Positions 1 to 42,619 of a stretch of 42,619 bases of DNA are shown here, in pieces. How positions within the stretch are numbered: the stretch's first letter is position 1; each line of letters starts with the position of its first letter. Source of the DNA: Spirogloea muscicola (lineage: Eukaryota; Streptophyta; Zygnematophyceae; Spirogloeales; Spirogloeaceae); contig WELB01000165.1 of assembly GCA_009602725.1 (NCBI GenBank), positions 33,039-75,657 on the forward strand, given 5' to 3'. Both the position numbers and the translations under genes were made by a program. The notes beneath the pieces are model-generated. The model was not told where the DNA came from. It searched no databases and saw only the letters and a list, made by a program, of their open reading frames with translations.

Positions 1-1892
1 CCGCTGGCGCTGCCGCCGCCGCTGGCGGCGCCGCTCTGCGGGCCGAACCCGTCGGCGCCGGAGTGGGACAAGGGCCCCGGCGGAAGGGCCGGCGACTGCC
101 CAGCTCCTCGCCGCCGAGGGCCAGGCGTTGAAGCCACGCAGGAGCGCCGGGCCTCCGACGCCGCCGCCGCCGCTATTGAGGCTGCAGCGTCGCCTGCGGC
201 AGGCTTCGTGGAGCGAGGCGGTTGCGGCCGTGGCTGCTGCGATGGCCGGGCAGACGGCGAGCTCGACTTGGGTGCTGCTCCACGGCCGGGTGATGGCGAC
301 GGCGCCGGCGGCGGCGGCGGCGGCGAACTGGAAGACGGCGAGCTGGAGCTGGAGGACGGGGAGCTGCTCCCGGAGTGTGGGGATTCTGAAGCCAAAGGCT
401 CCGCAGCCAAGGCCTTTGCCGGAACGTTGGCCAGCTCCGTGGCCGTCGAGGTGGGGCTCTTCACGACGGGCCTCGACGACGACGACGAGGACGACGGCGA
501 CGGCGGCGACAACGGCAATGGAGGCTCTGGGAGCGGCGCCGAGGATGCGGCCGCCAGGGCGGCGCGCGAGCTCGCAGACCGGCGCCGCGAGGCGCGCCGG
601 GCTGCCAAGAAGCGCAAGCGCGGGCGGCAGGCAGCGGAGGAGGCCCGGAAGCGCGCGACGGCGAGGCCGCCGTCACCGCCGCCGCCGCCGCTCGAGCTCT
701 GCACCTTCTACATGAAGGTGCAGAGCCCAAAATTTTAAACACCTTCTGCATGAACGTGCAGAGTTCAACTCCTGCTGCCGCCAGCTGTGGCTGGTGTCCC
801 TAGTGCAGGTGTATTGGCTCACGGAAAAAGAGACAAGGGAAAGGTGCTCATGGCTGCGTGACTACAAAGACTAAAGAACCGGGACTTTGGCAAAGACAGA
901 CGACAATGTTGAGAATTTGGCGAAGTGGGCTGCTGACCTTCCCGGGCTGGCTGCTGTGGCAGGGGCGCTGCCGGGCGGGCACAGCCTGCCGGTTCTCGCA
1001 CGACGCGGAGCCGCTGACCAAGGTGGAGGCGTGCAAGTTCCACATCCTGCAGTCGTGCATGAAGGGCGGGGATTGCCCATTCTCTCACGACCTCGCGCGC
1101 TTCCCCTGCAAGTACCTCTACGCCGCTGGCCGGTGCCTTGATGGTGAGGCCTGCCGGTTCTCGCATGCCGCCGCGCCGCTGCCGCCCGAGGCTCTGGAGG
1201 TGCTCGCGACACGCCTGGAGCAGGACCGGCAGGCGCTGCGCATTCGGTGCGACGAGGCCAGGCGCCGAGCAAAGACTGAGGCGGCGTCGGAGGCGGCGGC
1301 AGCCCTCGATGGCGGTGCTGGGTATGAGCCAGAAGCGAGTTCGGGGCTCTTGCAGCTGCCTCCGGGGCTGCCACAGCAGCTGGATCTGCACGGCGATGCT
1401 GGCCGAGCTCCGGACACAGTCGCGGTTGCCTGCGATGACTCAATGGCTGCGGCGGTGGCCCTTACTCTTGAGAGGTCGCACCTCTCTGCTCTCTCCACTG
1501 GGTCCGAGATGCCGTGGGCGCCAGTGCGCGAGGACGACCCTGCACTGGCCATATGCCACGAGGCAACAGTCGGTGCAAGTGTGACGGGGCCAGCCCACCT
1601 GGCTGGCGAGCCGGCAGGCGGCGGCGGCTGCAGCGACAGTGGCAGCAGGGCAACGACGGCGGCAGCGGACGTGCTGCACCTGCCTGCCCTGCCGCTCGAG
1701 GAGTGCCAGGCCGACATCCTGCTGAGCTCCTTGCACAGTAGTCTTAGCAATGGGAGTGCGGCGCTCATTGACAGACCACCAAGAAGAGCGTTCCTCAATT
1801 GCCTAGCTAGCCCCAGGTTGGTCACCGCTGCATCTGCTGACTCACCTCAGCCGAGTGTTGCTGGCCTCCTCAGACAAGCTCTTGCTCTGTGA
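1..1892 (+). CDS. Triple CCCH zinc-finger protein (5' partial), two exons 1-717 and 963-1892
   Basis: The reading frame is open from base 1, so the true start lies left of the window. Exon 1 (1-717) encodes a low-complexity Ala/Gly/Glu/Asp-rich region containing two ELEDGEL-type motifs, an acidic DDDDEDD run and a basic RRAAKKRKRGRQ stretch likely to be a nuclear signal. It stops in the middle of the first finger, LCTFYMK. A phase-0 intron (718-962, GT...CAG) joins it to GRCRAGTACRFSH. The spliced protein has three fingers: C-x7-C-x5-C-x3-H, C-x7-C-x5-C-x3-H (ACKFHILQSC...) and C-x8-C-x5-C-x3-H (PCKYLYAAGRC...). The tail is Ala/Ser/Leu-rich and ends at TGA 1890-1892. The finger spacing and the acidic EDGEL region resemble the ZC3H4/ZC3H6 and plant C3H-type nuclear RNA-binding proteins, so a role in nuclear RNA processing is inferred. 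The gene converges with the histidine kinase. Confidence 0.85.
702..763 (+). repeat. Duplicated splice-donor segment in the CCCH gene
   Basis: Bases 702-725 span the end of exon 1 and the intron donor (AAG|GTGCAG). They recur at 740-763 inside the intron with 22 of 24 positions identical; the differences are at 710/748 and 717/755. The second copy keeps GTGCAG, so it is a potential decoy donor 38 bp downstream. Confidence 0.85.
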
Positions 1893-3080
1893 TGCAGTCT
1901 GTGTTGGAGTCGCTGATCACTGGCGGAATAAATCACAAATCTTGCTCAGCAGCAGTATGGAGGTGACTTGAATGTACATGGCTTGCCTGCAATACTGCAT
2001 GCATTACATCGTGCGGCAGATTCTCATGTAAACTCTTCATTCAAACTACACAAAAGTGTGCAACAGTTGATCGTAACCCAGCACTTGCTTTTCCCTATTG
2101 TGGGACAAGGATGTAGCTGACTCGCAATCTGGACTTCGCAGCGTGCCACAGCAGGCCAGCTTATGATGATAAATACTTGTTACAAGGACTTGAGCACTGT
2201 AGATCTGTAGATGCTCAAAGTCGCACTGCTGGTGAAAGTCTTGCCATGGGACTTCCTCCAGTTGCACTGATCAGCTGAAAGCACTCTGCAACCTTGGCCA
2301 TGACAGAGAACGTGCGGCCAAGCCGCCCATATTGCTCTGCTGCCAAACCCGCAGACTAGAATGTCCATTTGTGAGCCATGCAGCCAGGCAGGACACTTGC
2401 CAGGTACATGTGGCGGTTGGCAGATACCATCGCCGCGCACACCCATAAGGTCATACAGTAATGGGGATGCACTCCTCGGACTCAGCAACATACTTGAGCT
2501 TTCCCCATGCCAACGCAGCATACAGGACCTCACGTGGTGCACATGTTTCTTGCTGTAAAAACGGCAATAGACAATCAGCAGGGTGCACAAACTACAGGGA
2601 TAGTAAGTCATATAGATGGATGTAGCTCTTGAGCTCTTCCCACGAGTTTGTGGACCCTGCCAGGTGTCCAGAAAAGTCCTGGAACTGCACCAGCAGAAGC
2701 TGTTATGCATTGCCTTGCTGAGGAGGTGACTTGATGCCTGCGGCCACCCAGTCAGCTTCCGGTGTCCTGGACAAGCTCCGTGATGCACTGCAGCGAATCC
2801 TGCTCCTTCAGCACCAAATCTGCCAGCAACAAGACCGATACAAGACTTCTTGCACTCAGCAATACTGCATCTCTAGTAATGGTCAACATTGCAGCTCTTC
2901 ACAAGAACAAGCTCTGAGAGACTCTACCTTCACATTATCAATATATAATCAGCTCTGACCAGGTCCAGCAGATTGTGCAGACAACCTCTCCCTACCAAGC
3001 TCGGGTCACACAAGTGCAATGCATTGCTGGCTCGTTGTGCAAAGGCGAATCAGGCAGTTTGTGCAAAGGCGAGTCGGGCT
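1893..3080. other. Convergent 3' intergenic region between CCCH gene and histidine kinase
   Basis: I see no gene here. It should hold the 3'UTRs of both flanking genes. On the plus strand AATAAA lies at 1927-1932 and TGTAA, the usual green-algal polyadenylation signal, at 2027-2031, about 135 bp after the CCCH stop. Composition is near neutral, in clear contrast to the GC-rich exons. Confidence 0.6.
2027..2031 (+). promoter_or_regulatory. Candidate polyadenylation signal TGTAA
   Basis: TGTAA lies 135 bp after the CCCH stop codon. It is the dominant near-upstream polyadenylation element of chlorophyte algae. An AATAAA at 1927-1932 is an alternative, and with sequence alone I cannot tell which is used. 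Confidence 0.4.
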
Positions 3081-6000
3081 TTAGCCACCTTGGAATGTTG
3101 AGACCAGCAGCTTGCTGTTCACAGGCTTTGCCAGGTATGCATCCATGCCTGCCTGCAAGCACTTCTCCTTGTCGCTCGCCATGGCATGAGCAGTGCAAGC
3201 TACAATTGCAATGTGCCTCCCCGTGCCGCGCTCCATGTTCCTGATCTCCATGGCAGCGCTGTAGCCATCCATGACTGGCATCTGGCAGTCCATCAGGATG
3301 GCATGGAATGGGTGATCCCCAATACTGTCGCTAGTCAGAGCCGGCAGGCTGCTTGAGTAGAAAGGATCCTTCGGGTAACCCTGTGCCAGAAAGAAGATCG
3401 TATTGTCAAGGTTTGCCAGCAGCAGCACTTGCAACTTGCACACAATTTTGACTATTCAGGAGCCTATTCAGCCTGTAGTCATGGGAGTGTTGCAAGTCAA
3501 AAAGCAAGGTGCATAAATTTGGCTACCAAAAGTAGTAGCAGGCCCTCAACCGTTCTCTTTACCAAATGATGGACGGTCCTCAAGCCCACTCAGGAGCACA
3601 GGAGGTTCTATGAAGCCTCTGAAGATTCTGAGCCTCTCTGCTCACCAGTTTTCGATGCCTGGCCACAGCCTCCGTCACTGCAAGCACCGCCTCCCTGCCG
3701 TCGTTCACAGCCACAACATGGGCGCCCAGCTTCTTGAGCATCATGGTTGCCAACCGCTGCAATACTGGGGTGTCCTGCCAGGACAGGTTCGTATCTCCCC
3801 AATCAGACTGTCGCCCCATGATGAAAGAGCAAAGTACTGTGGGGAAGTCTAACTCCTGTCGTGTTGTGCCAATATCAGCAAGATGCTCTCACCAGAGGGT
3901 AGGAGGCAGATTGCGACTCACCTCTGCCACGAGAATCCTGAAGCCAGCCAACGCCCTCAGTGAATTACCGGTCTTGGCAGCGGACGGGGGAAATGACGAT
4001 GACGACAATATGGGCTGCTTGGGCATAGTAGAAGCCACTGCCACTGGCAAGCTTCCTTGACGTAGTGGCCGCCTAGCTTCAGGGCCACCAACTACTTGCA
4101 AATTGTCAGTGAGGTCCCCAACTCCACCGTCTGCTGCCTGCTCCTTTGATTGAACTTGTGTGTCCTCATCACCTTCTTGTGTATCCTTATCACCTTCTCT
4201 CAAGAGTCCTGTCTCGGCTTGGACACCCTGCCTGCTTCCACAATCTGCATCAGTCTCAATCGGAGCCGCCTTGCTCACATCATCTTTAGGATCCCCGCCG
4301 CCCTCTCCCTCCACAAGGGTCGCCTTCTCCATCACTGTAAGCCGCCCCAGGAAGTGGATAGCACGGCTTGGATACACTGGCTTGCTCAGCAGACGTGCTG
4401 GCATGCCGGTGTCACAAGCTAGGATGTGACGTAGGCCCGCAGGCATGTCGGCAGCGGTCAGCCACGCCAGCTCAAACGTACACCCTGTGGCCAGCAGCTT
4501 CATCCTGCTCACAAGCGCCCGGACCTCCTCCAGAGCAACCTGAGGGTAGCCTGGTAGAAGCAGCACATCCATGACAGCTATGATGAATGGCCTTCCGACG
4601 CCTTGCTCCCGCATGCCCATCTCCTGCGCGGGGCTCGTCGCAATGCCAGGGGAAGCCAGCGGCGAAGCTCCTGCTCGCCGGGTCTTGGGTTCCTTGCCTA
4701 GGGACACAGTGCGCACGATCCCCGCAAGCAGCGGCAGGGCCTGCTTTGTGAGTGTGGCATCCGCGGCTGCAGGACGCACGCGGTCCAGGAGCTTGACCCA
4801 AGCCGCGTCAATGTCGCTCCACGCGCCGACCTGCACGAGCTGGAGCCCCTGCCGCTCCAGCGACCTCGTCAAGATGTCTCGGCTTGGCGCCGTGGGCATC
4901 ACCAGCAGCACCGGGCAGCCGCTCAGGCGCTTGGGCAGGGACAAGGGCATGGCGGTCACATCAGCCCCGAGATTGACAACAGTGGACTTGGGAGGTAAGC
5001 TGAGGTAGATCTTCACTCGGAACAGAGTCCCGGGACCTGGCTTGTCAACTATCTCCACTGAGCCATCCATGAGCGTCGCCAGCTTCTTCACTATCCCCAG
5101 ACCAAGACCTGTGCCTCCATGACTGCAGGTGCGGTCCAGAAGATGTATCGTCAGTGCACAATCTACCCAGTCAATGTTGTGCATCTTGAGATCAAGATAA
5201 GATGGAATCAAGAGATACCCAAGGTCTGGCCTTGTACTTTAGTTTTAATATCTGAAGGTTTCAATGCCAAATATCTCAAATTAAATGCTTGCACCTACTC
5301 CAACGGTACGCAGTCAATGAGGGCGGAAGTCAGCAAGCTTCCGCTTCACAGCGTCCATCATCATGGTGCAGGTGGGCCCAAGACCTCAGCTTACATTCTT
5401 GTGGTGGACGTGTCTGCCTGCATGAAGTCCTCAAAAACTAGCTCTCGCTTCTCAGGTGGGATACCGCATCCTGGTGCACGGAGGCGGCCGAGGGAGGTGC
5501 CAACCTCAGCCAATGTGTCTGTCACCTTGATATGCTTGTATGTCTATTTTGCAATCTAGAGGACAGCGACCATAGATGACTACGTAGGCCAGCAACATGG
5601 TCAACACAGCAGAGAGCAGTCACGATGAGGATCTGACGAACTTTTGTCGGCCAGGAAAAGGGTGCAGCCTAGGCAAGTTGGCCATAGGGCACAGCCAATT
5701 GCCAGGTCAGCCTACCTGTGTCATCAATCTCCATGGTCAGAAGGATCAAGTCTTCCAAGTCATCTCTGCTGTGAATGGCTGCAAGTGCAGGGTTCCCTAT
5801 GAGAGTGATCCTACAGTCCCGCGTTGCAGAAGCACGTAGCACCACATAACCCTCCCTCGTGAACTTAGCTGCCACAGTACAATCAAGACGCACTTGTCAA
5901 GACCGTGTGAGATACGCGCCAAGGAGCCTCGATCAAGAGAAGAATCAGCATTGAGTTCCCATTCATGAGAGGAAGCCAATTGCAATTTATGATACAGGTA

Positions 6001-8864
6001 CGTGCTCTCCCACATTGCAGATGACACTGCTTATGCTTGGCTTACTGGCATTTGACAGCAGATTGCTGAAGATCTGACGAAAGCGAATGGGGTCTCCCAA
6101 AACTACATGTGGCATTGACTCTGCAGAAGTTGAGAATGCCAAGATTACACTTCTAGAACCACTTCTAGATCCTTATGAAGTAGCAACAATCTCATAGTAA
6201 ATCCACATGCCTCTGGCAACAATATTTGTAGTGAATGCCCTCATCAGAGGGTGCTCGCATAATTCAAGGGCACATGCAGCCGCATGTATTACCGTCAACA
6301 TCCAAGGCAAGGTCCACATTCTTCTTCTGACATGGGCTGAAGAACACGTTGATCAGATTCTCAAGCTCTTTGCAGGGAAAGAAGGCCGACTTTTCTAGAT
6401 GCAGCTTGCCTGCCTCGATCTGCAAGTGATCACTCATAAGCGATAAGTAGAAGGCAAGAGAAGTCAGACAGAACCTTCCACACACTTGCCACCAGAATGC
6501 AAGGTACTGGAAGACATCAGAGCAACTCTGACAGCTAGTCCCAGACTGTAAGATGGTGCAACCTTGCTGAGATCCAAGATGTCATTCAGAAGTCCAAGCA
6601 AGCCCGTGGCGCAGCGGTGTATCTGGTCGACATTAGTGGCCTGCTCGTCTGTCAGATTGTCTGCCATAAGGACGTCAAGCAGGCCCATGATGCCAGCCAT
6701 GGGTGTCCTCAACTCATGGCTGTGGAGGAGGGGAAATAGATATTCAATATCAGCAAGAGTCAGCAAGTGTGCCCCTCTGCCTGAACGACAAGCAGACCAA
6801 GTTAAGTTCGAACTGGACTCAGCCATAATGAGGTTATCGCATTGGAGAACCGTGTCCTTCCAATGTGGAGGTGCCATGTGGGATACAGAGGACCACATCG
6901 CCGCTGGGAAATCTGAAGTAGCACAGGATGAGGGCGAATGGCTAGTCCGAGTTCAACTTAGCAGCTTATATTACGAGATCCAATACAGCCTGGCCGCTGT
7001 ATCTCTGACAAGCCAGAATTGCACCTCATGTTGCAGAGAAATGCAGTCTTGTAATTGCTCGAGGCTTCAGCCCTTCTCTTAGCCTCGAGGTGTTCAATGA
7101 CCTCCGCCTTGAGCCTGATCTCGCTCGACACCCGGCCAGTGAAGAGGAAGAGCAGGATGATGCCGACCATAAAAATCCCGAAAGCACAGCCCACCAGGAT
7201 GCCAAGCTCCCAGTGCCCACGACGGTCAATCTCGTGAAAGATGTTGTACCTGGGAATCATGATAGTCCCAACCTATCCCGCGCAATCAAGCCGCCCATCA
7301 GAAGAAGGATCTTGCACCTTACTTGCATGCAACCGTATCTTCCGGAGCTTAGCAGCCAGCCAAGCAGCCAGCTGGATATGGTAACCATAGGGTGGGTAAG
7401 CTTTTACCAAGGAGATATTGTAGTCGTTGATAGGCACAGTGTTGATAAAGTATCTCACTCCACCAACTCGCACAAGCCCCAAGTCGTACTCCTTTGCAGC
7501 CAGGGCTTCAAGGCCATACCTGGCCTCCAAGTACTCTGCAAGTACCACAGGAACATTGTGAGAGTCAAGGTCAGAATCCTCAGATGAAGCTCAAGCTTCC
7601 AAGCTTGCTCAAGCTGCAAGGACCTCACACGCAGTGGAAATTCCACCAAGACCATGGGCCCAAGGGTGAACATTCATCCAGGTTGACTGAACCATGATTG
7701 GCTCGCAATACTGTGGCTTGCAAGGTGAGCAGTGGGCAGACCAGGTAGCAGACGAGAGTCAAGAACAGTTAGCTCGGGTAGCTCGATGCTAGTCAAAGTG
7801 GGAAAGGACCTGCTCCAGCCTTGATAACGGGGTCGCTGGATTCTGTGGCCTTTGTTTGAATTGTCGCATTACGGCTGTAAAATGAGGAGCTGTTGCTAGA
7901 ACCGTGGCCGGCAGCGGCCACCAGGATGCCGTCTGGGACAGTGGTAAACCACAGGACTCCACCGAGGAGGTTCAAGGACTCCACCAACTGGCTGACAGCG
8001 CCGATAGTAGATGTGATAGCCACGGCGCCGCGGAGATCGCCAGCGCTGTCGAACACAGCCGTGCTGTGCATGTGGTGTGGGACACACCCTTCAGTCAAGT
8101 CAGCATGGGTCGCTCCTTGTTGCTATCGTCGTGATCCAAATTGAGCGGCATGTCAGGATCAGGTGATATGACCAGTGAGTGGAGCAGCAAGTACCCACGG
8201 ACCTGCAGGTGAGGGAGGCGACGACGATTGAATAGCCGGCATTCACCATGGCGCAATGGACTTTCTGGCTCTGTTTTTGCGCGATCGCGTTGCGGTACCA
8301 GTCGAAAGCTGTGGCGGACGCATTCTTGACAAGAGGAGTGCTGGCATTGATCTGCGCGCCGGTGCTAATATTGACGGCAGCATAATAGGCCCAGCTCGTG
8401 CCGTGGGCCGTGAACTCAAAGCCCGTTGTGTTGGAGAAGAGAATCCAAGCTCCTCCGCTGGCGCGCAGGAATGCCGTCCACAAGCCCGTGGTCGTCGTGA
8501 AGATGACCGTGGAGCGCGACGGGTCGGGGAGGAAGAAGGCGGCATTGACGGTGATGGCGCGCGGGCTCCAATCATAGAAACGCTCCTCCTCCAGTCGCAC
8601 GCCCACCAGCGACGAGCCCATGAGGCGGCTGTAGCTCTCCGTGTCCAGCGCGCGGGCGTCGAGCAGCGACGACATCTTGTCACGCGTGCGCTGCAGGATG
8701 GACTTGCGCAGGTCCTCGGCAAGGGAGTCGACGTCCTGCCGCTCGAAGATGGACGTGAAGTGCCAGGCCAGGAACGTGAGCGTGCCGAGCAGCACGCCAA
8801 GCAGGACCTGCGGAAAGGCCACAGAGCCACAGAGCCACAGAGCCACAGAGCCCACGGCCACCAT
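3081..8864 (-). CDS. AHK1-like: Hybrid histidine kinase, AHK1-like osmosensor type, 13 coding exons
   Basis: Exons on the minus strand: 8864-8195, 8088-7810, 7535-7408, 7272-7025, 6719-6563, 6419-6293, 6120-6046, 5868-5716, 5470-5395, 5122-3922, 3774-3646, 3380-3081. All junctions are GT-AG with matching phases, giving about 1180 aa (Arabidopsis AHK1 is about 1207). Order: N-terminal membrane anchor; extracytoplasmic Cache-like sensor (about residues 40-375); second membrane span (GILVGCAFGIFMVGI); linker RAEASSNYK, as in AHK1; HisKA with phospho-acceptor His in SHELRTPM; HATPase_c with N box (DPIRFRQIFSNLLSNA), DTGCGIPPEK, and HGGTGLGLGIV; a degenerate receiver; and a C-terminal receiver with acidic pair ED, phospho-Asp in ILMDCQMP and Lys in YLAKP. 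It probably autophosphorylates and relays phosphate to His-phosphotransfer proteins. The start is uncertain: ATG 8864 gives a signal-anchor, but 8810-8808 (CAG) could instead be an acceptor for an upstream first exon, which would make exon 8807-8195 the second of 13. Confidence 0.88.
8819..8850 (+). repeat. 8-bp tandem repeat (CCACAGAG)x4
   Basis: Four perfect copies of CCACAGAG lie exactly at the histidine-kinase N terminus. If translated on the minus strand they give a periodic hydrophobic segment (GSVALWLC...). If the adjacent CAG is a splice acceptor they are intronic. Length changes here would alter either the signal-anchor or the intron. Confidence 0.9.
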
Positions 8865-9232
8865 GACGTCAGCGGCCGCGGAGCCAAGCAGACCGGTGCA
8901 GTGGCAGCCAGGACGGCTCCAGCGGCAAGATAGCCCCGGACAGCGATGGCGGTTATCAGCGCAAGCGCTGGCCAAGCCCGGCATCCACGCCTCTGGCCTC
9001 CACGGCGTGGCTGCGGCGCTCGGATACCATCCCCGCAGCTCGTCTCGAGGCGTCTGCCGCAGCGGCGGCAGCGGCGACGGCGAGCCCGCCACCCGTGCGC
9101 CGATGCCAACATCGGGAAGATGTGCGGCGGAGGCGAGGGGGCCTCACCACAATGGCGAGCCGCGTGAGGAGCAGCGTGTATTTGCTGCTCGTGGCCTTGC
9201 GAAATGTCTCGCCGCCGTGCTCGTGCGTGTTG

Positions 9233-9267
<35 letters not shown>

Positions 9268-9564
9268 ATCCGGGTCTCGGCCGCCGCCGCCGANCGCCGC
9301 CGCCGCCGCCGCCGCCGCCTCCTCTGCCGCCGCCGCCGCGGCCGCCGCCGCCGCCGCCGCGGCGGGTGAGGGTGGGGGTGGGGAGCATGTGGCCTGGCGC
9401 TCTTAACCGCCGCCATTAGCAGCGGCCCCTTAACGAGGGTGTTAGCGCCTAACCGGGGGCCGCTCTCGGCGTGCCCCGTCAGAGGCGCCCCACCTGGCCC
9501 CACCGATCGATAGGGCCACCGTTTTGACGTCTCGTGGGCCCCAGCGCTCCCCAGCGCACACACG
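8865..9564. other. GC-rich upstream region of the histidine kinase with CCG repeats and an N
   Basis: About 700 bp. Bases 9227-9362 are an almost pure CCG/GCC run interrupted by an N at 9294, so the assembly is unreliable here. All three minus frames remain open over long stretches, which GC-rich repeats produce by chance. One frame has a hydrophobic segment (ALITAIAVRGYLAAGAVLAA) that might be part of an upstream first exon of the kinase. I could not define such an exon. Confidence 0.5.
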
Positions 9565-9800
9565 GTTTGAGGCTCCTCACTCGTCGTGACTGAGTGGTCC
9601 ATCCTCCACCCGTTCTGACATGGCGCGCCTTAGGCCTTTGGACCTATGTCAACTCTTTTCGGGCTGGCTTTTCACACGGCTCCTTCAGACCGTCCATTCC
9701 TTTGGGCTGGCCTTTCCCAGCCACCAGTCAATCTGGCTGCGCTTCCTGCTTTCACAGCCCTTGCACCCACTACATCCCAATTCCAAACTAAACAAAGAAT
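9565..9800 (+). mobile_element. Family 1 LINE 3' end plus tail hairpins
   Basis: It begins with the C-terminal coding motif GAGGCTCCTCACTCGT and the VHP-type ending (GGTCCATCCTCCACCCGTTCTG) split here only by context; compare the plus copy at 31240-31560. It then passes into the 3'UTR, with GGGCTGG hairpins near 9660 and 9700 and the gamma-type ending CCAGCCACCAGTCAATCTGG. Only 3'UTR and the last few codons remain. Confidence 0.6.
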
Positions 9801-9879
9801 AAGATTTCCTGAAGCCCCAAAGCTCCATAGCCCGGCCTCCAATCCGTCATGGACCCCATCTGGGGATACTGAAAATTTT

Positions 9880-10015
9880 GTAGCTGCTTAGTTTCTTCTT
9901 GTGCTTGTTTTTCTCGGTGCTTCCCTGGCCCCTTCTCGCACTTTGCTCATTCGTTTTTGGGCTGGCCTTTCCCAGCCACCAGTCAGTCTGGCCGCGCATT
10001 TTCCAGCCTCTATCC
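9880..10015 (+). mobile_element. Family 1 LINE tail-only copy with gamma-type end
   Basis: The body matches the 3'UTR seen after the longest copy (GCTTCCCTGGCCCCTTCTCG, then a CATTCNTTTT stretch). It ends in a GGGCTGG...CCAGCC hairpin followed by the CAGTCAGTCTGGCCGCGC type of terminus. No coding part is kept. Confidence 0.65.
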
Positions 10016-10034
10016 ATTTGGGTGAGCTTCTTCA

Positions 10035-10160
10035 TCTGGATAGTCCACAGCGCACCGCCCAGCGCCGCCGCCGCCGCCGCCGCCGCCGCCGTCAGCCCCT
10101 GCGCTGCGCTTTCCAGGGTAACCCACATCACGCCCGCCCAGTGGGGCACACCCTTCGCTT
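10035..10160 (+). repeat. Short GCC/CCG triplet run
   Basis: A GCCGCCGCC tract (about 10060-10095) lies between two LINE tails. It may be a relic of inserted coding DNA, but I see no gene. Confidence 0.5.
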
Positions 10161-10208
10161 TCCGGGCTTTGGCTTTTCACAGCCCTTACCCCCATTGGGA
10201 GAGCCACT
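10160..10208 (+). mobile_element. Family 1 LINE tail hairpin (beta-type end)
   Basis: A GGCTTTTCACAGCCC hairpin is followed by TTACCCCCATTGGGAGAGCC, the beta-type 3' terminus seen many times in the window. Confidence 0.6.
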
Positions 10209-10600
10209 TCTCTCTTTTCACACTGTGTATCGAATGCGCCTGGCCGTCTCGCTGCAGAGGTCCATGGCCCGGGCGCTGCACCTTCGTGCCGGCAGAAGAA
10301 AGTGCTCGCCCATTGAGAATAGGGGCTGGAACAACCAGCCCGAAAAAGAATGAACAGAGTACGAGAAGGGGGCCAGAGCCCTCGCTGCTGCCTCTGGCTC
10401 TGGCCAGGGGACCCACTTCCAGGAGCCCAGCATCTCTGATCTGCGGCTGCTTAGCAGGGGTTACTGAGTGTCTCGTAGCAGCTTTGTTTCTGTTACTTAG
10501 CGCTTCCCCTGGCCCCCTTCTCGTACTCTGTTCATTCTTTTTCGGGCTGGTTGTTCCAGCCCCTATTCTCAATGGGCGAGCACATTCTTCTTTTTCACAG
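10209..10600 (+). mobile_element. Family 1 LINE copy, 5'-truncated, interrupted by a nested tail insertion
   Basis: It retains the last part of the ORF (YRMRLAVSLQRSMARALHLRAG), then after an 81-bp insertion at 10296-10376 resumes as ALAAASGSGQG and ends in SDLRLLSRGY-stop near 10465. The 3'UTR with its hairpin extends to about 10600. It is nearly identical to the end of the 12215-13285 copy, so the two are recent relatives. Confidence 0.85.
10296..10376 (-). mobile_element. 81-bp tail-only LINE insertion inside a LINE ORF
   Basis: The uninterrupted sequence at about 12999-13009 reads GCCGGCAG|AGCCCTC. Here an antisense 3'UTR tail (AAGAAAGTGCTCGCCC...GGGGGCC) is inserted, with CAG on both sides (10293-10295 and 10374-10376) as a possible short target duplication. 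It carries one hairpin and no coding sequence. Confidence 0.8.
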
Positions 10601-10904
10601 CTCCCGCCCCTTCTGGAAGAGTCACATCTTGCTTGTTTTGCAACAGGAGGCGGTGGCTGTGGATGGCCAGCACTCGCTCACTGCCGACGCCCTCTGCTAC
10701 CATTTGCGCTTGCGTGCCCCACGCCTTCGTGACCCTCACTTCACTTCCGGCCCCTTTGGACCTTGTCCACTCTTTTTTGGGGGCTGGCCTTTCAGCCATC
10801 GCCCCCTCTTGGGAAGAGCTTTCAGATTTTGGGCTGGCTTTTTACAGCCGGTGTCCCTCCTACATGAGCTTCTTCAATGTGGGGCTGGCCTCTCTGGCCC
10901 GCTA
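10601..10904 (+). mobile_element. Cluster of family 1 LINE tails
   Basis: Successive UTR modules of the pattern CCTTTGGACCTTGTCCA, T-run, GGGCTGG-hairpin, GCCC-terminus occur near 10750, 10830 and 10875. These are fragments of 3' ends in the same orientation. Confidence 0.6.
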
Positions 10905-11090
10905 CCCAGAAGGTGTTTACTCCGACCTGCGGCTGCTCAACAGGGGGAAGTGAGCAACCAGTGGTCATTAGGTCGCTGTATGCTTTAGCGCCTCTTTGGC
11001 TCCTTCGAGCTTTGTTTTCCTGGGCTGGCCAATCACAGCCATCGCAGTCTACTTGCAATCACAGCCATTGCCCTCCTTTTTGGAAGAGCT
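10905..11090 (+). mobile_element. Family 1 LINE 3' end
   Basis: It codes for the C-terminal YSDLRLLNRGK-stop at about 10920-10953 and continues into a 3'UTR with a delta-type hairpin (GGGCTGGCCAATCACAGCC) and a second CACAGCCATTGCCCTC module. The final Tyr codon of the motif is changed. Confidence 0.7.
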
Positions 11091-11509
11091 TCTAACTTGG
11101 GTGAATTTGAGTATTTGGCATGCCTACTTGGACCATATACCTGTTTGGATACCACATGCAGCTCGTCTACGACCACTGGATGACATTTTCACAAGGTCTT
11201 CTGAGACTTGTCATAGCTTTGGCTGGCATTTCACAACCTCCTTACACACAAGTGGTTCACCACATAGTCACGTGTCCTAAGATGTTGCCATGCTCATCGA
11301 CAACAAGTACGAACTCAATGAGTGCAAGAGGTGCTGCAGTTGCTGTCTCCATTGCAGCAAGTGCTATCTCCACTGCATTTGTTGCTCCCCGCGCTGTAGT
11401 CTGTGCTTTACTGAGTTTTGACCTCATGCAACCCCTCCGGCTGGCTGGACTCTCTCGAGCTGGCTACTGAATATTATAGTACAACACGTAGGTGGGCAAA
11501 GATAGCCTC
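11091..11509. other. No gene recognised
   Basis: About 420 bp of mixed sequence with one weak CAT-rich tail-like segment (about 11200-11240). I see no convincing reading frame or RNA gene. Confidence 0.4.
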
Positions 11510-11700
11510 TTACGACCTCCGCGGGGTGCTTCAAGACCTCGTTGTTATTGAATTGTTATTGAGTGGTTCATCCTACCCTACTTTTTGAGATAGCGCTTCT
11601 GACCCCTTCGTAGTATGGCCCCTTCGATCCTTGTCATCTTTTCGGGCTGGCTTCTCACAGCCCTTGCCCACATAGGGAGAGCCACTTCTTCTTTGAGAAC
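11510..11700 (+). mobile_element. Family 1 LINE tail (VHP-type end, beta hairpin)
   Basis: It holds the GTGGTTCATCCTACCC segment of the VHP subfamily, then GGGCTGGCTTCTCACAGCCC and a GGGAGAGCCACTTCTT terminus. It matches the 31240-31560 copy. Confidence 0.65.
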
Positions 11701-11849
11701 TGGCCAATGACTAGCCACAGAGCCACAGGGCCTGTGGCTTGAGCACTGCAACAACGAGGATAAAAAGGCGCGTCATGAAGTAGACACGTGAGTTGCAGGT
11801 GTGCGAACCCCTGAAAGGCGCCAAATATACACAGCTATGCAAGAAACTA

Positions 11850-11960
11850 CAGCGACTGGGAGCTTAGTAAGCCCGAGTCAGCAGCTGCAAGTCGAGTAAC
11901 TTGCAGCTGGAAAAGAGGCACCCCGACGAGACCCAGAAGTAACAGCCAAGTCGCTGTGAG
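11850..11960 (-). mobile_element. Family 1 LINE 3' coding end
   Basis: Antisense codons of the conserved C terminus (stop, then ...LLTRA-like) lie in GCTTAGTAAGCCCGAGTCAGC and the following GCAAGTCGAGTAACTTGC. It is followed by GACCCAGAAGTAACAGCC, corresponding to the ALAAASGSR region. Confidence 0.55.
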
Positions 11961-12012
11961 CTCTCAGCGCTGCATCTATTTACGCTGTTCTGGCCCCTGG
12001 GAAGTTGTATAC

Positions 12013-12214
12013 CGTTTTTTGAGCTGGCCAATTACTGCCATCGCCCTCTACTGGAAGAAAGGGCTCGCCCATTGAAGAGAGGGGCTGGAAGAGTCTCTCT
12101 TCTCAGGAAGAAAGTGGCTCTCTCAAACAAGACAAGCAGATTCTTCCAGTTGAGGGCGATGGCTGTAAGTGGCCAGCCCAGGAAAAAGAATGAACAAAGT
12201 TCGAAGGGGCCAAA
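12013..12214. mobile_element. Inverted family 1 LINE tails
   Basis: A plus-strand delta-type tail (GAGCTGGCC...TGCCATCGCCCTCTACTGG) at 12013-12055 faces a minus-strand one at 12140-12214 (CCAGTTGAGGGCGATGGC...GGCCAGCCC), with an alpha-type fragment between them. The minus tail abuts the start of the longest LINE copy. Confidence 0.65.
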
Positions 12215-13285
12215 GAAGCGGTAAAGCACATAAGCGACTACCTGAAGGGGCTTGAGCATTGGAATGAAGAGCCTCTCCCAAGGGGGGCAACAAATGTCCA
12301 GGCCCTCCCCCTCTACGACGCCCTCACCCTCCCGGACGAGGTATTCCGAAGTGCCGTCCACCGGCTCCTGGGCCTACTGCCGCCATGTCTCCAGGGTGTG
12401 CGTCAATGTGAGTGTGGCGAGCGCGGGACCGAGCCTGGAGAGCTGGCTGCTCATGTTCTGCGCTGTTCCCACGGCGGAGAGCGGACAGCGGCCCACGACC
12501 GCCTCCGCGTCGTAATGCATGGCATCCTGTTGGAGGCTGGTTTCTCCGTGGCAGCAGAGCACTCCGGAATCATGCCAATCCAGCACAGGGCCGACGGTCT
12601 CCATGCCAGGCGTGTAGACCTGGTGGCCACCCGACAGGCCGGCGGGCCACGTCTTCTCCTGGACGTGGTGACTACTGATGCCTATGACCGCTCACACCCA
12701 GCCAAATGTGCCACCACGGCTGGGTATGCGGTCGCCTGCGCTGCTCGGGCCAAAGAGCTGAAGTACGCGGATCATCCGCGGGAAGACGAGTTCTTCCCGT
12801 TGGCCATCGACACACATGGGGCGCTGGGCGCTCGGTGGCTCGAGCTGCTCACCCAGCTCGCCCGCCACACCATCGCCCGGCGCTTCCATGGGGAGCCGGT
12901 TGACTTCCCTGCAGCCGGGTCGCTGGCGCAAGTGTATCGAATGCGCCTGGCCGTCTCGCTGCAGAGGTCCATGGCCCGGGCGCTGCACCTTCGTGCCGGC
13001 AGAGCCCTCGCTGCTGCCTCGGGCTCTGGCCAGGGGACCCACTTCCAGGAGCCCAGCATCTCTGATCTGCGGCTGCTTAGCAGGGGTTACTGAGTGTCTC
13101 GTAGCAGCTTTGTTTCTGTTACTTAGCGCTTCCCCTGGCCCCAAAGGCAAGCACATTTTTAGATGTGCTTGCCTTTGTACCTGGCCATTTGGCCTACATT
13201 TCTTTCTAATACACGATCTTTTCCTGGCCCCCTTCTCGTACTCCGTTCATTCTTTTTCGGGCTGGTTGTTCCAGCCCCTATTCTC
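12215..13285 (+). mobile_element. Longest family 1 LINE copy: C-terminal RT-associated knuckle and REL endonuclease
   Basis: This non-LTR retrotransposon copy is 5'-truncated. The frame is open from about 12215 (AVKHISDYLKGLEHWNEEPL) to a stop at 13091-13093. It has a Cys/His knuckle (CECG...HVLRC, C-x-C-x12-H-x3-C). Next comes a restriction-like endonuclease region with RADGLHARRVDLVA, LLLDVVTTDAYD and AKELKYADH, fitting the PD-(D/E)xK pattern of R2/Dualen-type LINEs. It closes with LAQVYRMRLAVSLQRSMA and SDLRLLSRGY-stop. No reverse transcriptase domain is left, so the copy cannot move on its own. The 3'UTR (hairpin near 13258-13277) is split by an 80-bp family 2 insertion. Confidence 0.85.
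13143..13222 (+). mobile_element. 80-bp family 2 LINE tail insertion with 9-bp target duplication and snap-back palindrome
   Basis: It sits in the 3'UTR of the 12215 copy, between two copies of CCTGGCCCC (13134-13142 and 13223-13231). Its first part is a perfect inverted repeat with 14-bp arms (13143-13156 and 13163-13176) and a 6-base loop. The rest matches the family 2 terminus (GCCATTTGGCC, TTTCTAATACACGATCTT). Other family 2 copies have only the right arm, so the left arm arose during or after insertion. Confidence 0.85.
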
Positions 13286-13304
13286 AATGGGCGAGCACTT
13301 TCTT

Positions 13305-13424
13305 ACAAATGAAGTGGCACTCCCAATGGGGGCAAGAGCTGTGATAAGCCAGCCCGAAAAGAATCCGAAGGGCCGAAAGGACATGGGTTTCAGGGTCCAG
13401 GGGCTCCAAATAAAGAAGTAGAAA
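13305..13424 (-). mobile_element. Family 1 LINE tail (beta-type)
   Basis: Antisense GAAGTGGCACTCCCAATGGG, then a CTGTGATAAGCCAGCCC hairpin and UTR body. Tail only. Confidence 0.6.
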
Positions 13425-13680
13425 GGGCTCGCCCATTGAGGATAGGGGCTGGACAAGCCAGCCCAAAAAAGAATGAACAAAGAACGAGAAGGGGGCCAGA
13501 GGAAGCCAGAGGAAGCGCTAAGAAACCAAAGCAGACAAAGAAAGAAAGCAGCTACAAATCACTCAGTAACCCCTGCTAAGCAGCCGCAAATCAGAGAGGC
13601 TAGGGTCCTGGAAGTGGGTCCCCTGGACAGAGCCAGAGGCAGCAGCGAGGGCTCTCCCGGCACGAAGGTGCAGCGAAGAA
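13425..13680 (-). mobile_element. Family 1 LINE 3' end
   Basis: The alpha-type tail (CTCGCCCATTGAGGATAGGG hairpin) is followed inward by a UTR with an internal GGAAGCCAGA-type duplication, then the antisense C terminus (stop, LLSRGY region in AACCCCTGCTAAGCAGCCGC) and ALAAASGS. It is truncated at about 13680, where the next copy begins. Confidence 0.75.
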
Positions 13681-14010
13681 GTGGCTCTCCCAACGGGGGC
13701 ACGGGCTGTGAAAAAGGAGCCCGGGAAAATGACGGTTCGAAGGGGCCAAATAACGGAGGGGGCCTAAAGCGCTATTTCAGAACGGGTGTAGGATGGACTA
13801 CTCGGTAGCTACGAGTGAGGAGCCTCAAATTCCGACGGACTAGCTGCCGGATTAGACTCCCGCTGCAGCGAGAGCACGCAAATGCAAGTCGTGGGTGGGC
13901 CATGGACCGCTGGAGGGAGATTGACAGACGCGTGCTTTTTTTTTTCCCGCTATAGACCTGGGCCCACGAGCCATCGGCGTTGAAGCGGATCCCGGCCGAG
14001 CTTCCCAAGA
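13677..14010 (-). mobile_element. Family 1 LINE copy, VHP-type C terminus
   Basis: A beta-type tail, then an antisense ORF end reading ...NLRLLTRSYRVVHPTPVLK, preceded by LSISLQRSMAHP and FNADGSWAQVYS. The ORF is longer at the C terminus than in the RGY-stop subfamily, and a T/A run (about 13935-13945) interrupts it. This defines a second subfamily ending. Confidence 0.7.
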
Positions 14011-14249
14011 TCCCGGCATCCCGCCCAGTCGTGGGGCCAGGCGGGCAGGCGGCCAATGGCCCGAGCTTCAGGGGCACGTGCCGACGTGTTCTGTGTCGCG
14101 GAGCGCCGCCCTGCCCAGCACTGTCTCCAGACGCGGAGGAGGCTTGTATGCCCGCCGCGTGGCGGCTTTCGCGCGTGCGAGCAGTTGGCAATGTATATGA
14201 AGCAAATTGAGTCCGCGGTTGGGCACCAGTGATGGGTGAGTGAGATCTT

Positions 14250-14525
14250 CCAAATTGACTGGTGGCTGGGAAAGGCCAGCCCAGAGGAATGGACAAGGTC
14301 TGAAGCCAGAGTGCGAAGGACTAGGACTGACATCATCCAGGGAACGCTCAGTAACCTCAGTCAGGAGATGCAAGTCTGAGTAGCTAGCCGGCGGAAAGAC
14401 GTCGCCCTGACGGAAGCCAGAGGCCGCCGCCAAAGCTCGGGTGGGCAGGAAGAGAAGCGCGGCCAGATTTGCTGGTGGCTGGGAAAGGCAGCCCACAAGA
14501 ACGGATCCAGTAAATTTGAGTGAGC
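14250..14525 (-). mobile_element. Family 1 LINE 3' end with gamma-type tails
   Basis: A minus gamma tail (TTGACTGGTGGCTGGGAAAG) at about 14258-14300 is followed by antisense SYSDLHLLTEV codons and AAASGFRQGDVFPP to about 14450. A second gamma tail lies at 14460-14500. Confidence 0.7.
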
Positions 14526-14539
14526 GTCCAGGGTGAAAA

Positions 14540-15165
14540 GTGGAAGCAGCAAAAAGCTCGCCCAATTGAAGAAGGTCGCTGAAAAAGGCCAGCCAAAAAG
14601 AATGGACAAGGTCCGAAGAGCAGAAAGCCGAAAGGCGCTTAGACAACTCACAGCTATGCACGGGACTACTACTTGGGCTGGCCTCTCCCAGCCACCAGTC
14701 AATTTGGAAGCGCTGTTGTTGTGACTACAGCGGAGGGGAGCTTAGTAACCCCGGGTTAGAAGCAGAAAGTCGGAGTAACCCCCAGCTGGAAAAGAGGCAC
14801 TACGACGGGACCCAGAGGCAGCAGCAATGGCACGGCCTGCCCGCGAGTGCACGGTGTGAGCCAGGGAGCGTTGGAAGAAGACAGAGAGCCGCATGCGGAA
14901 TACCTGGGCAAGCGACCTAGCAGCGTTGAAGTCTGGCAGCTCTCCTTGCGGACCATGCCGACAATCGATGGCCTGCCGGGCAAGCTGCTGCAGGAGGTCC
15001 AGCCAGCGACTGCTGAAGGCCCCGTGCACGTCAACAGCGAGTGCCTCGAACTATCTCCAACCGGATGATCTGCAGACTTGCGCTCCTTGCCACGAGCCGC
15101 TGTGGCGACCGCGTGCCCTGCTGACGACGCCGATCTGGTGGGGATGGCGGAGTCGACGCGGTCGG
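14540..15165 (-). mobile_element. Family 1 LINE copy (about 570 bp without its insertion)
   Basis: Antisense ORF end: SAGHAVATAARGKERKSADH, a frame change, then SRWLDLLQQLARQAID, SLAQVFRMRLSVFFQRSLAH, AAASGSRRSASFPAG and SDFLLLTRGY-stop at 14742. The 3'UTR runs down to about 14540 and contains a 53-bp tail insertion (14670-14722). Confidence 0.8.
14670..14722 (+). mobile_element. 53-bp tail-only LINE insertion with 6-bp target duplication
   Basis: It is flanked by GACTAC at 14664-14669 and 14723-14728. Removing it restores the normal UTR (compare GCACGAGACTACAGCG near 15333). It holds one hairpin (GGGCTGGCCTCTCCCAGCC), the gamma terminus and a TTGTTGT end. It inserted antisense to the host copy. 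Confidence 0.85.
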
Positions 15166-15169
15166 TTCT

Positions 15170-15375
15170 CCTCTCGAAGAGGGAGGCTCTTCCAAAGTGG
15201 GCGATGGCCGAGAATGGCCAGCCCCACAAGAGAAGGAGCTCGCCAAATGAAAGAAGGTGGCGGAGAAAGGCAAGCCCAAAAAGGAAGGACGAGGTCCAAA
15301 AAGCCGAAAGGCGCCTGAACCACACAGCTGTGCACGAGACTACAGCGTAGGGGAGCCTAGTAATCCCACAAGAAG
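15170..15375 (-). mobile_element. Family 1 LINE tails
   Basis: Two antisense tails: a delta-like one (GGGCGATGGCCGAGAATGGC) at about 15195-15225 and one with GCTCGCCAAATGAAAGAAGG at about 15240. The UTR body runs on to a CTAGTAATCCC segment where the coding end would start. Confidence 0.6.
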
Positions 15376-15384
15376 ACAACAGCT

Positions 15385-15530
15385 CTTCCTTTCATTCTGT
15401 GGACCTTGTCCATTCTTTCTGGGCTGGCTATTCACAGCCCCTGCTAAATTGGAAGATTTTTTCAGACCTTGTACATACCTTTAGGCTGGCGCCTCACAGC
15501 CGTTGCCGTAAGTTGCAAGACCTGTTCGTT
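15385..15530 (+). mobile_element. Two family 1 LINE tails
   Basis: Plus-strand hairpins GGGCTGGCTATTCACAGCCC (15420-15439) and GGCTGGCGCCTCACAGCC (15483-15500), each preceded by the ACCTTGT.CAT..CTTT box. Confidence 0.7.
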
Positions 15531-15760
15531 TCTTTTGGTGATGGCTATGATAACTAAACCCAAACAGAAAAAGAAGCAGCCCAAAAGGTTTAAACAAGGT
15601 CTCAAGAGTGAATTCAAAAGGCAAAAAACACTAGAAATAAGAGTAAATCCAGAAGACAGTGAGCCCTATCTAAGGTACGGTTCAAGAACGAAGAAGCCAT
15701 CCCAATATGAAATAGCTCTTTGAGAGTAAGTCGATGGCTAAATGACCGGAGCAGCTCGAC
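15531..15760. other. AT-richer spacer, no gene recognised
   Basis: Lysine-rich reading on the plus strand (TKPKQKKKQPK) from A-rich DNA. It lacks homology I can name and is probably not a gene. Confidence 0.4.
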
Positions 15761-15900
15761 CTAAGGGAGCGAGGGCTGGGAAAATTCAGCTCATAAAACA
15801 ACAAGGTCCAGAGGAGCCGGATTGATACTTCATGACCTGATAATTGCCTGCTTAGTAGCCCCTAGTCAGCAGCTGCAAGTCGGAGAAAGTAGCAGCAGAA
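15760..15900 (-). mobile_element. Family 1 LINE tail and coding end
   Basis: GCGAGGGCTGGGAAAATTCAGC tail split over 15765-15790, then the antisense C-terminal codons in TTAGTAGCCCCTAGTCAGC. Confidence 0.5.
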
Positions 15901-15919
15901 ATCAAGAAGCAGCTCTTCT

Positions 15920-16430
15920 GAAAGAAGAAAGTGCGCGCCCATAAAGGAGGGACTGGCAGAGGCCAGCCCCAAAAGAATGGATAAAATCCAAAGAGCCAAA
16001 TAAGATGCCTACAAGAAAAAGACACAGCTAGACACAAGACGACGCAACGGGAAGCTCAGTAACACCTGCTAAGCAGCCGCAGGTCGGAGAAGCTGGGCAC
16101 CTCGTGGCGGGTCCCCAGGCCAGAGCCAGAGGCCGCAGCAAGGGCACGACCGGCACGCACATGCAACGCGCGAGCCATGGACCTCTGCAGCGAGACGGAC
16201 AGGCGCATTCGATACACCTGTGCGAGCAACATGGAAGTTCACCGGCTCCCCGTGGTAGCGCGGGAGACGGCGTGGCGCGCGAGCTGGTTGAGCAGCTCGA
16301 GCCACCGAGCGCCTACTGCACCGTGCGTGTCGATGGCGAGCAAAACTAATTCGTCCTCCCGTGGATAGTCCGCGTATTTCAACTCCATGGCCCCGGCTGC
16401 GCAGGCCCCACATGCCCAGCCTTGAAGGCC
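15920..16430 (-). mobile_element. Family 1 LINE copy, subfamily shared with 34225-34490
   Basis: The tail (GTGCGCGCCCATAAAGGAGG hairpin) and a UTR containing GACGACGCAACGGGAAGCTC are followed by the antisense ORF end. Parts seen: stop and RGY region near 16055, ALAAASG, HLRAG, SLQRSMARAL, then after a small deletion ARWLELLNQLARHAV, LAIDTHGAVG and MELKYADYPREDE. Confidence 0.8.
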
Positions 16431-16479
16431 CATGGCGAGGGGTGCGAGCTGTCGCAGTGGTCCGTTGTCACCACGTCTT

Positions 16480-16760
16480 CTGAAAGGAAGCGAGGGCTAA
16501 AAAGGCCAGCCCACGCGACACTGAACAAGGTTCCCGCAGGAAAGGAGGAGCAGCTCTTCCAAAGAAGGCGAGGGCTGGGAGAAGCCAGCCCGCAAAAGAG
16601 TGATGAATGTGCGAAGGAGCCGGAAGTACATCAGGAGGCGCCCCACCTAGAGTCGGAGGCGGTAGCCAGAGCACGCCGCGCGAAGAAGCAATGCATGTGC
16701 CAGGGAGCGCTGCAAGAAAATGGAAAGTCGCGTTCATACACCAGAGCCCGATAGCGGAAG
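16480..16760 (-). mobile_element. Decayed family 1 LINE fragments
   Basis: Two tails (AAAAAGGCCAGCCC at about 16498; GCGAGGGCTGGGAGAAGCC at about 16568) and a decayed antisense coding end with CAGGGAGCGCTGCAAG corresponding to LQRSL. It is more diverged than its neighbours. Confidence 0.55.
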
Positions 16761-18180
16761 CGTGCACTTTAGGTTCTGGGGGTTGATAGCCGCTTATATT
16801 GTGGACTTGCCATTCGTTGTACCAACCAATGATCTCACCCTCCTCACCACGGGCCTCTGGCCTGGTCCCTTCAGCCCGTTCCCTTCTTTCAGGTGAAAAT
16901 GACATACTTACAATGTACGTGTATATGCTTACACATAGATCAAACTCTTTCTGCCACCAGCTATGCACCTCCTCCGAAAAGCACACCGCGTACCCTCATT
17001 GCCATCTCATTGACGCCCCCCTTTGGTAAGCTCTTGGCTCCCAGATGTTCTGCTTATTGTTGATGAGGTATATTTGGCGCCAATTGCAAGCTGCAAGATA
17101 GCAGCAGTATAAATCTTTGCAGCCCATGTACTACATTCTGCTTCTCTTGACTTTGTGTCTAGGAACACGACGTCACAATATATTGCTTGCAAATGCTCCA
17201 GTAAAGTGAGCGCCAGCTCCCAAATTGTCCTGCATCTCGACCAAATTCTACATGGCTCTGTACATCACAGCTTGAGCTGTTTATGCCTGCCGTTGTATCA
17301 GCTGTTAACATAGTAAGGAGCCCCTTGGTGGTGCAGCTCCATCCATGATACTGATGGAGCTCTCACAAGTCTACTTTGCAGTAACCTGACAATGAGTAGC
17401 TTTGCACGGTCTACCAAGCAGCAGGCTTAAGGGCATCATTGTATCATGATCTGAAAATATCTTCAGCTTCCACGTTGAGGTGGAGATGCGCATTATAATT
17501 GCTTTTGACAATTCAGATTTTACCTACTGACAGCTTTATGGCTTGTACAACTCATCTCCCAGAAGCACACACAAAGCGCCAACAACATTGACACCACATG
17601 GCATGACAATTTTGAAAGAACAGCCCTCGTGGTTACAGTGGTGATGCTTTTCGTCGACAGAACGTCATGTGGCATGGGGCTCTGACTTGCTGCGGGGGGG
17701 CTTGCAGATCTCAGCGCCACATGCTCAAATTCTTGTACTATCAAGACTGGCGACAAGCACGAGGAGTTCCACTCACAAAATGGAAGCAGCGACTCCAGTG
17801 GCTGTCAAACAGGTAGCTCACCAAACAGCTCAAAATGAGAGGCAGGAGCTCGTGAACGGCCAGACCGAGAAGACAGGCATTCAAAGAAATGTCGATTCCA
17901 AGGCAGCGGAGGCCCTGTCAGCAAGGCAAGCAGCAGCAAAATTGCACTACGCAAGCTCAGCAACAGCGAGATTGCAGGCGGAGGCGGTAGGCCCCAGGCG
18001 CAGCTGAGGCGCGATCAGGCCGATCGGCGCTGCCGAGACACGGACAAGAGGGCTCGCGCCGCAGCCGAGCGCAAGCGAGCGAGCGCTTGGTGCGTGGAAG
18101 CTCGCCTGCTCAGCTGGCAGGCCGCGTACAGGCGCGCTAAGGCGAGGAGGTCGAGCAGCTGCGTCTGGGTTCGCGGTTCA
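16761..18180. other. Apparently unique sequence without a recognised gene
   Basis: About 1.4 kb, AT-richer to about 17760 and then increasingly GC-rich. A plus-strand frame at 17669-18007 is Ala/Gln-rich (EAATPVAVKQVAHQTA) and the next 170 bp read as a basic, coiled-coil-like RRDQADRRCRDTDKRARAA in another frame. I could not assign either to a family, so I do not call a gene. Confidence 0.4.
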
Positions 18181-18330
18181 GGGTCCACCTTGAGCAAGGT
18201 CTTCCAGAATGTGCAATGGCTGTGGTAGGAAGAATGACTCTTCCAGTAGAGAGCAATAGCTGTGATAGGCCAACCCAAAGAAGATGCAGCTCTTTCGTAT
18301 CGAAAGCTGCTGTTGACTTCATGAGGCGGC
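18180..18330 (-). mobile_element. Family 1 LINE tails
   Basis: Antisense modules CAATGGCTGTGG...AAGAATGACTCTTCC and CAATAGCTGTGATAGGCCA, then GGCTGTGAAAGCCAGCC. These are decayed delta/beta-type ends. Confidence 0.5.
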
Positions 18331-18517
18331 TGTGAAAGCCAGCCGAATGCATACAGAGGGATCTCAGAGTGCATCTCCACGTATGCGAAGCCCCAGGCTG
18401 GCCCGACAGGAGAATCTCATTTACACCGGGTCAGCAATAGGAAGTCAGCTGATGTGAAGGGAGCGGGAGGGGAGAGGCTTGCGCAGTCCTGCGCAACGCA
18501 GAGGCTGCTGCATACCA

Positions 18518-18985
18518 AAGTGCTCGCCACAGAAGGTAGGGGCTGGGACAGGCCCAGCCCAAAAACAAGGTCCAAAGAGCCATAAGGTGCCTAAAACCAC
18601 ACAGCTAGACACGAGACTACTGCAGACAGCAGCTCAGTAAGTACGAGTGAGCAGCAGAAAGTCGGAGTAACTCGCAGCTGGGAAAGAGGCACTCCGCCTA
18701 GACCCAGATGCAGCAGTCATTGTGCGGCCTGCTCGCAAGCGGACTACGTGAGCCAGGGAGCGCTGGAAAGAGACTGACAGCCGCTTGCGGGAAGACGTGG
18801 GCAAGCGAGCCGGCAGCGTCGAAGCCCGGCAGCTCCCCTTGCTGACCCGGCCGCCGATCGATCGCCTGCCGGGCAAGCCTCTGCAGGAGGTCCAGCCAGC
18901 AATTGCCGAAAGCCCCGTGGACGTCGATCGCAAGTGCTGCAAAATCATCACCAGCAGGGTGCTGCAAATGGGCAATTGCCGTGAA
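18518..18985 (-). mobile_element. Family 1 LINE copy (about 470 bp)
   Basis: Tail with GGGGCTGGGACAGGCCCAGC, UTR with ACACGAGACTACTGC, then the antisense ORF end: SDFLLLTRTY-stop at 18634, AAASGSRRSASFPAA, then with one frame change GSLAHVF, LDLLQRLARQAIDRRP, LAIDVHGAFG and HPAGDD at about 18965. Confidence 0.8.
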
Positions 18986-19970
18986 GTGAAACGGGAAGTG
19001 GCTCTGAAGGGTCCAACTTTGAGTGGCCAATAGGCTCAGCACAGAGAGAAAGCTCTGCCACAACAAGACGTCAGCTGTGAAAAGCTAGCCCAAAGGCCAG
19101 CCCAATCGAAGAAGCAGCTCTGTCAAAGGGGGCGAGGGCTGGAAATAGCCAGTCCACATAATAGACAAGCTTCGAAGAGAGGAAGCGCGTTCAAAGAGGC
19201 AACAAACCACTCAGCTGAAGCAAGTGTCTTTTACAAATGGCTGCTTAACAACCTCTGGTGAATAGCCACAAGTCGGAAGGAGCAGCAGGCGAGGAAGCAA
19301 AGGGTCAGGGCTGTGGCTTTGTGGAAGTCTCAGAAGTAGGCTCCATCTGGCTTTGGGTCTCCAGCTGCTAGATTGCTCACTTGCAGCTGCTGAATAGGGT
19401 GACTGAGCAGGCATCCTTTTGCGGTCTCCACTCTTGCTGACCTTGTTCTTGAATTTGTGATCTGGCTTTTTCACAGCCCTCGCCCATCACAAGAAAGAAT
19501 AGCACTTCCGAAATGACGGCAATGGCTGTGAGGCCAGCCCAAAGCCGTAGCTACATGCCTTGGGTGCTTTCGCGCTTTCCAGGGCCCCTTCGAACTTTGT
19601 TCATTCTTTTTTCTGGGCTGGCCCTCGCAGCCACTGCCCTCCCCTGGAAGCATCCTTCTTACTTCACAGGAATGGACAAGGTCTGGAAGGGCGAGGAAGC
19701 GCGGCCAGATTGACTGGTGGCTGGGAAAGGCCAGCCCAAAAGAATGGACAGAGTCTGAAAGGGCCGGATGGCCACAAGACCTCCTTCTTAGGGGTTAGGG
19801 TCGACACGATACACGATCTTTTCCTTCTTAGTACAGCTTTCCGCTTTGGACCTTAATCATTCTGGGCTGGCCTCTCACAGCCCTCATCTTACTGAAGAAG
19901 TGCACGTCTTTGTGGGCGGGCTTTGTAGAACAGCGCTGCCAAATTTATACAGCTTTCGCTCCCTTTAGCT
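18986..19970. mobile_element. Mixed LINE tails in both orientations
   Basis: Minus-strand tails lie near 19070-19160 and 19440-19540; plus-strand delta-like hairpins near 19612-19640 and 19862-19885; a minus gamma tail at 19705-19750; and a scrap of family 2 terminus (ATACACGATCTT) at about 19812-19825. The stretch at 19200-19430 has no recognisable feature beyond a decayed coding end. Confidence 0.6.
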
Positions 19971-19974
19971 GGTG

Positions 19975-20345
19975 GCGGCCAGATTGACTGGTGGCTGGGA
20001 AAAGCCAGCCCTAAGGAATGGACAAGGTCTGAAGGAGCCGGAGTCGAAGCAGTCATTTGTACGAAGGACTAGGACGAAGACATCAGCCAGGGAACGCTCA
20101 GTAACCTCTAATCAGGAGATGCAAGTCTGAGTAGCTAGCCGGAGGAAAGACGTCGCCCTGACGGAAGCCGGAGGCCGCCGCCAAAGCTCGGCCTGCGCGC
20201 AAGTGAACCGCGAAGGCAAGGGACCGCTTCATCGAGATGGCCAAACGCATTCGGAAGACTTGAGTGAGGGACCCGGCGACGTTGAAGCCGGGCTGCTCGC
20301 CCTGCTGCCCGAGGCGGCGGCCCGCTGCACGCCGCGCAAGGCGGT
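19975..20345 (-). mobile_element. Family 1 LINE copy, gamma subfamily
   Basis: Gamma tail (TTGACTGGTGGCTGGGAAAA), UTR with GGAACGCTCAGTAACC, then the antisense ORF end with SYSDLHLL, DVFPPA, KAFGHLDE region and FNVAGSLTQVF-like codons to about 20290. It matches 14250-14450 closely in tail and C terminus. Confidence 0.75.
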
Positions 20346-20374
20346 GAGGGGCTAGTCATTAGCCGTACAACATC

Positions 20375-20640
20375 TGGGCATCAGTGAGCGACCTCTACGT
20401 GCTGACTCGTGGCCACAGAGCGGGTCAATGTTAGCTGCAGGTGATGTACATCTGTCGACGTGCTTGCCATCGTACTTGGCCAGCCATTCAGACCCTCCAC
20501 CTCAGAAGAGCCTTTTCCTTGGACGATAGTGGACGAAAGCTCGCTCATTGAGGATAGTGGCTGTGAAAGCCAGGCCAAGACACGATGAACAAAGTACGAG
20601 AAGGGGGCCAGGGGAAGCGCTAAGAAAGAGAGAAGGCGCG
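20375..20640. mobile_element. LINE coding end (+) and tail (-)
   Basis: On the plus strand SDLYVLTRGH (about 20380-20412) is a variant of the conserved C terminus; the same CTACGTGCTGACTCGT occurs at about 28014-28029. On the minus strand an alpha-type tail at 20540-20635 (GCTCGCTCATTGAGGATAG) follows. Confidence 0.55.
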
Positions 20641-20789
20641 CGGTGCGCATGAAATCAAAGCGAGGCCAAAACAAGCCAATACACAAGAAAGAGCTGGAAG
20701 AGCTGCTCCACACTCCGTTGCTCATTGCTGTTGGGCCTCTCACAGCCGTTGCCTTGCATTGCAAGAGCGGTTCCTTCTTGTTGCTTGAG

Positions 20790-21125
20790 CTGCCCTCGCC
20801 AGTGTCGGCCGCCCGACGTCGCGCCGCGCGGAGATGGGTGGCGCCGCTGACGTCAGCGGTGGGGAAGGGACGTGCCTGGCGACGAGTCCGCCTGTGGTGG
20901 GCACCTGTGGTAGGAGCCAGCAGCATTAATTTGTCGCCAGCCGCGCCGTCGGGACGTCTGGGCGGCGCCGGACGTCCCCCCCGGTGGCGGGCCCGCACCC
21001 GTCGTCGAGCCCCGCACGTGCGCCCAGCTCCGTACGGGGCCTCCCACGTTCGTACGGGCAGTCGTCGCCCAGTAGCCCCGGCCCCCCGCCCACCCAAGCT
21101 GCCTCGGCGAAGGGCGTAGTCGGCT
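20790..21125. other. GC-rich island of unknown origin
   Basis: About 335 bp of much higher GC than its flanks, open on both strands (Arg/Pro-rich readings). It contains a repeated CGTACGGG motif (21031 and 21053 region) and ends at AACGGCATTTCGCC/AACGGCATTGC, a short direct repeat. No family recognised; it may be a fragment of a GC-rich exon. Confidence 0.4.
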
Positions 21126-22397
21126 AACGGCATTTCGCCAACGGCATTGCATTCATATGTGCGTTCTCTCGTGGGCTACCAGCCCTGGCCGCCTTCCCTG
21201 TCCGCCTAGCCTGTGGCTCCGCTAGTAAGCTCATGGACACAAACAAGGCTCTTCCAGCAAAGGGCGAATCAATGGCCAGCCTAGAAAAGAAAAATACACA
21301 GTATAAGGGGCCAGAAAAGCGCTAGAGCGCACAGCGACCGAAGTGGCCACTAGGTGCTCAACACCCCCTATGAGGATAAGAAGAAAAACACCCTCTGTAT
21401 GCACCGGGCTGGCTTGCTCAGCCGCTTTGGAAAATCAGCAGCCGCATTCTCCTTCAAGGAGAGCTGGTTCTTGTTACCCTCGTCGAGCTCGCCGAGAACG
21501 AGTATGATAAGATGTAGCTCTCCCAACACGGTGCGAGGACCGTGAAGAGCCAGCCCACAAATGAGCGAGCACATTTGTGAGAGCACAGCGCCAAGTTTGC
21601 GGGTAGGGAACTCTGGCAGCAGGAATTCCTCTGGCATTGGCAAGCGCGCGCTCATCAGCCATCGCCCCATCAGAGTAGCTCTTTCTCATCACGTGGCTTT
21701 GAATCCATATACTCATTAGGCTGGACTGCCGCAGTCTGACGCAACAAAGTCTTGCAGTGGCTCCACTGGGGGCCCAAACAAGAGCCACATTTGAGGTGCC
21801 CCGACAATTCTAGCAGGCCAGAGTTGACTAAGCAAACGTCTCCAAGGCACTATCAAGGTTGTTGTGGGCTGGTATCCCTGATTGTGTGCTGAAGCACTAT
21901 CGTGATGGACAATGGGTGCATATTAGTGGGCAAGTGGAAATCGAGTGCTGCACGTTCACTCTGGACTGTTCAGATAAGTCTTTGCAGCTCATTCGACATG
22001 TGCAAGCAGCTCCGGCTGGTCTTTTGGGCTGCTTGCTGCAGCGGAGCTTCTCATAGGATGCAAGCACCAATGTCAAGATTATTAGTTGGACTCGAGAATC
22101 CCGTGTGGGCGCAACCCAGACAGTGTCTCTGTGGTCATGTTCAGTGTTCAAACACCGGACCAGAGAAGCAAATGCTGCTGAGGGATGGTCCTTCTGGCAG
22201 CAAGAGTGTGTGTGGGAAAGAGAGCTAGCATGCTCCTAAACTCTACAACGCCGGAGTCGTATGACCGTGGCAAAAAGCTTGTTGACGACTCGACCGATGA
22301 TCATGTGCGGCAGCTAGCTATGCAACCAGGCAACTGAGCAGCTTCGATCTAAGTGCTGCTCAAGGACAAGGGGTTTTCACTTTCGGTCACATGATCA
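21126..22397. other. Spacer and 3' flank of the AP2 gene
   Basis: About 1.27 kb. Weak LINE-tail traces (CAATGGCCAGCC near 21270; TGTGAGAGCACAGCGCC near 21577) are seen in the first half. From about 21850 the sequence looks unique and should include the AP2 3'UTR. I see no other gene. Confidence 0.45.
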
Positions 22398-24682
22398 TCA
22401 GTAAGCCCACGCGGACGTGGTCGCGGCACCACCCCATGCGAAGCTGCCGGGGACGTCGGACGGGTGCGCAAACTCGGGGATATCGAGGAAGTCTCGCGGG
22501 TGCCCAAGCGCGGAGGTGAGGTCGACAGGGCTGCTGAGGTCGGAGTCGCTGAGAAGGTTGGGGATGTCAAAGAGCTCAAAGAGTGGCTGCTCCTCATCAG
22601 GCTGCGGCGCCATACTGTCAGGGGCGAGGTCTCCCACTTCCAGCTTGTCGAGGGGCGTCGTCGGCGACAGCGGGCCAAACTGGGGGCAGGGCTGGTGCAT
22701 CGCTGGTGGCCAGTGCTGCGGAAGCGGTGGCAGCTGCTGCTGCTGCAGTGGCATGGGCGGCTGCATCGGTGGCGGCTGCTGGTGCAGGAGGCCGAGCGCG
22801 AGCTGCTGTTGCAGCAGCGTGCGGGCAAGCAGGCCCTGATCGAGCATGCCGGTGCCCACGGGGGCGACGGCATGCTCGATCAGGGGGGTGACGGCCGGCT
22901 TGGTGTCAGCAAGGTAGTGGGATGGCGGCTGCCGCAGCATCACCTGCTGTGACAGCGGTGGCAGCTGCTGCGCCGGCTGCTGATGGTGGAGCAAGAGTTG
23001 CTGCTGCTGTGGGCGTTGCTGGAGGTGGAGCTGATGGCGCTGGTTGTGGTCGTGGTGGAGGAAGTTGGCGTGCTGCGGTGGTGGGCATGAGCCAGTGCTG
23101 GCGGTGGCAGCGGCCTGCGCAAGAAGCGCATCAGCGAGGAGGCGCTCCTGCAGAGCTCGCTCCTCCAGCAGCCGGCGCTGCAGCATCTGGCGGTGCTGCA
23201 GCAGCCGGTGCTCCAGCGCGCGTTGCTCCAGAGCCCGGTGCTCCAGCAGCTCGCGCACCGCCGCCGCCGTCGCCGCCGCAACGCCGTCCCAGCCGCAACT
23301 CAGGAAGGTGGCGCTCGGGGATGGCGATGCAGGCGACGTGCTGGTCACGGCGGCATCCATCCATGCAGCGCCGCTGCTGCAGCCGCTGCTCTCCCTGCTC
23401 GACCCGCTCGATGTTGACGTTGCCGCGCGCTTGGCTGCCGGCATCAGTGCTGCCGCGAGCGGGAGCTGCAACAAGCGCTGCGTCGCCGCAATCGGCGACT
23501 TGGGGTCGCCACTGCGGCGCTGCTGAGCAGTCGAGCTGCCGCCGCCAGACAGCATCGTCGGGCTGCCGGAGCTCAGGCTGTCCTCAACGGACGCCACTGC
23601 CGCTGCCGCATCGCCGACAGCGATGCAGCCATCGCCACCGCCGCGGGTGGCGAGCTGCCGGCTCAGCGCCTCCCTGCGTGCGCGGACGAGCGCCTGCATG
23701 GTCGTCGCTGGCAGCGGCACGTCATCGTACACGTCCGGGAAGTTGAGGAAGCGTCCCGTAGCCTGGCTCCCGCGCAGGATGCGCGCCGCTGCGTCGTACG
23801 CCTTGGCGGCCTGCGAGCCCGAGAAGGGAAGTGGGCGTGGCACAAGCGCCGGCACAACAAAGAGCGGCGCTCAGGGTGGTGGGCGCAGAAGCTCAGCCAG
23901 TTTCGTTCGAGGCTTGGACAACAACGTGCGCACCAAGCAAGTGGGTTTGGAGTGCAAGGGGGGAAACAGGCAGGAGCTTTCAAGTAACGACATCACCGGC
24001 GGTCAGACTGGCAGCCCAATTGGCAGCATGGCTGCTGGCCAGCAGCTGCCAAGCGGAGGAGGAGGGAGGGAGGAGATGGGGGCGGTGGGTTTTCGCCAAC
24101 CTCCTCGGGCGTGTCAAAGGAGCCGAGCCAGATGCGCGCGCGCTTGCGCGGCTCCCGGATCTCCGACACCCACTTGCCCCACTTGCGCCGCCGCACGCCC
24201 TTGTACTGCTTGCTGCCCGCCGCCCCACCCCCCTCTGCCTCCTCCTCGCCGTCGTCCGCCGGCTCCCCCGCAGCCTCGCTGCTGCCGGGCGCCGTCAGAG
24301 GCGTCAGCCCCGCCGGAGGCGTCGGGGCCGCCGCCACGGCGGTGCCGGAGTCGAGGGCTGCGGAGCTGCCGCCACAACGCGCTGCTGCGGCGCCGAGGCC
24401 GCTGCCGGCGCCCGGCGAGGGGTCCGCGATGACGGTGAGCGCCGGCTCACGCACGACGACCGGGATCGCGGGCCCGTCGATGGGCTGCAGCACGCCCACG
24501 CCGTTCCGGTCGTACAGCACGCGGTACTTAGGGGACGCCGCCGCCGCCGCCGTACTAGCGAAGCCACCGCCGCTGCCGCTGTCCTTGCCGCCAGTGGCCA
24601 AGGCCGGCGCCGGTGCCGGCGTTGGCAAAGGCGGCGGCGGCCATCGAGCCTCGGCCAGGGGGGCCGCCGGCAGCGCGGGCAT
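22398..24682 (-). CDS. AP2/ERF-domain transcription factor, exons 24682-24101 and 23810-22398
   Basis: The single AP2 domain reads [35 protein letters not shown], then across the intron [14 protein letters not shown] and LNFPD. The YRG-like and WLG elements and the Ala/Asp-rich helix are all present. It should bind GCC- or DRE-like promoter elements in the nucleus. The phase-0 intron (24100-23811, GTTGGC...GCAG) splits the domain, unlike most land-plant ERFs. The predicted protein is about 664 aa from ATG 24682. An unrelated N-terminal block ([17 protein letters not shown]) may be a conserved motif. After the AP2 domain there are Ser/Ala-rich linkers, a long Glu/Arg/Leu helix ([20 protein letters not shown]), a Gln/His-rich segment, and an acidic C terminus with [10 protein letters not shown] and DFLDIPEF that looks like an activation domain. 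Stop TGA at 22400-22398. The start is uncertain, because the frame stays open upstream without an ATG. Confidence 0.85.
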
Positions 24683-25500
24683 GGCCCAAGGAGGCGGCGG
24701 CGGAGGCGGCGGCGGAGGGGGGAGAGCGTGGTAGTGCCAGAGCTTTGTATCCCGGAGGAGGGAGAGAGAGGAGGGGGGGAAGGAGGGAGGAAGGCCCCCC
24801 CTCCCTCCCCAACGCCAGGGGCGGTTGCGGCGGGGGGCACGTGCGGGGGCCAGGGCCCAGCAGCAGAGGCTCAGACGTCCTCCACCTCCCTGGGAGGTGC
24901 CTGGCAACCGGAACGGCCAGCACTCAGGCGTCGTCTAGCGCGGCGCTCCGCGGGTAGCAGGGGCGCGAAACGTCGGGGAACTTGGCGGCGCCCGGTGCCC
25001 GGGCGCGCAGCGCCGCCGGGCCTGGCGGCGCCGTCGGCCTGGCCCCCGCCCTGCCGCGCCGCTCGCGCGCCCGGCTTCTTGCAACATCCCCGCACATCGT
25101 AGCCGTGAGGTGAGGCGCGGTGGAAATCCGGCACGGGAGGCCCGCCGGAGCGCCGCCTCTGCTTCTGGCGACGCCGCCAAGTTGGCGGCGGGGCCGCAGC
25201 GCGCGCCTCTCCCGAGACGTCCCCCCCCCGTCCTGCTGCCGGAGGGTGCCTCCGGCTATGGCGGCGAGCGCGGCGGCGGCGGCTCGGCCACGCCGCGGCC
25301 CCGTCGTCGGGAGGGGGCCACAGTCCGCCATCGCCGCCAGGCCCCCCGAGCTGCGCGAGGACGTCCCCGCTGCCAGCAGCTGCGCTCGCGCGGCCAGCTC
25401 CTATTCGCTCTTAGCCACTTGCATAGCGTGTGTCGTTTTGGCGCCTCGCCGGCCCCTCCCGACAATGTACCGGCTTGAATTGGCCTCCATTTCATTTTAT
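24683..25500. other. GC-rich 5' region of the AP2 gene
   Basis: It includes a purine-rich tract on the plus strand (24740-24800) and GC-rich sequence to about 25400. Several long frames are open on both strands, as expected from composition. It probably contains the promoter and 5'UTR of the AP2 gene. No TATA box stands out. Confidence 0.4.
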
Positions 25501-25514
25501 CGCCCCGCGCGCCT

Positions 25515-25735
25515 TCCCCCTTTTATTTGTTTCTAATACACGGAATTTTCCCCTTCCGACCTTGTTCGCTCTGCCAGGGCTTGTTCATTCCTCGCTTTCT
25601 CGCTTTCTCGCTTTCACAGCCCCCGTCCCCTTCGGTAAGACCTGACCGGTGAAGTGTGAGCAAGGCTTGAGCTCTTTCTTTGTGAGGTCTGAAAGGGCCG
25701 GAAGAGAGATGCCAGAAAGAGAGAAAGACGCTTCC
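25515..25735. mobile_element. LINE tail scraps
   Basis: A family 2 terminus (TTTGTTTCTAATACACGG) at about 25528-25545 is followed by decayed plus-strand tail modules (GACCTTGTTCGCTC; CTTTCACAGCCCCCGTCCCC). Confidence 0.5.
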
Positions 25736-25738
25736 AGT

Positions 25739-25864
25739 GAGGGCGATGGCTGTGAGTGGCCAGCCCAGAAATGAGTGAAGAAACTTCGAAAAGGTCAGAG
25801 AAAGCGTTCATTCTTTCTGAAGTCACTCTCTTTTCTGGGCTGGCCACTCACAGCCATCGCCCTC
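25739..25864. repeat. 33-bp perfect inverted repeat of delta-type LINE tails
   Basis: Arm 25739-25771 is the exact reverse complement of 25832-25864, with a 60-bp spacer. Each arm carries the delta hairpin (GGGCTGGCCACTCACAGCC) plus ATCGCCCTC. The two tails are head to head and can also pair with one another. Confidence 0.9.
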
Positions 25865-25874
25865 AAGTGACATT

Positions 25875-26330
25875 TTCCCGTGTATTAGAAACAAACGAAG
25901 GCCAAGTACCAAGGCAAGCACACATGAAGATTCACAACAGATACACCCGCTCAGTAACCACGGGTCAAAATATAAAGGTCACTAATCGAAGCCTAAATAT
26001 TAGATAACAGATGCGAAGCCCTTCTGTCACCAACTAGAGCTCGCCCAGCTTTCTGGTGCAAAGCATTAGCCTGAGCACGCTGCAAACAGGCCGACAATCG
26101 CCGTCGCAAGAACGACGGATATGCAGCTGGCAAGCCCATCTCAGCCGGGAACACATCTGCATGTCGTGTGTAGCCTAGATTGGCAATATTCTGAAGGAGA
26201 AGGTGGAAACGAGGACCTAGACAGCCAAAGATGTCAGACTGCCGCTGGCAGGAGCCGGTCGCATATGGAAGTGGCGCCCTGAAATGGAAGCGTCTATCTC
26301 TCTGAGAAAGCGCTGAAGTACACAATCAGC
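25875..26330 (-). mobile_element. Family 2 LINE copy
   Basis: From the 3' end inward: CGTGTATTAGAAACAAACG, UTR with GGCAAGCACACATG and CTCAGTAACCACGGGTC, then an antisense ORF end reading LRRRLSACLQRAQANALHQK, AGRALVGDRRASHLLSNI-stop, preceded by PRFHLLLQNIANLGY. The coding end is homologous to the SLQRSMARALHLRAGRAL block of family 1, so this is a related but distinct LINE family. Confidence 0.75.
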
Positions 26331-26640
26331 GCTTCCAAATTGACAGCAGTGGCTGTGAGAAGCCAGCCCAAAGGAATGGACAAGGTCGTCCGGATGGCGC
26401 AAGAAGCAAGATACTAATTGCTAAGACGTGAGCAAGTAGGCTCTCAGTAACATCTTATCAGTGAATGAAACATCAACAGCGCCGCCAAATAGACTGGGGG
26501 CTGTGAGAGGCCTGCCCAAAGAAGAAAGAAGAAAGTGCTCGCCCACAGAAGAAAGAAAACCCACAGAGGGTAGGGCGTGGGAAAGGGCAACTCAAAACGA
26601 ATGGACAAGGTCTGCCGGAGCCAGGTCGAATTGTACTGCA
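26300..26640 (-). mobile_element. Family 1 LINE tails
   Basis: Tail modules at 26330-26395 (CAGTGGCTGTGAGAAGCC), 26490-26520 (GGGGGCTGTGAGAGGCC) and 26520-26615 (GTGCTCGCCCACAGAAG). Decayed coding end near 26440-26460. Confidence 0.6.
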
Positions 26641-26689
26641 GTAAATGGAGGTCGGAATAGCTAGAGGCCGCACTCATGTGGCCACGAGG

Positions 26690-26822
26690 CAATCAGTAAC
26701 TCCTATTGAGCAGCCGCAGGTCAGAGGAATTAGTCTCCAGGTAGCGGATCCCCTGGCCAGAGCTAGAGAGATGTCAGAAGGAATGAATAAGGTCCAAAAG
26801 GGCCGAAAGGCGCCAAAAGGCA
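26690..26822 (-). mobile_element. Family 1 LINE coding end abutting a triplet repeat
   Basis: Antisense C terminus in CAGTAACTCCTATTGAGCAGC then CGCAGGTCAGAGGAATTAG, with ALARGSA-type codons (GGATCCCCTGGCCAGAGCTAG split by context). It ends at about 26820, where the GGN repeat starts. Confidence 0.65.
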
Positions 26823-27285
26823 ATGGCAGCGATGGTGGTGGCGGAGATTGCGGCGTTGGTGGTGGCGACGGTGGCGGAGATGACGCCGTTGGCGGTGGCG
26901 GCGATGGTGGTGGTGGAGATGGCGGCGTTGGCGGGGCGGCGATGGCGGTGGTGGTGATGGCGGCGGTGGCGGTGGTGAAGATGGCGGCGTTGGCGGTGGT
27001 GGCGCTGGCGGTGGCAGCGCTGGTGATGGCGGAGATGGCGGCGATGGTGGTGGCGATTGCGGCGGAGATGGCCGCGTCAGCGCTGGCGCCGATGGTGGTG
27101 GTGGAGATGGCGGCAGTGGCGGTGGCGGCGATGGCGGTGGCAGCAATGGCAGTGGCGGAAATGGTGGCGGTGGCGGTGGCGGCGATGGTGGTGGCGGACA
27201 TGGCGGCGTTGGCGGCGGTGGCGGTGGCGGAGATGGCGGCGGTGGCGGTGGCGGTGGTGGCGGTGGCGGCGGCGAAGCCAATTCT
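26823..27285. repeat. GGN-triplet minisatellite (GGT/GGC/GGA/GAT), Pro/Ser-rich on the minus strand
   Basis: About 460 bp of imperfect triplets with a higher-order unit close to GGTGGCGGAGATGGCGGC. Every frame is nearly stop-free. On the minus strand one frame reads PPSPPPP-type repeats, as in hydroxyproline-rich wall proteins of green algae, but that reading moves to another frame near 26930. The safest call is a triplet repeat; it could be a broken HRGP exon. Confidence 0.85.
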
Positions 27286-27830
27286 GCCAAGCAGCCGCCA
27301 AGCATTCCCAGTAGCAGGCCAGCTACAAATTGCTGCTGTCAGCAATGGTGGCAGCTTGCCAAACCCAAGCCAGTCGCGGGCCCTACCTCAGGCGCACGCA
27401 CCAAAGCTGTCGCAGTCAGTCCTGCCGGGGAGTTGCAGTGCAGAGGGGTCCATGTGGCGTTTGGTCATGTACACAGATTGCCAACCTGCATGTAGCCCCT
27501 GCGCAGCGTGCATGGACACCGGAGCCGCAGCGGCAGGGCTGCGTGAGGCAAGCCGGCGCCAACCAGCGTGGCCAGCTGCCAGTCAGACCATGAAGGCGTT
27601 GAAGCGGGCACCAATATGAAGTTCGTGTCGCAGAAGCAGTCCTGCCTGACCGCTTCACGAAAACCTTCGCCACAAGAAAGTGTAGAATCGAAGTTGCAGT
27701 CGAGATTCACGAAATAGCCTAAACTGTAATCGCACTGCGCCACCGGCCGCGCCGCGCAACGCGCTGGCGCCGTCAGTGGCCCGAAGAGGGCCGCCGCGAA
27801 GGGCGCGGGCGGCCCGCTGCCCGGCACAGA
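27286..27830 (-). pseudogene. Possible Cys-rich exon(s) beside the Pro-rich repeat
   Basis: A minus-strand frame open from about 27827 reads CDYSLGYFVNLDCNFDSTLS, CGEGFREAVRQDCFCDTNFI, then LVPAST, with Cys spacing unlike random GC-rich DNA. A plausible donor (TTG|GTGCCC) follows. A short hydrophobic stretch FVAGLLLGMLGGCLAEL sits just before the Pro-rich repeat at 27330-27285 in a frame consistent with splicing. Together they could be remains of a secreted Cys-rich/Pro-rich wall protein. I cannot name a family or prove coding. Confidence 0.25.
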
Positions 27831-28119
27831 GCCAGGCCAGGCGAAGCGAGCCCCCGCGGGAGGCCGCGNGTGGGGCCGCCGCCATTGCCATCGGAGCTCG
27901 GCTCGCGCGCCGCCGCGGGGCTGGCGGAGCGGCTTGCCGGGACGGCGCGCGCTTGCCCCGGGCCGGCACGTTCGCGTGGCTACCTGCCTCCCCGGGCCGG
28001 CCTGCCTGCCTGCCTACGTGCTGACTCGTAATTCCTGAGCGGGCCCACCCAGCTGCAGCCGCGACGAGATCAGCCGCCTTGGGCAGAAGAAGCAGCTCAA
28101 GCTTTTCCACTAAGGAAGA
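27831..28119. other. GC-rich stretch with an N, plus a LINE coding-end scrap
   Basis: N at 27869. A plus-strand TYVLTRNS-stop (about 28011-28034) matches the LINE C-terminal variant at 20380-20412. The rest is Ala/Arg-rich in several frames without an assignable product. Confidence 0.4.
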
Positions 28120-28215
28120 GATCGTGCATTAGAAAGAAATGTAGGTCAAATGGCCAGGTACAAAGGCAAGCACATCTAAAAATCTACATAACCTACAGCA
28201 GATTGACTAAGGGGC
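28120..28215 (-). mobile_element. Family 2 LINE tail-only copy
   Basis: CGTGCATTAGAAAGAAATG, GGTCAAATGGCCAGGTAC, AAGGCAAGCACATC and CCTACAGCAGATTGAC follow the family 2 UTR exactly as at 28765-28860, then stop abruptly. Confidence 0.8.
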
Positions 28216-28300
28216 GAGGGCTGTGAAAAGCCAGCCCGAAGAGGATTTCGTCCGAAGGGGCCCGAAAGCGCTGACACATTAAGCAAGGAGCATGCAGGAT
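28205..28300 (-). mobile_element. Family 1 LINE tail (beta-type)
   Basis: GGGCGAGGGCTGTGAAAAGC hairpin and UTR body with CGAAGGGGCCCGAAAGCGC. Confidence 0.65.
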
Positions 28301-28384
28301 GACTCCTTAGGTGGCAGTGATTGTCTGCATCATGTGGGCCGTCTTTGCTGAGCTGTAATGAGAGCTAGAGCTTCGTGACCCATT
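28301..28384. other. Short unassigned spacer
   Basis: No feature seen in these 84 bases. Confidence 0.4.
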
Positions 28385-28565
28385 GCCGGACAAGTGGCAC
28401 TCCCTATGAAGGCAAGGGCTGTGAAAAGCCAGCCCGAAAAGTATTGACAAACGTTCGAAGGGGCCAAAAACGCTTAGCAGCTACGAAGGGGCCTGAAGAA
28501 GCTGTCAGAACGGGGGAGAATGGACCACTCAGTATATACGAGTGAGGAGCCTCAAAACCGTCCTC
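28385..28565 (-). mobile_element. Family 1 LINE 3' end, VHP subfamily
   Basis: Beta tail (AAGTGGCACTCCCTATGAAG), UTR, then antisense GAATGGACCACTCAGTATAT and ACGAGTGAGGAGCCTC, the VHP-type C terminus. Confidence 0.65.
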
Positions 28566-28574
28566 CGGTCCTCC

Positions 28575-28748
28575 ATCACTCATTGAAGAAGAAGGGCTCG
28601 CACATTGAGGATAAGAAGACAGTGCGCGCCCATAGAGAAGAGGGGCTGGCAAAGCTAGCTCAAAAAGAATGAACAAAGGACGAGAAGGAGCCAGGGGAAG
28701 CACTTAGAAAAACAAGCACAAAAACACAGAGCAGCTACGAAGCACTCC
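28575..28748 (-). mobile_element. Family 1 LINE tail-only copy (alpha-type)
   Basis: It contains two nested starts of the tail (GCTCGCACATTGAGGATAAG and GTGCGCGCCCATAGAGAAG), one hairpin and the UTR up to CAGCTACGAAGCACTCC, just before the coding end would begin. Confidence 0.7.
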
Positions 28749-28764
28749 TTACTTCCCCGGGGAA

Positions 28765-29045
28765 AAATGAGACCGTGTATTAGAAAGAAATGTAGGCCAA
28801 ATGGCCAGGTACAAAGGCAAGCACATCTGAAGATCTACATGACCTACAGCAGATTGACCCGCTCAATAACCACGGGTCAAAACATAAAGGTCACTACTCG
28901 ATGCATGAATACTAGATGCCAGGGAGCCCTTCTGCCACCTAAAGCTCGCCCAGCTTTCCGGGGAAAGCGCCGGCCGCGCTGGCGGCACTTGGCGCGTATT
29001 CTGTCAAAGCGCTGCCGCCCGGCGGGCGCCGTGGCGGGGGCGGCA
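28765..29045 (-). mobile_element. Family 2 LINE copy
   Basis: The most complete family 2 UTR: CGTGTATTAGAAAGAAATG terminus, GGCCAAATGGCCAGGTAC, ATCTGAAGATCTACATGACC, ACCCGCTCAATAACCACGGG, then the antisense KAGRALGG coding end. The internal short palindromes suggest UTR structure. Confidence 0.75.
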
Positions 29046-29129
29046 ACGCAGGCGCAGCCTAAGCCCACCTCGCTGGTGGCTTCCCATTCGCCGAAGTCTC
29101 GTGCATAGCGGTGTGAAGTTGGCGCCTTT

Positions 29130-29530
29130 CAAGCCAGCAGGCCATCGATCGACGGCAGATCAGCAATTCTCCAGCAAGGGGAGCTGCCTGGCTTCCACGC
29201 TGCGGGGTCGCTTGCCCAGGTGTTCCGCATGCGGCTATCTCTCCTCCCAACGCAGCCCTTGACCCCTTTGAGAGAGCCACTTTCATCCAACGCTCCCTGG
29301 TCACGCAGTGCACTTGAGGGCAGGCCGCGCTATGCTGTTGCTTCTGAATCCCGTCGGGGTGCCTCTTTTCCAGCTGCAAATCACTCCAACTTGCTGCTGC
29401 TTACTCGGGGTTTATTAAGCTCCCATCAGCTGTAGTCTCTTGCATAGCTGTGTGGTTTCGGCGCCTTTCGGCCCCTTTGGACCTTGTCCATTCTTTCAGG
29501 GCTGGCTATCTTACAGCCCCTGCCATTACT
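29130..29530 (+). mobile_element. Family 1 LINE copy carrying a 33-bp insertion
   Basis: ORF end: RPSIDGRSAILQQGELPGFH, AAGSLAQVFRMRLS, then the insertion, then QRSLVTQCT-like codons, ASESRRGASFPAA and NLLLLTRGL. The UTR runs through CTTGCATAGCTGTGTGG and CTTTGGACCTTGTCC to the hairpin near 29500. Confidence 0.8.
29254..29286 (+). mobile_element. 33-bp tail-only LINE insertion with perfect 7-bp target duplication
   Basis: CCAACGC at 29247-29253 and again at 29287-29293 flanks 33 bp equal to the last bases of a beta-type tail (AGCCCTTGACCCC...GAGAGAGCCACTTTCAT). The empty site is seen in the copy at 14860-14890 (TTCTTCCAACGCTCCCTGG on the minus strand). It is the shortest insertion in the window. 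Confidence 0.88.
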
Positions 29531-29770
29531 GGAAGACCTGTGGTTTTGGACCTTGTTTATGCGGGCTGGCTTTTCACAGCCCTCGCCCCTTCTGAAGGAA
29601 CAGCGTCCTATCTTGTCAATCCTTTTTTCTGGGCTGGCCGCTCACAGCCATCGCCCTCTGCTGGAAGAGAAGTGGCACTCCCAATGTGGGCAAGGGCTGT
29701 GAAAAGCCAGCCCGAGAAATATTGACAAAGGTTCGAAGTGGCCAAAAAACTCTTAGCAGCTACTGGAAGC
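29531..29770. mobile_element. LINE tails in both orientations
   Basis: Plus hairpins GGGCTGGCTTTTCACAGCCC (about 29562) and GGGCTGGCCGCTCACAGCC (about 29632), then a minus beta tail at 29670-29765 (AAGTGGCACTCCCAATGTGG). Confidence 0.7.
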
Positions 29771-30044
29771 ATCCTTCTTCTCACTCTACGACCTGTACGT
29801 GTGAAAGAATTGACTTTAATTGACGTCATGTGTTTTGTAGGTAATTCTTCGTTTGTTGGATCATGCTTTTCTTTTACGGCTTCATCATTCCTAAGCGCGG
29901 GTACATATGTACACACTGTCAGATGAACATGATGACTGGGCCGAGGTGGGGCCGCGCTTCTTGTCCGAGGCGATTCGGGCACGAGTGCGGAGGAGAAACA
30001 GCTTTAGGAGGGCACGAGGAGCTACCTACCGGGGGGGCCGCCCC
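29771..30044. other. Short spacer, no gene recognised
   Basis: Mixed composition; contains CATCCTTCTTCTCACTC, related to tail sequence near 19645. No reading frame I would call. Confidence 0.4.
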
Positions 30045-30705
30045 GGTCGGCGAGAAGAAGTGCGCGCCCACAGAGAAGAGGGCTGGCAAAGCCAGCCCAA
30101 AAAGAATGGACAATGTCCAAAGCCAAAGAAAGAGGTGCCGAAAAAGGACTACACTACCAAACACGACAACGCACTAGATAAGCTCAGTACCCGCGAGTGA
30201 GCAACATCAGGTCGGAGTAGCTCGTGGCAGGGAAGGAGGCACTCCGCCGAGACCCAGAGGCGGCGGCCAGAGCACGTCCTGCTCGCGTGTGGACGGCGTG
30301 GGCAAGGGATCGTTGAAACGATACCGCCAGGCGCATGCAGAAGACCTGGGCTAAGGAACCGGCGGCGTTGATGCCGGGCAGCGCCCCTGGCAGACCCTGC
30401 CGCCGGTCAATGGCCTGACGGGCAAGCCGTTGGAGAAGATCCAGCCAGCGGCTGCCGAAAGAGAAAGTGCTCGCCCATTGAAAATAGGGGCTGGAAAAGC
30501 CAGCCCAAAAAAGAATCAAGCCCCGTGAACGTCGATCGCCGGGGCCGCGAAGTCGTCACCAACCGAGTGGTCGGCATTTACGCTCTTTACCCCGGGCCGC
30601 CAGGCCGACCGCATGCCCTGCAAATGACGCCGAGCCGACCTGGTGGGATTGGCGGAGCGAGGCTTGCCTGGTTGCGCCGCGGGGCCCAACCCAGCGGGTC
30701 CGCAC
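30045..30705 (-). mobile_element. Family 1 LINE copy (about 600 bp without its insertion)
   Basis: Tail (GTGCGCGCCCACAGAGAAG), UTR, antisense coding end: LMLLTRGY-stop at 30184, AAASGSRRSASFPA, SLAQVFCMRLAVSFQRSLAH, SRWLDLLQRLARQAIDRRQ, AIDVHGA, then SVGDDFA and HAVGLAARGKERK. It carries a 59-bp tail insertion. Confidence 0.8.
30462..30520 (-). mobile_element. 59-bp tail-only LINE insertion inside a LINE ORF
   Basis: The empty site CCGAAAGCCCCGTG is seen at about 18906-18919. Here AGAAAGTGCTCGCCC...AAAAAAGAATCAAG is inserted after GAAAG. AAG at both edges may be a 3-bp target duplication. It holds one hairpin and is in the same orientation as its host. Confidence 0.82.
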
Positions 30706-30720
30706 CAGAGGGCCCTCGTA

Positions 30721-31045
30721 GCAAAAGAAAGTGCTCGCCCATTGAGAATAGGGGCTGGAAAAGCCAGCCCAAAAAAGAACCAACAAAGGATGAGAAGGGG
30801 GCCAGGGGAAGCGCTAAGGAAAACAAGCACACAGAAACAAAGCAGCTACGGATCACTCAGTAACCCCTGCTAAGCAGCCGCAGGTCGGAGATGCTAGGCC
30901 AGAGGTAGCAGCGAGGGCTCTGCCGCCCCGCAGGTGCAGCGCGCGGGCCATCGACCGCTGCAGCGAGACGGCCAAGCGCATCCGGTACACCTGCGCTAGC
31001 GACCCGGCTGCAGGAAAGTCCACCCAGTCGTAGCTCCCTGGCACC
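30721..31045 (-). mobile_element. Family 1 LINE copy
   Basis: Full alpha tail (AAGAAAGTGCTCGCCCATTG), UTR, stop and DLRLLSRGY region near 30860-30890, ALAATS, HLRGG, SLQRSMARAL, RMRLAV, SLAQVY and DFPAAG to about 31030. About 325 bp, close to the 12215-13285 copy. Confidence 0.85.
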
Positions 31046-31239
31046 TTAGCCCGTGCCCCCTGCCCGGTACACGCGGCGCTCGTGGGCCCCCGGGACCCAC
31101 GAGCTCTACTTTGATCTACACAAGCTGACGAAGAGATTACTGAGCGCCCACTTTCAGAAGTCATGGAGAATGCCATGATATTTGCCTCCCGGCCCTGCTT
31201 TGCCTCGTAACATTATCTTCTGTACATTCTTTTGGAAGA
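31046..31239. other. Unassigned spacer
   Basis: No feature recognised. A CATTCTTTTGGAAGAGC at about 31215 is tail-like. Confidence 0.4.
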
Positions 31240-31560
31240 GCTATTCATTTGGGCTGGCCTCTCACACTCATCTCCCTTCAGCGGTTCATGGCCCACGCCT
31301 TGCACCTGCGTGCTGGCCGTGCTCTCGCTGCAGCCTGTGGCTTTCGCCAGGGGGGTTGTTTTCCAGCAGTTAGTCTGTCGGATGTGAGGCTCCTCACTCG
31401 TACTTATTTAGTGGTTCATCCTACCCCAATTCTGAGATAGCGCTTATGGCCCCTCCGTAACTTGGCCCTTCGAACCTTGCCAATTCCGTCCGGGCTGGCT
31501 TCTCACAGCCCTTTACCCCCCTTAAAGTACTTTTTATTTATTAGAAGAGCCACTTTTTTC
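31240..31560 (+). mobile_element. Family 1 LINE 3' end, VHP subfamily
   Basis: LQRFMAHALHLRAGRALAAA, then GFRQGGCFPAVSLSDVRLLT, RTYLVVHPTPILR-stop at about 31438. UTR with TTCGAACCTTGCCAATTCC and GGGCTGGCTTCTCACAGCCC follows, then a PolyT-rich GAGCCACTTTTTTCC end. Confidence 0.78.
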
Positions 31561-31636
31561 CTCACACGGTCGCGCACAGCGTTGGGCCCGAGCGCTTGTC
31601 TACTGCGACGTGGCTTGCCGAGTGAAATTAGGTGGA

Positions 31637-31770
31637 ATCAAGAAAGTGCCCGCCCATTGAGGATAGGGGCAGGAAAGCCAGCCCAAAAAAGAGTGAACAG
31701 AGTACGAGAAGGGGGCCAGGGGAAGCGCGAAGAAAAACAAGCACACAAAGAAACAAAGCAGCTACGAATC
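31637..31770 (-). mobile_element. Family 1 LINE tail-only copy (alpha-type)
   Basis: AAGAAAGTGCCCGCCCATTG, a hairpin with one arm changed (GGGGCAGGAAAGCCAGCCC), then the UTR up to CAGCTACGAATCAC, ending just before the stop codon of the parent ORF. Confidence 0.75.
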
Positions 31771-34224
31771 ACCGCCCTGGCGATCGGTGCCTCAGGCAGG
31801 CAGCACGGTGCACAGGACACCCCCTGGAATAAGTGCTTCTTCTTTCCGGCCCATTTGGACAGTATCCATGCTTTCTGGCTGAATTCATCATAGCCATCGG
31901 CCACCTTTCGATCAAAGTGCCATCGATGGCTCATCCGTGTCAATCTGACAGAGATGGTGAACTGCTGCATGTGTGGACTCGGAAGGCAGGACTGTTGCAC
32001 TGTGTGACAAAATGAGAGGACGGCACTTCCAGCTTATTGTTGTTCAAGGAGTCTATCCTATCTGCTCGTGCCACAAATGGCATCAGTGCTTATAGTCGTC
32101 TTGCCGCCCGCGCCGCTCAGATTAAAGCATACTCATATCCGAAAATTAGAGGTTGTGACCCACCTTGACGAGCTGTGGCGGGTGCCGGCTAGGCAGTGGC
32201 GGGATGCTAGTAGCTGAATGATGGATGGTCCCAGGCCACAGCCAGATTGGCCATTGAAAACCGGGTGAGCTATATTCATAAATTAGAGATATAGAGCAGA
32301 CGGTCCGCACCAACGCGTTAAGTTCAGTGATCGAGCATGAGGGAGTGGAGGGCCGAGACCGAGCGATCCACTCGTTCTGGTATCTTCCTTGGGACGATTA
32401 TACAGATCACCAGGGCCGCAGCAGCCAATCTCTTAATGGCGGGCATTGTTCGAACGTTGCAGGCAGCGCCAAGAAGACACGGACGAGGGCGCTAGGCCGA
32501 GCTGGCGCCAAAGAGCCTTACCCCGACAGTATGTCGTCGACCAGTGCGTATACTGGAGCATGTGCTAGGCAAGCTCGTACTTGCCTTGACTACTATCTTC
32601 TCAAATCAGTCTTGAAGCTGGTGGACTCATGAAACTTGACCCAGTGCCACTCGAGCAATTATGAAACTGCCTTGGGCATCGGTTGGCTGCATTCAGTGAA
32701 CCTTTGCGGTCTTTCTTCAAAGAGAAAGACTTGTCCTTTTGTATCGACTTGTCGTGCCCTGTAACGCTGGCCCAATTGATAAGTCGACTTTGCTGGCTCT
32801 CCAATGGACCCGCTTCGAGTTTTAGGTACAATAACTGCTCTAATCCGATCCGAGCGATGTGCTTCAATGGACTGTGTAGTCTCGCATCTGAATAGTCATC
32901 ACGTTGACTGTGGACCGGACTTAATTAGAGCTTTATACTAATTTTGCCTTGCTCCAATTGGGACTGCTCCTGCGGAATCTGGATGCCGTCTACTAGATCT
33001 GGACAAGCATTACTAGGTCAGGAGAGAGCACTACTCTTCGTGGAGGAGACCTTGACGCAGTGCTTCTTGTGCATGAGTCTGAGGGCCACCTTAATTTACA
33101 CGCAAATTCTTGTGGTGGCCTGACTTTCTGGCATGGCTGAAGGAGATAGACGTGCCACAGGGTTACGCCTGATGATAACTCGGCAGAGATGAAGGATCAT
33201 CACTACGCTGAGGTGTGTCTGTTGAGTTCAGGGCAGCCGGGCAGCATTGTCAAGAGAGAAGGTGCTAACCTTATTCGGACCTAATGACGTTCATGAGGCT
33301 GCGAGGATTGTCTACGTCTCCAGCCAGTGTCGCATCTTATGAAGAGCAAGGAAAGGGTCCACAGAAGGACCAAGGTTACACTTCAGCTTTGTTCTGTCAC
33401 CGAGATGTCATGCTTGTGGAAAAGCAGGGAAACAAAAGAAACACGGCAAGCCACAGCTGCAAACAATGTTGCTAGTGGCTCTCATTACTGAAGAGCGGGA
33501 CACGCAGGATTGCAATGCTTGTAGATGCATCTCCATGAGTTACATGTATACTCGGGGAAAGCTTTGCCGCAGGGAAGGCATGAAGATCAGCGTATCAGCC
33601 TGCCTACTTGGTAGAGGCCACACGCAGATCATGAAGTTGTAACTGTTGTTAAAGGGCAGCAGCAAATTATGTGGTTTCAGCTGCATTTGCCCTTTCAGAC
33701 GTGCAAGAGGACGCAATTCATACTCTAGAGAAAGGGTAAGTCAGACGCAAGATTGACAAGCCTGTACTGGAGAAGAGAGCTGATGTCTTGCAACTTCTGG
33801 CTGCGTCATACTCTGCCACGCAGTTTGGCTCTTTCACCGATGGTCATGGAAGTGCTGCAACAAGCACTGCGCACCCTGAAGCTAATGCGAAACTCAAGTA
33901 CATTTTCTCAGCACATCAAAGCTAAGTCAGAATAGGCAAGGCACTCAAATGGGAGGGCTCTTCTAGCCAACCAAGCTTGTAGCAATTGTCATGACTATCC
34001 CTCTTATTTCCCGACATTTGACAATCTCCTGTCCTTGAGAGATGGTCATCTTGCTAAATCGCCTCCCGTGTCAGCCGTCATGTGCTGTTGTCAACCTGCT
34101 GCTGCTATTTTGCCTTACTTGGCAATGCCAGTCGCACACCATTTGCCAAGTCTCAAGGGAGCCCACGGACCGGTTGGCGATACCAACAGACTACTCTGTG
34201 CAGAGGCAGGATCCGCTGAAGGGC
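31771..34224. other. Gene-poor, apparently unique region
   Basis: About 2.45 kb, AT-richer, without LINE tails in its core (32050-33950). No frame longer than about 100 codons stands out; the longest on the plus strand (32327-32632) has no recognisable motif. It could hold the promoter or a distant first exon of the PLD gene, or a non-coding transcript, but nothing in the sequence decides this. Confidence 0.5.
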
Positions 34225-34490
34225 GAAGAAAGTGCGCGCCCATAGAGGCGAGGGGCTAGCAGAGGCCAGCCCGAGAAGAATGGACGGAATTCGAAGAGCC
34301 AAGAAGATGCCTATAAGAGAAAGTGGCACAGCTAGACACAAGACGACGCAACGGGAAGCTCAGTAAGCCCTGCTAAGCAGCCGCAAATTGGAGAAGCTGG
34401 GCTCCTGGTAACGGGTCCCCAGGCCAGCGCCAGAGGCCGCAGCGAGGGCACGACCGGCACGCAATTGCAACGCGGCCGCCTCGTTGTTCG
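34225..34490 (-). mobile_element. Family 1 LINE copy, same subfamily as 15920-16430
   Basis: Tail (GTGCGCGCCCATAGAGGCG), UTR sharing ACACAAGACGACGCAACGGG with the 15920 copy, stop and LLSRA region near 34360-34380, ALAAALA, then truncated at about 34480. Confidence 0.78.
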
Positions 34491-35018
34491 GCTCAGAAGT
34501 CTAAGTTATCAATCAATACATCACCACCATTAACCTTAAGTGGTGAGTCGACGGTCGAGATTTACACGGCAGTATTTCTCGGGGCTGCCGAGCCCCTGGA
34601 GCTCCGAGGAGCCGCCACGTGGCGCGCTGGGCAGTTGGCAAGTTCCTCGGCGGGCCGACCGCCGCTGCGCCTGGGAGGCACCGCCACATTCGGCGGAGCC
34701 TCGCCACATTTGGCGCCGCCGCCGTGGGCGCCAAAGGAGGCGCGCCTCGCCCCTGGCTGCCGCCAATCTGGCGGCGAACTTGGGCCGCCCCCACAACAGA
34801 GGCCTGGCCCAACGGGACCCCGCCTGACTGGCGGAGGCCGAGAAGCCCGCCGCATTCTGCGCCGCCGCCGCCGCCGCCCCCGCCGCCGCGGCAGCGCCGT
34901 GCTCNGGCGTCCAGTCCGGCCTCGTCGGCGTGAGCGCCAGCCCGCGCCTCCCGCGGCAATGGCGGCGGCGGCGGCGGCGGCGGCGGTGCTGAGGCGGCCG
35001 CGGCGGCGGCAATGACAG
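34491..35018. other. GC-rich 5' region of the PLD gene with an N
   Basis: Rich in GCC/CGG triplets with an N at 34905. The first PLD exon, encoding the N-terminal strand of the C2 domain, should lie in or above this stretch. A candidate donor (GTCGGC|GTGAGC at 34930) precedes the acceptor at 35017-35018, but the upstream sequence does not read as a C2 start, so I do not call it. Confidence 0.5.
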
Positions 35019-38000
35019 GTGTACGACCGCGTGGAGAATCTGGTGTCGCGCGACCGGGCGTACGCGACGGTTGACGTGGGGCTGGACCGCCCCGGGCGCA
35101 CGCGCATGGTGGACAACCTGCGGGCGCCGGCGTGGGGCGACGCGCTGCGCATCCCCGTGGCGCACGACACCGCCGCCGTCGTGGTGTCCGTCAAGGAGGG
35201 CAACACCGTGGGCGCCGAGCTCGTCGGCCGCGCGTCCGTGCCGGTGGCGGCGCTTCTGCCCGGCGACGCGCTCGACGGCTGGTTCGAGCTCGTCAAGGAC
35301 GGGCGCAATGCCAACCCCGCTGCCGCCGCCGCCGGCGACGGCGCGAAGCTGCGCCTCAGCCTGCGCTTCGTCGCCGCCACCGCCGACCCCGCCTACCGCG
35401 CCGGCGTCCCCGGCGACGGCTCCCGCTTCCCTGGCATCCCCTTCACCTACTTCCCGCTGCGCACTGGCTGCCGCGTGCGCCTCTTCCAGGACGCCCACGT
35501 CCCCAACGGCCTCCTCCCGCGCGTCCACCTCGCCGGCGACCGCGTGTACGAGCCGGGGCGGTGCTGGGAGGAGACGTTCGCTGCCATCGCTGGCGCGCGG
35601 CACCTCGTCTACGTCGCCGGCTGGTCCGTCAACACCGAGACCACGCTCGTGCGCGACCTGGAGCGGCCGGTCCCGGGCGCCGTCGGCGTCACGCTCGGCG
35701 AGCTGCTCAAGCGCAAGGCGAACGAGGGTGTTGCCGTGCTCGTGATGCAGTGGGACGACCGCACCTCCTCCCAGCTGCTCCACAATGCCACCGGCATCAT
35801 GAACACGCACGATGTGAGGGCCCCCGTGGTCTTGGTCGCCTACAGCAGCGCAAGCTCTTGTGGCACTAAACCACGAGAACTTGTCCGTGGCTCTTATTGC
35901 CACATGACAACCGCACGTCTTGCACATTTTTGCAACACCAAGAAAATCATAGTCACCTTCAAGACATGATGAAGACTACTACTCATACACTTCATGCTCA
36001 CAGAGCAGAGCAACCACCTTCGCAACGAGGGTCGCAGGTGCAGGATTAGTCAGTTGCATCTCATCAACTCATCTGTGCTTCATTTCAAAGCAATCTCATC
36101 AGTCGTGTTGCTTGACCTGAGTCCTGGCACAGGAGGAGACGCGCATGTACTTTGCGGGCACCAAGGTGCACTGCTTCCTGTGCCCGCGCAACCCGGCCAA
36201 GAACCTTACCATCTCGCAGGGCGCGCAGATTGGGAACCTCTTCACGTGAGCACGCCTGTCGCCTGCAGCGCTTCACTTCACCTTATGCTCGCGTTTGCCT
36301 TGGCGCCACTGACGCCCGCTGCTCTCCTGCGGCCACACAGCCACCACCAGAAGATGGTGGCCGTCGATGTACCAGCGGACGTGTCGCACCCGCTCGATGG
36401 CCGCAGGCGGATTGCATCTTTCGTGGGCGGCATCGACCTCTGCGGCGGTCGCTTTGACACTCAGGCGCACTCGCTTTTCGCGACACTCAGCACGTACCAC
36501 GCTGCCGACTACCACCAGGCTTGCTTTGAGACGGCGGCACAGGAGCTCGGCGGGCCCCGTGAGCCATGGCATGACATCCACGCGCGCGTGGAGGGTCCCG
36601 CCGCCTGGGACCTGCTCTTCAACTTTGAGCAGCGCTGGCGGAAGCAGGCTGGCACCAAGCTCGAGGCGGAGCTCCTACCCATCGCCCAGGTTGCGGCTCT
36701 TGACCCGCCTACCGCGGTCATGGAGGAGGCCGACCCAGACACCTGGACTGTTCAGATACTGAGGTCCATTGACAGCGCCTCAGTCGCCGGCTTTCCCGAC
36801 ATGCCGGAAGACATGTCTGCCGCCGGCCTCGTCAACTCCAAGAGCGACACCGTCGACCGCAGCATCCAGGTGCCTTGTTGAGCATCTCGGTAGCCCAAGG
36901 CTGGCTGTCAAGACACTCCAGAAGCAGACAATAGATGCTGCGCTAATGCCCTTTATGAGTTGTGGACTTTGCATCACATTCATACCCCTGCCATCCTCTC
37001 AGAAAAGCCTGCACAACATGGATGGGTCATGGTTGGGGTACGTTTAAGAGCTGCGCCTGTATCAGAAGAAACCCTGAAGCTGTTGCTGACAGAAGTTGGG
37101 ATCACCCCCCAAACCTGCAGAACGGGTACATTCACGCCATCCGGCGTGCGCAGCATTTCATCTACATCGAGAACCAGTACTTCCTGGGATCAAGCTTTGC
37201 ATGGGAGGCCGACCAGGCGTGCGGTGCGTTCAACATGATCCCCATCGAGATCGCGCTCAAGATCGTGCAGAAGATTGAGGCGGGTCAGCACTTCGCTGCG
37301 TACATTGTTGTGCCCATGTACCCCGATGGCGTGCCGTCTGGCGGGGCCTGCCAGGCCATCCTCCACTGGCAGGCTAGGACCATGTCGATGATGTACCGGC
37401 TCATTGCTGCGGCTCTACGCCGCGCGGGCCGCATGAACGAGCACCCACGCGACTACCTCGCCTTCTTCTGCCTGGGCAACCGGGAGCTGCCGGTTCCTCA
37501 CGAGTATGTGGCACCCAAGACACCCACGGAGAAGTACTACCGGCGTGCGCAGGAGCACCGCCGCTTCATGGTCTACGTACACGCCAAGATGATGATAGGT
37601 CAGCTGTCCACCCCGTCACATCTTCCTCGGTCATTTGCAGCTTTCCACCCGGGCAACCCTTTGCACATTGTTCACCTGTGGTGGTCTCACAGTGCAAAGT
37701 GCTATGAGCCCACACTTTGCTGAGCCAAAGCACTCGAGTCTCCGACGCAAAAGGTAAATGTGGACCTTTCAGAGACACAACACGACTTATTGTCCTCTTC
37801 TCCAGTCGATTGTCCTCTTCTCCAGTCGATGATGAGTTCATCATTGTTGGCTCTGCCAATATCAACGAGCGGTCACAAAGCGGGACGAGGGACACCGAGC
37901 TGGCCATGGCGGCCTTCCAGCCGCATCATACCTGGGCAACAGGGGCGCTTAGCTCCCCTCCCCCGAGAGGTGGCCCACCAGGGCCCCGCGGCGAGATCCA

Positions 38001-38421
38001 TGGCTTCCGCATGTCGCTATGGGCGGAGCATGTAGGCTCGTTGGACAACGTCTTCCTAGATCCTAAGAGGTGCGCGTGCCTCAGATTCATGAGTACCTCT
38101 CATTGCACAATTAGAACCGTGAGATTGTCAATTGCCACACTCTGATGTCGTGAAACGGGCCTGTTTGCGCCATGCTGAAATGAGAGTGTGTGCTGCAGCC
38201 TGGAGTGCATGCGGAAGCTGCAGGTGGTGGGAGCACAAAACTGGGCTGACTTCGCCGGCGAGCAGCTTGTGCTGCTCAAAGGCCACTTGATGAGCTACCC
38301 GGTGGTCATTGATCAGTTTGGGGGCGTGGGGCCGCTAGCTGGCCAGCACTACTTTCCTGACAGCCTTGCACCCATCCTGGGGACTAAATCTGGCATGCTT
38401 CCAGATATCCTTACCACATAA
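35019..38421 (+). CDS. PLD: Phospholipase D, plant C2-PLD type (first exon not found), six exons
   Basis: Exons: 35019-35813, 36133-36245, 36341-36869, 37121-37598, 37826-38069, 38199-38421; all GT-AG, phases consistent, about 793 aa. It hydrolyses phospholipids such as phosphatidylcholine to phosphatidic acid at membranes. Most of a C2 domain is present ([19 protein letters not shown]). HKD motif 1 is HQKMVAVD at the start of exon 3 of this model, and motif 2 is HAKMMIVD split by the fifth intron. Plant-PLD landmarks are [57 protein letters not shown] and the C terminus [14 protein letters not shown]. Length and order match plant PLD-alpha-like enzymes (about 810 aa), so only about 30-45 N-terminal residues are missing. 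Stop TAA 38419-38421. It converges with the RRM gene. Confidence 0.93.
37791..37830 (+). repeat. Exact 20-bp tandem duplication of a PLD splice acceptor
   Basis: TGTCCTCTTCTCCAGTCGAT occurs at 37791-37810 and again at 37811-37830. Each copy holds a polypyrimidine tract and CAG. Only the second acceptor (exon from 37826) restores the HKD motif; the first would add 20 nt and shift the frame. Confidence 0.95.
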
Positions 38422-39166
38422 GCCTTATTTAAGTTTGTGCAATAATGGGTACCAGCACTGGACCCATCTTAGTAGACATAGAGCTCCCTAAAGTCCAAGA
38501 TAATCTGGTATTTGAATGGTTGCCATTATCACACAGCAGGTAGAAGGGTAGTACTTCCTGACAGTACTATGCAAGCCATAATATGTTTCCTTGTATTTTG
38601 GTCTGCTGATCATTTGCTGTTGACTCTACTCCTCCTCTTGTGCTATCTGCAAATAGCATGAAGGCTCTAATAAGGATGTTAGATCCCCCGCATGTTAGAC
38701 CGCCATTTTAGCAGCTGCATTTCACCTGCCTGCTATTATGTGGTATTCGGTATGCTGTGATATACAAGACAACAGTTTTCATCACTACCCAACCTGATGC
38801 TGGCATTAAGTCCAACAAACATGCCTGTACCAGGGCGCAAATGAATGCAACGGATGAGATCACAGTAAAGCTCATAAACTTCAGATGTCTCATGAATGAC
38901 CAGGTACTTAGGGCTAGTTGCCAGCATCAAGTACGAGGACATTCAACATTTGCTACATCACCATGCTGCAGTTGACCATATTTGCACGGACCGGCTGCAA
39001 ATGAATTTTTAGGAAGTAGTCGGACAAACTCACACCTGTGGACAACTACCACAGATGCAAATGGTCGTAACCCAGGTCTTGCTGCTCATATTGACCACAC
39101 CAGCATCACAGACATTGTTGCTGGACTCACGGGCTTCATCATCGCAACTACAAATCAGCTCAGCAA
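38422..39166. other. Convergent intergenic region, PLD and RRM 3' ends
   Basis: About 745 bp of AT-richer sequence. It should contain both 3'UTRs. No TGTAA stands out close to the PLD stop; CAATAATGGG at about 38441 is the nearest A/T-rich element. No other gene seen. Confidence 0.5.
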
Positions 39167-42100
39167 TCAGCTCAGCAAAGCTGGTTTGCTACCCTCACTT
39201 GAGCTAGACGTATTGGTTGAAATAATTTCCTGTACATGAGGTGCTAGGCAGGGAGATGGATTTCTGTCATATGGCGGTTTCTCAGACAGATGAGGATCTT
39301 GCCCATCCACAGGCTGCAAAGTGGACAGAACTTCAAGCTCCTCTGCCAATGAGGTGCTGCTGCTCTCCTTCTTCCGCCCAAAAGGGTTTTTCGAATACGT
39401 AAGGCAGAGTCAAGGAGTGACATCTCTTTCAAAGATTTGAAAAGAAAGCAAGACTTTGGACCAATCATGCAACTTGTCTGAGCAGTTGAGGCGCGCAGTA
39501 TGAACGCAGTATCCAGCATCAACAGCACAAGCGGCAAGCGACACTGTGACGGGCAAGCACATGAAAGGATATTGAATGCGCATTCCTCCGCGGTATGAGG
39601 AAGGGAGGATGGCTCCTTGCAGATTGTCATGGACAGCTATAGCTGCACCAACATCCTGCCACATCCAGCCGCAGCAGAGAGACGTCAGCAATGCCGACTC
39701 TTGAGTTGCTGACCAACGGCAGTGCCTATTCAGTGGAAGCTCTATGCAGGTCGGGAGCCCTGGACCACGAGCCTGCGCCAGCCTCAGATTTACAGCTGAG
39801 GTGGCGATTTGTTGGTGGCGAGTGGGGCTGGGACGTAGAGTCCCGTTGTTGGTGTTGACTTGTGACACGGCGGAGCTGACTGGAATGGACTTTGCGACAC
39901 TGTTGGTGGAGCTTGGCTGCTGCTGTTGAGGAAGGCTTCGATAGGGTCGAATCAGCTCGAGGGCGACTCAATTCGCAAGCGTCTTGCAATCCCGGGCACA
40001 GCACCCTGGACGGTATTCTTGCCGTCCTGGTCATGGTCTTCGCTTGTCACAATGTGTAGACTCTCTCTGGGTGGCGGGGGCGAGGTTGTTGTGGATGCTG
40101 AGGTGCTCAAGACTTGAACGCGAGACTCGGAGCAGGGAGTGTTGACTGCGGGGTCACAGGAAGTACAAGAGCGACATCTGACCGGTGGCTGACGTGTTGG
40201 TTAGACGTCAATGCGCAAGTTGAAGCACTCACCGCAAACTCCACAAAGCATATAGGCCCATTGTGCTGCCGCAGGATCTTCATCTGGCGAAACGACGGTT
40301 GGCTGCAGCATGCACCACAGTACACAGCCACCATGCCCTTTGCTCATGCAACTTGCAACCATATGCAAGATGTGCAGTTGCTAATAGATTTCACATGGAG
40401 CAGCATTACTGACAGGGTTGACAGTAAGATTATTCTTCAAATGACCAGATTCTTGTGAGTGAGAAGTGAATGACAATTCAACAGCGAGCACCGTAACAGA
40501 CATTCCTCAGTTGCCAGTTAACAAGAGAAAGCTTGCAGTGCTTACTTCTCAAACAAACCTCTAATCTCAGCTTCATTGGTAGACTCTCCAAGGTTGCCAA
40601 TGAACAGCGTGTTGCAGGGAGGATTGTCCTTCGTGTTCTGCACCCACTAGCGCAGTTCATGAGGTTTGAGTCTCAGATCTTTGGGTTGCAGCAACCTTAC
40701 AGAGCAACACTGAAAATGTGGGCTCTCCAGATAAATGTTGTGCCGCTGCGCAATATATCCACCCCCCCCTTTCTTCATTACCAAGAAAGAATGCTCAGAA
40801 TGAGCGCCACGCTATCTGAAGTATGAAACCTTGCAGCACACCAGGATAGCAAGTCGGAAGCTACCTGCACTGGCGCATAACCTGACGGAGACGTTGCCAT
40901 GCTTGTCATTGAGGATGTGTAGCTAGACTGCGCCTGGAGGTATGGGTCGAATAGGCAATTTGGAGGGGGGTAACTGCGAGCACGCCAGCTTGCAGAAGAC
41001 AGTTGGTGAAAGTGGCATAACTGGCGTGTAGAAGCCAGAACTTCACTACCGGGCGTGCAATTTCAACTGCCTGCCTCTTCACAAACCTCACTGTTGCTAA
41101 GCCCCCCTCTTGCTCCTTTCACAAGCAAAATCGTTTCTGCCAGTCCGCACATCATCCCCGTCTTTGGCTCAAGCAGATACCTCAACAGCAAGGCAGTGAG
41201 GAAGAGGGAGAGTGCTTACGACGGTGGGGGCCATGGCAGGCAATGCATGGCCATAAGTGTGGTTGGTGTGGCTGGCGGGAGGGCATACGGGGGGAACATG
41301 AGCACGCTCTCCCCTCGACCGTTCGGCTTGATGCCGTCGTAGCTTGGCAGGTCAGAGACACCTGCATATGTCACAGCTCTGCCAGCCGCTCAAAACGTTG
41401 GGCACTATTGCACCATGCAACTTTGAGCTTGGCAGTAGCTATCTGAGCGCTTGCATCAACTATCATGGCTTGGTAAATTGGCAGCCAACGTTAAATTGGA
41501 CATTTCTGGTGTAAGAGCAAGCTTCCAGCCAGGCATGGCTCCCATGAAGCACAGCATCATTGTGACATTGTGCAGCTCCAGCGAAGCAGCGCCAGCATGG
41601 CCGCATGCCCATCTACAAGCTGCGCCCTACTCGGCCCCCAGCCAGCAGATGCCTGGCCTAACAATCCCATGTGAGCAAGGGGCGTAGAGAGCCACAGATT
41701 GACAGCTCTCACCTCGTTTGACGAACAAGTTCTTCTTGGCCATCTCTGCCCGCAGTACTGACTGCGACTTGGCATCAAATATCAGATTCTGCGCGACACA
41801 ATGGTCCACTGTCAGCACAACGGCTCGTCCTAAGCTCGTCGTAATGACGTTCTACACATCAACAATGTGCTGCAGCCACGAGCAACTCAGTCAAGGGGCT
41901 GATCAAAACAGAAGGGTGAAGCTGTACCTGGAGAGCGTTGCGGGCGGCCATGGCAGAAGCAGTGGTGGAGAAGAGGGCGAAGCCCATGGGCTGATCGCCT
42001 TTGAAGTTGATCTGGGATGACTCGTAGCCCGGCCACCAGCGCAGCAGGTTCTGCAGCTCCCGCACCTTCACATCCACTGGAAAGCCGAGCACGATGATGG

Positions 42101-42532
42101 TCCGGACCTGCACGAGCTCCCACCACACACGGGTCGCAGACGAGACTCAATGCAGCTCCAAGCTCGAGAGCCCGAGCGCCCGCGACGACCAATCGAGTTC
42201 TCCAATGCAACACAAAGCAGCAGCCGAGGGAGGCACAAAGCCGCGGTTCAGCTGCCTGCCGTGAAAAGCTAGCGGGCTGTGTTTGGCGCCCCAAGAAGCT
42301 TCGTCACACTGACAAACCTTTCGTCGCCCTGACGGCCCCTGCCTTGTCCATGGCCTCCGCTCTCTCAAAGGCCCTGACATGCGTCCTCATAAGGACGCAT
42401 CTTTGACTGTGGCATGACAGAAAGCCCAGGATCCTGGACGCCGGCGCTCACCTCCTCCTCGCCCAAAATATGCGACGGCGGCGACGATGCGCCAGCGGTC
42501 TGGCTGCCAGCGTGGGCGGGGGCGCAAGCCAT
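39167..42532 (-). CDS. Two-RRM RNA-binding protein, Scw1/Whi3/RBPMS-like, with one AT-AC intron
   Basis: Supported exons: 42532-42452 (start MACAPAHAGS, ends GEEE), 42107-41928, 41788-41713, 40637-40546, 40302-40233, 39655-39573, 39398-39167. RRM1: VRTIIVLGFPVDVKVRELQN, WWPGYESSQINF, MGFALFSTTASAMAA, then NLIFDAKSQSVLRAEMAKKN. RRM2: NTLFIGNLGESTNEAEIRGL, FENQPSFRQMKILRQHNGPI, CFVEFADVGAAIAVHDNLQG, GGMRIQYSKNPFGRKK. These match the fungal Scw1/Whi3 and animal RBPMS type, which bind mRNA and control its stability or translation. The tail is Ser-rich and ends at 39167. One or more linker exons between 41713 and 40637 are not resolved; 41351-41218 is a candidate. The last intron (39572-39399) is of AT-AC type. 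Confidence 0.88.
39399..39572 (-). other. U12-type AT-AC intron in the RRM gene
   Basis: The 5' splice site is ATATCCTTTC (39572 downward) and the 3' end is AC (39400-39399). The branch-site element TCCTTGAC (39416-39409) has its branch A 12 nt before the next exon. These are the hallmarks of minor-spliceosome introns. Splicing CA|G gives Gln and joins MRIQ to YSKNPFG, the invariant end of RRM2 in Scw1-type proteins. No GT-AG pair gives that join. Confidence 0.88.
40638..41712 (-). other. Unresolved linker region of the RRM gene
   Basis: This should hold the linker exon(s) between RRM1 and RRM2. A segment at about 41351-41218 is open in two frames between an AG and a GTAAGC donor and is Pro/Tyr-rich in one of them (FPPYALPPATPTT). 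Exact exon limits need transcript data. Confidence 0.4.
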
Positions 42533-42619
42533 GTGTGAGACCGCCTCGGCGGCGCTACAGCCGGCAGTGGCGGCGCCAGGGGCGCGGCCGCCGGTGAGCC
42601 GGGCGGGCCGGGCCTGCCG

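Follow-up and report, generated by a model that had tools for sequence, protein, structure and literature searches.

In animals and land plants, U12-type AT-AC introns (the Hall and Padgett class) commonly carry ATATCCTT at their 5' splice site, TCCTTRAC 10-15 bases ahead of the 3' junction, and AC at their end, according to the consensus quoted in PMC2831892 and PMC2426677, the same two sources that quote the 5' splice-site consensus used here for scoring. Green algae were placed by Bartschat and Samuelsson 2010 (PMC2846911) among the groups without U12 introns, Chlamydomonas reinhardtii being the green alga that they examined. The sequence-only reading of the present locus gave volvocine green algae as reported to lack the minor spliceosome; the absence is documented for C. 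reinhardtii, the main text of that paper never uses the word "volvox", and no feature of the window marks its organism as volvocine. Larue and Roy 2023 (PMC10639083) later counted 166 minor introns for Chara braunii, 110 for Klebsormidium nitens and 77 for the glaucophyte Cyanophora paradoxa; the word "chlorophyt" is absent from the main text of their article. Klebsormidium belongs to Streptophyta and Chlamydomonas to Chlorophyta. Given the minor introns reported for Chara and Klebsormidium, a green alga with U12 introns is therefore not new by itself. Our limited search of the open-licence literature found no minor splicing in chlorophytes.

We analysed a stretch of DNA of 42,619 nucleotides (hereafter, the window) and found on its minus strand, at 39572-39399, what is very probably a U12-type AT-AC intron, judging from its letters, lying in the part that encodes the C-terminal RRM, within a gene for an RNA-binding protein resembling MEC-8 and plant NSR. 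The exon boundaries of this gene were picked by eye and checked by script, and the modelled part comprises eight exons. The features are as follows.

41928..42107, minus strand: exon 1 of the modelled part, RRM1-like (Pfam RRM_1 E 0.15, below the cut-off)
41713..41788, minus strand: exon 2, RRM1-like part, from the gene model
41220..41361, minus strand: exon 3 as modelled, its frame not carried into exon 4
40865..40933, minus strand: exon 4, linker, from the gene model
40546..40637, minus strand: exon 5, start of RRM2 (NTKDNPPCNTLFIGNL), from the gene model with PDB and Pfam matches
40233..40302, minus strand: exon 6, RRM2, from the gene model
39573..39655, minus strand: exon 7, RRM2 as far as MRI plus the CA of the split Q codon, from the gene model
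39399..39572, minus strand: putative U12-type AT-AC intron, seventh of the seven in the modelled gene, 174 nt, phase 2
39564..39572, minus strand: U12-type 5' splice site ATATCCTTT, matching the consensus at 9 of 9 positions
39409..39416, minus strand: branch site TCCTTGAC, matching TCCTTRAC at 8 of 8 positions
39399..39400, minus strand: 3' splice site AC, the intron ending in TTAC
39167..39398, minus strand: exon 8, third base of the split codon, YSKNPFGRKK... and the stop TGA at 39169-39167

The first letters of the intron, ATATCCTTTC, conform to the 5' splice site RTATCCTT of U12-type introns. Its branch A, at 39410, occupies position -12 (the twelfth base from the intron 3' end, the last base being 1), within the 10-15 bases expected for TCCTTRAC, and an in-frame TGA (39412-39410, minus strand) lies inside the branch site itself. 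Of the two pairs of ends known for this class, AT-AC and GT-AG, the intron has AT-AC. On the minus strand the junctions read ...AATGCGCATTCA / ATATCCTTTCAT...CACTCCTTGACTCTGCCTTAC / GTATTCGAAAAACCCT, with ...ATGCGCATTCA flanking the intron on the 5' side and GTATTCGAAAAACCC on the 3' side. Its removal would join the coding exons in frame through a codon split in phase 2 (ATG CGC ATT CA/G TAT TCG) and restore the RRM strand, with a modest margin over the alternatives. Phase 2 agrees with the bias of minor introns away from phase 0 (PMC10639083). On re-reading the minus strand we found the coordinates and letters given by the sequence-only reading to be exact, and the U12-type class that it proposed is backed by both defining motifs, their spacing, the phase and the restored RRM strand.

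As for the host gene, its other six modelled introns are GT-AG introns of 139 to 577 nt, and a single open frame running through exons 5 to 8 encodes a conserved RRM. With this C-terminal RRM, MEC-8 (6dg0) came first of 10 PDB sequences (E 9e-12), and the predicted product falls among the MEC-8/NSR-like proteins with a C-terminal RRM. The C-terminal position of the domain is likewise found in MEC-8 itself, in the plant NSR proteins (AT1G76940, AT1G21320) and in AT3G21215, the best PDB match being MEC-8. Plant NSR and At3g21215 proteins typically carry the strand MRIQYSKNPYG. Scans of viral_contigs and genome_contigs confirmed no relatives of RRM2. Within exon 3 (41361-41220), a run of six C near the middle may hide an indel, or the exon may in fact end at a weaker donor, GTGCTC, some 56 nt from its start by hand count.

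AT3G21215 has been described as similar to mec-8 (PMC6283158). Lucero et al. 2020 (PMC7073835, section 3.1) found NSR matches to be absent from chlorophyte genomes and also from Physcomitrella; since Physcomitrella lacks them too, their criterion may have been strict. The same authors found their RRM "motif 2" to be restricted to monocots and eudicots (section 3.2). In the literature that we searched there was no statement that the Arabidopsis orthologues have a U12 intron: PMC2375911 treats a NAGNAG acceptor in At1g76940, which is a different matter, and PMC2426677 gave no match for RNA-binding, At3g or At1g.

How often would such a pattern arise by chance? Two relaxed scans of both strands of the window, one for [AG]TATC[CT]TT with a branch site of at least 7/8 and an AC or AG end within 1500 nt, the other for [AG]TAT[CT][CT]T[TC] with a branch site of at least 7/8 and an end matching the start within 1000 nt, each returned the intron at 39572-39399 as the sole match. 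The first relaxed pattern occurred in 90 of 200 order-1 simulated windows, so that weak U12 look-alikes are common. By contrast, the full pattern (ATATCCTTT, TCCTTRAC at the right distance, and AC) occurred in one of 200 simulated windows (below 500 nt) and, in a second simulation (up to 1000 nt, branch distance 9-14), in none of 1000. In a bacterial control (19 loci, 341,165 bases) there were 16 relaxed matches and no strict one; as ATATCCTTT is absent from all 19 loci, this control tests the relaxed pattern only and says little on the full one. When only a single fixed junction is considered, the order-1 model gives the full pattern a chance of about 4e-12.

The protein might instead read past MRIQ, with no intron at all, to the TGA 53 codons on, or be joined elsewhere through another GT-AG intron. 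The 174-nt stretch is indeed divisible by three and open as far as its TGA, and the Pfam RRM_1 score is as good for the read-through as for the spliced form (40.5 and 40.1 bits, respectively), although RRM_1 ends ahead of the junction and hence cannot separate the two. We scored the products of 577 candidate AT-AC, GT-AG and GC-AG introns of at least 50 nt around the junction against the RRMs of MEC-8 and U2B'', references picked from a search run with the spliced product. The AT-AC intron 39572-39399 stood alone at the top with a summed alignment score of 266; the next-best candidates reached 251, equal to the read-through, and no GT-AG or GC-AG candidate among the 577 scored above it. In the PDB phmmer search, the spliced protein matched MEC-8 (6dg0) with 48.6 bits and an alignment that reaches residue 88, six residues beyond the split codon at 82, so that MRIQ-YSKNPF pairs with the MEC-8 strand LRIEYARNKM across the junction, whereas the alignment of the read-through protein (44.5 bits) stops at residue 84. 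The gain is small, about 4 bits, because no more than five or six conserved residues lie beyond the junction, and the first of these, Y83, is present in the read-through too. According to the sequence-only reading, nothing but this intron could connect MRIQ with YSKNPFG. That needs correcting, since cuts slid by 1 to 4 bases also encode MRIQYS, with CAA for CAG, but the slid cuts have TA-CG, AT-GT, TC-TA or CC-AT ends by eye; among the 577 candidates the AT-AC intron alone has the top score. The unspliced frame runs for 53 codons beyond Q and stops at the TGA within the branch site, giving 135 residues counted from exon 5 against 158 when spliced, so retention would alter the protein end after the RRM. 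Considering also that the full set of U12 motifs would fall at this junction by chance with a probability of only about 4e-12, we regard the absence of an intron, or a different one, as scarcely credible.

A U12-type AT-AC intron being the preferred reading, its removal could still be the work of the major (U2) spliceosome, since introns other than those of the U12 type can also have AT-AC ends (PMC3584512, PMC6283158) and the other six modelled introns of the gene are all GT-AG. The U2-type AT-AC intron described in PMC6283158, however, is without the U12 5' site and branch site, whereas here both motifs are complete. In a crude duplex calculation with human snRNA segments, predicted U1 pairing at the AT-AC 5' site was +1.4 kcal/mol, which is not useful, against -4.5 to -10.5 for the other six introns. 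Predicted U12 pairing of the branch region was -10.5 kcal/mol against -2.6 to -7.4 in the other six, and the same region pairs weakly with U2 too (-5.0); U11 pairing at the 5' site (-4.9) was no better than at the GT-AG introns (-4.3 to -9.6). The two textbook motifs and the pairing figures together point to U12-dependent splicing, and we hold removal by the major spliceosome to be highly improbable. It is likewise very unlikely that the gene is a decaying copy holding a fossil intron in a lineage that lost minor splicing. Such a history would fit the frame of modelled exon 3, which is not carried into exon 4, but this break lies beside the six-C run, and either an assembly error or a misplaced exon boundary may account for it; exons 5 to 8, moreover, remain one open frame with a conserved RRM, and U12 motifs would not be expected to stay unmutated in the absence of selection. 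A U2-type AT-AC intron, retention, alternative GT-AG introns and a fossil intron were thus all considered and rejected.

From these features we infer that the AT-AC intron is spliced and that the organism has a functional minor spliceosome (U11, U12, U4atac and U6atac). On the general knowledge of this pathway, U11 and then U6atac would recognise the 5' site ATATCCTTT, U12 would pair with TCCTTGAC leaving the branch A at -12 bulged, and the minor spliceosome would join CA to G, giving MRIQ-YSKNPFG. Within the window there was no Rfam RNA match at gathering score, and ARAGORN returned no genes.

Several further features were noted in the window. Pieces of a hybrid histidine kinase lie at 3081-6952 on the minus strand, where separate ORFs carry the HisKA, HATPase_c and response-regulator domains (Pfam), and a CCCH zinc-finger protein at 804-1892 on the plus strand. 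An AP2/ERF domain at 22398-24934 (minus strand) is seemingly split by an intron: Pfam places its first half at about 24.2 kb, while the apparent second half, where the 23870-22398 ORF begins, was seen by eye only and is not reported as AP2 by Pfam. Between 10 and 32 kb, several ORFs contain similar repeated peptides by eye, such as MRLAVSLQRSMARALHLRAG, which suggests copies of the tail of a non-LTR retroelement; no relatives of the LINE-like ORF were confirmed in viral_contigs. A GC-rich minisatellite array of GGCGGTGGC-like units occupies 26819-27274. The whole window has three N bases, which show up as single X residues in the ORF list, and at least one of these falls within a triplet repeat rich in GC. 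Pfam gave nothing above the cut-off on four further ORFs of the window.

Regarding the lineage of the host, a phospholipase D gene lies convergent with the RRM gene at 35016-38400 on the plus strand, its 3' end placed by eye, and carries a C2 domain (Pfam). Against PLD alpha 1 (6kz8), a plant enzyme, it scores 357.8 bits across 278 residues, compared with at most 78.2 for the four remaining PDB sequences in the list. No PLD relatives were confirmed in viral_contigs; in genome_contigs the search returned 19 loci, all with bacterial titles and 23-33% identity. A plant-type PLD points to the green lineage, with which the PLD, the AP2 domain and the histidine-kinase domains together fit. GC content ranges from 50 to 69% by 2-kb step across the window. 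At third codon positions, the RRM gene has 51% GC in one piece and 78% in another, and the PLD gene 95% in one and 80% in another; high third-position GC leans in the chlorophyte direction. TGTAA marks chlorophyte 3' ends, and neither the PLD gene nor the RRM gene has this motif close to its 3' end. This result, along with the lack of chlorophyte NSR matches in the section of Lucero et al. cited above (PMC7073835), leans away from a chlorophyte.

The intron is of a well-known kind, and its importance rests on the identity of its host. A lone, unmutated U12 intron among GT-AG introns is a good marker that a lineage runs the minor spliceosome. We consider it rather unlikely that the host is a chlorophyte alga which retained this machinery. 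Were this the case, the finding would be new as far as our limited open-licence literature search goes; it would contradict the view of minor splicing as lost from the chlorophyte branch, place that loss somewhere inside the branch, and offer a foothold on when and how Chlamydomonas and its kin lost minor splicing. If the host is a streptophyte alga, the intron is ordinary and agrees with Larue and Roy 2023, whose Chara braunii and Klebsormidium nitens (PMC10639083) are, as here, cases of minor introns in green-lineage algae. Compared with the AT-AC introns of the Hall and Padgett class in animals and land plants, the present one, known from its sequence alone, displays no sequence difference that we could see.
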